Below are positions 1 through 64,000 of a stretch of DNA of 64,000 nucleotides, one piece after another. Numbering within the stretch: position 1 is the first letter of the stretch; each line of letters starts with the position of its first letter. Where the stretch lies: assembly GCA_945874665.1 (NCBI GenBank), contig CAMCHJ010000001.1, forward strand, positions 186,001 to 250,000. The letters are read 5' to 3'. The notes under the pieces were generated by a model. It was not told where the DNA came from. It did not search any database and saw only the letters and a list, made by a program, of their open reading frames with translations. Both the position numbers and the translations under genes were made by a program. This stretch comes from Chitinophaga pinensis. GTDB taxonomy: Bacteria > Bacteroidota > Bacteroidia > UBA7662.

Positions 1-798
1 GATTTCTACGTGGTTGCATTTAGAGCCCAAGGTGTTGATTTCACGGCCCATTTCTTGGGCAATGAATCCGAGTTTTTTGCCGCCCGAATCTTTATTCAAG
101 TTTTCTCTAAAATAGCGGCAGTGCTGTGCCAAACGCTGTTTTTCTTCACTGACATCCAATTTTTCGAGATAGTACACCAATTCTTGCTCAAAGCGATTGA
201 GGTCTATCTTTTCTTGTTCTGCAAAAAGCTCTAGTCCTGCCTTGATGCGGTTACGCAAAGTTTCGATGCGATCGCCTTCGTAAGGCACGACGGCGGCAAG
301 GTCTTTTTCGATGCTCAAGCAGCTGAGCAGCATATCATCGCCTGTTTTTTTTCCTTCTTCTTGGCGGTATGTATCATAAGCGGCCAACCCGTCTTTTACC
401 AGTTTTTCTAGCTCCGGCCACCAATCTATGGCTTCTTCATTTTCTGTAGCGGCCACATCGGGCAGGCGCATGATGGTATCGAGCAGGTGGCTTTTGTCGA
501 GTTGTAGCTCTTCGCAAAGTGCAGATAGCTCTTCGTGGTAAGCCTTAAAGAGGCGCTGGTTGAGTAAACTGCTACCGTTATCGACATTGCGCTCAAATTG
601 TATGCTGACCGTTACCTTACCCCTCTCGAGCGGTGCGGTTACCAGGTTGCGGATGGCGTATTCTTTGTCTTGAAGCACCCGCGGTATCCGCAACCCAAGG
701 TCGAGGAACTTGCTGTTTAGGGAGCGTATTTCTACTTGTACTAAGCCTACGGGGAGGTGTGCCGATACCTTTCCGTAGCCTGTCATTGATCGAATCAT
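1..798 (-). CDS. yicC: YicC family endoribonuclease, partial (C-terminus cut by window edge)
   Basis: The reading frame is open from the ATG at 798 to the left window edge (266 codons). The N-terminus MIRSMTGYGK is the hallmark of YicC, and the sequence continues with VQVEIRSLNSKFLDL and, near the edge, FIAQEMGREINTLGSK, the conserved DUF1732-type C-terminal block. YicC proteins are about 290 residues, so roughly 25 residues are missing. Family knowledge: YicC/YloC proteins are Mn-dependent endoribonucleases that act on RNA in the cytoplasm. In Bacteroidota yicC often precedes gmk, but that side is outside the window. No -7 box lies close to the start; a TATTTTTA-like sequence lies about 25 nt upstream. 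Confidence 0.9.
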   Translation of the reverse strand, partial: MIRSMTGYGKVSAHLPVGLVQVEIRSLNSKFLDLGLRIPRVLQDKEYAIRNLVTAPLERGKVTVSIQFERNVDNGSSLLNQRLFKAYHEELSALCEELQLDKSHLLDTIMRLPDVAATENEEAIDWWPELEKLVKDGLAAYDTYRQEEGKKTGDDMLLSCLSIEKDLAAVVPYEGDRIETLRNRIKAGLELFAEQEKIDLNRFEQELVYYLEKLDVSEEKQRLAQHCRYFRENLNKDSGGKKLGFIAQEMGREINTLGSKCNHVEI

Positions 799-826
799 AG
801 TGACGGATAAGCTGTAAAAATACGAC

Positions 827-1723
827 TTATTTTTTGGCCTCGCTTACGAGATATACGCCAGTAAAAATAAGGAAGCCGTAAAACACCTGTTCGGGCAGTA
901 ATCTATCGCGTCCGCTCCACATGGCTATTAACGTGGCCAAGAGCGGCTGTAGATAAATATAGGTGCCTACTAACGAGGCTTTTGTGTGCTTTAATGCCCA
1001 AGCATTGAGCCAATAGGCTGCGATGCTGATGCCTACAATGATAAACCAAAAGGCGGCCCAAGCAGCGGTATCGAAATCTTGCCAGGGCACCGTCAGGCTT
1101 TCTTTGATCCCGAAGGGAAAAACGAAAATAGAGCCGAATAAAAACAGCCATTTAACTACTGTAAAAGTGTCGTATTTGGCCATCATGGGCTTAATGAGCA
1201 CCAAATAAATGGCAAAAAGCATGGCATTAAGCATCACATACAGGTTGCCAAGGCTGCTGTTGTAGCTGCCTCCGCGGGTAAAAACGCTTTCCGCACTTAA
1301 AATGAGCAGCAGTGCGCCGGTAGTGCCCAGGGCAATGCCAGCGAGCTTTTTCCAACCTAATTTCTCTTTCAAATAAAAAGAGGCAAAGGCAAGAATAAAA
1401 ATAGGCGTGGTAATCATGATAACCGAGGCATTGATGGGTGAGCTGATGGCCAATCCTTTAAAAAACAAGAGCATATTGCCGGCAACGCCAAAAACTGCAC
1501 AAATGGCCAAATAACCCAGGTCGCGGAGCGGTACTTTAGGCCGATTGCGTTGTACCAGTGGGTGAATGGCCCAGAAAAAAGCGCAGGCGATAAGCACGCG
1601 AAAGAGTATAAACGCCTGCGGCTGTATAAGCTTTGGCATCACCTCCTTCGCAACGGTGAAGGAGGCACCGTAAAAAAGCGCTGTTAATAAGAGGGAGCCG
1701 TGGACCAGCAGCCGGGTTTTCAT
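827..1723 (-). CDS. DMT-superfamily (EamA) permease
   Basis: About 298 residues with ten hydrophobic segments in two repeats, the EamA/DMT fold. Typical blocks are LLTALFYGASFTVAKEV at the N-terminus, an interior ASVIMITTPIFILAFASFYLKEKLG and a C-terminal repeat ending in TGVYLVSEAKK. DMT permeases export or import small metabolites at the inner membrane; the substrate cannot be read from the sequence. A longer frame opens at a GTG at 1762, but I prefer the ATG at 1723. It is preceded by the -7-like box TATTTTTG (1728-1735 on the minus strand) ending 4 nt before it, so the longer start would lie upstream of the likely transcript. Confidence 0.85.
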   Translation of the reverse strand: MKTRLLVHGSLLLTALFYGASFTVAKEVMPKLIQPQAFILFRVLIACAFFWAIHPLVQRNRPKVPLRDLGYLAICAVFGVAGNMLLFFKGLAISSPINASVIMITTPIFILAFASFYLKEKLGWKKLAGIALGTTGALLLILSAESVFTRGGSYNSSLGNLYVMLNAMLFAIYLVLIKPMMAKYDTFTVVKWLFLFGSIFVFPFGIKESLTVPWQDFDTAAWAAFWFIIVGISIAAYWLNAWALKHTKASLVGTYIYLQPLLATLIAMWSGRDRLLPEQVFYGFLIFTGVYLVSEAKK

Positions 1724-1727
1724 CGGG

Positions 1728-1735
1728 CAAAAATA
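1728..1735 (-). promoter_or_regulatory. -7 box TATTTTTG of the DMT permease gene
   Basis: Reading the minus strand, TATTTTTG matches the Bacteroidota -7 consensus TAnnTTTG and ends 4 nt before the ATG at 1723. A transcript starting 4-7 nt past the box would be leaderless. Confidence 0.5.
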
Positions 1736-1772
1736 CAATGCGTATGCTTTGCCGAAGCCCACGGCATCATAT

Positions 1773-2399
1773 TTAAAAAACCTGATATCCTATCGACAGT
1801 AGCCATTGGCTAGGGCGGGCGTCGGTAACGAAATTTTGGCCGCTAGTGGCGATGTTGTCGCCGAATTTACTCAGACTGCCTTCGTATTTAAGGTCGATCA
1901 TCAGTTTCCAGATGTCAAAGCCAAACCCCACCTGAAAACCCATGGTGTTGTTGCGGTAGGCATCGGTGATGTTGCCTTTGATGTTGCTTTCGGTGAGATC
2001 GGCTCGGAGAAGGGAGGAAAAAACAGGCCCCGCGTTTGTTCTAAACACCCCAAAAAACTCCTTCCCAACTAAAACCGGCAGGTCAATGCGTTGAAAATGT
2101 AGACTTGAAGTACCTGTGCTGGTAGGCGTGGTCGTGGTTATTTGGGAACTTGTGCGGGTATAAAGCAATTCTGGCTGTACATAAAATCCAAGCACCTGAA
2201 TGCGGCTGTAAAAACCCAAGTGTGTACCGAGGCCCGAGCTCGACGCAATGCTGACGTTGTTGGGGTTGGTGATGTTTTGATAATGCACGTTGTACGAACT
2301 CACACCCCCGCGAATACCAAGTTGAAAAAACTGGGCCTGTGCGGGAGCGGCAGAAGCGGCAAATAGCAGTAAAAGCAGTAATTTTTTCATAAAGACCAT
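1773..2399 (-). CDS. Outer-membrane beta-barrel protein (PorT-like/porin family)
   Basis: 208 residues. A signal peptide (MKKLLLLLLFAASAAPAQAQ) is followed by alternating amphipathic strands such as FFQLGIRGGVSSYNV, LGTHLGFYSRIQ, GFYVQPELLYTR and an aromatic end, WLLSIGYQVF. This is the pattern of the small outer-membrane beta-barrel family (OMP_b-brl_2) common in Bacteroidota. A second ATG at 2390 (MKKLL) is an equally plausible start. Function unknown; the family includes structural or transport barrels. It is not clearly in an operon with its neighbours. Confidence 0.75.
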   Translation of the reverse strand: MVFMKKLLLLLLFAASAAPAQAQFFQLGIRGGVSSYNVHYQNITNPNNVSIASSSGLGTHLGFYSRIQVLGFYVQPELLYTRTSSQITTTTPTSTGTSSLHFQRIDLPVLVGKEFFGVFRTNAGPVFSSLLRADLTESNIKGNITDAYRNNTMGFQVGFGFDIWKLMIDLKYEGSLSKFGDNIATSGQNFVTDARPSQWLLSIGYQVF

Positions 2400-2462
2400 T
2401 GTTATGATGAGTAAAGTAACAGACTTTACACGTTTTTCAAGCTATTTGACGTAATTTACACC

Positions 2463-2843
2463 ATGCGTTTCGTAAAACCTATATTAATTCTGCTTTATGT
2501 GATGAGCAGCTTGCCTGTTTTGGCGAGCTATCATTATTGTTTGGGGCGGGTTAAGCAAATTAGTTTTTACGAGCCGATTGTGGCCGATTGTGTTTGTCCT
2601 GCACCCGAAGAAAGTGGCGATTGTTGCGACGATGAACAACAGCTGCTAGATTTTCAGGACGACCATGCGGGGAGCAGTCAGCATTTATTATTACAAGCCC
2701 ATGCCAACGCAACGGCTTTGCCAAGTGGTCTAATAACACCGTTGTTTGTTTCACAAAGGGTCTGTTTGCCCCAAGCACACGCCCCGCCTTTGTTGGCTTC
2801 GGCCACACCGCTGTTTATACAGCACCAAGCTTTTTTGAGATAG
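2463..2843 (+). CDS. HYC_CC_PP family small secreted protein
   Basis: 126 residues. A hydrophobic signal segment (about 1-21) is followed by HYC at 24-26, CVC at 43-45, CC at 54-55 and PP at 108-109. This order of motifs defines the Bacteroidota HYC_CC_PP family, whose biochemical role is unknown. The Cys/His and the acidic CCDDE stretch could bind a metal (inference). It is followed by an HMA-domain protein and a TonB receptor on the same strand, a combination that points to copper or another thiophilic metal. Confidence 0.75.
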   Translation: MRFVKPILILLYVMSSLPVLASYHYCLGRVKQISFYEPIVADCVCPAPEESGDCCDDEQQLLDFQDDHAGSSQHLLLQAHANATALPSGLITPLFVSQRVCLPQAHAPPLLASATPLFIQHQAFLR

Positions 2844-2934
2844 GAGAAAGGCAGCTAAGGGCTGCCATGGACCTGCAGGTTCAGGTATAATCATTATTTA
2901 TCTTCAACATTATCAAACATTAAAGCAAATCAAC

Positions 2935-3303
2935 ATGAAAAATTTTCTTTCTATAGGCCTGTTGGCCACCGCCATTTTCTTTATTTCAAACCTAGAAGCC
3001 GCCGCGCAGAAGGCACCTAAAAAAGCCACCCTCAACATCGAAATTTCTGGTAATTGCGGCATGTGCGAACGCCGCATCAACAATGCTTTAGACGTGCCGG
3101 GTGTGCTGGTTTCGAGCTGGGATCGTTACACCAAAAAGGCGGAAATCATTTACAATCCACGCAAAATAAGTGAAGAAAAAATCCACGAACTGATCGCAGG
3201 AGTTGGTCACGATACTAACAAAGAAAAAGCCAAAACCGAGGTGTATTCGAAGCTGCCGGGCTGTTGCTTGTACCGTGAAAACAACAATCCACACGAGGAT
3301 TAA
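2935..3303 (+). CDS. Periplasmic heavy-metal-associated (HMA) domain protein
   Basis: 122 residues. A signal peptide (about 1-24, ending AAAQ) is followed by one ferredoxin-like HMA domain (about 31-100) with the metal-binding CxxC as GNCGMC (C41, C44). An extra Cys pair, LPGCC (110-111), lies near the C-terminus and could add ligands. HMA domains carry Cu(I) or Hg/Zn ions, and the exported form suggests a periplasmic chaperone. It ends 2 nt before the start of the TonB receptor at 3306, so the two are very probably co-transcribed. Confidence 0.85.
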   Translation: MKNFLSIGLLATAIFFISNLEAAAQKAPKKATLNIEISGNCGMCERRINNALDVPGVLVSSWDRYTKKAEIIYNPRKISEEKIHELIAGVGHDTNKEKAKTEVYSKLPGCCLYRENNNPHED

Positions 3304-3305
3304 GC

Positions 3306-5567
3306 ATGATGCGTTTTATGCTTGTGGTGGTGCTGCTATTGGGCGGCACCGCTGCGGGGGCGCAAGACAGTTTGCGGGGTTTTGTATTTGAAGAAACCGC
3401 TACAGGCCGCTTGAAGCCATTGATGGCCGCCAACATTGTTTGGCTGGGCACCACGCTAGGCACCAGTGCTGACGAAAACGGCTATTTTGCCTTGCCGGCG
3501 CATGCAAGTACGCGGCAATTGCTGATCAGTTACATTGGGCGCCAGCCCGACACCTTGTTTATTAGGAGTTTTGCGACCGTAAAAGTGGTGTTAAAATCTG
3601 ACGCCAGAATTAGCACCGTAGAGGTACAGGCGGAGCGGGCGGGGACTTTTGTGTCGAGCTTGAACCCGATCAAAACTCAAATAATGACCGAAAAGGAGCT
3701 TTTTAAGGCTGCTTGCTGCAATTTGTCTGAGAGTTTTGAGACCAATCCCGCTGTAGATGTTAGCTATACCGATGCGGTAACAGGCGTTAAACAAATACAG
3801 ATGCTAGGGTTGAGTGGTAATTACATTCAAATGCAGCACGAAAATTTACCAGATATTCGTGGATTGGCTGCCAATTACGGCTTGACCTTTGTGCCGGGCA
3901 GCTGGATCGAAAGCATCCAGGTAACGCGGGGCATTGGTTCGGTGGTGAATGGCTATGAAAGCATTGCGGGTCAGATTAATTTGGAGTTGAAGAAGTCGGA
4001 CCAGGGAGACTTTTACTTTATCAACGGTTACCAGAACCAAATGGGTCGGTCGGAGTTGAACTGGTACAGTCGCCACCAAGTGAACCGCCGTTGGAGCACG
4101 GCCATGCTGGCGCACGGCAACATAACCAGTGTAAAAAACGATGTAAACCGGGACGGCTTTTTGGATTTGCCATTGGGAAGCCAGCTCAATGTGCACAACC
4201 GTTGGAAATACGATGACGCAAAGGGCGTAAGTGCGCAGTTGGGTGTGGCTGTGCTTACCGACGAGCGACTAGGCGGACAAGTGGCATTTGAATCAGGTAG
4301 GGCCCCGGAGTTGCAGCCGCAATTGTACGGTAGCCGCATGCAAGTAAACCGCGCTGAAGTATACGGTAAGCTTGGTTATGTGTTTCCGCAGGAGCGTTAT
4401 CGTTCGTTGGGCTTGATGGCCAATGCGGTGCAGCAACGCATGACAGCTTTTTTTGGTGACCGCAATTACAGCGGCCGTCAGCAGAGTTTGTACAGCAACC
4501 TCATTTACCAAAACATACTCGGTAATACCAGCCGCAAGTACCGTGCGGGCCTGAGCTTAATGGCCGAGCAGTATGATGAGCAGTTTGTAGATCGGGCGCC
4601 TGCGCGGGCCTCAGACCGTACTTATGCCCGCACCGAGGTAGTTCCGGGTGCTTTTTACGAGCTCACTTTGTCGCAAGCGCGCTACCAAATTGTAGGGGGT
4701 GTGCGGGCCGATTACCATAATTTATATGGCGGCTTGTTTACGCCGCGGCTGCATGGCAAGTACGATTTTACCGACAAAACTGCGCTGCGTTTGGCATTGG
4801 GCAGGGGCTACCGGGTGGCCAATGTGTTTGCCGAAAACATGGGTGGACTGGTGAGTTCGCGGGAGGTGGTGATCCAGGGCACGCATCCAAGCGGCTTTGG
4901 CTTGGAGATGGAGCGGGCGTGGAATGCCGGCTTGAGTTTGACTCACAACTTTAAGTTTAGGTACCGGGAGGCGAGTGTGAATTTGGACATTCACCACACT
5001 ACTTTCGACAACCAGGTGGTGGTAGATTACGAAGACCCACGGAAGCTGCTTTTTTATAACCTTCAGGGCCGTTCCTACAGCAACAGTGCTCAGGTGGAAG
5101 TGCTACTGCAGCCGGCGCGGCGCTTTGATGTAAAGCTGGCGTACCGTTATCTCGACGTAAAAACCGCGTACAACCAAGGTGGTTTGTTAACTAGGCCTTT
5201 GGTTGCGCGCGACAGGGTGTTTTTAAACCTGGCCTATGCCACCCGCAGCAAATGGAGTTTTGACTATACAGTGCAATGGATCGGCACCAAACGCTTACCC
5301 GGCACCTTGCAAAACCCCGTTGAATTCCGCTTTCCGGAGCGATCGCCTTCGTATTTTATGATGAACGGACAAGTGTCAAAAGCCTGGAAACGCTACGATT
5401 TTTATGTGGGCATAGAAAACATGGCTGATTTTAGGCAGGCCCAATTGGTGAATGCTGCCGAACAGCCGTTCTCACCCTTTTTTGATGCCAGCATGGTGTG
5501 GGGGCCAGGCATAGAGCGGATGGTGTATGTGGGTTTTAGATTTAGGATACAGCCGGTTGTTGAATAG
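3306..5567 (+). CDS. TonB-dependent receptor with carboxypeptidase-like N-terminal domain
   Basis: 753 residues: signal peptide (to about AGAQ), a CarboxypepD_reg-like domain (about 20-100: LRGFVFEETATGRLKPLMAANIV with LLISYIGRQPD), a plug domain (about 110-220, with IQMLGLSGNYIQ and VTRGIGSVVNGYESIAGQIN) and a 22-strand-type barrel. Receptors of this type move a metal complex or other ligand across the outer membrane using TonB energy. The adjacent HYC_CC_PP and HMA genes suggest the ligand is a heavy metal, perhaps copper (inference). Its 3' end faces recX, with a two-way terminator hairpin between them. Confidence 0.9.
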   Translation: MMRFMLVVVLLLGGTAAGAQDSLRGFVFEETATGRLKPLMAANIVWLGTTLGTSADENGYFALPAHASTRQLLISYIGRQPDTLFIRSFATVKVVLKSDARISTVEVQAERAGTFVSSLNPIKTQIMTEKELFKAACCNLSESFETNPAVDVSYTDAVTGVKQIQMLGLSGNYIQMQHENLPDIRGLAANYGLTFVPGSWIESIQVTRGIGSVVNGYESIAGQINLELKKSDQGDFYFINGYQNQMGRSELNWYSRHQVNRRWSTAMLAHGNITSVKNDVNRDGFLDLPLGSQLNVHNRWKYDDAKGVSAQLGVAVLTDERLGGQVAFESGRAPELQPQLYGSRMQVNRAEVYGKLGYVFPQERYRSLGLMANAVQQRMTAFFGDRNYSGRQQSLYSNLIYQNILGNTSRKYRAGLSLMAEQYDEQFVDRAPARASDRTYARTEVVPGAFYELTLSQARYQIVGGVRADYHNLYGGLFTPRLHGKYDFTDKTALRLALGRGYRVANVFAENMGGLVSSREVVIQGTHPSGFGLEMERAWNAGLSLTHNFKFRYREASVNLDIHHTTFDNQVVVDYEDPRKLLFYNLQGRSYSNSAQVEVLLQPARRFDVKLAYRYLDVKTAYNQGGLLTRPLVARDRVFLNLAYATRSKWSFDYTVQWIGTKRLPGTLQNPVEFRFPERSPSYFMMNGQVSKAWKRYDFYVGIENMADFRQAQLVNAAEQPFSPFFDASMVWGPGIERMVYVGFRFRIQPVVE

Positions 5568-5600
5568 TCGTGAACAACCCAACGGGGTCTTCACCAGCCA

Positions 5601-5634
5601 AAAAGCCGGTATGCCACAAAGCTCACCGGCTTTT
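5601..5634. terminator. Bidirectional hairpin terminator between the TonB receptor and recX
   Basis: The perfect 10-bp stem AAAAGCCGGT (5601-5610) / ACCGGCTTTT (5625-5634) has a 14-nt loop. A/T-rich stem ends on both sides fit convergent termination. Confidence 0.7.
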
Positions 5635-5641
5635 AGCTGCC

Positions 5642-6112
5642 CTAATTAGCCACCAATGTGGCTATGGTACGCCACACAGCCTCCGACTCAAAGCCCTTCC
5701 GCAGCAGGTACTGAGCCAGTTTGTTGCGTTGGATGTAGGGCGTTTCGTGCTGCATCGTTAGCCACTTGCGCTCGGCTGTTTTTTGCAAGATGCCAGCGTA
5801 TTCTGCCTCCTCCAGCTCCTTCAGCGCCGCACGGATGCAATACTCCGACACTTGTTTTTGCTTGAGTGCCTGTTTGATTTTTTGGATGCCCCATTGCTTC
5901 TGCCGCATCTTACTGCGGGCAAACAGCTTGGCAAACCGCTCTTCGTTGAGGTATTTGTCGGCAATCAATACCGCCACGATGCCGTCGTGCTCGTAAAAAG
6001 GCACCTCTAGCTTGCGGAGTTTTTCTTTTACCTCGGCATGACAACGCTCCTGATAAGCACAATAATGCTTTAGTTTTTCGAGGGGAGTTGCATTTTTTGG
6101 TTCACGTGGCAT
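5642..6112 (-). CDS. recX: Regulatory protein RecX
   Basis: 156 residues. Three tandem three-helix RecX repeats are visible: LEKLKHYCAYQERCHAEVKEKL, then DKYLNEERFAKLFARSKMRQKQWG and IKQALKQKQVSEYCIRAAL, and a C-terminal NKLAQYLLRKGFESEAVW. RecX binds and modulates RecA filaments. A longer frame runs to 6238, but the ATG at 6112 (MPREPKNATP) fits the family and is preceded by the -7 box TATTTTTG, 4 nt upstream. The start is 47 bp from that of the divergent MFS gene. Confidence 0.9.
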   Translation of the reverse strand: MPREPKNATPLEKLKHYCAYQERCHAEVKEKLRKLEVPFYEHDGIVAVLIADKYLNEERFAKLFARSKMRQKQWGIQKIKQALKQKQVSEYCIRAALKELEEAEYAGILQKTAERKWLTMQHETPYIQRNKLAQYLLRKGFESEAVWRTIATLVAN

Positions 6113-6116
6113 CCAG

Positions 6117-6124
6117 CAAAAATA
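6117..6124 (-). promoter_or_regulatory. -7 box TATTTTTG of recX
   Basis: On the minus strand, TATTTTTG followed by CTGG and the recX ATG. The spacing of 4 nt predicts a leaderless mRNA. Confidence 0.5.
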
Positions 6125-6147
6125 GCCAATTGTTCGCGTATAGCTAA

Positions 6148-6155
6148 TATCTTCA
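6148..6155 (+). promoter_or_regulatory. -7-like box TATCTTCA of the MFS gene
   Basis: TATCTTCA followed by CACC and the GTG start at 6160. It has the same 4-nt spacing and CACC linker as the rlmN promoter, with two mismatches at the box end. Confidence 0.4.
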
Positions 6156-6159
6156 CACC

Positions 6160-7470
6160 GTGAATGTCGACCGCCCTTTAGCCAACACACCAGCCCTCGT
6201 GCTGTTGTTTTTGGCCAACACCATTTCTGGTGCGGCACAAGGCATTAGTCTCATCGCCATTCCTTGGTATTTTATCGACAACCTCAAAGCACCGGTCGTG
6301 TTTTCGCAGTTCTATAGCATTTTTACCTTGCTTAGCATTGGTTGGGTGGTGTATTCGGGTGCGCTTATCGACAAATACAGTCGTAAAAACATCTTTCTCA
6401 TCCTAACGGCGGTATGTGGCAGTGTTGCCCTCGGCGTGTCAGCTTATGGTTTTGTTACGGGACCCCTTGGAACGCTGCCCACTTTACTGGTAATGGGCAT
6501 TACCCTGCTCAATTTCAACCTGCACTATCCTACCCTGTATGCTTTTGCGCAAGAAATGACCTACAAGGCCAATTATGCGCGCATTATCAGCTACCTCGAA
6601 ATACAAGGACAAACCACCAATGTGCTTTCCGGTGCCCTGGCTGCCTTGCTTTTGGTTGGCGTAAAGGCCAACGAACCGCTGCATCTGATGGGATTTAAAG
6701 TTAGCTTGCCCTTTAACATTCCTGCCTGGGAGCTCCACGAGGTGTTTTTGATGGATGGCATTACCTATGCGGTGGCTTTTGTGCTTATTTTGGCCATCCG
6801 CTACAAGCGCCAAACTACTTTTAATCCTGAAGAAGGGGGTGCGTGGCAACGCATTCGCACCGGTTTCGACTACCTGCGTGCTCGGCCCAGGCTGCTGCTT
6901 TTTGGGGTGATGAGCTATGGGGTGTTTGTAACAGTGCTGGTGCAAGACCGCATTTTATTGCCTGAATATGTTCGGCTGCAGTTGCAGGCAGGCGCCGATG
7001 TTTTTGCTTCTAGCGATATGCTTTTTGCAGCGGGAGCGCTTTTTTCAGGGGTTATTACCCGGCGTTTGTTTGGCAAAAGGAGTCCGGTTGCCGCTGTAAG
7101 CCTACTCATGTTGCTGCTGTCGTTGGGCTATGTGTTCATGGCCTTTAACACCAGCATCCGGTATCTCTTTTTGTTTTCGTTTTTTTATGGTTATGTAAAT
7201 ACAGGTGTTCGCATTATGCGGGTTACGTATTTGTTTAATACCGTGAGCAACGACAAAATTGGCCGTATTTTAAGCTTCTTTAAAGTAGCCGATACCACGA
7301 TGCGGGGCTTGTTTATTGCGCTTTTCACCCTTTCTTTCTTCCATGAAGAAAATAATATTCGCTTTGGCTACTTAGTCTTTGGTATTTTTATACTCTTGTG
7401 TGGTTTATTCATCATTCCTACCATCAAGCCACTCACAGCCCAACTTAAAAAGCTTAGCCATGAGCCTTAG
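6160..7470 (+). CDS. Major facilitator superfamily transporter
   Basis: 436 residues with about twelve hydrophobic segments. The loop after helix 2 reads SGALIDKYSRKNIFL, an MFS motif A variant. The frame starts at a GTG at 6160; no ATG is available before the first membrane segment, and a -7-like box lies 4 nt upstream. The substrate is not predictable; it resembles permeases of the bacterial drug or metabolite export type. The stop codon overlaps the murF-alr start by 11 bp, so the two genes are translationally coupled. Confidence 0.85.
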   Translation: MNVDRPLANTPALVLLFLANTISGAAQGISLIAIPWYFIDNLKAPVVFSQFYSIFTLLSIGWVVYSGALIDKYSRKNIFLILTAVCGSVALGVSAYGFVTGPLGTLPTLLVMGITLLNFNLHYPTLYAFAQEMTYKANYARIISYLEIQGQTTNVLSGALAALLLVGVKANEPLHLMGFKVSLPFNIPAWELHEVFLMDGITYAVAFVLILAIRYKRQTTFNPEEGGAWQRIRTGFDYLRARPRLLLFGVMSYGVFVTVLVQDRILLPEYVRLQLQAGADVFASSDMLFAAGALFSGVITRRLFGKRSPVAAVSLLMLLLSLGYVFMAFNTSIRYLFLFSFFYGYVNTGVRIMRVTYLFNTVSNDKIGRILSFFKVADTTMRGLFIALFTLSFFHEENNIRFGYLVFGIFILLCGLFIIPTIKPLTAQLKKLSHEP

Positions 7471-9943
7471 CCTCGACCAAATCGTAAAAATCACCCGCGG
7501 TAGCCTGCTTAAAACCGGTCTTAGCAACGATGTGCACGAGTTGGCCTACGACAGTCGGCGCATTACCCTGCCGCACCGGGCTGCTTTTTTTGCTTTGCGC
7601 ACAGCTGGCAGAGATGGGGTTGATTATATAGACGCAGTGTACCAGGCGGGGGTGCGCACTTTTGTGGTGCACCACGATTTTTTCCCCGATAAACGCTGGT
7701 TTGAGGGCAGCTTTGTAGCTGTGGATGATACGTTGCGGGCCTTGCAGGACTTGGCGGCGGCGCACCGACAGCAGTTTAACATACCAGTGATTGGCATCAC
7801 GGGCAGCAATGGCAAAACCATTGTAAAAGACTGGCTCAGTTGGTTGCTCGAACCGGAGTTGCGCGTTTGTCGCTCCCCTAAAAGTTATAATTCGCAACTT
7901 GGACTGGCCATCTCCCTTTGGCAGCTCGAAGCGGGAGATCAGCTGGGTATTTTCGAAGCCGGTATCAGCGAAAGAGACGAAATGGCCCGTTTGGAAGCCA
8001 TCATGAAACCCGAAATCGGCATTTTTACCCATTTAGGAGATGCTCATGCTGAGCATTTTGCTTCTCCTTCCGAAAAAATAACTGAAAAATTCAAGCTTTT
8101 TCAAAACGTCAAAAGACTGGTAGTCCGGCTAGACGACCCCCAGATACAACAAGCAGTGGAAGCGCTGCAACGGGTTAATTCTGGGGTTGCTATTTTGGCG
8201 TGGAGCCGCACGCCTGGTTTAGCCACGTATACTTTAACAGAAGCGGTTTCTAACGGACCACATACGACATTGCAACTGCAACATAAAAGCCAACAAAGCC
8301 GATTCGAAATACCCTTCAATGACCTGGCTAGCATCGAAAATGCTGTACATTGCTGGGTGCTGTTGAAACAAATGGGCTATACCGATGAGGTGTTGGCGCC
8401 GCGGTTTGCGCGGTTACCACGACTTGAAATGCGCATGGAAATGAAGGCCGCACTCAACGGCAGTACCCTCATTAACGACAGCTACAGTCTCGATTTAGAT
8501 TCGCTGCGACTTGCTTTGCAGCAGCTAGCAAGTTTGCAGCAGCACCCTCAGCGTTGGGTGATTTTATCGGATTTTGACCGTGAGCGCCGCGATGAAGGGG
8601 ATACTTATCAGCGGGCGGCGGACCTGTTGCGCGAGGCCGGCGTAAACAAATTGTTTGCTGTTGGTCCTGCCCTTAAGCGCCACAAAAAGCACTTTGATGC
8701 GTTAGAATCCCGTTTTTACGAAACCACCGAGCAGTTGCTCGCCGATTTACCTAGCGAGCAGCTCGTAAATACTGCCCTGCTTCTCAAGGGTGCGCGTAAA
8801 TTTGGCTTTGAGCGGATAGAGCGCCAGTTGTCGCTTAAAATGCACCAAACCGTGCTTGAAGTCGACCTTGACGCCCTCCTCCACAACTACCGCTTTTACC
8901 GCGGCAGCATTCAGCCACAGACCAAAATAATGGTCATGGTAAAAGCCTTTTCCTATGGCTCGGGCAGTGTAGAAATTGCCGCCCTCCTCCAAAACCAGCG
9001 GGCCGATTACCTCGCTGTGGCCTTTGCCGACGAGGGCGTCGCCCTGCGCGAAGCGGGCATTCGCTTGCCCATCATGGTCATGAATGTGGAACCCAGCAGT
9101 CTCGAAAAACTCGTGCAATACCGCCTCGAGCCCGAAGTGTACAGCTTTCGCCTGCTTGACGAGCTAGAGGGCTATCTGCTCCATACCCGCGAGGAAGAGC
9201 AGTTGTACATCCACCTCAATATTGACACAGGCATGAAACGCCTGGGTTTCGAAACCAGCGACATCCCTGCGCTTAGCAAGCGCTTGCTGCAAAGCAATAG
9301 GTTGCGTGTGGCCAGTGTGTATTCGCACCTGGTGGCCAGTGATGCTCCCGAGCACCAGGCATTTACCAAGGAGCAAATAAAGCGCTTTGACGCGGCGTAT
9401 CACCAGCTTGTGGCTGGCATTGGTTATCGGCCGCTGCAACACATTCTCAATACTGCCGGCATCATCAATCACCCTGAGGCGCAATTCGACATGGTGCGTT
9501 TGGGTATTGGGCTTTATGGCTTCGACAGCTCGGGCCATTTCCAGCAGCGCCTGCAGTCGGTAAGCACCCTTAAAACGCTCATTTCGCAACTGCATGATGT
9601 AGCGCCAGGTGAAACCGTTGGTTACAACCGCAACGGCAAATCGGCTCAGCAAATGCGCATTGCCACCCTGCCTGTTGGTTATGCCGATGGCATCGTGCGG
9701 GCTTGCGGCAACGGTAAAGTTAGTTTTATGGTGAACGGCAAATTAGCACCTACGGTGGGCAACATTTGTATGGACATGTGTATGATCGACGTTACGCAAA
9801 TCGACTGCCGCGAAGGCGATCCGGTCATCATTTTTGGCAGCGCCTTGCCCATCACCACCTTGGCTGCAGCCATTGGAACCATTCCTTATGAGGTGCTCAC
9901 CAGCGTTTCGCAGCGGGTAAAGCGGGTGTATTTGAAGGATTAA
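7460..9943 (+). CDS. murF-alr: Bifunctional UDP-MurNAc-tripeptide:D-Ala-D-Ala ligase / alanine racemase
   Basis: 827 residues with two enzymes in one chain, a fusion typical of Bacteroidota. The N-terminal half (about 1-455) is a Mur ligase with the ATP loop GITGSNGKT (K119) and LINDSYSLDLDSLRLAL in the C-terminal part. The second half (about 460-827) is a fold-type III alanine racemase: VLEVDLDALLHNYRFYR, the PLP lysine in VKAFSYGSG (K495) and GETVGYNRNG with the catalytic Tyr. Together they make D-Ala and add D-Ala-D-Ala to the peptidoglycan precursor in the cytoplasm. The start at 7460 (MSLSLDQIVK) is chosen over an upstream frame inside the MFS gene. Confidence 0.93.
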   Translation: MSLSLDQIVKITRGSLLKTGLSNDVHELAYDSRRITLPHRAAFFALRTAGRDGVDYIDAVYQAGVRTFVVHHDFFPDKRWFEGSFVAVDDTLRALQDLAAAHRQQFNIPVIGITGSNGKTIVKDWLSWLLEPELRVCRSPKSYNSQLGLAISLWQLEAGDQLGIFEAGISERDEMARLEAIMKPEIGIFTHLGDAHAEHFASPSEKITEKFKLFQNVKRLVVRLDDPQIQQAVEALQRVNSGVAILAWSRTPGLATYTLTEAVSNGPHTTLQLQHKSQQSRFEIPFNDLASIENAVHCWVLLKQMGYTDEVLAPRFARLPRLEMRMEMKAALNGSTLINDSYSLDLDSLRLALQQLASLQQHPQRWVILSDFDRERRDEGDTYQRAADLLREAGVNKLFAVGPALKRHKKHFDALESRFYETTEQLLADLPSEQLVNTALLLKGARKFGFERIERQLSLKMHQTVLEVDLDALLHNYRFYRGSIQPQTKIMVMVKAFSYGSGSVEIAALLQNQRADYLAVAFADEGVALREAGIRLPIMVMNVEPSSLEKLVQYRLEPEVYSFRLLDELEGYLLHTREEEQLYIHLNIDTGMKRLGFETSDIPALSKRLLQSNRLRVASVYSHLVASDAPEHQAFTKEQIKRFDAAYHQLVAGIGYRPLQHILNTAGIINHPEAQFDMVRLGIGLYGFDSSGHFQQRLQSVSTLKTLISQLHDVAPGETVGYNRNGKSAQQMRIATLPVGYADGIVRACGNGKVSFMVNGKLAPTVGNICMDMCMIDVTQIDCREGDPVIIFGSALPITTLAAAIGTIPYEVLTSVSQRVKRVYLKD

Positions 9944-10187
9944 GCGCCTTCAGGAATGGCCATTGTAAACCTCAAGACCCAGCGATGTTGACTTTACAAA
10001 ACGCGGGAAGCGCCATTTGTGACTTACGACTTTTAACTACGTCGCTGGTCGATAAGCGCTCCATCCCTACCGCTTCCCTGATTTAAAAAGCAAAATCCAT
10101 TCTTCCGCTACAATTGAACAGGTTAAAGTTTGTAGGTACCAACGCACTTCTGTATTTTTACCCATTACACCCTATGTTTCCTTAAAA

Positions 10188-12773
10188 ATGAAAAAACTTT
10201 TTTGGTTGCCCCTACTGTTTCTTGGTTTCGCCGCTCAAGCGCAGTTAATCGTTGAAGACGAAGTAACCCAAGCCCTACAGCTGCAATCAGACAACAAAAG
10301 CAGCTACTTGCCCGTGGTACTTTTTTTCTACGACACCTATAATTTCGACAGTTTGGTGGTGGCCTTTGATGCCCGCCGCGCCTCTAAAGAGGAACGAGTA
10401 AGCACGGTTTTAGCTGTCGGGCCTGCCCACACCGAGCGGGTAGTGAGCCCATGGATCACCGCTTTCGAAAGCCTCCAGGCCAACGGCAGCGTTCGTGCCC
10501 TTACCCCGGTTTGGCTGTGCAATGGTTTGTTTTTAGAGATGCGGATGGATCGGCTTTCCGAGCTGCAGCAGCTTAATCCACCAGCCTTTTTAATGCTTGA
10601 CGCTACTTTGCCAACGTTAAATCCCGGCACCTTCGTTGCCTTTTCGCCAGAAGCCGCGAACGGTAGTGAAGTCGGTCACCGTGCGATAAAAGCGCCGTTT
10701 ATGTGGAATTTAGGCTACAGCGGCCTCAACCAACGGGTGTATGTGTACGATTCGGGCACCCGCAGTGAGCACCCCGCTATCCGCGAGCGCTTTTTGGGCA
10801 ACCGTTTTCCGCTGGTGCAGGGCTGGAAAAGCTATTTTGGCAACACCATTCCTACCGACCGCGATCAAGAGCACGGCACCCACGTGGCCGGTACCATCAT
10901 TGGCCTTCAAAAAAGCAACAACGACACCATTGGCGTAGCGCCTGGAGGGTACTTTTTTAGCAACGACATCATTCCAAGCGGTGGCAATCTACAAAACCTC
11001 ATCAACGCTTACCAGTTTGCTATCAATCCTGACGCCAACACAGCCACCACGCATGACGCGGCAGATGTTATCAATAATTCGTGGGGCTTTCCGGCGAGCG
11101 CAGCGGCTTGCGGCGCTATCAACGGCACTTTTGCGGCCTTAGAGGCTTCGGGCATTGCCAATGTATTTGCGGCGGGTAACGATGGTCCGGGCGTAAGCAC
11201 CGCAGGCGGATACGGCGCAGTTACGGTCGATAGTCTTCGCAATTTTGCCGTAGGCAATCTCGATGCCAGCAACGCTTCCTTCCCCATCAACAACACCTCA
11301 AGTCGTGGACCGTCAATTTGCGCATCTTCTGCTCCCCTCAATATAAAGCCGGAGGTATCAGCCCCTGGTACCAATGTGCGTTCTTCGGTGAATGAAAGTG
11401 GTTTTGCGCTTTATACCGGCACCAGTATGGCCAGTCCGCATGTTGCAGGTGCAGTCATGTTGTTAGGAGAAGCCTTCCCAGAAGCTTCGCCGCGACAAAA
11501 ACTCAATGCGCTGTACCAAACTGCTGTTGATTTGGGTACGCCGGGGGAGGACAATGCCTATGGACGCGGCATCATTAATTTGCAGGCAGCCTACACTTTT
11601 TTAGCGCAGACCTTTACGCCAGTAGCGCCCAACAACAGTCCCCGTGACCTTGCCATTCAGCGGGTATTGGGCCGGAAAGATGGCGATCGCTTTTGTGTCA
11701 GTGGCACTAATATCACAGAAACCATTGAGGTAAAAAACGTAGGCCAGCAAGCCATTACCGCATTTGAGGTGCAATTTGGTATTGGTAATTATAACAGCAC
11801 GGCGAATTGGACGGGCAATTTGGCGGCAGGACAAAGCACCACCGTTTCTTTAAGCATTCCAGGGCCGTTTACGGGCACTTTCAGCGAATTGCAAGCGCGC
11901 TTGCGTTTAACGGGCCTTCCTGAGCGTGATACCATCAATAACTATTTTTCTATTCGCATGCGCCGACAAGACGGCACCGCTGTTTTTGGCAACCGCGACA
12001 ATGGCAGACACCAAGATTTTGCTAATCCGACGGTGTTAAATGGCGCTTGGTTGGTTAACAACGTGGGCGGCGACCTCATTACCTGGGAAAGTCACAATGT
12101 AGTTGGATTGCCGGGTACTTCGAGTGGGGTAAAAGTACGGATGAACAACTACAGTCCTGCCCAAGGCCAAAACGACGAGTTGCTCAGTCCGTATTTCATT
12201 CCAACCGGCAACAGTGGCCTTGTCGATCTACACTTCCGCATGGCTTACCGCAACCGAGCCGGCTTTAACGACAGTTTATCGGTGTTTGTAAGTAACGATT
12301 GCACCAACTGGACCCGTGTTTTTACTACTGGCGGCACAGAAATGGTAACTTACGGGGCCTTGGAGCCAACCCAGGCGTCGCACTGGCGCATGGTACGCAT
12401 TCCGCAGGTGATTCCCGTTGCTCAGAAAACGGCCATCAAGTTCGTAACCCGCAACGCTTTTGGTGGCAACCTCTACCTCACGAATATCAGTTTCGGGGAT
12501 GTGCCTTTGGGTTTGCTTGAAACGGAAGCGCCTGGCTTTAAGCTCTATCCCAATCCTACCCAAAACAGCGTCAACATCCAGCTCAATGAGGCCAGTGTAG
12601 GCCGGGTGTTGCGGCTGAGCGACCAAAGCGGACGTGAGCTTTTACGCCGTGATTTGGCGGTGGGCGAAGACCAAATCAGGCTCGATTTAGCTAATTTTGC
12701 CGCCGGCTTCTACCTCGTGCAACTGCAAGGGGCGGGAGGTATTAACACTCAAAAACTCGTTATCACCAAATAA
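10188..12773 (+). CDS. Secreted subtilisin-like S8 serine peptidase with T9SS C-terminal sorting domain
   Basis: 861 residues. A signal peptide (about 1-18, AAQAQ) is followed by a propeptide-like region, then the S8 catalytic domain with D188 (VYDSGT), H229 (EHGTHVAGTI), the oxyanion Asn block NNSWGFP and S413 (GTSMASPHVAGA). A CARDB-like beta domain follows (about 490-590) and then a jelly-roll-like region. The last about 75 residues are a type A T9SS sorting domain: FKLYPNPTQNSVNIQL and FYLVQLQGAGGINTQKLVITK. It is therefore expected to be exported by Sec, passed through the T9SS and trimmed by PorU (inference). A TATGTTTC box (10173-10180) lies 7 nt before the ATG. Confidence 0.92.
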   Translation: MKKLFWLPLLFLGFAAQAQLIVEDEVTQALQLQSDNKSSYLPVVLFFYDTYNFDSLVVAFDARRASKEERVSTVLAVGPAHTERVVSPWITAFESLQANGSVRALTPVWLCNGLFLEMRMDRLSELQQLNPPAFLMLDATLPTLNPGTFVAFSPEAANGSEVGHRAIKAPFMWNLGYSGLNQRVYVYDSGTRSEHPAIRERFLGNRFPLVQGWKSYFGNTIPTDRDQEHGTHVAGTIIGLQKSNNDTIGVAPGGYFFSNDIIPSGGNLQNLINAYQFAINPDANTATTHDAADVINNSWGFPASAAACGAINGTFAALEASGIANVFAAGNDGPGVSTAGGYGAVTVDSLRNFAVGNLDASNASFPINNTSSRGPSICASSAPLNIKPEVSAPGTNVRSSVNESGFALYTGTSMASPHVAGAVMLLGEAFPEASPRQKLNALYQTAVDLGTPGEDNAYGRGIINLQAAYTFLAQTFTPVAPNNSPRDLAIQRVLGRKDGDRFCVSGTNITETIEVKNVGQQAITAFEVQFGIGNYNSTANWTGNLAAGQSTTVSLSIPGPFTGTFSELQARLRLTGLPERDTINNYFSIRMRRQDGTAVFGNRDNGRHQDFANPTVLNGAWLVNNVGGDLITWESHNVVGLPGTSSGVKVRMNNYSPAQGQNDELLSPYFIPTGNSGLVDLHFRMAYRNRAGFNDSLSVFVSNDCTNWTRVFTTGGTEMVTYGALEPTQASHWRMVRIPQVIPVAQKTAIKFVTRNAFGGNLYLTNISFGDVPLGLLETEAPGFKLYPNPTQNSVNIQLNEASVGRVLRLSDQSGRELLRRDLAVGEDQIRLDLANFAAGFYLVQLQGAGGINTQKLVITK

Positions 12774-12890
12774 AAAACAACGCCAAAGCCGCCCTGCTTG
12801 CTGCTTCCTTTAGGTGGAAAGTCCTTGAACGAGGGACTGCTTATCCACTAAGTTGCACAGCCGCCGCGACCACCGCGCTTTATTTCCAGC

Positions 12891-14027
12891 ATGAAAACCG
12901 CATTGATTACCGGCATAACCGGCCAAGATGGCGCATACCTCGCCGAGTTGTTGTTAGATAAAGGCTACATGGTGCATGGCATCAAGCGCCGGGCGTCGAT
13001 GTTAAACACCGACCGCATTGATCATTTGTACCAAGATCCGCACGACAAAGGGGTGCGCCTCCAGCTGCATTATGGTGATTTGACAGACAGCACCAACCTC
13101 ATACGTATTATTCAGGAGGTGCAGCCTGATGAGATTTACAATCTTGCCGCTATGAGCCATGTGCAAGTGAGCTTTGAAACCCCCGAGTACACGGCCAATG
13201 CCGATGCTTTGGGGCCCTTGCGTATTTTGGAAGCTGTGCGCATTTGCGGCTTGACACAGAAAACGCGTATTTATCAGGCCTCTACGTCGGAGCTTTATGG
13301 CTTGGTGCAAGAAGTGCCGCAGCGCGAAACCACGCCCTTTTATCCGCGCTCGCCTTATGGTGTTGCCAAGATGTATGGCTATTGGATTACCGTAAACTAC
13401 CGCGAGGCCTACGGCATGTATGCGTGTAACGGCATTTTGTTTAACCACGAGTCGCCTTTGCGTGGCGAAACCTTTGTAACGCGCAAAATTACCCGAGCAG
13501 CGAGCAAAATTGCGCTCGGCATGCAAGACAAGTTGTATGTGGGCAACCTCAATGCGCAGCGCGACTGGGGTCATGCCAAAGATTATGTAGAGGCCATGTA
13601 CCTCATGCTGCAGCAAAACGAGCCCGAGGATTTTGTGATTGCCACTGGTGTAACCACCTATGTGCGCGATTTTGTAAAGATGGCTTTTGCCGAGCTCGGC
13701 ATCGGCATTGCCTTTAGCGGTGAGGGTGTAAATGAAGTAGGCGTGGTGAGCAGCATCGATGCGGCCCGTTTGCAGGCGCTAGGGGTAAAGCATGCCTCAT
13801 TGGCGGTGGGCGCTGAGGTGGTGGCGGTTGATCCGCGCTATTTCCGTCCCACCGAAGTAGAGCTCCTCATCGGCGATGCCACCAAGGCCCGCACCAAGTT
13901 GGGCTGGGCACCGCGGCACAGTTTGGCTGAACTCGTGCACGACATGATGGTCAGTGACCTCAAGCTCATGCAAAAACAGCAGTTTTTAGCCGACGGCGGG
14001 TATGATACATTAAGGCAGCACGAGTAG
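12891..14027 (+). CDS. gmd: GDP-mannose 4,6-dehydratase
   Basis: 378 residues. The Rossmann motif is [13 protein letters not shown] (8-20). The catalytic set lies in ASTSELYG and the SPYGVAK (YxxxK) motif; the cofactor/substrate block [17 protein letters not shown] and [13 protein letters not shown] are diagnostic of Gmd. The enzyme turns GDP-mannose into GDP-4-keto-6-deoxymannose, the precursor of GDP-fucose and related sugars for surface polysaccharides. An insert around residues 285-315 ([20 protein letters not shown] region) lengthens the C-terminal half. No fucose synthase gene lies beside it here. Confidence 0.95.
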
Positions 14028-14309
14028 TGGCTTAGTAATTTTACCTTTCACTTAATCGCGGCCTGGGCAATCGCTTTACAACCGTTTCCTGAGCTGTACA
14101 CAACGCCCGGCAAGTTAAAACCCGAAAATTGAACAACAGCTAGACGCCTTAGCGCCCATCTTTTGTGCAGGAAAGGTTAGACCTCCATCGCCCGCCGCCA
14201 GCTAGGCAACAGTGACATCCGCCATTAGAAGTAAAATCGAGCCAGCTGTACCACCCAAACTCAGCCCTCTGTGATAAAAAGAGCCCAATCCCGCTTTTCA
14301 GCGAGCCTC

Positions 14310-14951
14310 TTATCCTTCCTTCTTCGCCTTGTAATGATCCAGCAACCCAATGCCCTTTTTAATCTGCTCAACGTACTTTTCAATGCGCATCAAACGTGTT
14401 TTGGCCTGCTTGGCCTCCGAAAAATGAAGTACATAGCCTCGTTGTCGGCCCGGCGTTAACGCAAAAAAGGCTTGTTTGAAGGCGGCGTCTTCTTCAAATT
14501 TTTGCAGCAGTTCTTCGGGGAGAGGCTCCGGTGCTTTTTCAAACACCACTTTAGCACCTGCTTTTTCAATGTCGATGGCATTGAGCAGGTAGCTTTTGAT
14601 TACTGCTTCTTTATCGAAGATCACTTCCACATCGGTAAAAGCCAAAAGGCGCGCCGCCTGCGAGTTTTCGCCCCGCTGCACCAGCCAATTTTCAGGGTCC
14701 CGCAGCAGCGCGCCTTTGAAAAAACTGAGACTGGCGTATTCCTTAAAAGCACTTACCACAGCCACGTTTTTGCCTTCGAAAGTGTAACACGGCACGCCCC
14801 ATTTTACGGTTTCAGTCAATCCGCTGTCAAGTGCAATGTGCCGCAAAGCCACAAGCTCGTCCTTCCATGCATGCACTTTGCACTGCGGCGTGCCTCCAAG
14901 GGAGCAGCGCATGCAGCCGTCGGCTAAATAATGATCTACATCAAGTACCAT
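14310..14951 (-). CDS. YdeI/OmpD-associated family protein (DUF1801-type)
   Basis: 213 residues. The N-terminal half has the DUF1801 pattern (LRHIALDSGLTETVKWGVPCYTFEGKNVAVVSAFKEYASLSFFKGALL). The second half carries the YdeI C-terminal block ending in LTPGRQRGYVLHFSEAKQAKTRLMRIEKYVEQI. The family is cytoplasmic and its biochemical role is unknown. The start at 14951 gives the expected length. A TATCTTAG sequence (14973-14980, minus strand) 21 nt upstream may be the promoter. Confidence 0.85.
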   Translation of the reverse strand: MVLDVDHYLADGCMRCSLGGTPQCKVHAWKDELVALRHIALDSGLTETVKWGVPCYTFEGKNVAVVSAFKEYASLSFFKGALLRDPENWLVQRGENSQAARLLAFTDVEVIFDKEAVIKSYLLNAIDIEKAGAKVVFEKAPEPLPEELLQKFEEDAAFKQAFFALTPGRQRGYVLHFSEAKQAKTRLMRIEKYVEQIKKGIGLLDHYKAKKEG

Positions 14952-14990
14952 ATTTTGTGTGGGATGAGGTAGCTAAGATAATGAAAGAGC

Positions 14991-15095
14991 GCTCGCCTGC
15001 GGCTCGCTTTTCAGACCGCAAACCTTTGGTTTGCTAACAGACCGGTCGCCGGCAGCTCCCTAACAGATCGCTCACCTTCGGTTCGCTGAGAGACA
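14991..15095. repeat. Array of four 26-27 bp units, each a 17-bp palindrome plus a 9-10 bp linker
   Basis: The units start at 14991, 15018, 15044 and 15070. Each has a 17-nt palindrome-like core followed by a linker close to TAACAGACC. The cores differ but keep the symmetry: GCAAACC-TTT-GGTTTGC is perfect, and GCTCACCTTCGGTTCGC is nearly so. They can form four small hairpins in the gap between the ydeI-like gene and the end of the tolC-like gene. A related single unit (GCTCGTTGCGCTCGC) lies at 36232-36246. Confidence 0.75.
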
Positions 15096-15177
15096 GAGCA
15101 GGCTCTAGCGTTCAACAGTCGACACTTCAATTCAGGCAGTATCAAACCTTTGAATTTTGAACCTTCAACATTGAACT

Positions 15178-16647
15178 TCAAAACCGCTCTTCCTTCACCC
15201 CAATTTCTACATTCTTATCAAAGTCGTATAGCGTCAAGCGCCGCAGCAGATAATACGACTGCCAATACGTACGCAGCATATTGATATAGGATTGCCGGGC
15301 CAAATCTTTCTCCTGCACCGCCAAATTGAGATCGGTAATCGAAATTTTGCCGATCAAATAACGCTCTTTGGTCACGTCAAAACGCTTCTGCGCAATGGTA
15401 TCTGCTTTAGCTGCGACCAGCAATTGGTCTTTGAGCATGTTAAAACGCATCACCTGCAGCAAAATCTCCTGCTCAAAATTTATTTCCTCCTGCTGCACAT
15501 TCACCTCCACTAATTCGCGGTTGGCCTCAGCCATGCGCATGCGGGAACGGGTAACTCCCCAGTTGATCAACGGAATGCTCATGGTGAGAGCAACGGTTTG
15601 CTGGTCTTGCGGATTCACATAAACACTTCCCAGCGTAGTGCCGCGCTGTGTAACCCCAAAATTGGCATTTATGCCCAATTGTACCCCGTTGTCGCCCCTG
15701 CTTTGCGCAATCATTTGCTCCGCTTCGAGTCGTCGTCGCCTAAATTCTAAAACGGCACGGCGATTTTTACGCGCTTGCTCTAGTGCCAAAGGGGGCTTTA
15801 CTTCGAAGAAACGTACCCGATCGGGTACTTCAAGTGCAATGGGCTGACTGTTGGGAAGGTTGAGGTAGCGCTTGAGGTCTTGCATGCGCAGCTCTAAGTC
15901 TAAACTCGTTTCGGCCAAACGGTTACGCGCATTGAGCAGCGATAATTCGATTTGCAACAAATCGTTTTCGGCAATCTTACCCAATTGGTAACGTCCTTGT
16001 GAAATGCGAAAAAGGGTATCGGTATTGGCTAAATTGATGAAGGCCAATTGCTGGTTGTTTTCAGCTAGCAACAGCTCAAAATACAGCCGGCTAGCTTCAA
16101 TGGCAATTTCCTCAAGTTCTTCAGTAAATCCTCGCGTAGCCTCCTGGTACCGCAGCGGCTCGGTTTTGCGCTCCCACCTAAAGCGGTTGTAGAAGATATT
16201 GTCTTGGAAGTAGCTGATCGAAAAGGGTGTGCCTAAGTAGGAGCTGCCGTTGTTTTCGCCTAACAAATCGATGCGTTGCAAACTGCTGAAAAAGCTGAAA
16301 CGACCGCCGGTCCAGGGCACGTTCTGACTCAAGCTGAGGTTGGCTGCCGAAGTAACCAGCGAGCGATTTACAAACGCATCGGCCCCATCTGGCAAGGTAA
16401 TGCGCTCGATGCTGCGGTTAAGGTTGGGGATGGTGCCGAAGGCAGTGAGCTGGGGCAACATACCTGCTTTAAAGTTGCGGTATTGCCAGTAGTTGTTTTC
16501 GTAAGTGGTGCGTGAGCGTAAATAAGCTGGAGAGCGCAATTGCGCCATGCCAATCACGTCGGGTAATCGCAGCACCTCGGGCTGCTGGGCAAAAGCCTCC
16601 ACTGCACCGAGCAGCAAAAGAAGCAAAAGCGTGCGCATTTTATTCAT
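15178..16647 (-). CDS. TolC-family outer-membrane efflux protein
   Basis: 489 residues from the ATG at 16647 (MNKMRTLLLLLLLGAVEAFAQ, a signal peptide). The two outer-membrane factor repeats are visible as long helices rich in Ala, Gln, Glu and Arg (for example LEQARKNRRAVLEFRRRRLEAEQMIAQSRG and FEQEILLQVMRFNMLKDQLLVAAKADTIAQKRFDVTKERYLIGKISITDLN). It would form the trimeric exit tunnel of a tripartite pump. The start overlaps the end of the MacB-type gene by 8 bp, so it is the last gene of the efflux operon. Confidence 0.9.
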   Translation of the reverse strand: MNKMRTLLLLLLLGAVEAFAQQPEVLRLPDVIGMAQLRSPAYLRSRTTYENNYWQYRNFKAGMLPQLTAFGTIPNLNRSIERITLPDGADAFVNRSLVTSAANLSLSQNVPWTGGRFSFFSSLQRIDLLGENNGSSYLGTPFSISYFQDNIFYNRFRWERKTEPLRYQEATRGFTEELEEIAIEASRLYFELLLAENNQQLAFINLANTDTLFRISQGRYQLGKIAENDLLQIELSLLNARNRLAETSLDLELRMQDLKRYLNLPNSQPIALEVPDRVRFFEVKPPLALEQARKNRRAVLEFRRRRLEAEQMIAQSRGDNGVQLGINANFGVTQRGTTLGSVYVNPQDQQTVALTMSIPLINWGVTRSRMRMAEANRELVEVNVQQEEINFEQEILLQVMRFNMLKDQLLVAAKADTIAQKRFDVTKERYLIGKISITDLNLAVQEKDLARQSYINMLRTYWQSYYLLRRLTLYDFDKNVEIGVKEERF

Positions 16648-18004
16648 AACGAAGCGATTCAATGGGGTTTTGCTCGGCTGCGCGCCGGGCAGGAGTGATG
16701 CCAAAAATGAGCCCTACCGTGGCCGATACCCCAAAAGACAAAAACACTGAAAAGGGGGATACGATGGTTTGTATGTCGGTAAAGCTGCCAATCAGCACGG
16801 CCATCAATACACCGAGTACTACCCCAATGACCCCGCCACCCAAACTAATTAGCACTGCCTCGAACATGAACTGCATGATGATGTCGCTTTTTTGTGCGCC
16901 CAAGGCCCGCCGGGTGCCGATTTCCCGTGTGCGCTCCAACACCGACGCCAACATGATGTTCATAATGCCGATGCCGCCCACCAACAAGGAAATGCCTGCA
17001 ATGGCGCCAAGCACCAGGTTAAAAATATCCTTGGTGCGCTGCTGCTGCTTGAGCAACTGCTCGGGAATGCTGATCTGGAAGTCTACCACCTCGTTGTGGC
17101 GGCGACTGAGCATCCGCAACAACACATCGGTGGTGGCTTTTACTTCCTCCGAGGCAGCCACCTGTACCACCAATCGGTCGAGCTGGTGGTAGTTTTTTTT
17201 CTTCTTTTTGCCTTCACCCTCTTCCTCATCGCTAAAGGTTACCATGCCGCCGTTTACAAAAACACCGTCCTCGCCACCGCCGGCTTGTTGCACCGAAGCC
17301 CGGTTGATGTACCTGCTTAAAACGGTTTTTATGGGCGCATACACATCGCTGTTGAAATCGCGGATGCCCAGATTTTCGATGGCTTTTTCGCTCACGGCAG
17401 TCTCGTTAAGCACCCCCACCACCTTCAGCCAATGGTTACCCACTTTGATGTAATTGCCCAAAGCAGGCTCTTTGTTGAAAAAACGCTTGGCAATGGTGGC
17501 CCCAATGATACAGACCCCTTGTCCTTTGGCGAGCTGCTCCTCGGTGAAGCCTTGTCCATCCGCCAACAATAAATTGGAGATCTCAAAATAAGCTGGGGTA
17601 ACTCCTACTACCCGACTGCTGCGTTTGAAGCCTTCGCGGATGATTTCGGTTTCGTACACCACCTCAGGACTCACCGCCGTTACCGATGGCAGTACATCTA
17701 AAATGGCTTCGGCATCGCTGAGGTGTAATCCCCTGCTAAAACGGGCGGGCTGCTGCTGCTCGGCGGCGTTTAAATCGCCTTGGTCTTGCTCAAAAACCGA
17801 GGTGATTACCACGTTGTTTACGCCCACGAGCCTAATTTGCTCTAAAATTTCCTGCCGCGCCCCGTTACCAATGGCGAGCATGGCTATCACTGCTGCTACG
17901 CCGAAAATAATGCCCAGGGCCGTGAGCATCGACCGCACTTTGTTGGCCAACAAGGCCTCCGCCGCGATGCTGAGGTTACTGAGCTGTCTTTCCCGCTTGT
18001 TCAT
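16640..18004 (-). CDS. MacB-type ABC transporter permease (no ATPase domain)
   Basis: 454 residues. There is one N-terminal membrane helix (about 22-45, SMLTALGIIFGVAAVIAMLAIGNGAR), a large periplasmic MacB_PCD domain, then a C-terminal FtsX domain with three helices (LLVGGIGIMNIMLASVLERTREIGTRRALGA, and the end FGITPARRAAEQNPIESLRYE). Such permeases work as mechanotransmitters with a separate ATPase, an adaptor and TolC. A Lys-rich stretch (EGEGKKKKKNYHQ) interrupts the periplasmic domain. No ATPase gene accompanies it in this operon, which is unusual. It overlaps the adaptor gene by 29 bp. Confidence 0.9.
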   Translation of the reverse strand: MNKRERQLSNLSIAAEALLANKVRSMLTALGIIFGVAAVIAMLAIGNGARQEILEQIRLVGVNNVVITSVFEQDQGDLNAAEQQQPARFSRGLHLSDAEAILDVLPSVTAVSPEVVYETEIIREGFKRSSRVVGVTPAYFEISNLLLADGQGFTEEQLAKGQGVCIIGATIAKRFFNKEPALGNYIKVGNHWLKVVGVLNETAVSEKAIENLGIRDFNSDVYAPIKTVLSRYINRASVQQAGGGEDGVFVNGGMVTFSDEEEGEGKKKKKNYHQLDRLVVQVAASEEVKATTDVLLRMLSRRHNEVVDFQISIPEQLLKQQQRTKDIFNLVLGAIAGISLLVGGIGIMNIMLASVLERTREIGTRRALGAQKSDIIMQFMFEAVLISLGGGVIGVVLGVLMAVLIGSFTDIQTIVSPFSVFLSFGVSATVGLIFGITPARRAAEQNPIESLRYE

Positions 18005-19271
18005 CAGCCATGCTTGGGGTTGCTAGTAGTTTGATTTTTTTGTTTTCGGCACCCGCAGGCTTGTTGAGCAGCACAATGTCGCCTTCCTGTAAACCAGCCA
18101 CCAGCACGGCCTCGTTTTCGTTGGTTTCTCCGATGATGACCTGCACTTTTTCGGTGCTTAAGCCGGTTTTGAGGTACACAAACTGCAGGCCTTCTTCTAC
18201 AAAAATAGCCTCTAAAGGCACAATGAGGGTGTCCGCGAGGGTGCTGGTCACGATGCGGTTGCCCGTGGTCATGCCCGGCCGCACCGTACTGTCGGTTTCG
18301 AGCAGCTCTATCACCACCTCAAATACTTTGGCGTCGGTATTGCCGCGCTGCTCGCCTACATTGGCTACCTGGGTTACCTTGCCTTTGAGCTGCAGGTCTG
18401 GAAAAGCGTCTAAGCCAATGCGCACAACCTGACCCTGCTGCACCTTGCGGATATCTACCTCGTTTACATAGGTTTTCGAGAGCATCTCGCGCAAATCGGG
18501 CAAAGTAGCTACGGCTGGGTCCCAAGGGGAGATGGTAGAGCCCACTTTTTTCTTGCTGCCGCCCCATTCGCGCATGTAAATAACCATGCCGGCCTTGGGT
18601 GCGGTAATGGTGAAGGAGCTACCTACCTTTTGCAGCATCTCCATTTTGTTGCGTACCTGCTGCAGGGTGGCCTGGGCTTCTGCCATTTTAGCGGCGGCCT
18701 GTTGCTGCTTTACTTGGTAGTTTTCTTTGGCTTGTTTGAGATCGCGACGCCCTTTTTCGAGGTCGAGTTCGGCCTGCCGAATGATGGCAGGCGGCTCAAA
18801 ACGCGATTGTTCGAGCGTAATTTCTTTTTGCTGCAGCTGGAATTCGAGGTTCAGCAATTCATCGCGCGAGGTGCGCATGCTGAGGGTGGTGTCGAGCTTG
18901 ACTTGCAAAAACTGCGACTCTGCTTTTTCGAGCTCTGCACCGGTGTCTTTTATTTTGCCGCTGATTTCGCTTTGGTCGAGCGCCGCCACATAATCACCTT
19001 CCTCTACCACGGTGCCCTCGGGAATGAGGTCTTGTATTTTTACTTGCCAGATGCCGATTTGGCGGAGACCGTCGGGACCGTTGATGTTCTCAGAATTTTT
19101 GGCCAAGAGCTCACCAGCGCTAAATACCACACTTTCGAAGGTGCCACGGCGCACTTCCGCCTCCAGTTCAATACCAGCGGTATCGCTTTTGAACATATAG
19201 GGGTACAAGGCAATGCTAGCCAAAAGGCCGGCAGCTATCAACCAATATCGATACTTGCGGAGGTATTTCAT
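17976..19271 (-). CDS. HlyD/MacA-type periplasmic adaptor (membrane fusion protein)
   Basis: 431 residues. An N-terminal membrane anchor (about 10-27) is followed by a barrel-sandwich half, a long coiled-coil hairpin (about 110-215, rich in Glu, Gln, Lys and Leu), the second lipoyl half (SFTITAPKAGMVIYMREWGG) and a beta-barrel domain (VVRIGLDAFPDLQLKGKVTQVANVG). It links the inner-membrane permease to TolC. It is the first gene of the three-gene efflux operon, with a TACATTCG box about 17 nt before the ATG on the minus strand. Confidence 0.9.
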   Translation of the reverse strand: MKYLRKYRYWLIAAGLLASIALYPYMFKSDTAGIELEAEVRRGTFESVVFSAGELLAKNSENINGPDGLRQIGIWQVKIQDLIPEGTVVEEGDYVAALDQSEISGKIKDTGAELEKAESQFLQVKLDTTLSMRTSRDELLNLEFQLQQKEITLEQSRFEPPAIIRQAELDLEKGRRDLKQAKENYQVKQQQAAAKMAEAQATLQQVRNKMEMLQKVGSSFTITAPKAGMVIYMREWGGSKKKVGSTISPWDPAVATLPDLREMLSKTYVNEVDIRKVQQGQVVRIGLDAFPDLQLKGKVTQVANVGEQRGNTDAKVFEVVIELLETDSTVRPGMTTGNRIVTSTLADTLIVPLEAIFVEEGLQFVYLKTGLSTEKVQVIIGETNENEAVLVAGLQEGDIVLLNKPAGAENKKIKLLATPSMADEQAGKTAQ

Positions 19272-19427
19272 GGGATGGGATAAACAACGAATGTAAAAAA
19301 TCTAAATGGCAAACGGGCTAAAATCACCTAGATTATGGCGGTTTAACATTTTATTTTGCAGCTGTAAGGTCGGCTGTGGGATGAACACGTGGCACACATG
19401 GTCAAGTATAAATTGGCAACGCACACA

Positions 19428-20144
19428 TTATAAATCCGTTAACACCAGTTCGCGGAAGAGGTCGAGGGAGCGGGGTAGACTAAAGCCCGGACTGTGCAGC
19501 TGATACAAACGCAGCAGGTCGTCGAGGTAGCGTTTGCCAGGCAGTTGGTTTCGGTCAAAGGCATCGGCAGCTAAAAAATGCCCAAGCTGCTGGGCTGTTT
19601 GGGGATTGGCGTAGGTGGAGGTGAAGTCGCGGTTATTTTCAAAAACACCCTCCGATAAATTGAGCCAAGCGTCTTTTGTAAAAGCCTCGTTGTGGGGCTT
19701 AAAGCCCAGCCACTCTGTGAGTCGTGTGAGCAAAGCCAAGGCCTCTACACCGGGCGTATCGCTGGCATCGAGTCCTACTACCTGCCGCTGCATCCAGCGA
19801 AACAGCTCTTCATGGGCGCTTTCCTCGCGAATGGCCCTGCTAAAACACTCTGCCACCACGGTAGCGGCTACATGGTGTCTCGGTGATAACTGCAATTGTT
19901 CTAAAATGGGGTATACATGCAACTCTTTGAGGCGCTGCAAACCGCTGTTTTCTTTGTGATAGGCTTCAATTTCTACTAAAGTAAGCGCCTGCAACATGGC
20001 CGGTGTGATGCTGGCCTTTTTTTTACGAACCCCGTTAATGAGGTACGATTGCATGCCGAGCTCATCGGTAAACATGCGTACAATCACGCTGCTATCGCTG
20101 TAAGGCGTGCTCCTTAAAATGATGGCTCTTAATTTATGCTGCAT
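19428..20144 (-). CDS. recO: DNA repair protein RecO
   Basis: 239 residues from the ATG at 20144 (MQHKLRAIILRSTPYSDSS). The N-terminal OB fold is typical: VIVRMFTDELGMQSYLINGVRKKKAS. A helical domain follows (HHVAATVVAECFSRAIREESAHEELFRWM). The zinc-finger cysteines found in many RecO proteins are absent from the C-terminal region, as is common in Bacteroidota. RecO loads RecA on single-stranded DNA with RecR. A longer frame up to 20264 runs into repeat DNA and is rejected. A TATTTTCG box ends 6 nt before the ATG. porZ lies directly upstream on the same strand. Confidence 0.92.
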   Translation of the reverse strand: MQHKLRAIILRSTPYSDSSVIVRMFTDELGMQSYLINGVRKKKASITPAMLQALTLVEIEAYHKENSGLQRLKELHVYPILEQLQLSPRHHVAATVVAECFSRAIREESAHEELFRWMQRQVVGLDASDTPGVEALALLTRLTEWLGFKPHNEAFTKDAWLNLSEGVFENNRDFTSTYANPQTAQQLGHFLAADAFDRNQLPGKRYLDDLLRLYQLHSPGFSLPRSLDLFRELVLTDL

Positions 20145-20150
20145 TTGCCC

Positions 20151-20158
20151 CGAAAATA
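20151..20158 (-). promoter_or_regulatory. -7-like box TATTTTCG of recO
   Basis: On the minus strand the box ends 6 nt before the recO ATG. It has one mismatch to TAnnTTTG. Confidence 0.4.
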
Positions 20159-20193
20159 CGCTTTTTACATCAAATCGCTCACCAATACCAATC

Positions 20194-20253
20194 CGGTCCC
20201 TGGGGTGCGACGGCGGTTCCTGGGGTTCGAAGGCGGTCCCTGGGGTTCGACGG
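20194..20253. repeat. Three tandem 20-bp repeats (CGGTCCCTGGGGTTCGACGG type)
   Basis: Exact 20-bp units start at 20194, 20214 and 20234 and differ by one to three bases. Degenerate continuations follow: CCACCGGTCGAAGGG at 20261 and again at 20278, and a 22-bp relative at 20291-20312 that contains CCTGAGCTTGTCGAAGG. The whole block fills the gap between recO and the end of porZ. Confidence 0.8.
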
Positions 20254-20317
20254 GGCTCACCCACCGGTCGAAGGGCCCACCGGTCGAAGGCGGTCCCTGA
20301 GCTTGTCGAAGGGCGCT

Positions 20318-22576
20318 CTACTGTATAAATACAATTTTCGCTGCTACGGTCTCCTCCCCCAAATCCGAGGTTGATAATACTAAATATACGCCCGTAGCCA
20401 CCCGCTGTCCTTTTAAATCGCGGCCGTTCCAGCTCACTTGTCCACCATCCGCCCGCGTTTGAAACACCAAATTGCCACTGATGTCGGTAATTTTAATCCA
20501 GTTATTCGTCACCAAGCCGCTCACCGATACCATGCCATCGTACTCTGGCCGTACTGGATTCGGAAAAACCTTGACGTCGGTATGCGTGATTGCCCCCTCC
20601 GTTGCCGTGCCCCGATACGAGATTACCCCGCGGTCGGTACCTATAAATACCTCCCCAGTTAAAGGATGGATGGCGATGGAGGTGATGATGTTGGATAGAA
20701 GCGGACTGTTTTCGGAGGTGAAATGGTGAATTTGGGTGGTGCCGTCGGCCGAAAACAACCAAACCCCATTGGCCGTGCCAAACCACTTGCGGTCGGCGCC
20801 ATCAATGGCAATGGCTGTTACCACTTCATTGCCTAATAAAAAGCCTACAAACTGCTCTTGCTGGATTTTGATTTGTTGGGCGTCGTAGCGGTCGCGGAAA
20901 ACGGCGTTGGGATTGAAAAACACCACGGGCCCTTCGGCTGTGCCAATCCAAATGGCACCACTTTTATCTTTCGTAATACAGTTTACAATCGGACTCGGCA
21001 AGCTCCCGCTGCCTTCTGCGGTGTTAGGGTTCACAAAACGATTGTTTTCACGATTCAAAACCACGACGCCGCCACTGCGCGAACGCACCCATTTATTATC
21101 AGAATTGTCTACCACCATGTCAATTACCTGGTTGTAAGGTCCCAATGAAAAGCTCTCCCAGCTGCCATCACGTCGGCGCACACAAACAGGCTGCGAAGCA
21201 CCATAATTGCTCACCCACATATTCCCCTGCGCATCAAAATCGACGCCACCCACCCGGGTGTCACCGATGCCAGTAGTGGGATTTACGCTGCCGGGAATGT
21301 ACTCCAAGCTGGAGTTTACAGGTGTGTAAACGGCCTCGATGCTTGTGTCGCGCACCGCTAGCAAACCACCGCCCCAAGGCAGGAGGTATTTGAGGCCTGG
21401 ACTGAAAGGATCGTATTTGGCTTGGATCACGTCAAAAAACTTGTTGTCTGCCGAGAGGGTGCCGCGATTGAGCACCGTCCACTTTTCGTTCTCTAACTGA
21501 AAAACCCCGTCTTGCGAATAGCGATTCACCAAAACGGAGTTAAAACCACCTGCCGACACCAAAACGCCTGTCCGATCGGCCGAAATGTGCACGGCTTTTT
21601 CAGAACCGGGGCCATTGGGCAACAGCTGCTCGCCAAGGCCTTCAAAATAGCGAAATAAACCCCCGCCATCATCCGCCATCCAGGTAAAAATGCCACTCCG
21701 CACAGCCAAAGTGGGCCGCTGTATCAGTGGGTTGGAGGCCGTGCCCGAAAAGCTCTCGTCTGCAAAAACCTCATTTACCCGAAACGTATTGGTAACAAGT
21801 AAATGGCCATTGCGCACTGTTAAACTCGTATTATCAAAACCAGCATCCAGCACTTGGCCTGTCCAGTTGCCGTTGCGGTACCGCAGCAGCTCATCGTCTT
21901 GGATGGTTACTACCGCGCTGTCGAAATAATCGATATGTGTTAGTTTCGTGCCCCTAAAAGCGGCTTCTGGCTGCCAAAAGGCGTAATTGCTGAGGTTAGG
22001 GGCATTGAGGGCCGCCACAAACATGCCGCTATCGGTGGCTGCGTAAAAGTTCGTACCATCGTCGGTGAGGGCGCTAACGGGTAGGCGGCTGCCCTCTGGA
22101 CCGATGATAAATGTATTGCGTATTTCGGTGCGCTGTAAATCGAGCTCTACAATGCCAAAGGCACAACTCAGATAGGCGAATCGGCCTTTTAAGTGAATGT
22201 GGTTGATGCGCTTATTGCCAGGCAAATTGGCCCGCACAATGGCGTCGATGCGCGTAAAGCGACCGTTGCGCAATAAATCGATGTTGCCCGACTCGTACGT
22301 TATGATCAGCGTTTTGAAATCCTCGCTGTAGCGCATGTACGTGATGCCTTGGTCTGTGAGGCCGTTTATGCGCGACAGCGTACGCACCTCAAAGTCTTCC
22401 CTAGAAACCGTAAAAAGCCCTTGTTTGGTGCCGCAATACACCGTTTCTGGCGTTATTTCTACGGAGGTAGCAAAGGCATATGGCAAGTGTACCCGCCACT
22501 GGCCCACGGGCACCTGTGCCTCTAAAGCGAGCATCGCCAGCCAGCAAAGGCTGGATAGAACTACTTTTTTCATCAT
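20318..22576 (-). CDS. porZ: PorZ-like T9SS protein: two seven-bladed propellers with C-terminal sorting domain
   Basis: 752 residues: signal peptide (1-20), then repeated propeller blades of the two-component-regulator type (VGQWRVHLPYAFATSVEI at the start, matching the PorZ N-terminal propeller, and later GAIWIGTAEGPVVFFNPN and KWFGTANGVWLFSADG). The C-terminal T9SS sorting domain reads KVFPNPVRPEYDGMVSVSGLV to the end. PorZ sits on the cell surface with the PorU sortase complex and brings it the anionic lipopolysaccharide used to anchor cargo. Identification rests on the N-terminal block, the length and the recO neighbour; a generic propeller protein is the alternative. A TAGCTTTG box lies 6 nt before the start. 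Confidence 0.8.
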   Translation of the reverse strand: MMKKVVLSSLCWLAMLALEAQVPVGQWRVHLPYAFATSVEITPETVYCGTKQGLFTVSREDFEVRTLSRINGLTDQGITYMRYSEDFKTLIITYESGNIDLLRNGRFTRIDAIVRANLPGNKRINHIHLKGRFAYLSCAFGIVELDLQRTEIRNTFIIGPEGSRLPVSALTDDGTNFYAATDSGMFVAALNAPNLSNYAFWQPEAAFRGTKLTHIDYFDSAVVTIQDDELLRYRNGNWTGQVLDAGFDNTSLTVRNGHLLVTNTFRVNEVFADESFSGTASNPLIQRPTLAVRSGIFTWMADDGGGLFRYFEGLGEQLLPNGPGSEKAVHISADRTGVLVSAGGFNSVLVNRYSQDGVFQLENEKWTVLNRGTLSADNKFFDVIQAKYDPFSPGLKYLLPWGGGLLAVRDTSIEAVYTPVNSSLEYIPGSVNPTTGIGDTRVGGVDFDAQGNMWVSNYGASQPVCVRRRDGSWESFSLGPYNQVIDMVVDNSDNKWVRSRSGGVVVLNRENNRFVNPNTAEGSGSLPSPIVNCITKDKSGAIWIGTAEGPVVFFNPNAVFRDRYDAQQIKIQQEQFVGFLLGNEVVTAIAIDGADRKWFGTANGVWLFSADGTTQIHHFTSENSPLLSNIITSIAIHPLTGEVFIGTDRGVISYRGTATEGAITHTDVKVFPNPVRPEYDGMVSVSGLVTNNWIKITDISGNLVFQTRADGGQVSWNGRDLKGQRVATGVYLVLSTSDLGEETVAAKIVFIQ

Positions 22577-22582
22577 CAGTTA

Positions 22583-22590
22583 CAAAGCTA
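22583..22590 (-). promoter_or_regulatory. -7 box TAGCTTTG of porZ
   Basis: Exact TAnnTTTG on the minus strand, 6 nt before the porZ ATG at 22576. Confidence 0.55.
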
Positions 22591-22765
22591 AGAGATAGCA
22601 ACGAAAAATGATGGTCGATTATTGGTAGCGCGGCAGGCTGCTGCTCTGGTTTTTTGGAGCAGCGCAAGCAATTGTGACGCTGGAGTTGGCTGGTAACAGG
22701 CGGAACGAAGGCCCGATTTCTGTTGTTTCATTGGCATGACACTACCTGCCAGCCATAGAAATCCG

Positions 22766-22773
22766 TAACTTTG
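22766..22773 (+). promoter_or_regulatory. -7 box TAACTTTG of the amidophosphoribosyltransferase gene
   Basis: Exact TAnnTTTG match 29 nt before the ATG at 22803. This gene has a normal short leader, unlike many others in the window. Confidence 0.55.
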
Positions 22774-22802
22774 CCTTTCTTCCTTAAACTAGGCCTTTTG
22801 GC

Positions 22803-24701
22803 ATGAGCGACAGCATCAAACACGAGTGTGGAATCGCACTCCTCCGGCTTCTGAAGCCCATCTCCTATTACCATGAAAAATATGGTACTGCTCTTTACGG
22901 CCTAAATAAGCAGTATTTGCTGATGGAAAAGCAGCATAATCGCGGACAAGACGGGGTAGGTTTGGCGAGCATAAAACTCGATCAAGCGCCAGGGGAGCGC
23001 TACATCAGTCGGGTGCGGAGCATCAGTAACCAACCCATCAAAGATATTTTTGGGCGCATATACGCCAATTTTGAAGAAGCCCGCGCGGCGGACGCCAGCA
23101 TTTTTGACGACGTTAATCGCATGTCACGCGAGCTGCCCTACCTTGGTGAGCTGCTGCTTGGCCACCTGCGCTACGGCACCCATGGTAAAAATTCGATTGA
23201 AGCTTGTCACCCTTTTTTACGCCAGAACAATTGGAAAACACGCAATTTGGTGGTGGCAGGCAACTTCAACATGACCAATGTAGAGGAGCTCTTCAACCAG
23301 TTGGTAGAACTGGGACAGCACCCCAAAGAAAAGGCCGATACCGTAACGGTAATGGAAAAAATTGGGCATTTTCTCGACGAAGAGAACGATGAATTGGTAG
23401 CCCGTTTTCGTGCCCAAGGCGTTGATAAGCTGGAAATGCAGGAGCGCATTGGGTGCGAGCTTGATATTGTTCGCATCCTCAAACGCGCTTCTAAGTACTG
23501 GGACGGCGGTTATGCCATGGCTGGCCTGTTTGGGCACGGTGACGCTTTTGTGCTCCGCGACCCGAACGGAATTCGTCCTGCTTATTTTTATCGCGACGAT
23601 GAAGTGGTGGTCGTTGCCTCCGAACGCACGGCCATCCTCACTGCTTTTAACGTACCTATCGACGACATTCAGCCCATCAAACCAGGCCATGCACTCATCA
23701 TCCGCAAAGATGGCAGTGTGCGCATGGACGAGATTTTGGAGCCACAAAAACCAGCTCAATGTAGTTTTGAGCGCATCTATTTCTCACGCGGCAACGACAT
23801 AGCCATCTACAACGAGCGTAAAAAGCTGGGAGAACTGCTGGTGCCGCGCATTTTAGAGAGCGTTAACCTAGACCTCGAAAACACGGTTTTCAGCTACATT
23901 CCCAATACCGCGGAAACCGCTTTTTATGGCATGGTAAAAGGGTTGGAAGACTACCTTAATCAGTACAAAGCCGAAGAAATTGCCAAAATGGGTAATAATA
24001 TTGATGCCGAACGATTGCATTGGCTGCTGCAACTGCGCCCGCGGGTCGAAAAAGCAGCCATCAAAGACGCCAAGCTGCGGACTTTTATTACCAACGACAG
24101 TCAGCGCGACGATCTGGTAGCCCACGTTTACGATACTACCTACGGCATCCTCGAGCCCGGTCGCGATAACCTGGTGGTAATTGACGATTCGATTGTGCGG
24201 GGTACCACTCTCAAACAAAGTATCATCACGATTTTAAGTCGCCTCAAGCCCAAAAAAATTGTGATTGTGAGCTCGGCACCGCAAATCCGCTATCCCGACT
24301 GCTACGGCATCGACATGAGTCGCATGGGGGAGTTTGTGGCCTTCCGCGCCGCCATCAGTTTGCTCGAAGAGCGTGGGCAGTGGAATCTCATCAATGATGT
24401 GTACCTGCTGTGCAAAAGCCAATCGAAGTTGGAGCCAAACAAAATGGTAAACCATGTGAAGAAAATTTACGACCAGTTTACCGAAGCCGAGCTTAGTGCC
24501 AAAATTGCACAATTGGTAACACCAGCAGGATTAGATGTACCCGTGGAGGTGCTCTTTCAAACCATCGACAACCTGCATTTGGCTACTGCGCACCATGGCG
24601 ATTGGTATTTTAGCGGCAATTATCCTACGCCGGGCGGCAACCGGGTGGTGAACCGCGCCTTCATCAACTACATCGAAAAAAACAACCAGCGCTCTTATTA
24701 A
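22803..24701 (+). CDS. purF: Amidophosphoribosyltransferase, long PurF-type
   Basis: 632 residues. The class II glutamine amidotransferase domain starts at MSDSIKHECGIALLRL, where Cys9 would be the nucleophile exposed after propeptide removal. HNRGQDGVGLASIKL and the HLRYGTHG block follow. The C-terminal phosphoribosyltransferase domain has the PRPP loop VVIDDSIVRGTTLKQS. The usual reaction moves the glutamine amide to PRPP in the first step of purine synthesis. The chain is longer than standard PurF (about 470-510) because of inserts around 70-230. It may be a second, paralogous form, since Bacteroidota often carry both lengths. Confidence 0.85.
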   Translation: MSDSIKHECGIALLRLLKPISYYHEKYGTALYGLNKQYLLMEKQHNRGQDGVGLASIKLDQAPGERYISRVRSISNQPIKDIFGRIYANFEEARAADASIFDDVNRMSRELPYLGELLLGHLRYGTHGKNSIEACHPFLRQNNWKTRNLVVAGNFNMTNVEELFNQLVELGQHPKEKADTVTVMEKIGHFLDEENDELVARFRAQGVDKLEMQERIGCELDIVRILKRASKYWDGGYAMAGLFGHGDAFVLRDPNGIRPAYFYRDDEVVVVASERTAILTAFNVPIDDIQPIKPGHALIIRKDGSVRMDEILEPQKPAQCSFERIYFSRGNDIAIYNERKKLGELLVPRILESVNLDLENTVFSYIPNTAETAFYGMVKGLEDYLNQYKAEEIAKMGNNIDAERLHWLLQLRPRVEKAAIKDAKLRTFITNDSQRDDLVAHVYDTTYGILEPGRDNLVVIDDSIVRGTTLKQSIITILSRLKPKKIVIVSSAPQIRYPDCYGIDMSRMGEFVAFRAAISLLEERGQWNLINDVYLLCKSQSKLEPNKMVNHVKKIYDQFTEAELSAKIAQLVTPAGLDVPVEVLFQTIDNLHLATAHHGDWYFSGNYPTPGGNRVVNRAFINYIEKNNQRSY

Positions 24702-24726
24702 GAAGGGTACTGAGGGGGATAAATAA

Positions 24727-24758
24727 ACAAAGGGCTTGCGATTGCAAGCCCTTTGTTG
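24727..24758 (+). terminator. Strong hairpin after purF
   Basis: The perfect 14-bp stem AACAAAGGGCTTGC / GCAAGCCCTTTGTT has a GATT loop (24741-24744), followed by a short T-rich tail. It would end transcription of the gene ending at 24701. Confidence 0.85.
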
Positions 24759-24859
24759 TTTCGACAGGAATTCCGGCTCCTAAAGTCAATATTCAAATTT
24801 ATACAAAAGTGTACACAAAAACAATCAAATGTGTAAAAAATTTGTGACGGTTTGTGGGC

Positions 24860-24867
24860 CATTTTTG
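24860..24867 (+). promoter_or_regulatory. -7-like box CATTTTTG of the XRE regulator gene
   Basis: It ends 4 nt before the ATG at 24872, the same spacing as the other apparently leaderless genes, with one mismatch at position 1. Confidence 0.4.
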
Positions 24868-24871
24868 TGTG

Positions 24872-25234
24872 ATGAAACATGCAGGCGAGATAGTGAAGGC
24901 CGTGGTAAGCGACCGAGGTATTTCGGTAAGTGAGCTAGCTCGCAGATTGGGTCGCACGCGCACCTATGTGTACGGTTTGTTTGATAAGCCCAGCATCAAT
25001 ACTGCGGTATTGGAACAGTTACGGCAGGTGCTTAACTATCCTTTCGCCGAATTATTAGGTAAAAAAGGGCCAGTGCAGGAATATGGAGGCGGTTATTTAA
25101 GCGAGGCGGAGTTTAGCACTTTGCAGGAAAGTCTTGCCGCAGCCCGCAAAGAGGCCGAGCACTGGAAAATGAAGCATCACGAATTGTCTGAGCAGTTTAA
25201 CGTATATCTGCTCACAGGCAAAAAGCCAGGCTAA
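24872..25234 (+). CDS. Small XRE-type helix-turn-helix protein with C-terminal coiled coil
   Basis: 120 residues. Residues about 5-58 form a Cro/CI-type helix-turn-helix (DRGISVSELARRLGRTRTYVYGLFDKPSINTAVLEQLRQVL). The rest is a predicted coiled coil (FSTLQESLAAARKEAEHWKMKHHELSEQF). It is likely a DNA-binding dimer in the cytoplasm; its target is unknown. The GTG at 24854 in the same frame is not used as start because a -7-like box lies between the two codons. Confidence 0.75.
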   Translation: MKHAGEIVKAVVSDRGISVSELARRLGRTRTYVYGLFDKPSINTAVLEQLRQVLNYPFAELLGKKGPVQEYGGGYLSEAEFSTLQESLAAARKEAEHWKMKHHELSEQFNVYLLTGKKPG

Positions 25235-25296
25235 TGTGCAGTGGTTATGAATATTCAACTAATCGCCCTAATTTAGCAGCCCGCTAAGCAACAAAC

Positions 25297-25797
25297 ATGG
25301 ATTTAAAAGGAATTGTAAACATTACCGGCAAGCCCGGCCTGTTCAAGGTGCTCAGCACCACCAAAGGAGGATTTATTGTAGAGGCCCTCGATGGCACTGC
25401 CAAGCGCAGCGTAATCCCCGGCACCAGTAAAGTGGCTACTTTGGAAGACATCAGTGTTTACACCAGTGAGGAGCAAGAGCCTCTCAAAGACATTTTCAAG
25501 CGCATGAAGTCGAACAAGGTGAATTTATCAGGCCTTGATTTAACCAAAGCTGAAAACGCCGCGATCATCAAAACTTTTGAAACCCTCGTGCCCAATTACG
25601 ACCGCGAGCAAGTGTATGTGAGCGATATGCGCAAGCTCATGAAGTGGTATGTGATTTTGGAGCCCATGCTCGATTTCAGTGCTGCAGAAGCCGAAGCTGT
25701 GCCAGCTGCCGAAGCTGCTTCTACCGCGGCAACAGCTGAAGCCAAGCCTGCCAAGGCCGCCGCTCCGAAGAAGCCAAAGGCGCCTAAAAAGGACTGA
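25297..25797 (+). CDS. DUF5606 domain protein
   Basis: 166 residues. Residues 1-130 match the Bacteroidota DUF5606 pattern: MDLKGIVNITGKPGLFKVLS, ATLEDISVYT and MRKLMKWYVIL. The tail (about 130-166) is low-complexity Ala/Glu/Pro/Lys ending KKPKAPKKD, which looks like a flexible basic tail. Function unknown. A TAATTTAG sequence about 30 nt upstream may be the -7 box. Confidence 0.8.
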   Translation: MDLKGIVNITGKPGLFKVLSTTKGGFIVEALDGTAKRSVIPGTSKVATLEDISVYTSEEQEPLKDIFKRMKSNKVNLSGLDLTKAENAAIIKTFETLVPNYDREQVYVSDMRKLMKWYVILEPMLDFSAAEAEAVPAAEAASTAATAEAKPAKAAAPKKPKAPKKD

Positions 25798-26100
25798 TTA
25801 CAGCTTCAGTCGCCCGCTCAGCCACTGAAAATACATCACAAAATCTGAAGCCAAACTCCACAACGGGTATTGGAAAGTAGCGGGTTTGTTTTTCTCCACG
25901 AAAAAATGACCCACCCAGGCGAAGCCATAGCCAACCACCGGTAGCAGCGCAAAATAATACCATTGCTGGCGCCATAAGCCCGTAAGCAGCAATACAAAAA
26001 ACAGCGTAGTGCCCACATAATGCAAATTGCGGGTACGCGGTTTGCTGTGTTCGCTGAGGTAATACGGGTAAAATTCGCGGAAAGACTGGATGCGTGCCAT
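25798..26100 (-). CDS. DUF962/Mpo1-like membrane protein
   Basis: 100 residues with two pairs of hydrophobic stretches. The signature FREFYPYYLSEHSKPRTRNLHYVGT and VGHFFVEKNKPATFQYPLWSLASDF are the conserved His-rich blocks of the Mpo1/YGL010w family. Yeast Mpo1 is an Fe-dependent dioxygenase acting on 2-hydroxy fatty acids; whether this small bacterial relative does the same is unproven. It ends directly next to the DUF5606 stop codon (convergent, no gap). Confidence 0.8.
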   Translation of the reverse strand: MARIQSFREFYPYYLSEHSKPRTRNLHYVGTTLFFVLLLTGLWRQQWYYFALLPVVGYGFAWVGHFFVEKNKPATFQYPLWSLASDFVMYFQWLSGRLKL

Positions 26101-26160
26101 GAACAGGTGTTTTTGTTTAGGAAATATACAAAATCTGTTGATGCGCTGTAGCGGAGCTGC

Positions 26161-27315
26161 TTAATTTTGGAGCAAATAGTCTTGTCTAAAAAACAGCTTG
26201 CGAAACCAAAGCTCGAAGGCAGGGTCAACAAATTCATAGCCACCTGCCGCTTCTTCTAGAAAGTCGGTTTCAATGAACATTCGCTTGTTTTTAATAACGT
26301 TGTTGGGCGTGCCGAGGTAGTAGTTTTGCATCACTTCGGTGGAGGTAAGCTGGGTTTCGCCTTTGGCTACCGCACGCAGTAGATTGACTTGGGTGGCGCT
26401 AAGGAGTTCAATTTCTTTTTGGTAGAGCGGCGAATTGGCTTGGATGAGCTCCTGGAGTGCAGCATTAAACTCGGTTAAACCCGCTTCTTTAGCGCTGTGG
26501 TTCCAAACGTAATGGGCCAGTTGTTGTACGTACCAAGCGTGGTTGCGCATGCGAGCCGGAATTTGCTGGGCGATGGTAGGATTGATTTTTTTACCGCTGC
26601 GCTCAAAGCCGTCGATGATGAATTGCTCCCATTTGTGGGCTTCGATTTTGGGAAGAAGCATGAGGTCGCCGAAGCGGTAAAAGGGCTTGGTAGGATTGTT
26701 GAAAATGTCGGCCATCATGTGGCGCTTGCTGCCATACAAACAATAGGTAACCTGCTTTTGACGCTGCCAGGCGGCACGCATCTTTTTTTCGAAGATGTCA
26801 TAGCCGTGGAAGCTGGCGAGGTTTTGAAACTCATCCAAACAAATCACAAAATGCAAACCTTTTTCTAGACCTATTATTTCTGGTAAATTGAGAATTTCGT
26901 CGGCATGTTTTTGGAGCTCCTGCCAATCGAAACTGATGCTGAAGTCATTAGAGGGGTCGTTGCCAACAGATAATTTTGGCATCAGTCTTTTGAAAAAGTT
27001 TTTGCCACTGTGCATCCACTCTTCCCACTGGTTGCTGGAAGCTTTGATTACTTCGCGGGCAAAGAGCTCCAGAAATTCAGCTTCAGTACCCACCGAAAAC
27101 ATGTCGAGGTGTATGGTTCTGACTTTGCTTTCAGTGCTTTTAATGTCTTCCATCACCTTTTCAACTAAAGATGATTTGCCCCAACGCCTGGGCGCGAGTA
27201 AAACCGTGTTTACGCCGCTTAAGAGGTTGCTTTTAAGGCGCGCTCGCTCATTTTCGCGATCGGTGAATGCAAAATTACTGACAGTTGTGCCGTATCGAAA
27301 TGGAATTTTGTCCAT
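26161..27315 (-). CDS. AAA/STAND-type ATPase of unknown function
   Basis: 384 residues. The P-loop is APRRWGKSSLVEKV (about 41-54), typical of the archaeal-type ATPase group; Walker B is FVICLDEFQNLA. A winged-helix-like C-terminal part follows (LSATQVNLLRAVAKGETQLTSTEVMQNYYLGTPNNVIKNKRMFIE). Such proteins are common in Bacteroidota and often scattered as accessory genes; some are linked to toxin-like or signalling roles, but no role can be assigned. Three tandem palindromic repeats lie directly upstream and may be its operator. Confidence 0.75.
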   Translation of the reverse strand: MDKIPFRYGTTVSNFAFTDRENERARLKSNLLSGVNTVLLAPRRWGKSSLVEKVMEDIKSTESKVRTIHLDMFSVGTEAEFLELFAREVIKASSNQWEEWMHSGKNFFKRLMPKLSVGNDPSNDFSISFDWQELQKHADEILNLPEIIGLEKGLHFVICLDEFQNLASFHGYDIFEKKMRAAWQRQKQVTYCLYGSKRHMMADIFNNPTKPFYRFGDLMLLPKIEAHKWEQFIIDGFERSGKKINPTIAQQIPARMRNHAWYVQQLAHYVWNHSAKEAGLTEFNAALQELIQANSPLYQKEIELLSATQVNLLRAVAKGETQLTSTEVMQNYYLGTPNNVIKNKRMFIETDFLEEAAGGYEFVDPAFELWFRKLFFRQDYLLQN

Positions 27316-27347
27316 GACAGAATTTTTTGAATGAATGCCCTAAATAT

Positions 27348-27392
27348 TACCAAGTGGTAATATACCAAGTGGTAATATACCTAAAGGTAATA
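27348..27392. promoter_or_regulatory. Three tandem 15-bp palindromic repeats, candidate operator of the AAA ATPase gene
   Basis: The 15-bp unit TACCAAGTGGTAATA occurs twice exactly (27348 and 27363) and once as TACCTAAAGGTAATA (27378). Each holds the palindrome TACC-N4-GGTA. The sites begin 33 bp upstream of the ATPase start and lie between two divergent genes, the ATPase and the S10 peptidase. Regular spacing suggests cooperative binding of a small dimeric regulator (inference). Confidence 0.65.
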
Positions 27393-27467
27393 AATACAGC
27401 AGGATTTCACAACCGATTTTCTCTTTTTGCCTAGAATACCCTAGTTTAGAGCACCTAAATCAACTAC

Positions 27468-28964
27468 ATGAAAACTCGTTTGTTGCTTCTTTTGATGCTT
27501 TCGGCTGCTGCCGTCTTCGCCCAAGGCGAGAAAAAAGAAACCAAAGCCGCTATCAAGTGGCCTGCGCCGGTCACCACCAAGCACAGCATGCAGGTGGGTG
27601 GCAAGGCCATCCATTACAGTGCTACCGCAGGCCACCAAGAGCAATTCAACGAAAAAGGCGAAAAAATCGCTGATATTTTTTACATCGCTTATGTACGAGA
27701 GGGCGAAACAGCAGCAAAACGCCCGCTCACTTTTGCATTTAACGGAGGACCGGGCTCAAGTTCTGTGTGGCTACACATGGGGGCCCTCGGTCCCAAGCGC
27801 CTACCCATGACCGCCGACGGCGAGTCGGTGATGCCGCCCTATAGCTTGGTCGACAACCAATACACTTGGCTCGAACACACCGATTTGGTGTTCATCGATC
27901 CGGTGCAAACGGGTTACAGTCGCCCCGCGGAAGGCACCGACAAAAAGGAGTTTACGGGCTACAGCGAGGATTTACGCTCGGTGGGCGATTTTATTTACAA
28001 ATACACCTCGGTAAACAACCGCTGGTCGTCGTCCAAGTTTTTGGCCGGCGAGAGTTACGGCACCACCCGAGCTGCGGGTTTGTCGGGCTACTTGCAAGAC
28101 CGCCATGGCATGTACCTCAACGGCATTGTGCTGGTATCGGCCGTGCTCAATTTTCAAACCTTGCGGTCGGCGCCCGGCAACGACCTGCCGTACCCACTGT
28201 ACCTGCCCAGTTTTGCGGCCACTGCTTGGTACCATGGCAAGCTCAACAAGTCCCAGTATCCCAATTTAAAGGCAGTTTTAGCCGATGCTGAGGCTTTTGC
28301 ACTCGGCGAATACAGCACTGCGCTGCTCAAAGGCGACCGCCTTACGGAGGCCGAAATGAGCAGTCTATCGGCCCGCATGCAAGCCTTGCTAGGTTTAAGT
28401 GACGGTTTTTTGCGCGGCTATTTTTTCCGTATCAGCACTTCAGAATTTACCAAAGAGCTGCTGCGCTCACAGGGTGAAACGGTAGGCCGTTTTGATGGCA
28501 CCATCAAGGGCCTCGACCGCCTTGATGCCGGTGAAAGTTATGAGTATGACCCGAGTTATAACCGCAGCATTTTTGGCGGCTACACCATGGCCATCAACCA
28601 CCACCTAGGCACTACGCTTAAGTATCCATTCCCCGATCAAGTGTATGAAATTCTCACCGGTAAGGTGCAGCCGTGGAACTACGGCGAGGCTACCAACCGC
28701 TACCTCGATAATTCGGCGGTGCTGGCGGCGGCCATCCACAAAAACCCAGCTTTGCAGGTGCTCATTTGTAATGGCTACTACGACTTGGCCACACCGTATT
28801 TCGCTACCCAATACACCCTCGACCACATGTTTGTGCGCGGTGCTTTACGTCAAAATTTGCAGATGAAATATTACGAAGGCGGACACATGATGTACAGTCG
28901 TGAGCGCGATCTGCGCACCTTTACCGAGGATGTGAAGTCCTTTTACAAGCGCACTCAACCTTGA
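27468..28964 (+). CDS. Secreted S10 family serine carboxypeptidase
   Basis: 498 residues: signal peptide (1-18, ending AVFAQ) followed by the S10 alpha/beta-hydrolase domain. Visible features are FNGGPGSSSVWLHMGALGP (oxyanion region), the nucleophile S196 in AGESYGT, an acid in the CNGYYDLATPYFA region and the catalytic His in EGGHMMY near the end. These enzymes remove C-terminal residues from peptides. It has no T9SS sorting tail, so it is probably periplasmic. TAGTTTAG about 20 nt upstream may serve as the -7 box. Confidence 0.9.
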   Translation: MKTRLLLLLMLSAAAVFAQGEKKETKAAIKWPAPVTTKHSMQVGGKAIHYSATAGHQEQFNEKGEKIADIFYIAYVREGETAAKRPLTFAFNGGPGSSSVWLHMGALGPKRLPMTADGESVMPPYSLVDNQYTWLEHTDLVFIDPVQTGYSRPAEGTDKKEFTGYSEDLRSVGDFIYKYTSVNNRWSSSKFLAGESYGTTRAAGLSGYLQDRHGMYLNGIVLVSAVLNFQTLRSAPGNDLPYPLYLPSFAATAWYHGKLNKSQYPNLKAVLADAEAFALGEYSTALLKGDRLTEAEMSSLSARMQALLGLSDGFLRGYFFRISTSEFTKELLRSQGETVGRFDGTIKGLDRLDAGESYEYDPSYNRSIFGGYTMAINHHLGTTLKYPFPDQVYEILTGKVQPWNYGEATNRYLDNSAVLAAAIHKNPALQVLICNGYYDLATPYFATQYTLDHMFVRGALRQNLQMKYYEGGHMMYSRERDLRTFTEDVKSFYKRTQP

Positions 28965-29098
28965 CCAGGCCTTTGCGCCCGCTTCGTGTTGAACAATGGC
29001 CTTTTAACAGGTGTAAACCTGCGCGCGCCAAATGCTGCTCCTCAGTAGGGGGTTGTTTCCTTAACAGCTGCGGCGAATAGACGCTGCTAACTAGCCAA

Positions 29099-29130
29099 AA
29101 AAGCCGGTTTCTTTCACGAAACCGGCTTTT
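29099..29130. terminator. Bidirectional terminator between the S10 peptidase and superoxide dismutase genes
   Basis: The perfect 13-bp stem AAAAGCCGGTTTC / GAAACCGGCTTTT has a 6-nt loop and A/T runs on both flanks. It serves both convergent genes. Confidence 0.85.
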
Positions 29131-29149
29131 GGATTTAAAAACGCTTGTT

Positions 29150-29758
29150 TTAGAGGGCTGCGGCGTATCGACGAGCCACTTCTGACCAGTTTACCACGTT
29201 CCAGAAGGCACTGATGTAATCGGGACGACGGTTCTGGTAGTTGAGGTAGTAGGCGTGCTCCCATACGTCGAGACCTAAAATCGGCATGCCGTTGCAATCG
29301 GTTACCACATCCATCAAAGGATTATCTTGGTTAGGCGTGCTGCAAACCTTTAGCTTGCCATTTTCAACGCACAACCAAGCCCAGCCAGAGCCAAAACGGG
29401 TAGCACCGGCTTTGGCGAACTCCTCTTTAAAGGCTGTAAACGAACCAAAGGCGCTTGTAATGGCTGCCGCTAAATCGCCACTAGGTTCGCCACCGCCGCT
29501 TGGGCTCATTACCGTCCAAAACAAACTGTGGTTGTAGTGACCACCACCATTGTTACGAACGGCAGCAGGCAATTTGCTGATGTTGGCCATCAGGTCCTCG
29601 AGCGATTTACCTTCGTGTTCGGTGCCAGTGATGGCAGCATTGAGGTTATTTACATAAGCGGCGTGGTGTTTGCCGTGGTGGATTTCCATGGTTGCCGTGT
29701 CAACATGCGGCTCAAGCGCATTGTGCGCATACGGAAGGGCGGGTAATTCAAATGCCAT
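29150..29758 (-). CDS. sodA: Superoxide dismutase, Fe/Mn family (Mn-type features)
   Basis: 202 residues. Metal ligands by alignment are H27 (MEIHHGKHH), H77 ([10 protein letters not shown]), D164 and H168 ([18 protein letters not shown]). The run [10 protein letters not shown] with three Gly is typical of Mn-preferring enzymes, although cambialistic use cannot be excluded. It converts superoxide to peroxide in the cytoplasm; there is no signal peptide. An exact TAACTTTG box lies 27 nt before the start. It sits next to a metal importer with Mn-type sensor residues. Confidence 0.95.
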
Positions 29759-29785
29759 AATGGAGGTATATGTTTAGAGATGAAA

Positions 29786-29793
29786 CAAAGTTA
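29786..29793 (-). promoter_or_regulatory. -7 box TAACTTTG of the superoxide dismutase gene
   Basis: Exact TAnnTTTG on the minus strand, 27 nt before the ATG at 29758. Confidence 0.55.
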
Positions 29794-29918
29794 ATTATAA
29801 TAGGTCTAACAATAATAGGGTTAAAGCGTTTCGTTTTGGTTAAAAAAAGGACATTTCCTTTAACAGCCCTTTAACAAATCGAGCTTAAACTTTGTGGGAT
29901 GCGGGGGTCAGACCAGTA

Positions 29919-29926
29919 TAAATTTG
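29919..29926 (+). promoter_or_regulatory. -7 box TAAATTTG of the small periplasmic protein gene
   Basis: Exact TAnnTTTG, ending 6 nt before the ATG at 29933. Confidence 0.5.
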
Positions 29927-29932
29927 TATCCC

Positions 29933-30322
29933 ATGAAAAAAGTACTGTTAATGGCTGCCTTGGTTTTTACCATTGGCGCCGCCCAAGCCCAAGAGGCCAG
30001 AGCCCCCAAATCGCCGGAAGAAAAAGCCGAGCAAAAGGTAAATCGATTGGTTCAGCGATACGACCTCAGCAAAGACCAGCAAGCGCGCTTGCAGCCTGAG
30101 CTGGTAAAATCAGAACGCGCTATCGCCCAAAAACAACAAGCCGCACGCGAAGCCAGGCAGGAAGCGAGCCAAGCCCAGCGGGCACAAGAAACGATTGTCA
30201 TGCAAGTGATGGAGCCCGAGCAACAAAAGCGCTACGAAGCCGATAAGGGTAGGCGCCAAGATAAAAGGGAGCTCCATAAAAACCAGCCCAACAACCGAAT
30301 GGGTAGAGGCAAAGCCGAATAA
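29933..30322 (+). CDS. Small periplasmic Gln/Glu/Arg-rich helical protein (Spy/CpxP-like features)
   Basis: 129 residues. A signal peptide (MKKVLLMAALVFTIGAAQAQ) is followed by charged helices: EEKAEQKVNRLVQRYDLSKDQQARLQPELVKSE, then an Ala/Gln/Arg-rich helix and VMEPEQQKRYEADKGRRQ. The pattern 'LxLxxxQxxxLxPxL ... MxPEQ...Y' resembles small periplasmic Spy/CpxP/DUF4890-type proteins, some of which are chaperones induced by envelope stress. Similarity is by pattern only. It has its own promoter and terminator, so it is a single-gene unit between sodA and the metal importer. Confidence 0.65.
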   Translation: MKKVLLMAALVFTIGAAQAQEARAPKSPEEKAEQKVNRLVQRYDLSKDQQARLQPELVKSERAIAQKQQAAREARQEASQAQRAQETIVMQVMEPEQQKRYEADKGRRQDKRELHKNQPNNRMGRGKAE

Positions 30323-30341
30323 GGAAGTCCACCGCAAAAGG

Positions 30342-30363
30342 GCCGCTAAAGAGCGGCTTTTTT
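30342..30363 (+). terminator. Hairpin terminator after the small periplasmic protein gene
   Basis: Stem GCCGCT / AGCGGC with AAAG loop, followed directly by six T residues. Confidence 0.85.
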
Positions 30364-30400
30364 GTGCCTTCACTTTCACAAACAGCGCTGTCAAAATAAA

Positions 30401-30420
30401 TTTTTAGACAAATCTAAAAA
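30401..30420. promoter_or_regulatory. Palindromic operator, candidate DtxR/MntR-family box
   Basis: A perfect inverted repeat, arms TTTTTAGA (30401-30408) and TCTAAAAA (30413-30420) around CAAA. The TTTAGnC...TCTAAA layout resembles DtxR-family operators. It lies 7 bp upstream of the -7 box, so it covers the -20 to -39 region of the predicted promoter, where a bound repressor would block transcription. The second downstream gene encodes a DtxR-like domain. Confidence 0.7.
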
Positions 30421-30427
30421 AGCAAGC

Positions 30428-30435
30428 TATCTTTG
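30428..30435 (+). promoter_or_regulatory. -7 box TATCTTTG of the metal importer operon
   Basis: Exact TAnnTTTG, ending 4 nt before the ATG at 30440. No good -33 TTG is visible; that position is occupied by the palindrome. Confidence 0.6.
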
Positions 30436-30439
30436 TAAA

Positions 30440-32206
30440 ATGCAAGCATCGAAGCGGTTAATTTTGATTTTTTGGTGGGGAGGGTTGTTCCTCCTAACGC
30501 CAATAATCACCGCTGCACAAACCGTAAAAGTGGTTGCAACCACCAGTTTTTTGGCCGACATGGCCCAGCAACTAGCCCCTGACAACTGCGAAGTGCTGTC
30601 GTTGTTGCCCCTAGGCGCCGATCCACATGTGTACGAAGCCGTTCCCGGTGATGCTCGGCTGCTGGCGGAAGCGGATATGATCATTGAAAATGGGCTCAAC
30701 CTCGAAGGATGGCTAAAAAAGTTGATTGACCAAGCCGGCGGCCAGGCACTGTTGCTGACGGCCGCACAGGGCATCGACGCCATTGGAAGCGCGGAGCACG
30801 CAGCTAGTTACGACCCACATGCCTGGATGGATCCGCTGTTGGGCCGTGTGTACATTCGCAATATTGCCAACGGCTTGCAGCGCTTGCTGCCCGCCCAAAC
30901 CGCCGAAATTGAGTCGCGGTACGAGCAATACGACCAGCAACTACTAGCGCTCCATACCTACATCGAAAGTCGTGTGGCTCAAATTCCACCCCAGCACCGC
31001 ATCATCGCCACCACCCACGATGCCTTTCGTTATTTTGGAAACCGCTACGGCATGCGGGTGCTCTCGGTACTTGGCACCACCACCGATGCGGAAGTGCGGG
31101 TGAGCGATTTACAAGCCCTCATCAGCACCATCGAAGTCGAAAAACTGCCGGCCATTTTTATCGAAAGCACCATCAATCCCAAGCTGCTGCAGCAAGTAGC
31201 GGCCGACGCTGGTATTCGCATTGGCGGCAATATGTATGCCGATAGCATGGGACCAAAAGGCAGCGGTGCCGACACCTACCTCAACATGTTGCGCCACAAT
31301 GCCAATACCTTGTTGGCTGGTTTGAGCGAAAGCGGGGCGGGGAGCAGTCGCCGCACCGACCTGCTCATGTTGCTGCTTATTGCAGACTTTTTTGCCCTAG
31401 CTTTTGTGGTGCTTGCGCTGCGCATCCAACGCAAAAACAGCAGTGCCTTGCCCGCGCTGCACCCCATTCACATTCATGGGCTCACGGTGGCCTACGATAA
31501 TAAAGTAATCCTCAACCACTTCGATTTGCAGCTAAAGCAGGGCAAGCTGTACGGACTCATTGGTCCCAACGGCTCCGGCAAAAGCACCCTTTTCAAAAGC
31601 ATACTGGGCCTCATCACCACCGATAGAGGTGCCATTTCGATCGGTGGGCTGCCTGTGCAGGCGGTACAAACCCACATTGCGTATGTGCCACAGAAGGAGG
31701 AGATTGACTGGACCTTCCCTGCCACCGTGCTCGACTTGGTGTTGATGGGCCGTTACCCGCACAAACGCCCTTTTGAGCGCTTGAGTGCGGCCGACAAAGC
31801 CAAAGTACTCGGCCACATCCAGGAGTTGGAGCTCGACGGCCTGCTGCACAAACAAATAGGAGAGCTTTCGGGCGGACAACAACAGCGCGTGTTTTTAGCC
31901 CGTGCCCTCGCACAAGAGGCCCAGCTTTATTTTTTAGACGAGCCTTTTGTGGGGGTAGATGTGACCACCGAAGATAAAATCATCCAAATCCTCCGCCGGT
32001 TAGTGAGCGAGGGCAAAACGGTGGTGATGATCCACCACGATTTGAGCAAAGCGCAGGCTTATTTCGACCAAGTAATCATGATCAACCGCCGCCTGGTGGC
32101 TTTTGGTCCACCCGCCGAAGTGGTAACCGAAGCCAATATCCTCCGCACCTTTAGCGGCACCCAGCCCATGTACGACCAGGCCGAACAATTTAATCGCAAC
32201 CGATGA
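30440..32206 (+). CDS. Metal ABC importer: fused periplasmic binding protein, membrane helix and ATPase
   Basis: 588 residues. After a signal anchor (about 5-26) comes a TroA/ZnuA cluster A-I metal-binding protein (about 28-296) with ligands H63 (DPHVYE), H127 (DPHAWMD), H193 (THDAFRYF) and D268 (YADSMG). One membrane helix (about 307-327) ends in RIQRK, fitting a cytoplasmic exit. An ABC ATPase follows (about 343-575): Walker A GPNGSGKST (375-383), Q-loop Q418, signature LSGGQ (476-480), Walker B LYFLDEP, H-loop IHHD. Family knowledge: these systems import Mn, Zn or Fe. Binding protein and ATPase are normally separate; here a helix joins them across the membrane. The start at 30440 is chosen because the promoter box lies just upstream. 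The stop overlaps the next gene by 4 bp. Confidence 0.9.
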   Translation: MQASKRLILIFWWGGLFLLTPIITAAQTVKVVATTSFLADMAQQLAPDNCEVLSLLPLGADPHVYEAVPGDARLLAEADMIIENGLNLEGWLKKLIDQAGGQALLLTAAQGIDAIGSAEHAASYDPHAWMDPLLGRVYIRNIANGLQRLLPAQTAEIESRYEQYDQQLLALHTYIESRVAQIPPQHRIIATTHDAFRYFGNRYGMRVLSVLGTTTDAEVRVSDLQALISTIEVEKLPAIFIESTINPKLLQQVAADAGIRIGGNMYADSMGPKGSGADTYLNMLRHNANTLLAGLSESGAGSSRRTDLLMLLLIADFFALAFVVLALRIQRKNSSALPALHPIHIHGLTVAYDNKVILNHFDLQLKQGKLYGLIGPNGSGKSTLFKSILGLITTDRGAISIGGLPVQAVQTHIAYVPQKEEIDWTFPATVLDLVLMGRYPHKRPFERLSAADKAKVLGHIQELELDGLLHKQIGELSGGQQQRVFLARALAQEAQLYFLDEPFVGVDVTTEDKIIQILRRLVSEGKTVVMIHHDLSKAQAYFDQVIMINRRLVAFGPPAEVVTEANILRTFSGTQPMYDQAEQFNRNR

Positions 32207-33714
32207 ACAGCTGGCAAGAACTCACCGACGTATTTGGCTATGCCTATGCCCAGCGCGCCCTGCTCGCCTCGGTGCTGGTGGGCATTACCTGCGGTTTGCT
32301 AGGCGTTTTTATCGTTTTACGTAATATGTCGCTCATCGGCGACGCACTTTCACACGCCATATTACCGGGCGTAGTGGCTGGCTTCCTCATCGCTGGCCAC
32401 AGCATTTTTGCCTTCTTCACCGGCTCCGTGATTGCGGGTTTGCTGGCCGCACTTAGCATCACCTGGCTTCAGCGCAACGTAAAAACCAAAGAAGATGCCG
32501 CCATCGGCATTGTGTTTTCGGCCATGTTTGCGCTGGGCATCATCGGCATTTCGGCGGTTACCAGGCAGGAGGGCGTGCACCTCGACATGAAGGATTTTCT
32601 GTTTGGCAATGTGCTGGGCATCGCCGACCAAGACCTTTGGCTCACGGGTCTCATCATGGCGTACACCTTGGTGTGTTTGGTGGCCTTTTACCGCTACTTT
32701 TTTGTAACCACTTTTCAGGCTGTAATGGCCCAAACGGCAGGCATTAACGCCAACCTCATGCATTATTTTATAATGATGCTACTCAGTTTTGCCGTGGTAG
32801 CCTCGCTGCAATCTGTAGGTGTAATTTTAGTAGTGGCCATGCTTATTATTCCTGCTTCCACGGCGCTTTTGCTTAGCAACCGATTGCCTGTAGTGCTCGT
32901 TTTATCGGCGGTGGTAGGGGTTTTGTCGGCCAGTATGGGCTTAATTTTCGCTATTCTTTGGGAAACCACGCCTGGTCCAGCCATGACCCTTGTGGCTACT
33001 GCTTTTTACTTGTTGGCGATGCTTTTTTCGCCGCAAAAAGGACTATTTGTACAATGGTTAAGACGCCTCAAGCGCCAACGGATACAAGCGTTGGAGGATG
33101 TGCTGAAAGCCCTGGTGAAGTTACAGGAACGGGGGGTAAAAGACTTGGCTGCCACGGCAGCGGCCATGGAAGTGAGTCCCCAAAAACTCCGCCGCCAACT
33201 CCAAGCCATGCAACAAAAGCGCTGGATTGAGTCGTGGCGCAACCAGCACATCCAGCTCAGCGCAGCCGGCTTGGAGCGTGGCTACCACCTCATTCGCGCC
33301 CACCGCATTTGGGAGAGTTATTTGGTGCAGGAGATGGGTTTGCAGACCGACCAAATACATGGACAGGCCGAGCAATTTGAGCACCGACTGCCGGAAGTAT
33401 TTTTGCAAGAAGTTGAAGCACACTTAGGCTTTCCAACCACCGACCCACACGGCTCGCCCATCCCCCAGCAAAGCAATGCTGCTTTGGTGCTTGCCCAGTT
33501 GCCGTTGGGCAGTCGCGCCATGGTGCTTACTGCCCAAAAAAGTGCAACTGTAAGCTCCGCCCTCTGGAAACTCGGCATTACACCCAACCAAGTGCTGCAA
33601 GTAGAGGCACAGTTGGCGGCCATAATGGTGGTACGTAGCGCCCAAAACAGCTTCGAGCTTCCGTTGTCGCTGGCCAAGCAGGTACTTGTACGCCAAATCG
33701 AAAAAAATAATTAA
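32203..33714 (+). CDS. Metal ABC importer permease fused to a DtxR/MntR-like repressor
   Basis: 503 residues. Residues about 15-280 are an ABC-3 (ZnuB/TroC-type) permease with eight or nine helices and the LIGDALSHAILPGVVAG block. The cytoplasmic rest is a complete three-domain DtxR-like protein. A winged helix (about 294-360, LAATAAAMEVSPQKLRRQLQAMQQKRWIE) comes first. The dimerisation/metal domain (about 361-420, AHRIWESYLVQEMGL, IHGQAEQFEH, DPHGSPIP) follows. An SH3/FeoA-like domain (about 425-500) ends the protein. Ligand positions match MntR: D299, E390, E393, H394 (Glu where DtxR has Cys102), with H367, E371 and H386 as further candidates; MntR Glu11 is replaced by K302. Chlamydial YtgCR is a known permease-repressor fusion that is cleaved to free the repressor. 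Confidence 0.9.
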   Translation: MNSWQELTDVFGYAYAQRALLASVLVGITCGLLGVFIVLRNMSLIGDALSHAILPGVVAGFLIAGHSIFAFFTGSVIAGLLAALSITWLQRNVKTKEDAAIGIVFSAMFALGIIGISAVTRQEGVHLDMKDFLFGNVLGIADQDLWLTGLIMAYTLVCLVAFYRYFFVTTFQAVMAQTAGINANLMHYFIMMLLSFAVVASLQSVGVILVVAMLIIPASTALLLSNRLPVVLVLSAVVGVLSASMGLIFAILWETTPGPAMTLVATAFYLLAMLFSPQKGLFVQWLRRLKRQRIQALEDVLKALVKLQERGVKDLAATAAAMEVSPQKLRRQLQAMQQKRWIESWRNQHIQLSAAGLERGYHLIRAHRIWESYLVQEMGLQTDQIHGQAEQFEHRLPEVFLQEVEAHLGFPTTDPHGSPIPQQSNAALVLAQLPLGSRAMVLTAQKSATVSSALWKLGITPNQVLQVEAQLAAIMVVRSAQNSFELPLSLAKQVLVRQIEKNN

Positions 33715-33719
33715 CTTTG
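33712..33719 (+). promoter_or_regulatory. -7 box TAACTTTG of the lipoprotein gene at 33780
   Basis: Exact TAnnTTTG overlapping the stop codon of the permease-repressor gene; about 60 nt before the next ATG. Confidence 0.5.
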
Positions 33720-33779
33720 AATTAAACTTTATCGGGAGCTGTACGTCATAGGCTACGTTAATCCCCTAAAAACCACACC

Positions 33780-34562
33780 ATGAAAAAAGTATTAACCCTC
33801 GCCGCCATCTGCTTGGTTACCTTGAGCGCTTGTCAGAAAGAAAACATCGACGAGACCAACGAAACCAATGCTGCCGACGAAACCACACAATTCGAAAATT
33901 TGCTTACGGTCGACGAAAGCACCTTCGATGAGCTGTATTTGAACGACACCCCAGAGAGTTTCCCACCAGCGCCTTGTGCCACGGTTACCCGCGATACCAC
34001 CTCTACGCCGCGCACCATCACCATCGATTATGGCACAACCAATTGTTTGTGTGCGGATGGCCGTTTTCGCAGGGGCATCGTGGTGATTAGTTACACAGGC
34101 CAACGCGGCAATGCAGGCAGTAGCTACAGCGTGGCGTTTACCAATTATTTTGTGAACAACCGCGCCGTAAGCGGTAGCATCAGCGGTGCTTTTGCCTTGA
34201 GTAACGGCAATCCGCTCATCACCCGCAACAGCACTTTATTGCTTGTGAGTCCTGCCAACGACAGCGTACAACGCACCGCTACTCGCAGCATTGAAATGAT
34301 TGCTGGTTATGCCACTCCTGTACGCACCGACGATGTGTTTTTGATCAACGGCAACAGCAGCACTACCCGCAATGGCCTCACTTTTAGTCAAACCATCACC
34401 ACGCCTTTGCGTAAAGAAGTGAGTTGCAATTGGCTGGTAAGTGGCGTTATGACCATGACCCGAGGCACCAACACCCGCACCATTGATTTTGGTAACGGCA
34501 GCTGCGACAACCAGGCAGTCGTAACCATGAATGGCATCAGCCGCACCATCACCTTACCATAA
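33780..34562 (+). CDS. Putative lipoprotein of unknown function
   Basis: 260 residues. A lipoprotein signal peptide with lipobox LSAC (Cys18) is followed by an acidic linker (QKENIDETNETNAADET) and a beta-rich, Ser/Thr/Asn-rich domain with four Cys (for example TNCLCADGRF and GSCDN). I do not recognise the family. It has its own promoter and terminator, so although it follows the metal importer it need not belong to that operon. It is likely attached to the outer membrane or surface. Confidence 0.7.
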   Translation: MKKVLTLAAICLVTLSACQKENIDETNETNAADETTQFENLLTVDESTFDELYLNDTPESFPPAPCATVTRDTTSTPRTITIDYGTTNCLCADGRFRRGIVVISYTGQRGNAGSSYSVAFTNYFVNNRAVSGSISGAFALSNGNPLITRNSTLLLVSPANDSVQRTATRSIEMIAGYATPVRTDDVFLINGNSSTTRNGLTFSQTITTPLRKEVSCNWLVSGVMTMTRGTNTRTIDFGNGSCDNQAVVTMNGISRTITLP

Positions 34563-34583
34563 CCGTAATTTTTAATAACAAAG

Positions 34584-34608
34584 CGCCTCGATTCGTCGGG
34601 GCGTTTTT
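34584..34608 (+). terminator. Hairpin terminator after the lipoprotein gene
   Basis: Stem CGCCTCGA / TCGGGGCG (one G-T pair) with a stable TTCG tetraloop, followed by TTTTT. Confidence 0.85.
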
Positions 34609-34668
34609 GTTTTTGGCAGAAATGTGGTTTTTTTGCAAATCTTAAACTATCGACAGGCTATTGCGGTT

Positions 34669-35145
34669 ATGATAGCTCGGGTTTTACGGCCCTCAATAAT
34701 TTACAAATTGTTAAAAAAGATCGGATTTCTGTTTTTCTTGTCGTTGAGCCTCACCTCTTGTCTCGACTCGCATCCCACAGGCGCCAACCTAGAAGGCAAG
34801 TGGAAGCTCTTGCATGTGGAAATTGATGGGGTGGTGTATCCCGACTATAAAATCAAAACAGTAGAGCTGGAAGTAGCTGACGGCGGCTTTGAAGTATATC
34901 AAGAAGGAGAAGTAACGCTCACATTAGGCAAGTACCGCTATGAAGAGATGTTTTATCCAAAGCACCTAGATGTTTGGGTGACGGGTAACGACGATGCTGG
35001 ACTGAAACGTAATGGCATTTTTAGAATGAAAGGCGATACCCTGGAGGCCTGCTTTGCCGCACCTAAGGCCTACCGACCGGCGTATTTCGAAACCCGAACG
35101 GGTGATAAACAAGTGCTCACCGTTTGGAAGCGGTTGAGCGAATAG
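34669..35145 (+). CDS. Small lipoprotein with TIGR03067/lipocalin-like domain
   Basis: About 158 residues from the ATG at 34669. A membrane-targeting stretch (LLKKIGFLFFLSLSLTSC) gives a lipobox Cys. The following domain starts ANLEGKWKLLHVEIDGV and continues with short beta strands (VELEVADGGFEVY, VTLTLGKYRYEEM, GIFRMKGDTLEACFAAPKAYRPAYFETR). This is the layout of the TIGR03067 or lipocalin-like group. The start is uncertain: a TTG nearer the signal (MLKKIG) is possible, and a GTG at 34624 extends it upstream. Function unknown. Confidence 0.65.
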   Translation: MIARVLRPSIIYKLLKKIGFLFFLSLSLTSCLDSHPTGANLEGKWKLLHVEIDGVVYPDYKIKTVELEVADGGFEVYQEGEVTLTLGKYRYEEMFYPKHLDVWVTGNDDAGLKRNGIFRMKGDTLEACFAAPKAYRPAYFETRTGDKQVLTVWKRLSE

Positions 35146-35147
35146 GC

Positions 35148-36203
35148 TTAAACTACACTTAAATTCTTGTTGGCGAGTTGGCCGCAGGCGGCGTCAATGT
35201 CTTTGCCCCGCGACCGGCGTACCACGGCCGTAATACCCGCTTTTTCGAGGGCGAAGATGTAGGCATCTACCCGCGCACGGTCGGCTTGCTGGTACATGCC
35301 ATCGTCGATGGGATTGTATTCGATGATGTTGACTTTGCACGGGAGTTTTTTGCAGAGCCTCACCAGGGCACGAATGTCTTCTTCGCCGTCGTTGATACCC
35401 CGCCAAACCACGTATTCGAAGGTAACGCGACTGCCCGTTTTATCGTACCAGTACAGCAGCGAATCAATCAGCTCTTCGAGCGTATTGCTGTCGTTGATGG
35501 GCATCAGCTTCGAACGTTTTTCGTCGATGGCGGAGTGCAGACTTACCGCTAGCTTGAATTTTACACCGTCGTCGGCCAGTTTGCGAATCATTTTGGTGAT
35601 GCCTACGGTGCTCAGGGTGATGCGGCGTGGCGACATGCCGAGGCCTTGGGGGGAAGTAATTTTTTCGATGGCGGCCAGCACATTGTTGTAATTGAGCAGC
35701 GGCTCGCCCATGCCCATGAGTACGATGTTGGTGAGCGGCCGGTCGAAATACTGCTCGGCTTGGTGGCGGATGGCCACTACTTGGTCGTAAATTTCGTCGG
35801 GATTGAGGTTCCGCATGCGCTTGAGGCGTGCTGTGGCGCAGAAGGTGCAGTCGAGACTGCAACCCACCTGACTGCTGATGCAAGCCGTAATGCGGGTGTC
35901 GGTGGGGATGAGTACCGATTCCACTACGCGGCCGTCAAACAGCTTTACGGCATTTTTGATGGTGCCGTCGTTGCTCTTTTGCTCCTCGTCGATGTGGATG
36001 TGGTTGATAGCAAAGCGGTTTACAAGTTGTGCCCGTAGTGCTACCGATAGGTTCGTCATGTCGTCGAATGAGCGCGCGCCCTTGCTCCATAGCCATTCAT
36101 ACACTTGCTTGGCACGGAAAGCCTTTTCGCCCATGGCGGTGATGGCCTCGGTGAGTTCGATCAGACTGAGCGCGCGGATGTCGGTTTTGGAAGGAGATGA
36201 CAT
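35148..36203 (-). CDS. rlmN: Dual-specificity rRNA/tRNA adenine C2-methyltransferase RlmN
   Basis: 351 residues. A radical-SAM enzyme with CxxxCxxC at C115, C119 and C122 (GCSLDCTFCA), the GMGEPLLNYNNV block and the resolving cysteine C340 in DAACGQL. It methylates C2 of A2503 in 23S rRNA and of A37 in some tRNAs. Its -7 box TATCTTTG ends 4 nt before the ATG. Confidence 0.96.
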   Translation of the reverse strand: MSSPSKTDIRALSLIELTEAITAMGEKAFRAKQVYEWLWSKGARSFDDMTNLSVALRAQLVNRFAINHIHIDEEQKSNDGTIKNAVKLFDGRVVESVLIPTDTRITACISSQVGCSLDCTFCATARLKRMRNLNPDEIYDQVVAIRHQAEQYFDRPLTNIVLMGMGEPLLNYNNVLAAIEKITSPQGLGMSPRRITLSTVGITKMIRKLADDGVKFKLAVSLHSAIDEKRSKLMPINDSNTLEELIDSLLYWYDKTGSRVTFEYVVWRGINDGEEDIRALVRLCKKLPCKVNIIEYNPIDDGMYQQADRARVDAYIFALEKAGITAVVRRSRGKDIDAACGQLANKNLSVV

Positions 36204-36207
36204 GGTG

Positions 36208-36215
36208 CAAAGATA
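36208..36215 (-). promoter_or_regulatory. -7 box TATCTTTG of rlmN
   Basis: Exact TAnnTTTG on the minus strand, followed by CACC and the rlmN ATG. The 4-nt spacing predicts a leaderless mRNA. Confidence 0.6.
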
Positions 36216-36343
36216 GCGGTTTTAGGAGACTGCTCGTTGCGCTCGCTTTAACACCAATTGCAGCTATTTTCTGCTGCCACCGCCGACTGTACCCCTCAAA
36301 AAGTGCTTTACTTTAGAAGGGCTGCCATCCTTCCCAAAACCAA

Positions 36344-36370
36344 CAAAAAAGCCGACTTCCGCCGGCTTTG
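36344..36370 (-). terminator. Hairpin terminator of the menaquinone operon
   Basis: On the minus strand AAAGCCG and CGGCTTT pair around an 8-nt loop, with a run of six T after the stem. It lies about 40 bp past the menB stop. Confidence 0.8.
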
Positions 36371-36405
36371 AATCGTTATGTACAGCTGCAAAAGCAGCCC
36401 AATGG

Positions 36406-37230
36406 CTAGGGAAAACGAGTGAACTTCGAAAAATCAGGATCGCGCTTTTCGAGAAAAGAGTTTTTGCCCTCTTTGGCTTCCTCGCTGAGGTAATATAACA
36501 GCGTGGCGTTGCCAGCGAGCTCTTGGATGCCCGCTTGACCGTCGAGCTCGGCGTTGAACGACGATTTGAGCATGCGCAAGGCAATGGGGCTCTTCTGTAA
36601 AATTTTGCGGCACCACTCAATCGTGGTGTCTTCCAGTTTGTCGAGGGGCACCACCTTGTTTACCAAGCCCATCTCGCGCGCCTCTTGGGCATCATATTGG
36701 TCGCAGAGGTACCAAATTTCGCGCGCCTTCTTTTGGCCCACGATGCGTGCCAAGTACGAAGCGCCAAAACCGCCGTCGAAGCTACCTACTTTTGGTCCAG
36801 TTTGGCCAAAACGGGCATTTTCGGCAGCAATGCTGAGGTCGCACACCACATGCAATACATGGCCACCACCAATGGCCCAGCCGGCCACCATGGCAATTAC
36901 GGGCTTGGGAATGCGGCGAATTTGCATCTGCAGGTCTAGCACATTGAGGCGTGGCACTTCATCCTGGCCAACATACCCGCCGTGACCGCGCACACTCTGG
37001 TCGCCACCGCTGCAAAAAGCCTTACCGCCCTCGCCGGTTAAGATGATCACCCCGATGCGGGCATCCTGGCGACAAACCTCCATGGCTTCAATCATTTCGC
37101 TCACCGTGAGGGGCGTAAAGGCGTTGTGCTTTTCGGGACGGTTGATGCTTATTTTGGCGATGCCCTCGAAGTAGTCAAACTTAATTTCTTTGTACTCGCG
37201 AAGGGGTGTCCAGGCGTAATTCGATTTCAT
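36406..37230 (-). CDS. menB: 1,4-dihydroxy-2-naphthoyl-CoA synthase
   Basis: 274 residues from the ATG at 37230 ([18 protein letters not shown]). Crotonase fold with [17 protein letters not shown], the oxyanion-hole blocks [17 protein letters not shown] and [20 protein letters not shown], and the MenB C-terminal [29 protein letters not shown]. It closes the second ring in menaquinone synthesis. Its start codon overlaps the menD stop as ATGA. A longer frame up to 37314 lies inside menD and is rejected. Confidence 0.96.
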
Positions 37231-38888
37231 GCGTTGCTTTTTATGAGTTGTTGATAGGCTTTGTAAACACTTTGGTTGGTCAAAGGTTCGGTTTGGACTT
37301 CCAAAACGCAGCATTCGGTGCTTTTGCGGAGCTGCGTGAGGCCTTGCTGCAAAGATAGGGCGTCAGTTGCCAAGTAGGATGTGAGGCCCCAGCCTTTAGC
37401 CAACGCCTGCAAATCGATGGTCCGAGGCGTGGCAAAAAAGGTTTCGCGCTCTGGCTGGGTGCTCGGCCCATCGATGAGTCTAAAAATATCACCTCCGCCA
37501 TTGTTGATGACGATGATTTTGAGGTTTGAAGGGCGCTCGCTACTGCTGAACGCGTTGAGATCGTACACAAAACTCAGATCACCTGTGACTAGCCAAGTGG
37601 CGTTTTTTACTTTGCTGGCGAAACCTAAAGCAGTGCTGTTTACCCCATCGATGCCACTGGTGCCTCGATTGGCATGCAACCAAGCCGGTGCTGCTGGCTG
37701 CGGCAACAGCTGCCAATAGCGAATGGGGGTGCTGTTGCCAAGCTGCAAGGCGTCGTTAGGACCAAGGTGCTTGGCAATTTGTGCCATCACGTACAGGTCT
37801 CCAAAGACTAAATCCTTAAAAAAGGGCTGTATTTTATGGTGGATAGCGGCTTCTGCTTGTTTCCAATGCAGTTGGTAGTCGCCTGAACCCATGGGTAACT
37901 CTGCAACGCTTGTGAAAAACTCGAGTGGAGTAACGCCTACCAGTAGCTGCAGCTGTCTAAAAGGATCGGCCAATTGTGCATCGGCATCAATGCGCCAATG
38001 TTCAGCAGCTGGATAGCCCCGCAACCATATTTTGAGCTGTTTGGCCACCACTTGTTCGCCCCAGCTCACGAGTAAATCGGCTTGCAAATGCGCTGGTTTG
38101 GTAGTGCATATGGCCTCGTGCTGCTCGATGCCGCCCTGTAGGTTGTTTACGGGCTCGCTCAAAAGCACTACCCTGGGGTCTTTTATAACTTGGTCGATAA
38201 CCGCTTGTAGCGCAGCATTGGGAGCTTGTTGTCCACCTACCAGCAAAATGCTTTTGGCCTGCAACCACCGCTCGCGCAAGGCTGTTGGCAGTTGTGTTTG
38301 TGGCAAGGGTGCTTGCCATTGCAAGGCTTTGGGCAGGTCGTTGCTGCTAGGTAAAGCCTCGTACAACGGTTCGCGCAAGGGAATGTTGAGGTGCACTGGT
38401 CCGCGCAACCGGTGCGCCTTGTGCCAAGCCTCTTGTACGAGTCGCCCGGCATGCCAACGATCGAGGTCGGTATCACCGCGCTCCGGCAAAGTGGCACTAA
38501 AAACAGTGTGTTTAGCGAGTATTTGGTCCTGCCGAATGGTCTGGCCATCTAATTGATCTACCCAAGCGGCCGGCCGGTCTGCCGACAATACCAGCATCGG
38601 AATGCGCAGGTAAAAAGCTTCGGCTACGGCAGGGGCAAAATTAAGCAAGGCAGTGCCTGAGGTACAAATGAGGGCGGTGGCTTGTTGGCTCGCCAAGCTT
38701 TTGCCGAGGGCTATGTATGCGGCAGCGCGCTCATCCACCGCTGTGCTGGTGCGAATTTGCGACTGACGGGCAAAGGCAAGGGTGAGGGGCGCGGAGCGGG
38801 AGCCCGGACAAATCACCGCTTCCTGCAAGCCGTACTGCTGCAGTAAGTGCAACAAATCGCTTAAATGTTGTTTATCGTGATAGGGCAT
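37227..38888 (-). CDS. menD: 2-succinyl-5-enolpyruvyl-6-hydroxy-3-cyclohexene-1-carboxylate synthase
   Basis: 553 residues from the ATG at 38888 ([35 protein letters not shown]). This is a ThDP enzyme: the activating Glu lies in [12 protein letters not shown], the ThDP/Mg block reads [12 protein letters not shown] to INNGGGDIF, and [15 protein letters not shown] is typical of MenD. It joins isochorismate and 2-oxoglutarate. It lies 16 nt after the menF stop and overlaps menB by 4 bp, so all four genes form one operon. Confidence 0.95.
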
Positions 38889-38904
38889 GCTTCTCAAAAG
38901 CGTA

Positions 38905-40098
38905 TCAATGCTGCAAGATACGCAGTAATGTGGCAGCTTTGTGTTCGGTTTCTTGCCATTCCGCTGCTGGAACCGAGCCGGCAACAATGCCGCCACCTAA
39001 GTATAAGCTCGCACTGCCCTTGTGAAGTTCCATGGAACGCAAATTAACATAGAGCTGACTGTGGCCTTGGGCGTCAACCGGACCTAAAAATCCGCCGTAT
39101 AAACTCCGTTGATGGGCTTCATGGAACAACAAATAGTTACGTGCGCTATCGGCGGGCAAACCGCAAACCGCAGGGGTCGGGTGTAACGTCTTGACCAAGG
39201 CAAAACTGCTGGCATGGCCTGTGGCCCGGATGAGGTTGCGCAGGTGATACACTTGTCCTGCCTGCACGGTCTCCCGTTCCGCTACTTCCACCTGCAAACC
39301 GGCTTCACGGAGCTTTTCGCGGATGTAATCGGTTACCAAAAGCTGCTCGTGTATTTCTTTATCTGTCCAGGGCGCCATGCTGCCCGCTGTGGTGCGGGTA
39401 CCCGCCAGCGACATGGTTTCGAACACATCGTCCTCGTTTTGAAGGAGCAATTCGGGCGAGGCGCCCAGCCAAATGCCTAATCCCGGCAAATTCACCAAGC
39501 TCACAAAGGCTTGGGGATAAGCGGCGCATAGTTTTTCGAAAAGCGTAGCGGGATGGGTATCGGCGGGTAGGGGCACTTGTTTGATGCGGGAAAGGACTAC
39601 TTTTTGCAAGGGACCGCGGGCGATGGCGGCCAAAGCAGCCTGCACCTGCACTTCGTAGTTTTGCTGCGATACGGCCGGGGAGGGCTGCTGGGTAAGCTGC
39701 TGCCAGTTATCGGCAGTGGTTTCGGCCAAACGATCGTAAAAGGCCGACAGTTGCAATAATTGTTTGGTGTGTAACAAGCCGGTGCGTGCTTGCGCGGGAT
39801 TAAACTGAAAGCCTGTGAAGGCCAAATCGCGGCGCAACCAGCGGGCTGCGGTATTGGGAAAGTCGAAAGGAGCTACTACAAAGCCATCTACAGCCCCTTC
39901 GCTCCAAAACAAGGGGGTATCGTCGAGTTGCATGCAGCTTTCCGGTTCAGCGGCACCGGGCAAACGGTAGCTTACTAGCGGAAAGGCACTGGCTACAGCG
40001 GTATTAAACAGCTTTTGCAAGGAGGCAATGCGCTTGATGGAGGTATGGATCAAATCAGGCGCGGTTGTTAACGATGGCTGCGGTAAAGCGACAAACAC
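38905..40098 (-). CDS. menF: Isochorismate synthase
   Basis: 397 residues. The chorismate-binding domain has LQKVVLSRIKQV, the catalytic block LGASPELLLQ, MSLAGTRTTAG, DKEIHEQLLVTDYIREKL and the end PAVCGLPADSARNYLLFHEAHQRSLYGGFLGPVD. It converts chorismate to isochorismate, the first step of menaquinone synthesis. The only start in frame is a GTG at 40098, which makes a 44-bp overlap with the thioesterase gene; a later non-ATG start is possible. Confidence 0.92.
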   Translation of the reverse strand: MFVALPQPSLTTAPDLIHTSIKRIASLQKLFNTAVASAFPLVSYRLPGAAEPESCMQLDDTPLFWSEGAVDGFVVAPFDFPNTAARWLRRDLAFTGFQFNPAQARTGLLHTKQLLQLSAFYDRLAETTADNWQQLTQQPSPAVSQQNYEVQVQAALAAIARGPLQKVVLSRIKQVPLPADTHPATLFEKLCAAYPQAFVSLVNLPGLGIWLGASPELLLQNEDDVFETMSLAGTRTTAGSMAPWTDKEIHEQLLVTDYIREKLREAGLQVEVAERETVQAGQVYHLRNLIRATGHASSFALVKTLHPTPAVCGLPADSARNYLLFHEAHQRSLYGGFLGPVDAQGHSQLYVNLRSMELHKGSASLYLGGGIVAGSVPAAEWQETEHKAATLLRILQH

Positions 40099-40471
40099 AT
40101 ATCAAATGATCCCGCTCGTCGTATAGTTTGATGTCCCACACATGGGTTTGGCGGCCTTTGTGCAGGATGCTGGCTTTGCCTGTAACGAAGCCCGAGCGCA
40201 CCGCCCGCAGGTGGTTGGCGTTGATTTCGAGTCCAACCGCCACCAAGCCCTCGCCTGCCAGCATGTTAGAGCCCACGCTGCCCAAAGTTTCGGCCAAGGC
40301 CACTGACGAGCCGCCATGTAAAATGCCATATGGCTGCACAGTACGGTGATCAACGGGCATCGTAGCTTCGAGATAGCCTTCGCGGGCCACGGTAAAGTGC
40401 ATACCCAAACTTTCCCCCAAAGTGCCTGGCAATTTGGAATTGATGTGCGTGAGGATTGTGGCTTCGTCCAT
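40055..40471 (-). CDS. menI: Hotdog-fold thioesterase, probable 1,4-dihydroxy-2-naphthoyl-CoA hydrolase
   Basis: 138 residues with the PaaI-type hotdog signature TVQPYGILHGGSSVALAETLGSVGS and VAVGLEINANHLRAVRSGFVTGKAS. It heads the men operon, which makes a MenI role (release of DHNA from its CoA ester) the best guess; a general acyl-CoA thioesterase is the alternative. The -7-like box TAATTTCG ends 4 nt before the ATG. Confidence 0.85.
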   Translation of the reverse strand: MDEATILTHINSKLPGTLGESLGMHFTVAREGYLEATMPVDHRTVQPYGILHGGSSVALAETLGSVGSNMLAGEGLVAVGLEINANHLRAVRSGFVTGKASILHKGRQTHVWDIKLYDERDHLICVCRFTAAIVNNRA

Positions 40472-40475
40472 GCTG

Positions 40476-40483
40476 CGAAATTA
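40476..40483 (-). promoter_or_regulatory. -7-like box TAATTTCG of the men operon
   Basis: On the minus strand, TAATTTCG is followed by CAGC and the menI ATG. It has one mismatch to TAnnTTTG and the recurring 4-nt spacing. Confidence 0.45.
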
Positions 40484-40635
40484 ACATTAAAGCAGCACAT
40501 AGTGTTTTTCTATTCGCCGCTAAGCGGGAAGAATATGTTAAAAATGGCAATCTGGTTTTTCGGATGACCAGGTACATGCAGGCATGAATGCGAGGAAGGT
40601 GTTTTTAAATCTATTGGGGATGCTCTCCCAATCGA

Positions 40636-41205
40636 CTAAGCAGCGGTAGCTGTTTTTTGCCAGCTGTGCCATCCCCAAAGGGCCAAAACAGTAAATATTA
40701 CAAATTGCATGCTGCTTATGGGGAGGCCTTTGTAGGCGTATAAAAAGATGGAGGCCACGTCAACCACCACCCAAGCAATCCAGTTTTCGACTTTTTTCTC
40801 TGCCATCAAGTACATTCCCCCAATGGCCAAAGCCGTGGTGAAGGCGTCGGCGAATGGCACGGTGCTGTCGGTGTAATGCGTGAGCAGGAAGTAAATGGCG
40901 AGCAAACTGCCGCCGCTCAGCAGCGTAAAAATGCGCCAGTTGCGGCGATTGGCGAAGGCAATGGGCAGCACGGCTTGGCCTGGCACAGGTCGGGTCCACC
41001 GCCACCAGCCATACACACTCATACTGGCATACCAGGCATTAACGCCCATGTCGGCATACAAGCCCGCCCCAAAACAAATGTAGATGTAGAGCAGCGTGCT
41101 CACCAAGCCGGTAGGAAACACCCCTACGTGTGCATATCGTGCTAAAAGCACGCTGAGCACGCCAAAAATGGCGGCGGTGGTTTCGAGTAGACTGAGAACA
41201 GGCAT
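40636..41205 (-). CDS. pnuC: PnuC-type nicotinamide riboside transporter
   Basis: 189 residues from the ATG at 41205 (MPVLSLLETTAAIFGVLSVLLA). Seven or eight hydrophobic segments are visible, with the PnuC landmarks NAWYASMSVYGWWRWTRP and the C-terminal KKVENWIAWVVVDVASIFLYAYKGL. It imports nicotinamide riboside, or a related vitamin, by facilitated diffusion coupled to intracellular phosphorylation. The TACCTTTG box 5 nt before this ATG supports it over an upstream start at 41268. No riboswitch-like structure is evident. Confidence 0.9.
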   Translation of the reverse strand: MPVLSLLETTAAIFGVLSVLLARYAHVGVFPTGLVSTLLYIYICFGAGLYADMGVNAWYASMSVYGWWRWTRPVPGQAVLPIAFANRRNWRIFTLLSGGSLLAIYFLLTHYTDSTVPFADAFTTALAIGGMYLMAEKKVENWIAWVVVDVASIFLYAYKGLPISSMQFVIFTVLALWGWHSWQKTATAA

Positions 41206-41210
41206 CAGGG

Positions 41211-41218
41211 CAAAGGTA
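41211..41218 (-). promoter_or_regulatory. -7 box TACCTTTG of pnuC
   Basis: Exact TAnnTTTG on the minus strand, ending 5 nt before the ATG at 41205. Confidence 0.5.
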
Positions 41219-41287
41219 AGAAGCAGGGCATGATGCTTGGGCCTTTGTTGCAGAATTATGACTAACAAAAATGCCTAATCAATTTGA

Positions 41288-41595
41288 TTAAATCGGTATT
41301 TTTAGCTTTGAAGGTGCTCGTCTGGGGTCAAAAAGAGTCAATATTCTTATCGTACGGAAATGTGTTTCATTTAGATTACGGTATGCTTGCTAAGCACCGA
41401 ACGCCTTACATTTGGGCGAATATGCGTTTTCGGAAATAATCTAGGATTCGATGAGATGAGCGCAATGCGTTGATCTAACATTACGACAAAATTCCGAACC
41501 TCTTTTTCAGACCATTGGTGTAATAGGTACCCAATTATGTTTTCAAGGTCATAAAAAGCTTGCTGAGTCCAGCGTATGCTAAAGCCACTTTTCAT
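41288..41595 (-). pseudogene. RelE/ParE-type toxin gene disrupted by a one-base frameshift
   Basis: The first 74 codons (41595-41374) encode a ParE-like start: SIRWTQQAFYDLENIIGYLLHQWSEKEVRNF and IRPNVRRSVLSKHTVI. The frame then stops at TAA (41371-41373). In the neighbouring frame, translation resumes at once with NETHFRTIRILTLFDPRRAPSKLKIPI and stops at 41288. That is exactly the expected ParE C-terminal strand and tail (HTVIY... ILTLFDPRR). One lost base in a TAT codon explains it and restores about 102 residues. As given, the toxin lacks its last strand and is probably inactive. A sequencing error is the alternative. Confidence 0.8.
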
Positions 41596-41830
41596 AAAGT
41601 TGCTTCACTTCTTCATGCGGAATCAGTCTCCCCGCTTTGCTATCAGCAAGACCTTTGTCAATGGCCGCTTTTTCTTCCTCCGAAATTTGCTCCCACCAAT
41701 CTGCTTGCTCACGCGTATTCATCAACATTTTCAAGCGCTCAATCGAAGTATCATCTTGGAGGGTGGTGACCCATTTGATGATTTCAAGCTTATCTTTTTC
41801 TTGACGGATATCGTTTGCTCCCTCCTTCAT
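41579..41830 (-). CDS. Antitoxin of a RelE/ParE-type module
   Basis: 83 residues: IIKWVTTLQDDTSIERLKMLMN, then DWWEQISEEEKAAIDKGLADSKAGRLIPHEEVKQLYEKWL. The second half is the common toxin-binding tail of antitoxins paired with ParE-like toxins. The gene overlaps the toxin start by 17 bp, the usual antitoxin-first order. No ribbon-helix-helix domain is obvious in the short N-terminus. With a broken toxin it may persist as a remnant or act against related toxins elsewhere. Confidence 0.8.
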   Translation of the reverse strand: MKEGANDIRQEKDKLEIIKWVTTLQDDTSIERLKMLMNTREQADWWEQISEEEKAAIDKGLADSKAGRLIPHEEVKQLYEKWL

Positions 41831-41950
41831 GGGTAATTTGAAAATTAGATTTGTTGCTATGGAAGACGGCCTTTTAACAAACGACTTTAAGCATATTTTT
41901 TCAATGAACCTACTTGCCGTTTAGAGCAATTCCATAGTGCTTTAAACGCA

Positions 41951-41983
41951 AAAGGCTGCCTCCTGTTTCAGAAAGCAGCCTTC
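41951..41983 (-). terminator. Terminator of the rimP-nusA-infB operon
   Basis: On the minus strand the 8-bp stem AAGGCTGC / GCAGCCTT has a loop of about 15 nt and ends in TTTTG. It lies about 20 bp beyond the infB stop. Confidence 0.75.
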
Positions 41984-42002
41984 GCTGGGATATTTAGGTG
42001 AT

Positions 42003-45000
42003 TTACAACTTACCCCTCACCTCAATGCGCTCATAACCTTCAATGATGTCGCCTTCAATGATATCGTTGAAGTTGGCGATGTTTAAGCCGCACTCATAAC
42101 CTTTGAGCACTTCTTTTACGTCGTCTTTGAAACGCTTGAGCGATGCGAGCTCGCCAGTGTGGATCACGATGCCATCGCGCAGCACCCGTACTTTGGTGTT
42201 GCGGTTGATTTTGCCATCGGTAACCATACAACCTGCAATGGTGCCCACTTTGGAGATTTTGAAGACCTCGCGGATTTGTACGTTGCACACCACTTTCTCT
42301 TCGAAAGTAGGGGCCAACATGCCTTCCATGGCCGACTTGATCTCGTCGATGGCGTCGTAGATGATGCTGTAGGTACGGATGTCGATTTCTTCTTGCTCGG
42401 CGAGCTTGCGCACTGAGGCAAGTGGACGCACCTGGAAGCCTACAATGATGGCGTCAGAAGCAGAGGCGAGCATTACGTCGCTTTCGCTGATCTGGCCTAC
42501 TCCTTTGTGGATGACGTTTACCTGGATTTGGTCGGTGCTCAACTTCATCAAGCTGTCGGCCAAGGCTTCTACCGAGCCATCCACGTCGCCTTTTACAACG
42601 AGGTTGAGCTCTTTGAAGTTGCCGATGGCCAAACGGCGTCCGATTTCGTCGAGGGTGATGTGTTTCTTTGTACGCATGCCCTGCTCACGCAATAACTGCA
42701 TGCGCTTGGTGCCCACGTCCTTGGCCACAGCATCGGAGTCGGTTACGTAAAAACGATCGCCGGCTGTTGGTGCCGAGTTAAAGCCTAGGATTTGCACCGG
42801 CTGCGAAGGCCCAACTTTGGTGATGCGTTGTCCACGCTCGTTCATCAAAGCCTTTACCTTTCCAAAATTGGCGCCTGCCAAAATGGGATCGCCCATTTCC
42901 AAAGTACCGCCTTCGATCAGCACAGTGGTGATTACACCACGGCCTTTGTCTAGCGAGGCCTCGATTACGGTGCCCACAGCACGTTTTTTCGGGTCTGCTT
43001 TGAGCTCTAGAATTTCAGCTTCTAGCAAAATCTTCTCAAGTAAAGCGTCTACATTTTGACCAAACTTGGCCGAAATTTCTTGGTCTTGGTACTTACCTCC
43101 CCAGCTTTCTACCAAAATATTCATGGCTGAAAGTTGTTCGCGGATGCGCTCGGGATTGGCACCAGGCCGGTCAACTTTGTTGATGGCGAAAATCAAAGGC
43201 ACATTGGCTGCTTGCGCATGGCTGATGGCTTCTTTGGTTTGTGGCATTACGCTGTCGTCGGCTGCAATTACGATTACCACAATGTCGGTAACCTTAGCAC
43301 CACGCGCTCGCATAGCGGTAAAGGCTTCGTGACCCGGGGTGTCGAGGAAGGTGATTTGTTTGCCATTGGCGAGTTTCACCGCATAGGCACCAATGTGCTG
43401 GGTGATACCGCCGGCCTCCCCTGCAATTACATTTTCTTTGCGGATAAAGTCTAGCAAGGAAGTTTTACCGTGGTCAACGTGACCCATGATGGTCACAATC
43501 GGCGAACGGTCGGCCATGTTGTCGGCGTCGTCTTCCTCTTCAATCATCGGCTCGTTGGCGTCGGCAGAAATAAACTCTACGTCGTATCCAAATTCGTCGG
43601 CTACCAAAGTGATGGTTTCGGCGTCGAGTCGCTGGTTGATGGTTACTACTAAGCCGAGGGAGAAGCAGTTCATGATTACTTCACCTACTGGCACATCCAT
43701 TAAGCCGGCGAGCTCACCCGTGGTGAGGAACTCGGTGGCCTGCATTTTCATTTTGCCGTCTTCGTTGAGCTCAGCGCCATCACGGAGGGCGTGGTCATCG
43801 CGACGTTGTTTGCGGTATTTAGCACGGCTAGCACCTTTGGCACCTCCCTGGAGGCGTGCCATCGTAGCCTTGATCTGATCTTGGATTTCTTTTTCTGTGG
43901 GCTCCGCTTTTGGTCCGAGCGGTGCTGCTGGTCCGCGACGATTGCCCCCAGGGCCTCCGCCTGGTCCTCCGCCATGTGGACGGTTGCCTTGCGGGCGCTG
44001 AGGCATGGTGCCTGGTGCATTGGGAGAGCGTAATGGACGGTCTACGTTAGCAGCTGCCGGTGCAGCACCTGTAGCTGGGGCGTTGCCGCCGCCAGGACCT
44101 TCTTTCCGCTTGCGCTTGCGGCGACCAACACTGCTGTCGCTCGAGCTCGCTACGGGCTTGCGCTTTTCAAATTGACTCAGGTCGATGGTACGTAACACCG
44201 TAGTGCCTTGCAGCTTGTCGGCTTTGGCACGTACCACATCCTCATCTTCTGCTTTATCGGCAGGATCCACTGCCCCAGATGCTGGCTTCTCGGCTTCTGG
44301 TGTTGCTAACGCTTCGGCGGGTGCTGGTTTTTGAGCTGCTGGTTTTTCCTTTGCTGTCGCTGGCTTTTCGGCTGCAGGTACTTCTGCCACTGGCGCTGCT
44401 GCTGGTTTTTCAACCGGCACTGGGGCTGGTTTTGGCAACGCTTCAGCTGTCGCGGCTACTGCTGCTGCCTGAGGCGCTTCCGGCTGAGGGGATGCCGGCG
44501 CTTCTGCAGGGATTTCCACTTTGGGAGCGGCTGCTGGGACTGTTTTTGGTGCTTCAACGGCTGCTGGTGCGGCCTTGGACTTAGACTTTCCAGCAGTGTT
44601 GAGGTCGATTTTGCCAAGCACTTTTAAACCGCCCTTTTCGGCGGCATCGGCCGCTTGGGTTACTGCGGCTGGTGCGGCTGCTGGCGCAACTTCGGACTTC
44701 GCCGCTGGTTTCGCCTCGGGCAAAGCTGTCTTGTTCATGCCCTTAATGAGCACTTCATCGGCTTCTGGCTCGAAAGGGGTGGCGGCAGCAGGACCAAAGT
44801 CCTTCTTGTCCAAAACCACATCTTCCTTTTTGTTGGTGCCAATGTTGATTTGAGCAGCCTGCTCTTTGATCTTTTTATCCTGACCAAAGTCGCGAAGCAA
44901 CACACCATACATCTCGTCGGTGATTTTGGCGTTCGGATTGGCATCCATCTCAAAGCCTTTGGCTGCAAGGTGGTCCACCACGTGGCCAACACTGATGTTA

Positions 45001-45044
45001 AACTCGGTGGCCGCTTTTTTTATCCTGATACTTCCTTCTGACAT
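42003..45044 (-). CDS. infB: Translation initiation factor IF-2
   Basis: 1013 residues. An IF2_N-type start ([29 protein letters not shown]) is followed by a long Ala/Pro/Glu/Lys low-complexity linker (about 85-270) and a Gly/Pro/Arg-rich segment. The GTPase core follows: G1 [13 protein letters not shown]3 DTPGHEAF, G4 NKVD, then domains II-IV ending [26 protein letters not shown]-2 delivers initiator tRNA to the ribosome. It lies about 40 bp after nusA. Confidence 0.97.
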
Positions 45045-45085
45045 TCCCTCTATTTATTGGTAATCTGCGCTTTGCAACGCTATGC

Positions 45086-46324
45086 TTATTCAAATTCTGC
45101 GCGGAGAATGGCCAGCACCTGAGCGGCGGTCTCCTCTTCTAACTCGGTGCGGCGTACGAGCTCTTCTGGACCAACAGCCAGTACGGATTTGGCTGTATCT
45201 AAACCGATTTTCTTCAGTTCATCAATGATCCAGCTGTCGATTTCGTCTGCAAATTCGTCCAAGTCCACGTCGCTATCGTCTTCCACAATGTCGCGGAATA
45301 CGTCGATTTCGTTGCCGGTGAGCTTGGCTGCTAAACGGATGTTGTGACCACCTTTACCGATAGCCAACGACACTTGGTCGGGCTTGAGGTACACGCTGGC
45401 TTTGTTTCGCGCGGTGTCGAGTTCCATGCTGCTGATCTTCGCAGGGCTCAAAGCCCGCTGGATGTACAACTGCATGTTGTTGGTGAAGTTAATCACGTCG
45501 ATGCTCTCGTTGCGCAACTCGCGCACGATGCCATGGATGCGTGAACCTTTCATGCCTACGCAAGCACCTACTGGGTCGATGCGGTCATCGTAGCTTTCTA
45601 CAGCCACTTTTGCCCGCTCACCAGGTTCACGCACGATGTTTTTGATGGTGATCAAACCGTCGAAAATCTCAGGCACCTCTAATTCGAGCAAGCGCGCTAA
45701 AAAGGCTGGCGCTGTGCGTGAAATGATGATGCGAGGTGTTGTGTTCTGGGTTTCTACCCGCAACACTACCCCGCGAACGGCATCGCCTTTTTTGTAGAAG
45801 TCGGCAGGAATCTGCTCGGTCTTCGGCAAAATCAACTCATTGCCCTCGTCGTCGAGAATCAACATCTCTTTCTTCCAAATCTGATACACCTCACCAGTCA
45901 CAATTTCACCTGCGCGGTCTTTGTATTTCTGGTAGATATTGTCTTTTTCAAGTTCTAAAATGCGCTGTACCAAAGTTTGACGGGCAGCCAAAATGGCGCG
46001 GCGACCAAACTCTTCGAGCTTAATCTCGTCAGATACTTCTTCGCCTACTTCAAAATCGGGCTCAATTTTCTGGGCGTCGGTCAAAGTGATTTTGTCGGAT
46101 TGACCAACAAACTCTGAATCGTTTTCCACCACCTCGCGGTTTCTCCAAATCTCCAAATCACCTTTTTCGGTGTTGAGGATAATGTCGAAGTGCTCATCGG
46201 TACCGAATTTGCGGCGAACCATGCTGCGGAATACGTCTTCTAAAACGCGCATCATGGTAGCGCGATCGATATTCTTGAGTTCTTTAAACTCCGAAAAGGA
46301 TTCGATCAGTTCGCTGCTGTTCAT
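45086..46324 (-). CDS. nusA: Transcription termination/antitermination factor NusA
   Basis: 412 residues: NusA N-terminal domain (LIESFSEFKELKNIDRATMMRVLEDVFRSMVRRKFG), S1 domain (GEIVTGEVYQIWKKEMLIL) and two KH domains (PVGACVGMKGSRIHGIVRELRNESIDVI and LAIGKGGHNIRLAAKLTG). A short helix-hairpin-like C-terminus follows in place of the E. coli AR repeats. It binds RNA polymerase and nascent RNA. It lies 6 bp after rimP. Confidence 0.97.
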   Translation of the reverse strand: MNSSELIESFSEFKELKNIDRATMMRVLEDVFRSMVRRKFGTDEHFDIILNTEKGDLEIWRNREVVENDSEFVGQSDKITLTDAQKIEPDFEVGEEVSDEIKLEEFGRRAILAARQTLVQRILELEKDNIYQKYKDRAGEIVTGEVYQIWKKEMLILDDEGNELILPKTEQIPADFYKKGDAVRGVVLRVETQNTTPRIIISRTAPAFLARLLELEVPEIFDGLITIKNIVREPGERAKVAVESYDDRIDPVGACVGMKGSRIHGIVRELRNESIDVINFTNNMQLYIQRALSPAKISSMELDTARNKASVYLKPDQVSLAIGKGGHNIRLAAKLTGNEIDVFRDIVEDDSDVDLDEFADEIDSWIIDELKKIGLDTAKSVLAVGPEELVRRTELEEETAAQVLAILRAEFE

Positions 46325-46330
46325 GCTTTC

Positions 46331-46798
46331 TTATTTAAAGGATATAATGACTTTTGCATATTCTAATTCGCTGAAGGGCAACACACGGGTGCGCTCCTCA
46401 GCTTTTTTGCCTTTTTCTTTGTGGTTATAAACGATGTGGAGCTGGTCGCCGGCTACCTCCTCGAGGATGCCTTTGAGCTCAGTGCCGTCGTTTAACACCA
46501 CTTTTAACTCGCGCCCCACATGCTTGGGAAACTGCCGAAGCAATTTCATGGGCGCATCCGCACCTGGCGAACTTACCTCCAACACATAGGCCCCTAAATC
46601 TTCCAAGGTCTCTAACTCATTGCCGAGCTCCCTGCTTACTGCCGCACAAAAATCTATGTCCACACCCGAGTCGCCATCTAAAGCCACACCAATGCGCTTC
46701 AAATCGGGCGAAATTTTCACTTCTACCACAAAATGCACATTGTCGGCCAAAAGGCGCTCTAACGTTTGTAAAACCTTGTTTCTGACTGCGTTTATCAT
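46331..46798 (-). CDS. rimP: Ribosome maturation factor RimP
   Basis: 155 residues from the ATG at 46798 (MINAVRNKVLQTLERLLADN). The conserved block YVLEVSSPGADAPMKLLRQFPKHVGRELKVVL is diagnostic of RimP, needed for 30S subunit assembly. A longer frame up to 46885 would start upstream of the promoter and hairpin and is rejected. It is the first gene of rimP-nusA-infB. Confidence 0.93.
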   Translation of the reverse strand: MINAVRNKVLQTLERLLADNVHFVVEVKISPDLKRIGVALDGDSGVDIDFCAAVSRELGNELETLEDLGAYVLEVSSPGADAPMKLLRQFPKHVGRELKVVLNDGTELKGILEEVAGDQLHIVYNHKEKGKKAEERTRVLPFSELEYAKVIISFK

Positions 46799-46810
46799 AC
46801 TCAAATGAAA

Positions 46811-46831
46811 GAGGGGACTTTCGGTCCCCTC
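46811..46831 (-). promoter_or_regulatory. Leader hairpin of the rimP-nusA-infB operon
   Basis: The perfect 8-bp stem GAGGGGAC / GTCCCCTC has a 5-nt loop, between the TACTTTTG box and the rimP ATG. It would be in the 5' leader of the mRNA. No T-run follows, so it is not a plain terminator. Confidence 0.6.
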
Positions 46832-46845
46832 ACTCAATTTCGATG

Positions 46846-46853
46846 CAAAAGTA
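46846..46853 (-). promoter_or_regulatory. -7 box TACTTTTG of the rimP-nusA-infB operon
   Basis: Exact TAnnTTTG on the minus strand, 47 nt before the rimP ATG. This leaves a leader of about 40 nt that contains the hairpin. Confidence 0.55.
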
Positions 46854-46920
46854 ATGAAAAAACTACAGCTGTGCAAATTATCCACAAGCTGTTTTTTCTG
46901 TGGAAAAGATGACGGGGCAA

Positions 46921-49374
46921 CTAGTGCGCAGCCGTAGGCAGCAGGGCTGCTAGTTTGATGCGCTCTTGGGAGGCGATGCGTGCCAAATACGGATTGTTGT
47001 TGCGTCCCGGAACGCTCTCCATAAAAGCCAAAGCTTTGGTGGTGAGGGCGTCGTTGCGGAGCCGCTGCGCCAATTGACTATAACGCTGAAGCACAGCCAC
47101 CTTGCCCCAGCCTTGGGCGGCCGCAAAGCTGCTTTCGAAGAAGCTGGCCATATTGGCGTCGCCGTAAGCTGCGTAAATTTCGAGCACTTGGTTGCGTACC
47201 GAACGGTGAGGCTCTAGGCTACGGGCAATTTCCATCACTTTTACCGAATCGGTTTTGGCATACAGCGGCAGGGCTGTTCCAATCACCCGGAACGAGCTGT
47301 CTTGGGTTAAAACTGCTAAGAAAAACGGACCGTAAGCCAAGGCATCTACCTCGCCTAATTTGGCTACAGCGGCGGCGCGCACCGAGCTGTTGGGGTCTTG
47401 TTGGGCGAGTTTTTGCAGCAATGCCAACAGGGTGGCGTCTTTTTTCCAATCACTGAAGTCGAATTGCTGGATGGCATACTGGCGTAGGAACCAAAACTCG
47501 TGCTGCATGGCATCTATAAAGCTGCTGCGGGCTTGGAGATCAGTTTTGAGGTTGCGTAAATACAAAAGGGCCTCGTATTGGTCAACAAACAAAGGCGCCC
47601 GCTGAAACTGCACGAGGTACTGCTCCCGGGTTTTGTTTTCGGTTTTTTCGCAGAGGAGCATTTTGTCGGCATCGGCGTTTACCAAGAGTGGCCGCTCGCT
47701 TTTGAAACGGAATTCCTGAGAATCGCGACTCAACACAATGGCTTGGGTGGTTTTACTGTCGGCGGTATAAATGTCTACCTGCATCGGCAAGCGGTACAAG
47801 GGCACGCCCTCACTCGATTTCTTTTGGGTGATTTTGAGCACGATTTCGGCCGTTTCAGCATCGTAGCCGTAGTTGAAATCGAGTACGGGATGGCCTTTGG
47901 CGTAAAACCACTGGTTGAAAAACCAGTTGAGGTCGCGACCAGTTACTTCTTCAAAAACCAAACGCAGCTGCTGTACCTCCACGGCTTGGTGGGCGTGACG
48001 GGTTAAAAACAGCTGGAGGGAGGCAAAAAAAGCTTTGTCGCCCACTTCCTTGCGCAGCATGTGCAAAATGCGACTGCCTTTGGCGTACGAATGGCCGTCG
48101 AACATGTCTTCTTTGTCTTCGTAGTAAAAACGCACCACATCTTCCTGCTTTCGTTTTGCTTCGTTGAGGTAGCCGCTGAGGTTGCCGTACAAACCACGGT
48201 CCGCCTCCATGGCGCCGTATTTATGCTCATCCCACAGGTAAGAGCCGTACGTAGCAAAGCTTTCGTTGATGGCGAGGTTGCTCCAGCTTTCGGCGGTTAC
48301 TAAATCCCCAAACCAATGGTGGAACATTTCGTGTGCCACGGTGCTTTCTGAGCTGCCGTCGAGGAGTTCACGCTCGGTGCGTTGAGCCCATTCACCAAAA
48401 ATAACGGCGCCAGTGTTTTCCATGGCACCTGATACATAATCGCGCACCGAAATTTGTGCGTATTTGTCCCAAGGATACGGCACGCCCAACAAATTGCTGT
48501 AAAACTCCAGCATTTCTACGGTGTTGGGATAGGTTTTGGCGGCGGTTGCAGCAAATTCGGGCTCTACATAATACGACACTTCTTTGCCGCGCCATTGCTC
48601 GCGCGCCACGTAAAACTTGCCCACGGCGAGCATGGTGAGGTAAGGCGCGTGCTGCAGCTTTTGCTCCCAATAATCGGTGCGGGTGCCGTCGCCATTGTCG
48701 GTGCTGTACACCAATTCGCCATTGGCCAAAGTCACAAAGCCAGTATCAACGGTTAGATACATTTCTTGTGAGGTTTTTTGGTTGGGGGCATCGATGGTGG
48801 GGTACCAGCATGAATTGCTTTCGGTTTCGCCTTGGGTCCATAGTTGTACGGGCTTGGTGCTGTCGGCGCCATCAGGATTGATGAAATAGAGCCCTTTGGC
48901 ACCCTGAATGGCACTGCTGCCGTTTACTTCCTTGAGTTCGTTGGGCTTGGCAACGTAGTCGATGAGCAATTGCACCTTCACCCCAGCGGTATAGGTATGG
49001 TCGAGCTCAATGTGCAGCTGCTTGCCGTCGTATTGGTATTGCAGCGGCTTGAAGAAGTCGCTACCCACCAGTTCCACGCGGTTTATTTGGAAGCCTTTCG
49101 CGTCGAGACTGATTTTTTTGGAGGGATAAAAGTGCGGTGTAACGGTGAGGTAAGCCGTGCCATACATCCAAGCTTTGCTGAAATCGGGCTTGAGGTAGAG
49201 TTTGGTATGCAACATTTTCATGTCAAGCGGACGACTCGCGCGGTAATCGTCGTTTACATGAGGGGTGTATACATCGGCATTCGTGGGTTTAGCCACTTCT
49301 AAGATGGTTTTGTTGCTGTTGCAGCCGAGGAAAAGGGCTAAAACTGGAACGAGGAGTAGTCGGTTTTTATACAT
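46921..49374 (-). CDS. M1 family aminopeptidase lipoprotein
   Basis: 817 residues from the ATG at 49374. A lipoprotein signal (MYKNRLLLVPVLALFLGC, Cys18) is followed by the M1 N-terminal saddle, then the catalytic domain: exopeptidase motif GAMEN (316-320) and zinc site HEMFH with E371 in AINESF. A C-terminal helical repeat region follows (about 600-817, HEAT-like: LLQKLAQQDPNSSVRAAAVAKLGEVD). It trims N-terminal residues from peptides at the outer membrane or periplasm. A longer frame reaching 49587 runs into the divergent biotin-carrier gene and is rejected. Confidence 0.93.
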   Translation of the reverse strand: MYKNRLLLVPVLALFLGCNSNKTILEVAKPTNADVYTPHVNDDYRASRPLDMKMLHTKLYLKPDFSKAWMYGTAYLTVTPHFYPSKKISLDAKGFQINRVELVGSDFFKPLQYQYDGKQLHIELDHTYTAGVKVQLLIDYVAKPNELKEVNGSSAIQGAKGLYFINPDGADSTKPVQLWTQGETESNSCWYPTIDAPNQKTSQEMYLTVDTGFVTLANGELVYSTDNGDGTRTDYWEQKLQHAPYLTMLAVGKFYVAREQWRGKEVSYYVEPEFAATAAKTYPNTVEMLEFYSNLLGVPYPWDKYAQISVRDYVSGAMENTGAVIFGEWAQRTERELLDGSSESTVAHEMFHHWFGDLVTAESWSNLAINESFATYGSYLWDEHKYGAMEADRGLYGNLSGYLNEAKRKQEDVVRFYYEDKEDMFDGHSYAKGSRILHMLRKEVGDKAFFASLQLFLTRHAHQAVEVQQLRLVFEEVTGRDLNWFFNQWFYAKGHPVLDFNYGYDAETAEIVLKITQKKSSEGVPLYRLPMQVDIYTADSKTTQAIVLSRDSQEFRFKSERPLLVNADADKMLLCEKTENKTREQYLVQFQRAPLFVDQYEALLYLRNLKTDLQARSSFIDAMQHEFWFLRQYAIQQFDFSDWKKDATLLALLQKLAQQDPNSSVRAAAVAKLGEVDALAYGPFFLAVLTQDSSFRVIGTALPLYAKTDSVKVMEIARSLEPHRSVRNQVLEIYAAYGDANMASFFESSFAAAQGWGKVAVLQRYSQLAQRLRNDALTTKALAFMESVPGRNNNPYLARIASQERIKLAALLPTAAH

Positions 49375-49422
49375 GCAGCTGCAATTATTTAAGCTTAAAA
49401 AGCCAAATTTGGGCATTTTTAG

Positions 49423-49430
49423 TAGTTTTG
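49423..49430 (+). promoter_or_regulatory. -7 box TAGTTTTG of the biotin-carrier gene
   Basis: Exact TAnnTTTG, 20 nt before the ATG at 49451. Confidence 0.5.
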
Positions 49431-49450
49431 GCAACGCAAATACGTGAAAG

Positions 49451-49942
49451 ATGTTTGAAGTAACCCTCCAGGGCAAAAAATTTATGGTTGAAAAGCAAGG
49501 AAACGAGCTTTTGGTGAATGGCAAAATGGTGCAGCCCGATGCCCTTAGGCTCGATGCTGACCGCATGCACCTGCTGGTGAATGGCAAGGGTTACCAGGTG
49601 GAGTTGCTCGAACAGGAAGGCCAAAACCTGCAAGTGCGTGTTAACCAAAGCACTTTTGAGGTAACGCTTAAAACCGAACTCGACCTCATGCTCAACAAGC
49701 TGGGCATTGATGCAGGGGCGGTGCAAAAGATTAACGAGCTGAAGGCGCCGATGCCGGGACTGGTGCTGCGGTTGGTGGCCGAGCCCGGACAAGAAGTGCA
49801 AAAAGGCGACCCGCTTTTGGTGCTCGAATCTATGAAAATGGAAAACGTGCTCAAGTCGCCCGGCCAAGGCATTGTAGACAAGCTGGTGGTAGAGGTCGGA
49901 AATACCGTGGAGAAAGGCCAAGTGCTGCTGTTATTCCGTTGA
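49451..49942 (+). CDS. Biotin/lipoyl carrier protein of an acyl-CoA carboxylase
   Basis: 163 residues. The C-terminal biotinyl domain (about 95-163) contains the biotinylation motif VLESMKMENVLKS and the PMPGLVLRLVAEPGQEVQKGD turn. The N-terminal part is a short beta-rich region (NGKMVQPDALRLDADRMHLLVNGKGYQVELLE). The length and layout fit the small biotin carrier of Bacteroidota acyl-CoA (propionyl- or methylmalonyl-type) carboxylases; the carboxylase subunits are not in this window. Confidence 0.88.
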   Translation: MFEVTLQGKKFMVEKQGNELLVNGKMVQPDALRLDADRMHLLVNGKGYQVELLEQEGQNLQVRVNQSTFEVTLKTELDLMLNKLGIDAGAVQKINELKAPMPGLVLRLVAEPGQEVQKGDPLLVLESMKMENVLKSPGQGIVDKLVVEVGNTVEKGQVLLLFR

Positions 49943-50027
49943 TATCGCAGAGGCCTGAAGCTGTAAGCTGAGTATGTTACGGGCGTCCACTTGTTTCGCC
50001 CGGACTGTGGCCGTTTTTTTGATAAAA

Positions 50028-50429
50028 TCAGGGCTTGTGCAGGGCAAAATAACTGTTTAGCACCGGCAAATCCGCCTCCGCCCAGTCGAGTTGCTCGAGT
50101 GCAGCACGGTTGCACCACTGCACTTGCGCATGCTCGGCGAGCTGCAAACTGCCGCCGCAGATGCGAACTATGAAGGGCCAGAGGGTGATGTGCAGTCCGT
50201 TTTCGTAGCTGAAGGGCTGCGGCGCGAGGGCTTGCAGCAGTTCAATTTCCAATCCTAATTCTTCACGGATTTCGCGGAGTAGGGCAGCGGTAGGACTTTC
50301 GCCTGCTTCTATTTTGCCACCTGGGAACTCCCATTTGAGCGGCATTTTCATAGCAGCACTGCGCTGGGCGGCCAGCACCAAGCCATCGCGTTCGATGATG
50401 GCGCAGCTTACCTCAAGCGATTTAACCAT
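50028..50429 (-). CDS. mutT: MutT-type Nudix hydrolase
   Basis: 133 residues. The Nudix box is complete: GGKIEAGESPTAALLREIREELGLEI (Gx5Ex7REUxEExGU). KWEFPGGK and the start SLEVSCAIIERDGLVLAAQR match the 8-oxo-dGTP diphosphatase/(deoxy)nucleoside triphosphate group. It probably removes oxidised nucleotides in the cytoplasm. It overlaps the HD-domain gene by 8 bp and ends the gldJ-HD-mutT gene string. Confidence 0.88.
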   Translation of the reverse strand: MVKSLEVSCAIIERDGLVLAAQRSAAMKMPLKWEFPGGKIEAGESPTAALLREIREELGLEIELLQALAPQPFSYENGLHITLWPFIVRICGGSLQLAEHAQVQWCNRAALEQLDWAEADLPVLNSYFALHKP

Positions 50430-51072
50430 CGAGGCCCTCCCACTCGGCCTTAAAACGATCTACAAAGGCTTCCATATAGGCATGGCGCTCGGCAGCCAAT
50501 TGTTTACCGGTAGCGGTAAGCATGCCGTCTTTGAGCAACAGTAGTTTTTCGTAAAAATGGTTGAGGGTGGGGGCGGTGCTGTTTTTGTAGGCTTCTTTGC
50601 TCATCCCGGGTTGCGGGGGGATGGCAGGGTCGTACAAAGCCCGGTTGCGGAAACCACCATAATTAAAAGTACGGGCAATGCCAATAGCACCGATGGCATC
50701 GAGGCGATCTGCATCGCGCACCACCGCAAACTCGGGCGAATAAAACGCACCTTCGTTGTGGCCGCCTTTGTACGACATATAGCGGATGATGTTGCCGATG
50801 TGCGCCACCCGTGGGGTATCCACGCCTAATTGCTCCAAGAAGGCCGTGGCCCGCGCTGGGCCCAGCTCTTCGTCGCCATCGTGGAATTTGGCGTCGGCTA
50901 TGTCATGCAAAAGCGCCGACAACTCTACAGTGAGAGTGTCGGCGCTTTCTTGTATCGCGATGCGCTTGCTCAGCTGCCAAACCCGGTAAACATGCCACCA
51001 GTCGTGCCCGCCTTCTGCGCCTTGCAGTTGTGCTTTTACATATGCCTCGGTGCTAGCAATCCATTGCTGCAT
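50422..51072 (-). CDS. HD-domain phosphohydrolase
   Basis: 216 residues. The metal-binding HD-domain residues are seen in GGHDWWHVYRV, the HD pair of LSALLHDIADAKF, and the later VVRDADRLDAIGAIGIAR block. These match the YedJ/uncharacterised HD family, which hydrolyses phosphate esters. The physiological substrate is unknown. It starts 4 nt after the gldJ stop. Confidence 0.87.
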   Translation of the reverse strand: MQQWIASTEAYVKAQLQGAEGGHDWWHVYRVWQLSKRIAIQESADTLTVELSALLHDIADAKFHDGDEELGPARATAFLEQLGVDTPRVAHIGNIIRYMSYKGGHNEGAFYSPEFAVVRDADRLDAIGAIGIARTFNYGGFRNRALYDPAIPPQPGMSKEAYKNSTAPTLNHFYEKLLLLKDGMLTATGKQLAAERHAYMEAFVDRFKAEWEGLDG

Positions 51073-51076
51073 GCCC

Positions 51077-52459
51077 TTAGCGCTTTTTGCCGCCCGGACT
51101 ACCTACGCGGGTCATGGCGCAACGGAAACCAATGTCGTCGCGGCTCATGTTCTCGTCGAGGTAACGACGGGTTCCTGGGTTTAACCAGTAAGGCAAATCT
51201 CTCCAGCTACCACCTTTGTACACGCGGGTTTGATTCGAAATCAAACTGTTGCGCTCGTTGTACATGGCCAAGCTGTCGAGGTAATCGATTACGTTTGGAT
51301 TGCTGTAGCGCTTGAAGTCTAACTCAGTAGACACGCGACCTAAGCTATCTTTCTCCATATAACCATCGGCATCCTTTTTAGGCAAGGTGTACACATTACC
51401 GCGGTAGGTGTTGAAGTCTTCGGCATCGGTATAGGTCATGGGACGATAAATATCGGCGGTCCACTCGTTTACGTTGCCCGCAATGTTGTACAAGCCATAA
51501 TCATTGGCCCAGTAATACTTCACTGGTGCTGTTGGTGCTGCATTGTCGTTTAAGCGATTGGCTACACCCATGTAGTCACCGCGACCACGCTTAAAGTTTG
51601 CTTGGATTTCACCTTGGCCCTTGCCTTTGGCATAACGCACGCCGTGACCATTCCAAGGATACAAGCGGCGGTCGCTCACGTTTTCACGATCAGAGTTGCC
51701 AATCAAACCTTGTGCTGCATATTCCCACTCCGCTTCTGTTGGAAGGCGGTAGGCAGGTAACATGATACCGTCTTCGGGACGGATGTTGCGGGTATCGTTG
51801 TTAGGATTAAGGTCTTTGCGAGCCTTGCGTACTTCGGGCTGATACAAACCGGCATAATAAGAGCCTGTATTGAAGTTTTCTTCCCCGTATTGGTTTGGAT
51901 TACCTTTAATATAGCCGCGATCAACCAAAATTTGCTCGTTTACGCGGTCGGTACGCCAAATGCAATAGTCGTTAGCCTGTTTCCAGCTCACGCCAACTAC
52001 TGGGTAGTTTTGGTAGGCCGGGTGGCGCAGGTAATTATCCACAAAAGGCTCGTTAAAACCGAGGTCGCGACGCCAAACCGTTGTGTCAGGCAGGGCAGCG
52101 TTAACTACTTCAGGGTAGGTTTCGCCAAAAACACGACCCAACCAATAGGTATATTCCAACCAATCGATGTTCGATACTTCCGACTCATCTAAGTAGAAAG
52201 AGGCCACCGTGATGCGACGCGAAACATTATCATAGTCGTGCGCGATGTTCTGCTCCGTAGCACCCATTACAAAGGTACCACCTTGAATGAGCACCAAGCC
52301 CGGACCGGTTTCCTGTTCCTTGTACTTCACTACTTCGAAGCCACCATTCTTGGGCTCGTTGTATTTCCAGCCTGTTTTGTTTGATTTTTGCGAGCATGCT
52401 CCCAAAAATAAGGAGCCAGCAAGTACTGCTCCTGTGAGGATTAATTTGTTGCTTTTCAT
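51077..52459 (-). CDS. gldJ: Gliding/T9SS lipoprotein GldJ
   Basis: 460 residues. Lipoprotein signal with lipobox LGAC (Cys22), then TGWKYNEPKNGGFEV and ETGPGLVLIQGGTFVMGATEQ, which mark GldJ rather than GldK. The rest is a formylglycine-generating-enzyme-like (FGE-sulfatase) fold: LPTEAEWEYAAQGL, GLYNIAGNVNEWTADIYRP and RVYKGGSWRDLPYWLNPGTRRYLDENMSRDDIGFRCA. GldJ is part of the periplasmic ring/tether of the T9SS and gliding motor and stabilises GldK. It is shorter than flavobacterial GldJ (about 560). It lies near porP/sprF, porU and porV. Confidence 0.9.
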   Translation of the reverse strand: MKSNKLILTGAVLAGSLFLGACSQKSNKTGWKYNEPKNGGFEVVKYKEQETGPGLVLIQGGTFVMGATEQNIAHDYDNVSRRITVASFYLDESEVSNIDWLEYTYWLGRVFGETYPEVVNAALPDTTVWRRDLGFNEPFVDNYLRHPAYQNYPVVGVSWKQANDYCIWRTDRVNEQILVDRGYIKGNPNQYGEENFNTGSYYAGLYQPEVRKARKDLNPNNDTRNIRPEDGIMLPAYRLPTEAEWEYAAQGLIGNSDRENVSDRRLYPWNGHGVRYAKGKGQGEIQANFKRGRGDYMGVANRLNDNAAPTAPVKYYWANDYGLYNIAGNVNEWTADIYRPMTYTDAEDFNTYRGNVYTLPKKDADGYMEKDSLGRVSTELDFKRYSNPNVIDYLDSLAMYNERNSLISNQTRVYKGGSWRDLPYWLNPGTRRYLDENMSRDDIGFRCAMTRVGSPGGKKR

Positions 52460-52500
52460 TTGCTAAGCAATTTATTTTATGATAGCGGGGGCTAAAGTAA

Positions 52501-53481
52501 CTAAAAAGTAGGGCATTTTATTTTAACCATCTTGCGACGGGGAATTCTTTCTTTCGATTCGAGTTGTATGGCAAACGAAATTTCGTGTGATCCGAGTGCT
52601 GCCGCACGCAAACCTGAGGTGGTGATGTCGTAGCTGTAGCCCATTCTGAAAACACCTTGTTGGAGGCCTAAAGACACAATGAAGGCGTCGCCGAAGCGAT
52701 ACCAAACGCCGCCTACAATGGGGCCACGACTGATATAAGTACCTACATTTACTTGGGTAGCAGGCCCTTGAAACATGGTGATGATGTTGGGTGATAAAGT
52801 TGTGCCTGGGCGATTGCGTGTTCCTCGGATAACTTCAAAATTGGCGCCTGCGTGTAAGGTAGTACGAAGGCTCCACGGAACTACGCCGGGAGGAATCAAA
52901 GATTGGTTAGGCTCTGTAAGGTGATGAACGGCAAAACCAGCATAGAAATTTTCCGAAAATAAAATGGCCCCAGCACTAAAATCATGCATGTTGGCATTAG
53001 TAACGCTTTGTCCAGGCAGATTCTCCGCGGTCGTTCCTGGCTGAATGCCTAAACGCGCATCAATCTCATCCGGAAAAACTAAGCCCTGCCAATTCAAAGA
53101 CCGCTGGGCAAACATGTATTGGAAGCCTGTTTTTAATGCCCATTTGCGGTTCAGCGCCAAATTATTGGAATACATGATAGCCACTTGGTTGTGCTGAAAA
53201 TTGTTGTCGCCGATGTTGTCAGACAGCACCTGAATGCCTAAACCGCCGTTGATCGCACTGAAATACTGATCGTAAGAAGCAGAATAAGTAACAAAATTAC
53301 CCGGCAAACTTGGCCACTGGTTGCGATAATTGAGAATGTAGCGTGGGCCTACGCCGCTACCCGCAAACGCTGGATTGAGGTAAAGAGGATTGGCATAAAA
53401 TTGTGAATAACCCACATCTTGCGCATTGGTTTTACCCAAAGACAACAAGACAAAAAGGGCAATCAGAAGCTTTTTCTGCAT
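52501..53481 (-). CDS. PorP/SprF family T9SS outer-membrane protein
   Basis: 326 residues: signal peptide (1-20, TNAQ), then the PorP/SprF start DVGYSQFYANPLYLNPAFAGSG and repeated beta-barrel strands (YILNYRNQWPSLPGNFVTYSASYDQYF, GLGIQVLSDNIGDNNFQHNQVAI, FRMGYSYDITTSGL). These 14-strand-like barrels dock specific T9SS cargo, often type B substrates, at the outer membrane. No large SprB-like cargo gene lies beside it; the neighbours are gldJ and porU. Confidence 0.92.
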   Translation of the reverse strand: MQKKLLIALFVLLSLGKTNAQDVGYSQFYANPLYLNPAFAGSGVGPRYILNYRNQWPSLPGNFVTYSASYDQYFSAINGGLGIQVLSDNIGDNNFQHNQVAIMYSNNLALNRKWALKTGFQYMFAQRSLNWQGLVFPDEIDARLGIQPGTTAENLPGQSVTNANMHDFSAGAILFSENFYAGFAVHHLTEPNQSLIPPGVVPWSLRTTLHAGANFEVIRGTRNRPGTTLSPNIITMFQGPATQVNVGTYISRGPIVGGVWYRFGDAFIVSLGLQQGVFRMGYSYDITTSGLRAAALGSHEISFAIQLESKERIPRRKMVKIKCPTF

Positions 53482-53641
53482 TTCTACGGTTTATCGGAAA
53501 TGTAAATTTTATACTTTTTAAGTTATGAACCAATTTTAAAGTGGTGAATTTTTGATTTTAACCAAAAATTTATCTCAGTTTGGGCATATTTGCTGAATAA
53601 ACATACTAAGTAATTGTTGCTGTAGTTATAGATAGGCCAAA

Positions 53642-56600
53642 ATGCGGAACCTGATGAATGTGAATAAACTTTTGAATATGCTTGCGCTTTTCTTCATTCC
53701 CTTGGTGGGGATGGCGCAGGATCAAATTGAACTGAAGTGGGGTGCTGCTACCAGGCATGAAATTGATGAGCAACAATTTTTTAATAGACTGAACTGTTTG
53801 AATTGCGGCTATACGGGTGTGCAATCTTCGGTGCCCACCTATTTTGGAACGGCAACCGGCAGGGTGCGCATTGCCCTAGAAGCTGTAGTCGCCGTTGAGC
53901 TCCCAGCCAGTGAACGTGCGGCCTTGGTGTTGAGCGACTGGCCTACGGAGTTTGAAGTCATCCAGCAAAACGTAACCATCAAAAAGCAGCAGCAAACCCA
54001 TTATGAAGTAAAAGCGGTTCGCCGCAATGCGAGCAACGGGCAACTCGAGCGCTTGCTGAGCTTCCAGGTGCGCACCACCCCCATCAACGATATAACCGCC
54101 AGTCAGGCCGCCGCGCAAGTTTATGCCAGCAATTCCGTGCTTTCGACGGGCTACTGGTATAAAATAGGCATTGCCAGTGATGGCATGTACCGCTTATCGG
54201 CCAGTACCCTCAACACCATGGGCTTTGCCCCAGGTAGTTTCGACCCACGCAATTTGCGCATCTATGGCAATGGTGGCGGCATGTTACCAGAGGCCAATGC
54301 GGTTTTTCGGCACGACGACCTTGTTGAAAATCCTATTTTTGTTTCTGGGGAAAGCGACGGCAGTTTCGACCCCAACGACTTCGTGCTTTTTTATGCTGAA
54401 GGTGCCCATAAATGGCGTTTTAACCCTTCAAACGGCCAGTATCAGCACGAATACAATGTCTACGCCGATACCAATTATTACTATGTTACAGTGGCGACCG
54501 CCCCTGGCAAGCGCGTTCAAAACCTGGTTAATCATCCACTACCCACTGCCACAACCTCCACGTATGACGCTTTGGTCCAGCACCAGCGCGACGAGCGCTC
54601 CCTCCTTCGCAGCGGCCGCAAGTGGTATGGTGAGCTTTTTGATCTCAACTTGTCCCAAAACTTCAGCTTTCAGCTACCCAATTTACTCACCACACAACCT
54701 GTGCGCATACGTACGGCAGTGGCTGCGCGCAGCATTGGTGCCAATTCTTCTTTTGAGGTACGTGCCAACGGCACCACCGTAAACAACATTCCGATGAATG
54801 CGGTAACCAGCGACTACCTCGATACGTACATGCGTGAAGCGGTGGTTGATGCCACCTACACCTCAAACAGCAGTGGCATTGTGGTTAATCTTGCTTACAA
54901 CAAGCCCAATAACTTTTCGCAAGGCTGGCTTGATTACATCGAAATTCAGGGCCGAGCGGTTTTGAATATGGCGGGACACGGGAGCTTTTTCATTTTTAGT
55001 GATAAAAATACGGTAGGGGCAGGACAGCGTACCCAGTTCCAAATAGCGGGGATCAACACCGCCAACCACGAAGTGTGGGAGGTAAGCAATCCTTCAAACA
55101 TCATGCGCATGACGCTCAGCGCCACTGCCGGTGGAGCAGCCTTTGTAGCGGCTACCGACAGCTTACGCACCTTCATAGCCTTTTCAGGAAGCAATTTTGC
55201 GGCGCCTGCTTTGATCGGTCAAGTAGGCAATCAAAACCTACATGCCAGCGCAAACATCGACATGGTGATTGTTGCACCCGCAGCCTTTTTGAGTCAAGCC
55301 AATCAATTGGCGGCTTTACATCAGCAGCGCGACAACATCACCAGTTTGGTGGTGACGCCCAATGAAATCTACAACGAGTTTTCATCGGGTAAGCAAGACA
55401 TTACGGCCATCCGCTCGTTGCTCAAAATGTTGTACGACCGTGCGGCGCCGGGAGCTGAACCGCGCTTTTTGCTGTTGCTGGGCTCGGCTTCCTACGACTT
55501 CAAACACCGTTTGGCAGGAAATGCCAATTGGGTGCCTACTTTTCAGAGTCCTAATTCCAACCACCCCATCAATTCCTATTGCACCGACACCTATTTTGGC
55601 TTACTCGACGACACGGAAGGTGCTTTTTCTGTAGGGGGTTCAGACCGCATGGATGTGGGTATTGGCAGACTTCCAGCCAAAAACGAGCAACAAGCGCAAC
55701 AGCTGGTTGATAAAATTCGGGGCTATGTAGATGCGGGGAATACAGGTGATTGGAAGAACCAGATTTTGTTGGTTTCTGATGATGGCGATGGCAATATGCA
55801 CCTCGTCGATACCGAGGTTATGGCTGGTCACATCAACAATCGCTACCCTGTAGGGCGGATTCAGAAGGTTTATTTTGATGCCTATCGGCGCGTTTCACGC
55901 CCGGGCGGCACCCGTTACCCAGAAGTAAATCGCGACATCAATGCCCGCATGAATTTAGGGGCTTTAATCATAGGTTATATGGGCCACGGCGGCATCAATG
56001 GCTGGGCCGAAGAGCGTGTTTTAACCATTCCCGAAATCCAAGCATGGAACAGCGGCAGCAAGTTGCCTATGATGCTGACCGCCACTTGTGAGTTTACCCG
56101 TTACGACAACCCTTCTTTCACCAGCGCCGGTGAATGGGTGCTTTTAAATCCTGTTGGCGGCGCCATAGCGCTGATGACCACTACGCGGGTAACCTTTACA
56201 AATGGTAATTTTGCCTTGAGCCAGCGCGTATACCGCGACGAGCTGTTTCGCCGCACTGCCAATCGCTACCAAACCATGGGGGAGGTATTTATGAATGCCG
56301 CCAATCCTGAACTCAGCAATGTAAACACCCGCAATTTTTGTTTGCTTGGTGACCCTGCCCTCACGCTGGCCTATCCAGATGAAGTGGCAGAAGTGGCTAC
56401 CATCAACAATGTGCAGGTGAACCCAGTGCCCGACACCTTGCGTGCTTTGGCGCGTGTAACCATTACGGGGGGGGTGCGCGATCGGGCAGGACAGCCATTG
56501 ACCACATACAACGGTATTTTAACACCCTCTGTGCTAGATAAACCCTCGCAAATCAATACGCTCGTAAACGACCCAAGCTCTGGTTTGGCCTCTTATTCAG

Positions 56601-57460
56601 AGTATCGAAACATCATTTACCGTGGTCGTGCCACCATCACCAACGGACAGTGGAGTTTTACCTTCATTGTACCGCGCGATATTGCTTACAATTATGGTTT
56701 TGGTCGGATCAACCTGTATGCTTCCAACGGACAAACGGAGGCGGCAGGCGACTTTAGGAATGTAATTGTAGGGGGCACCGACACTAATTTTGTACCGGAT
56801 GCTGTTGGTCCGGAGATCAAGCTATACATGAACGACCGCAGCTTTGTAAACGGCGGCATCACCGACCAAAGTCCAGTGTTTTTTGCCCAGCTCAGCGATA
56901 GCAGCGGCATCAACACCGTGGGTTCGGGCATTGGTCGCGACATCACGCTCATTAAAAACCAGGAAGTAAATACGCCCATCATCCTCAATCAATTTTACGA
57001 GGCCTCGCTCAATGATTACACCAAGGGAGAGATCCGCTATCCCTTTTTTCAGCTCGAGCCAGGCAGTTATGCCTTAAATATGAAGGTGTGGGATGTGCAC
57101 AACAATTCTGGAGAAGCGTCGCTCGATTTTGTAGTGGCTGAAGACGCCAAGTTGGCCATCGCTAACTTGTTGAATTACCCCAATCCATTTACCACCAGTA
57201 CCACCTTTCATTTCGACCACAACCGGCCAAATCAGCCGTTGGACGCCATTTTGCAAGTGTACACCGTGAGTGGTAAGCTGGTTAAAAGCATCCAACAAAC
57301 CGTGCTCACGCCCGGGTTTCATGCCGATCAGCTGTATTGGGATGGTTTAGACGATTTTGGTGATAGAATTGGACGTGGCGTATATATTTACAGGCTGCGT
57401 TTACGTTCTAGCGAAGGCGAAAGCGTTCAAGAAACCCAAAAGCTTGTAATTTTACGTTAA
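53642..57460 (+). CDS. porU: T9SS sortase PorU (C25 gingipain-like)
   Basis: 1272 residues: signal peptide (about 1-25), a long N-terminal beta-rich region, then the C25 cysteine-peptidase domain with His782 (IIGYMGHGGINGW) and Cys816 (MLTATCEFTRYD). A T9SS-type C-terminal domain ends it (LLNYPNPFTTSTTFHF to the end, with GVYIYRLRLRSSEG). PorU cuts the sorting domain from secreted cargo and transfers it to anionic lipopolysaccharide on the cell surface. It lies directly upstream of porV and divergent from porP/sprF (160-bp gap). Confidence 0.95.
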   Translation: MRNLMNVNKLLNMLALFFIPLVGMAQDQIELKWGAATRHEIDEQQFFNRLNCLNCGYTGVQSSVPTYFGTATGRVRIALEAVVAVELPASERAALVLSDWPTEFEVIQQNVTIKKQQQTHYEVKAVRRNASNGQLERLLSFQVRTTPINDITASQAAAQVYASNSVLSTGYWYKIGIASDGMYRLSASTLNTMGFAPGSFDPRNLRIYGNGGGMLPEANAVFRHDDLVENPIFVSGESDGSFDPNDFVLFYAEGAHKWRFNPSNGQYQHEYNVYADTNYYYVTVATAPGKRVQNLVNHPLPTATTSTYDALVQHQRDERSLLRSGRKWYGELFDLNLSQNFSFQLPNLLTTQPVRIRTAVAARSIGANSSFEVRANGTTVNNIPMNAVTSDYLDTYMREAVVDATYTSNSSGIVVNLAYNKPNNFSQGWLDYIEIQGRAVLNMAGHGSFFIFSDKNTVGAGQRTQFQIAGINTANHEVWEVSNPSNIMRMTLSATAGGAAFVAATDSLRTFIAFSGSNFAAPALIGQVGNQNLHASANIDMVIVAPAAFLSQANQLAALHQQRDNITSLVVTPNEIYNEFSSGKQDITAIRSLLKMLYDRAAPGAEPRFLLLLGSASYDFKHRLAGNANWVPTFQSPNSNHPINSYCTDTYFGLLDDTEGAFSVGGSDRMDVGIGRLPAKNEQQAQQLVDKIRGYVDAGNTGDWKNQILLVSDDGDGNMHLVDTEVMAGHINNRYPVGRIQKVYFDAYRRVSRPGGTRYPEVNRDINARMNLGALIIGYMGHGGINGWAEERVLTIPEIQAWNSGSKLPMMLTATCEFTRYDNPSFTSAGEWVLLNPVGGAIALMTTTRVTFTNGNFALSQRVYRDELFRRTANRYQTMGEVFMNAANPELSNVNTRNFCLLGDPALTLAYPDEVAEVATINNVQVNPVPDTLRALARVTITGGVRDRAGQPLTTYNGILTPSVLDKPSQINTLVNDPSSGLASYSEYRNIIYRGRATITNGQWSFTFIVPRDIAYNYGFGRINLYASNGQTEAAGDFRNVIVGGTDTNFVPDAVGPEIKLYMNDRSFVNGGITDQSPVFFAQLSDSSGINTVGSGIGRDITLIKNQEVNTPIILNQFYEASLNDYTKGEIRYPFFQLEPGSYALNMKVWDVHNNSGEASLDFVVAEDAKLAIANLLNYPNPFTTSTTFHFDHNRPNQPLDAILQVYTVSGKLVKSIQQTVLTPGFHADQLYWDGLDDFGDRIGRGVYIYRLRLRSSEGESVQETQKLVILR

Positions 57461-57480
57461 GGAATGCCTTAGCTTTCAAC

Positions 57481-57488
57481 TATATTTG
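57481..57488 (+). promoter_or_regulatory. -7 box TATATTTG of porV
   Basis: Exact TAnnTTTG, 24 nt before the ATG at 57513. porV may therefore have its own promoter besides porU read-through. Confidence 0.5.
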
Positions 57489-57512
57489 TACGAATTTGAT
57501 TTTTTAAAGCAG

Positions 57513-58736
57513 ATGCAATTAACTCGAATAGCTCTGGCGAGCGTTTTTGTAACCCTTTTCACGGGGAGCCAAACCTGGGCGCAAGTTGGTGCCCCCAGCC
57601 AATTAGGAGGCGCCAATCTCAATACCATCACTACCGCCGTACCTTTTTTAATGATTTCGCCTGACGCGCGCTCTGGCGGCATGGGCGACGTAGGCGTGGC
57701 TATTTCAGCCGATGCCAATGCCATTCACTGGAACGCGGCTAAACTTGCTTTTGCAAAAGACAACACGGGCTTAGCCATGAACTACACCCCTTGGCTGCGT
57801 AATTTGGTGCCCGACATCAGCCTGTCGTACCTCTCCTTTTATAAAAAAATCGACGATTTACAGACCTTCGGCGCTTCTTTGCGTTACTTTTCTTTGGGTG
57901 ACATTACTTTCACCAGCATTACCGGTGAGCAAATTGCCACTTTTCGTCCTAACGAACTTGCCCTTGACGGGGTTTACGCTCGTAAACTCAGCGATAATTT
58001 CAGTTTAGGCATAGGCTTGCGCTACATTTATTCAAATTTAGCGGCGGGTTTAGACCAGAACAACCAAACCATTCCTGGTCAATCGGCAGCAGCCGATATT
58101 TCGGGCTATTATGAGGACAAGACGGAGGTGTTTGGAAAGGACGGCAAAATAGCCTTTGGCTTGAGCATTACTAATTTAGGAGCAAAAATTGCTTACACAG
58201 AGTCTGGAAACTCAAACTTCTTGCCTACCAATTTGCGTTTAGGCACTGCAGTTACGGCCGAAATTGACGATTACAACAGCATTACCTTTGCCCTTGACTT
58301 GAATAAGTTATTGGTGCCATCCAATCCCATTTATGCCCGTGACCCACTTACAGGTCAAATCCAGTTTGATGTCAACGGCAATCCTCTGGTGGCACAGGGC
58401 GAAGATCCGAACCAAAAGTCCGTGTTAGAAGGCGTTTTTAGCTCGTTTAGTGACGCGCCAAGCGGGGGCATTGAAGAGTTGCGTGAGATTAACATTGCCG
58501 CAGGCATGGAGTACTGGTACAACAATGTGTTTGCGTTGCGGTCTGGTTATTTTTACGAGCACCCTACCAAGGGCGGTCGGCAGTATTTAACCTTTGGTGC
58601 TGGCTTAAAGTACCAGGTATTTAATTTAAACTTCTCTTATTTGGTGCCGACCACCCGCTTGCAGGGTGGCAATCCGCTTGAAAACACCTTGCGTTTCAGC
58701 ATGATGTTTGATTTGGCGGCGTTTTCGAACCGGTAA
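57513..58736 (+). CDS. porV: T9SS outer-membrane shuttle protein PorV
   Basis: 407 residues. Signal peptide (MQLTRIALASVFVTLFTGSQTWAQ), then the FadL-like barrel with the PorV hallmark SPDARSGGMGDVGVAISADANAIHWNAAKLAF and MNYTPWLRNLVPDISLSYLSFYKKI. It ends in a barrel strand and F-rich tail. PorV collects cargo from the translocon and hands it to PorU. A TTG-initiated longer frame (57486) is rejected because it starts within the promoter box. Confidence 0.95.
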   Translation: MQLTRIALASVFVTLFTGSQTWAQVGAPSQLGGANLNTITTAVPFLMISPDARSGGMGDVGVAISADANAIHWNAAKLAFAKDNTGLAMNYTPWLRNLVPDISLSYLSFYKKIDDLQTFGASLRYFSLGDITFTSITGEQIATFRPNELALDGVYARKLSDNFSLGIGLRYIYSNLAAGLDQNNQTIPGQSAAADISGYYEDKTEVFGKDGKIAFGLSITNLGAKIAYTESGNSNFLPTNLRLGTAVTAEIDDYNSITFALDLNKLLVPSNPIYARDPLTGQIQFDVNGNPLVAQGEDPNQKSVLEGVFSSFSDAPSGGIEELREINIAAGMEYWYNNVFALRSGYFYEHPTKGGRQYLTFGAGLKYQVFNLNFSYLVPTTRLQGGNPLENTLRFSMMFDLAAFSNR

Positions 58737-58753
58737 GTACATATCCTTTCAAG

Positions 58754-58785
58754 AAGCCAATTCTACCCATGAATTGGCTTTTTTT
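58754..58785 (+). terminator. Terminator of porU-porV
   Basis: The perfect 10-bp stem AAGCCAATTC / GAATTGGCTT has a 7-nt loop, then a run of T. Confidence 0.9.
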
Positions 58786-58806
58786 ATGTCCATTTAAACC
58801 AAGCGC

Positions 58807-59445
58807 ATGTCGTTACTTCATTTCTTCACCTTCAATCTATTTAGCGAAAACACGTACATCGTAGCTGATGCGGCGGGCGATGCGGCCATCATTGATCCGG
58901 GTTGTATGGATGTGCAGGAGCAGCAGATCTTGCAGGCGTATATCATTGAAAAAGGACTCAAGCCAGTGCTCTTGCTCAACACCCATTGTCACATTGACCA
59001 CGTGCTCGGCAACCGCTTTGTGTATGATACTTATGGTTTGCGGCCATGTATTCATGCGGCGGATGAAAAGGATTTAGACCGTTTAGAGAGTTACGGGCCT
59101 ATTTTTGGCATTCGAGCCATGGCCTCTCCTGCCCCTGCCGGCTATTTAAAACATGGCGGAGAAGTGGCTGTGGGCACCCTGAAGTTTGAGTTGCGCGAGG
59201 CGCCTGGGCATTCGGCAGGCAGTATTTGTTTCATTAACCACGAGGAGGGCTATGTAATCAGTGGTGACGTGCTGTTTGCCGGCAGCATCGGCCGTACCGA
59301 CCTGCCAGGTGGCAACCATGCTACCTTGCTCCAGTCGGTGAAGTCACAGTTGTTCACCCTCCCCCACGAAATGGTGGTATATGCAGGCCACGGTCCTGCC
59401 ACCACCATCGGTCGAGAAAAACAGCACAATCCCTTCTTTCAGTAA
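58807..59445 (+). CDS. Metallo-beta-lactamase-fold hydrolase (glyoxalase II-like)
   Basis: 212 residues. Metal-binding motif HxHxDH in NTHCHIDHVLGNRF, then APGHSAGSICFIN, ISGDVLFAGSIGRTDLPGG and the final VVYAGHGPATTIGREKQHNPF. This matches the YcbL/GloB2-type group, which hydrolyses thioesters such as S-lactoylglutathione, or persulfide-type substrates. There is no signal peptide, so it is cytoplasmic. Exact substrate unknown. Confidence 0.9.
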   Translation: MSLLHFFTFNLFSENTYIVADAAGDAAIIDPGCMDVQEQQILQAYIIEKGLKPVLLLNTHCHIDHVLGNRFVYDTYGLRPCIHAADEKDLDRLESYGPIFGIRAMASPAPAGYLKHGGEVAVGTLKFELREAPGHSAGSICFINHEEGYVISGDVLFAGSIGRTDLPGGNHATLLQSVKSQLFTLPHEMVVYAGHGPATTIGREKQHNPFFQ

Positions 59446-59563
59446 GGGCCACGGCGGTGGTTGTAACATGCGCATGAACATTTATCAGAATTAGCATGTA
59501 ATTTTATGCGTTGTAGTTGCGTCTACAATAAACCTTCGCGTAAATTGATGCGTTAATACCATT

Positions 59564-62500
59564 GTGCTAAAAAGGCTGCTTCTATATTTTTTGTGCTTCG
59601 GTGCTTTTGTTTCAAAAGGACCGGCTTGGTCGCAGAATCAATCTTCCCAAACCTTTTTTGGTAAAAATAAAATTCAGTACCGCGATTTTGAGTGGTCGAA
59701 CTTGAGCGGGCCCAACTTTGAGATCTTTTATACTGTTGGAGGCAGAGAATTGGGGGTATATGCTGCCACCATCGCTGAAGAAACCGTGCGGCAGATCGAA
59801 GATTTTATGAATTACCGGGCAGACGGCAAATATCAAATCATTATTTACAACAACATATCAGACCTCAACCAAACCAATTTAGGCTTCGATTTAGAGCAAT
59901 ACAATACGGGTGGACTTACCCGCTTGGGGGGCAACAAGGTGATGGTGCATTTTTCAGAGAGTCGCGATGCCTTTCTCCGCGAATTACGCGTAGGCATTGC
60001 CAAAGTGTTGCTCTTCGACATGATGTACGGCGGCAATATTGGGGAGCGGGTGCAAAATGCGGCGACTATTTATTTGCCTGATTGGTATTTAAACGGACTC
60101 TTTTCCTACATACATACCGAATGGGGCGCGCACAACGACAATGAGCTGCGCGACTTGCTCAGCACCAAGCGCTTCAAAAAATTTAACCACCTACTCAACG
60201 ACCACCAAGAATTAGCGGGCCATAGTTTCTGGCACTTCATTTCAGAGACCTATGGCCGCACCGCGGTGCCCAATATTTTGTATTTGACGCGTGTAAATCG
60301 CAATTTTCAGGAGGGCCTCAGTTATGTAACTGGCAAAAAGATGAAGGAGCTAAGCAAAGATTGGCTGGCTTTTTACCGTGCACGTTATGCGGGTGAGGAC
60401 GCGTTAAGGACCATGCCGGAGGATACGCTCTACCTCCGCAAATTCCGTAAAAGAGCTGAGCTCAGCCAGTTGAAGTTTAGTCCCGACGGCACCAAAATGG
60501 CCTACGTAGAGCACCGCAAAGGTCTTCACCGCATGTATGTACACGACTTAACCACGGGAAAGCGCGAGCGGGTGCACAAAAGCGGGGTCAAATGGCTGTA
60601 TTTACACGGCGGCAATCAGTATCCGGTGCTTACGTGGCATCCCAACAGCAAAACCATTGCTTACTTTTTTGATGTGAAGGGTAGGGTACATTATGGTACC
60701 ATCCGCCTCAACGACAAAGGCAAGCACGAGGTGCTGGAGTACCCGCTCTTTCGTTTCGACCAGGTGTACGACATCGATTTTAGTCCCGACGGCCAGCACA
60801 TTGCCCTCTCCGGTGCCCGCAACGGTCAAACCGACATCTTCCTGTACCATGTGCCCTCAAAGCGCATTTTGCCCATCACCTCCGACCCCTTCGACGACTA
60901 CGAGCCGCGCTATTTTGATGGTGGTAGCAAGCTCTTGTTTAGCTCCAACCGGCCGCTCGATACCCTCCTACAAATCAACAGCGACACGCTGGAGCCCATG
61001 GCCACCACCGATGTTTTTGTATATTTTAATGAAGAGGGCAAAAAATCGAAGCTACTGCGGGTAACAAACACGCCTGAGGTAAATGAACGGCGGCCACAAT
61101 GGCAATACCGCAACTTTTTTAGCTACCTCAGCGACCAAAGCGGAGTGATGAATAGGCACATTGGGCAACTCGACAGCATTCCTTACCAAGTTATCCGCGA
61201 CAGCTTAGTGGAATATGCCGGGGATAGCGGCGAGACCTTGAGTTACACCCTGTACGACACCCTCACCCTGTACCGCGATACCGCCTATCAAGTGCCCGCC
61301 GGCAACTACCAACGCAACATCCGCTGGCACGATACACAACCGCGAACCGGGCAATACATCGAGCTGCTGGCGATGCGTGAAAAGCGTCCCAAAATTTACC
61401 GCGGCCGCTTGCGCCCCGACAGTCTGGCTGCCGTAGCCGAGCTCCCCGCCGCCACCCGTTACCGGCTGCTTTTTGAAACAAAAACTGCTAAACGACCAGC
61501 GGCCACCAAGCAGCTCATTGGGCTTACGGTGCCTGTGGGCATGCTTGATAATACGATTTTTAAGGTGCAGAAAGACAGTTTTGGTGTGCCCCTCCCCAAA
61601 ACCGCCACCTATAATTTTCAGCCACAGTTGCGTTTTCCGCTGCTTGAGGCAGAACTCGTGCCCGGTGAGCCACCCGTGGTTCAGGAGATTGCCAGTTTCC
61701 GCAGGCGCGGTCAAAGTCAGAGCAAAGACCCCTACCGCATTGCTAAAACCCGCTTGTACACGCCTACCATGAGCACCGATTATTTGGTGTCGCAGGTGGG
61801 TAACACCATTTTTCAAAACGACATGCCGAGCTTCACAGTCAGCACGGTGAATGCCTTAAACGCCAATGTGGGCCTCATCCTCAAAGGCGGTTTGTCGGAT
61901 TTGTTTGAAGACCACAAGCTCAGCGGCGGACTCTTAATGAATGCTGATTACAGCAACAACCAGTATTATTTAATGTATGAATACTTGCGGAGGCGTTGGG
62001 ACCAGCGGTATTTATTTATCCAAACCCGAAGCCAGCTGCCCGAAGGCCTCAACGAGCTAGCCAAAGTAAACACCCTCGAGGGCATGGCGCAGTTCAGCTA
62101 TCCTTTTAACCGCTACCAAAGTATTCGTTTGGCGGCTATCTACCGCAGCGACAACAGCACCTACACGGCTACCGATCTCAGTCAGCTCGAACGGCCTGGT
62201 CTTTTTGAGCATGTAGCCGGCATCAAAACCGAGTTTGTGCAAGACAACACCAAAGAACTCGCGCTCAATACCCTCCGCGGTACGCGCTGGAAAGTGTATT
62301 TGGAGGGCTACAAGTTTTTAGACAACAACAATGATTACATGACGGTGGTGGGGCTCGATTACCGCACCTACTTACAGCTCTATAAAAACTTCATTTGGGC
62401 CAACCGCGTAGCGACCAATGTGAGCTTGGGGGCGCGCAAAACGCTCTTTATGCTTGGTGGCGTTGACAATTGGTTGTTGCCGCGCATGGACAACAGTTTG

Positions 62501-62941
62501 GCCCCGCCTGTGAATGAAAACTTTGCTTACCGCGCTGTGGCCACCAATATGCGCGGCTTTTTACAGAATGCCCGCAACGGTGCTAACTTTTTTCTGGTTA
62601 ACACAGAATTACGCTTGCCCTTTGTACAAGTGTTGTCACGCTCGCCGGTATCGTCGGAGTTTTGGAGGAACCTTGCGCTTGTTGGCTTTGCTGATGTGGG
62701 CACCGCTTGGAGCGGCCCCGACCCATTTAGTGTCGACAACCCCTTCAACGTAACCTATTTTGAAGATGGCCCCGTGCGCGTAAAGGTAGTGACCAACAAA
62801 AACCCCATCATTGGCGGATACGGTGTAGGTGCCAGGATGCGGGTCTTTGGATATTTCTTACGCATCGACCGGGCTTGGGGCGTGGATGATGGCCAGATTT
62901 TACGTCCCGTTTGGTATTTATCGCTGAACCTCGATTTTTAA
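59564..62941 (+). CDS. Large surface protein: peptidase-MA-like domain, TolB-type propeller and Omp85-type barrel
   Basis: 1125 residues from a GTG at 59564 (MLKRLLLYFLCFGAFVSKGPAWSQ, signal peptide). Residues about 30-270 resemble the peptidase MA-like fold, but the zinc motif is lost: VGIAK (143-147) stands where HExxH would be, and N177 replaces the third ligand. Next come PD40/TolB-like propeller repeats (LKFSPDGTKMAYVEHRKG, IDFSPDGQHIALSGARNGQTDIFL, YFDGGSKLLFSSNRPLD). The C-terminal about 350 residues look like an Omp85/surface-antigen barrel (KTLFMLGGVDNWL, GFADVGTAWSGPDPF, end GYGVGARMRVFGYFLRIDRAWGVDDGQ). It is probably in the outer membrane; function unknown. Confidence 0.8.
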   Translation: MLKRLLLYFLCFGAFVSKGPAWSQNQSSQTFFGKNKIQYRDFEWSNLSGPNFEIFYTVGGRELGVYAATIAEETVRQIEDFMNYRADGKYQIIIYNNISDLNQTNLGFDLEQYNTGGLTRLGGNKVMVHFSESRDAFLRELRVGIAKVLLFDMMYGGNIGERVQNAATIYLPDWYLNGLFSYIHTEWGAHNDNELRDLLSTKRFKKFNHLLNDHQELAGHSFWHFISETYGRTAVPNILYLTRVNRNFQEGLSYVTGKKMKELSKDWLAFYRARYAGEDALRTMPEDTLYLRKFRKRAELSQLKFSPDGTKMAYVEHRKGLHRMYVHDLTTGKRERVHKSGVKWLYLHGGNQYPVLTWHPNSKTIAYFFDVKGRVHYGTIRLNDKGKHEVLEYPLFRFDQVYDIDFSPDGQHIALSGARNGQTDIFLYHVPSKRILPITSDPFDDYEPRYFDGGSKLLFSSNRPLDTLLQINSDTLEPMATTDVFVYFNEEGKKSKLLRVTNTPEVNERRPQWQYRNFFSYLSDQSGVMNRHIGQLDSIPYQVIRDSLVEYAGDSGETLSYTLYDTLTLYRDTAYQVPAGNYQRNIRWHDTQPRTGQYIELLAMREKRPKIYRGRLRPDSLAAVAELPAATRYRLLFETKTAKRPAATKQLIGLTVPVGMLDNTIFKVQKDSFGVPLPKTATYNFQPQLRFPLLEAELVPGEPPVVQEIASFRRRGQSQSKDPYRIAKTRLYTPTMSTDYLVSQVGNTIFQNDMPSFTVSTVNALNANVGLILKGGLSDLFEDHKLSGGLLMNADYSNNQYYLMYEYLRRRWDQRYLFIQTRSQLPEGLNELAKVNTLEGMAQFSYPFNRYQSIRLAAIYRSDNSTYTATDLSQLERPGLFEHVAGIKTEFVQDNTKELALNTLRGTRWKVYLEGYKFLDNNNDYMTVVGLDYRTYLQLYKNFIWANRVATNVSLGARKTLFMLGGVDNWLLPRMDNSLAPPVNENFAYRAVATNMRGFLQNARNGANFFLVNTELRLPFVQVLSRSPVSSEFWRNLALVGFADVGTAWSGPDPFSVDNPFNVTYFEDGPVRVKVVTNKNPIIGGYGVGARMRVFGYFLRIDRAWGVDDGQILRPVWYLSLNLDF

Positions 62942-62960
62942 CGGCTGCCTTACCGCTGCT

Positions 62961-63656
62961 TCAAGCTACCTGCGCAGCCGCTCGTTGGTCTGCAAAATCC
63001 TTACTGCAACCTTTTACGATGAGGTATTGCGCGGTTATGTAGGTGAGCATGACCCAAAATCCAGCCATCGGAATTGGGGCTACAAATTTGTTTATAGCCA
63101 GCAGTGCGTCAGACAGTAAAAAGCTCATAGCGCCCAGCAACACCCAAGACCCTGCTTTTTCACCCGACCGATTCAGTCTGTTTACCGCACTCAGCACCAT
63201 ACTACTGATGGCCAACACATAAAACGATACCGGAATGCTCATCGCACCTAAATGGGGATAAAGGTAAAAATACACAGCGCCTGCTAAGGCCAATACGGGC
63301 AGCGCATACCACGGCTTGCTAACCACAAGGCCTTTTTTCTGCTCCCGTGATAAAGAAAAAGCAGCTGTATACGCCAGTTGGGCTATGAGAAAAGCTGCCA
63401 GTCCTGCTATAAAAAAGCCCGGTCGATCACCACCAATCAACAGCACATCTCCCAGCCACGAACCTGCCATGGCCGCCAGCATCCAGCGTTGTTCAACCCG
63501 GCGCACAGGACCCGTTTGTTGCAAGAAAAAGGCTACCAAAATCGGCATCAGCAGCACCTTAGTAAGCGCCATACCCAGCGGTATTTCGAGCAAATGAAAG
63601 CCCAAGTGCCCTGCGGCTACTTGTAAAAAGATGCGTTCAAACGATTTTTTGGACAT
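62961..63656 (-). CDS. YhhN family membrane protein, probable lysoplasmalogenase
   Basis: 231 residues with eight hydrophobic segments. The YhhN/TMEM86 landmarks are GSWLGDVLLIGGDRPGFFIAGLAAFLIAQLAYTAAF, LGAMSFLLSDALLAINKF and LTYITAQYLIVKG. Animal TMEM86 and characterised bacterial relatives cleave the vinyl-ether bond of lysoplasmalogens. Its start overlaps the upstream gene by 20 bp, so the two are co-translated. Confidence 0.88.
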   Translation of the reverse strand: MSKKSFERIFLQVAAGHLGFHLLEIPLGMALTKVLLMPILVAFFLQQTGPVRRVEQRWMLAAMAGSWLGDVLLIGGDRPGFFIAGLAAFLIAQLAYTAAFSLSREQKKGLVVSKPWYALPVLALAGAVYFYLYPHLGAMSIPVSFYVLAISSMVLSAVNRLNRSGEKAGSWVLLGAMSFLLSDALLAINKFVAPIPMAGFWVMLTYITAQYLIVKGCSKDFADQRAAAQVA

Positions 63657-64000
63657 GGAGAGGTGCTAGTGGCAGTTTCAAGGCCCAAAGTACAAACAAA
63701 ACGGGAAGCACCAGCAGGGGCAAAAAACTCAGCGACCACAGTTGTGGGAACAAGCCTATTAAAGCTGCCGTGGTAAACAGCAGGCGCAAGCTTTCGGTGC
63801 GCACTGCGGTGGCGCGGCCTTCGAGCAGCATGCCCAGGGTGGCCGAGCTAAAGAAGATGATGCTGCCAAAAGCCACTTTTTCGGTTAGGCTGAACTGGCT
63901 CAATTGAAACAAAAAGAAGCTCGTCACCGCCAAAAGCAAGGCATACTGCACCAACACATACACATTTACCAGCATCGGCACCTCGGTATCGAATTTCTTG
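63637..64000 (-). CDS. C-terminal part of a probable sterol-desaturase/alkylglycerol monooxygenase-like membrane protein
   Basis: The frame continues to the right edge as KKFDTEVPMLVNVYVLVQYALLL, so the gene is cut and no start lies in the window. About 120 residues with four hydrophobic segments and no His motif (the fatty-acid-hydroxylase His boxes would be upstream). The KKFDTEVP...YVLVQ block resembles the end of the Bacteroidota sterol desaturase family proteins related to alkylglycerol monooxygenase. That, and the overlap with a YhhN gene, suggests an ether-lipid role. Identification is tentative because the catalytic part is missing. Confidence 0.55.
   Translation of the reverse strand, partial: KKFDTEVPMLVNVYVLVQYALLLAVTSFFLFQLSQFSLTEKVAFGSIIFFSSATLGMLLEGRATAVRTESLRLLFTTAALIGLFPQLWSLSFLPLLVLPVLFVLWALKLPLAPLHVQKIV

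Follow-up and report, generated by a model that had tools for sequence, protein, structure and literature searches.

A two-polypeptide metal importer of Bacteroidota and the DtxR-like domain on its permease: a candidate metal switch that appears to have lost its DNA reader

Two fused genes

In the window, by which is meant the whole stretch of 64,000 nucleotides that was analysed, two genes share an ATGA, the stop of the first (which starts with the ATG at 30440) overlapping by 4 bp the start of the second (the ATG at 32203), just as had been read from the sequence alone. That reading also named the domains of both fused genes, and Pfam matches confirm them. Its label of 'repressor' for the C-terminal part of gene 2 is inaccurate, as it implies DNA binding, for which the sequence gives no support. 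The features of the two genes are these.

30440 to 32206, forward strand: gene 1, 588 aa, periplasmic metal-binding protein, transmembrane helix and ABC ATPase by domain matches; a single-ORF fusion in most close relatives
30530 to 31315, forward strand: ZnuA/TroA-type substrate-binding domain, residues 31-292 (Pfam PF01297, E 1e-74)
31361 to 31417, forward strand: transmembrane helix joining the binding protein to the ATPase, residues 308-326 (hydropathy 2.82)
31511 to 31948, forward strand: ABC ATPase domain, residues 358-503 (ABC_tran, PF00005, E 4.8e-29)
32203 to 33714, forward strand: gene 2, 503 aa, ABC-3 permease plus DtxR/MntR-like domain, by domain matches
32239 to 33027, forward strand: ABC-3 permease domain of the Mn/Zn/Fe importer type, residues 13-275 (PF00950, E 7.5e-71; best fold match PsaBC, 7kyp)
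33043 to 33129, forward strand: continuous basic helix from the last membrane segment to alpha-1 of the DtxR fold, residues 281-309 (AlphaFold2 model, pLDDT 83-90)
33094 to 33258, forward strand: residues 298-352, a diverged winged helix with a predicted fold and no conserved DtxR recognition helix (profile score 8.5 bits)
33265 to 33468, forward strand: metal-binding/dimerisation domain, residues 355-422 (PF02742, Fe_dep_repr_C, E 1.8e-21)
33490 to 33693, forward strand: FeoA/SH3-like domain, residues 430-497 (PF04023, a weak match, E 8.6e-5, found in only 7 of 26 fusions)

The ATPase of gene 1 is closest to those of Mn/Zn importers, its helix recurs at the equivalent place in 10 of 10 proteins examined, and candidate metal ligands of the binding domain lie in DPHVYE (61), DPHAWMDP (125), TTHDAF (191) and YADSM (266), motifs whose putative ligand roles we assume from what is familiar of TroA and PsaA. 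With a ZnuA/TroA-type binding protein, an ABC ATPase and an ABC-3 permease in one operon, the locus has what characterises an ABC-type Mn/Zn/Fe importer of the TroABCD/PsaABC class. All three components match those of TroABCD, PsaABC and MntABC (the ABC cluster for Mn, Zn and Fe), but here they are in two polypeptides and a sensor domain is on the permease.

How widespread is this arrangement? The sequence-only reading had proposed looking for co-occurring fusions across Bacteroidota, and homologues with the same fusion are indeed there, the two-gene pair being kept in relatives. The permease-DtxR fusion occurs in the same genus, family and order, in some other families of the class and, within a 392-genome sample of the phylum, in about 30 more genomes. 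Close relatives have the binding-protein/ATPase fusion almost as often, and two other genomes (G018 and G118) carry it unlinked. More distant relatives have the order binding protein, ATPase, permease-DtxR, permease, which is that of Chlamydia. A single polypeptide with an ABC-3 permease and, after it, a DtxR-like domain is the architecture of chlamydial YtgCR, from the ytgABCD operon, where a TroC-type permease has a C-terminal DtxR-like domain with conserved metal ligands, and the four-gene layout of some Bacteroidota relatives resembles that operon. Unlike it, the locus in the window has its binding protein fused to the ATPase and a single permease gene.

Operator and promoter

Two features precede gene 1.

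30401 to 30420, no strand assigned: putative MntR-type operator, a perfect 8+8 bp palindrome, TTTTTAGA-CAAA-TCTAAAAA (whole: TTTTTAGACAAATCTAAAAA), with the family consensus TTTAGRYNNRYCTAAA
30428 to 30435, forward strand: TATCTTTG, a predicted -7 promoter box of the Bacteroidota type (TAnnTTTG), the ATG being 4 bp further on

The palindrome does lie 7 bp before TATCTTTG, as was first noticed by a model reading the letters. We take the predicted promoter's TATCTTTG to be a -7 box from general knowledge of the type, and in several relatives TATCTTTG, TATATTTG or TATTTTTG is at the equivalent position. Could the palindrome be there by chance? That is ruled out by its conservation before gene 1 in relatives and by its rarity, since a search allowing 3 mismatches gives just two sites in the 2.29-Mb genome from which the window comes. 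In relatives whose upstream region is readable, TTTAGRYNNRYCTAAA or a near match precedes the binding-protein/ATPase gene, the exception (L053) being one whose operon starts with a stand-alone mntR. As to the metal, manganese is favoured from the MntR-type operator, from the likeness to Mn importers and from an adjoining Fe/Mn-SOD-like gene; this superoxide dismutase gene is kept beside the importer in seven relatives, which is in keeping with manganese.

Has the fused domain lost its DNA reader?

An appealing possibility is that the DtxR-like domain of gene 2 is a working repressor that acts on the palindrome, whether after cleavage of the YtgCR kind or while on the membrane, and this is what the sequence-only reading had suggested. 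The domain order is that of YtgCR, from which YtgR is cut, binds DNA and represses its own operon (PMC5599777, PMC7755916). An operator is in place before the operon, the C-terminal region of gene 2 models confidently as DtxR-like (best regulator matches 5zr6, 4o5v and 7b24), and the winged helix still folds in the model, at pLDDT 82-90, with basic residues in its recognition helix. The AlphaFold2 model as a whole has a pTM of 0.50, its membrane part being of low confidence. At the junction, however, it has one continuous helix instead of a flexible linker, which argues against a cleavable loop while proving nothing.

More telling are the comparisons with stand-alone regulators. Gene 2 of the window has no match to PF01325, the DtxR DNA-binding family, nor has any of the 26 fusions examined, all 26 of which match PF02742, whereas all 20 stand-alone proteins checked have both matches. 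Of the two parts that make a DtxR/MntR repressor, the fused domain thus has the metal-binding and dimerisation domain with its ligands and lacks the conserved DNA-binding winged helix of PF01325. When 26 fused domains were aligned with 45 stand-alone MntRs, mean pairwise identity in the metal domain was 0.55 for the fused and 0.64 for the stand-alone set; in the winged helix it was 0.22 against 0.52 and in the recognition helix 0.18 against 0.60. Scoring with profiles built from stand-alone MntRs, the stand-alone test sequences being held out, gives the same picture. On the HTH profile held-out stand-alone MntRs reach 64-100 bits and a distant Streptococcus MntR 45, the fused domains only -2 to 16.5 (median 3.5). 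On the metal-domain profile the fused domains, at 61-84 bits, are as close as Streptococcus MntR at 77.5, the stand-alone proteins having 103-128. Is the loss confined to the lineage of the window? It is not, as 29 further fusions, of other families across the phylum, show the same pattern, with 55-77 bits for the metal domain and at most 16.5 for the HTH.

The divergence is also apparent over a short distance. When the window is compared with its closest relative, identity is 95% over the permease and 92% over the metal domain but falls to 53% over the fused HTH; for the stand-alone MntRs of these two genomes it is 97%. From the last permease motif to G356, only D299 and K302 are invariant across 18 fusions, and in four relatives (G017, G019, G020 and G047) the DNA-reading helix is partly deleted despite a conserved operator. 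Synonymous sites are saturated, which limits dN/dS for the closest pairs, so that identities and dN were relied on. Weak purifying selection maintains the reading frame of the fused HTH (w about 0.2 in comparable pairs). With that and the fold kept in the model, the fused HTH may have a weak or altered DNA binding.

Stand-alone MntR

If not the fused domain, what reads the operator? The only protein with a PF01325 match that the genome of the window encodes is a stand-alone MntR on another contig (C13). Matches to PF01325 over the cut-off are present in 28 of 31 further fusion genomes, nearly all in separate ORFs of 218-288 aa, many of them 2-3 kb upstream of the fusion on the same strand, and mntR often leads the importer operon. 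In one genus the fusion occurs without a clear stand-alone PF01325 gene (G258 and G369; G274 has a weak match only). The motif, with at most 1 mismatch, precedes the stand-alone mntR in 14 of 18 genomes that have no fusion, and in mntR-first importer operons it precedes mntR in 15 of 20, the expectation from shuffled sequence being 0.06 per 20. That a stand-alone MntR reads the importer operator is strongly supported by this comparison. The suggestion that the fused domain, freed or attached, binds the operator finds no support in these results: its DNA-reading helix is unconserved and in some relatives partly deleted, this genome, like nearly all that have a fusion, encodes an intact stand-alone MntR, and the same operator is found before mntR where there is no fusion. 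After the HTH comparisons and the distribution of the operator we set aside the fused repressor as the best explanation, and consider it very unlikely. From YtgCR the locus differs in that the DNA-reading helix appears lost and an intact MntR is separately encoded, YtgR being known here by its published description and standing outside the profile comparison.

Might the fused domain act on MntR itself? It could capture the stand-alone protein in mixed dimers at the membrane, so that the importer would set the amount of free MntR. The dimerisation domain is conserved, MntR and the fusion often share one operon, and a DNA-blind partner would be dominant negative. Yet the fused and stand-alone domains have diverged on the same metal-domain profile (61-84 against 103-128 bits), and such sequestration seems to us improbable.

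A candidate metal switch on the permease

What then is kept? Six residues of the metal domain, H367, E371, H386, E390, E393 and H394, are invariant in 26 fusions, and the junction helix (residues 281-309) bears both D299, the counterpart of a MntR metal ligand, and K302. The predicted metal-binding domain sits after the last membrane helix, where a regulatory domain of a trans-inhibited importer would be; that this is the cytosolic side we take from the ABC-3 type of the permease. Like MntR, DtxR, IdeR and SloR it has a metal-binding/dimerisation domain, a weak FeoA-like domain and the overall fold, but it is without the PF01325 domain and is tethered to a membrane protein. Within the C-terminus conservation is highest at the metal ligands, and this would suit a simpler role, that of a cytosolic acceptor or buffer for metal at the permease exit, or of an assembly scaffold, with no allosteric control; related Bacteroidota permeases bear a winged-helix tail without a metal domain, so structural roles are possible for tails. 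As the dimerisation domain is fully conserved, and D299 on its helix likewise, a switch seems likelier than a simple acceptor, and an acceptor or scaffold is in our judgement a doubtful account.

The account to which we incline, with modest confidence, is that stand-alone MntR reads the operator while the domain fused to the permease serves as a metal switch blind to DNA, one that likely halts transport at high cytosolic metal. The two genes would give a complete importer of the Mn(/Fe) type, probably a dimer of the two polypeptides. With metal plentiful, the MntR from contig C13 would occupy the palindrome over the promoter and repress transcription. The fused DtxR-like domain would take no part in DNA reading and would retain its metal site and dimer interface; two such domains under the permease dimer would bind Mn or Fe when the cytosol is full and then close up, and the closed domains would keep the importer inactive, i.e., trans-inhibition. 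In the MntR family bound metal links helix 1 with the dimer domain, and this sets the angle of the DNA-binding part. Since the DtxR helix 1 is here an extension of the permease, binding of metal would exert a pull on the permease dimer, the simplest outcome being that import is slowed when internal metal is high.

A working analogy is provided by MetNI and ModABC, in which substrate-binding domains in the cytosol keep the transporter in an inactive state (PMC10710835). They too have a cytosolic substrate-sensing domain on the transporter in two copies per complex, but on the ATPase and not DtxR-like, whereas here a domain of transcription-regulator origin sits on the permease; inhibition here is proposed by analogy. 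The locus had earlier been regarded as a self-regulating metal-uptake module. Much of that is supported, namely the two-polypeptide importer kept in relatives, a promoter overlain by a DtxR/MntR-type operator, and a predicted metal-sensing domain beside the permease; operator binding by the fused domain is the part that finds no support.

Wider relevance

We extend the proposal to the phylum tentatively, and as something short of probable: across Bacteroidota a DtxR domain that no longer reads DNA, with metal site and dimer interface retained and a rigid helix coupling it to the permease, would be an allosteric importer brake beside an intact transcriptional repressor. If so, metal import in the phylum is controlled twice by two copies of one sensor, with a fast protein brake and slow gene control. 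To our knowledge no DtxR fold has earlier been described as a transporter brake, and in the open-licence literature, which misses most subscription journals, no described DNA-blind permease-DtxR fusion was found. The Bacteroidota fusion would, if the DNA reader is really lost, be a new variation on the chlamydial YtgCR theme that works differently, and there would be reason for caution in calling permease-DtxR fusions self-regulating repressors by analogy with Chlamydia.

The palindrome is of relevance beyond the importer, with TTTAGRYNNRYCTAAA a candidate MntR operator for Bacteroidota. In the family of the window and nearby orders none of 13 regions upstream of mntR has the motif; in that family it instead precedes the importer and a TonB-dependent receptor. 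The second palindrome of the window genome is before such a receptor, one with the plug motif NCQNCG (CQNC type), and so links a CQNC-type TonB receptor to the importer's candidate MntR regulon. In Stenotrophomonas maltophilia receptors with the CQNC motif have been placed in an MntR-regulated module (PMC13217887).

Second operator copy and a TonB-dependent receptor

Apart from the predicted MntR-type operator before the importer, the source genome (G000) has a sole further copy, outside the window, upstream of a TonB-dependent receptor gene.

G000:C1:149521-149540 (L003:1501-1520), second operator copy, preceding the receptor gene

The plug motif of this receptor is NCQNCG, and orthologues that share the operator and have a comparable CQ[NST]C motif are present at loci L157, L158, L122, L123, L125 and L126. 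A CQNC receptor of Stenotrophomonas has been assigned to an MntR-regulated module (PMC13217887), and the G000 protein, from Bacteroidota, resembles it. In a class-level relative, G048, the 17 copies of the TTTAGRYNNRYCTAAA motif (contigs C2, C12, C13, C28 and C44), far above other relatives, suggest a large MntR regulon.

Importer surroundings

29150-29758, - strand, superoxide dismutase gene, just upstream of the importer
29954-30322, + strand, small Spy-like secreted protein gene, just upstream of the importer

The superoxide dismutase gene beside the importer is retained in seven relatives. The gap between the -7 box and the ATG of gene 1 (30428-30440) is a mere 4 bp, spacing that is likewise tight in some relatives, and suggests a transcript that is leaderless or has a very short leader.

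Related permease ends

L030 (G057:C4), 1498-2556, 352-aa ORF with a DtxR-like domain, adjoining a stand-alone MntR gene

In this ORF a short permease-end-like stretch precedes the DtxR-like domain, and it is possibly a rearranged permease-DtxR fusion. Other Bacteroidota ABC-3 permeases (L162-L166, from genomes G086, G252, G379, G061 and G280) end C-terminally in a winged-helix-like tail that lacks a DtxR metal domain, perhaps another metal-responsive or structural tail; an H-P-H motif is often conserved in it, e.g., SHPHAIKIL in L163.
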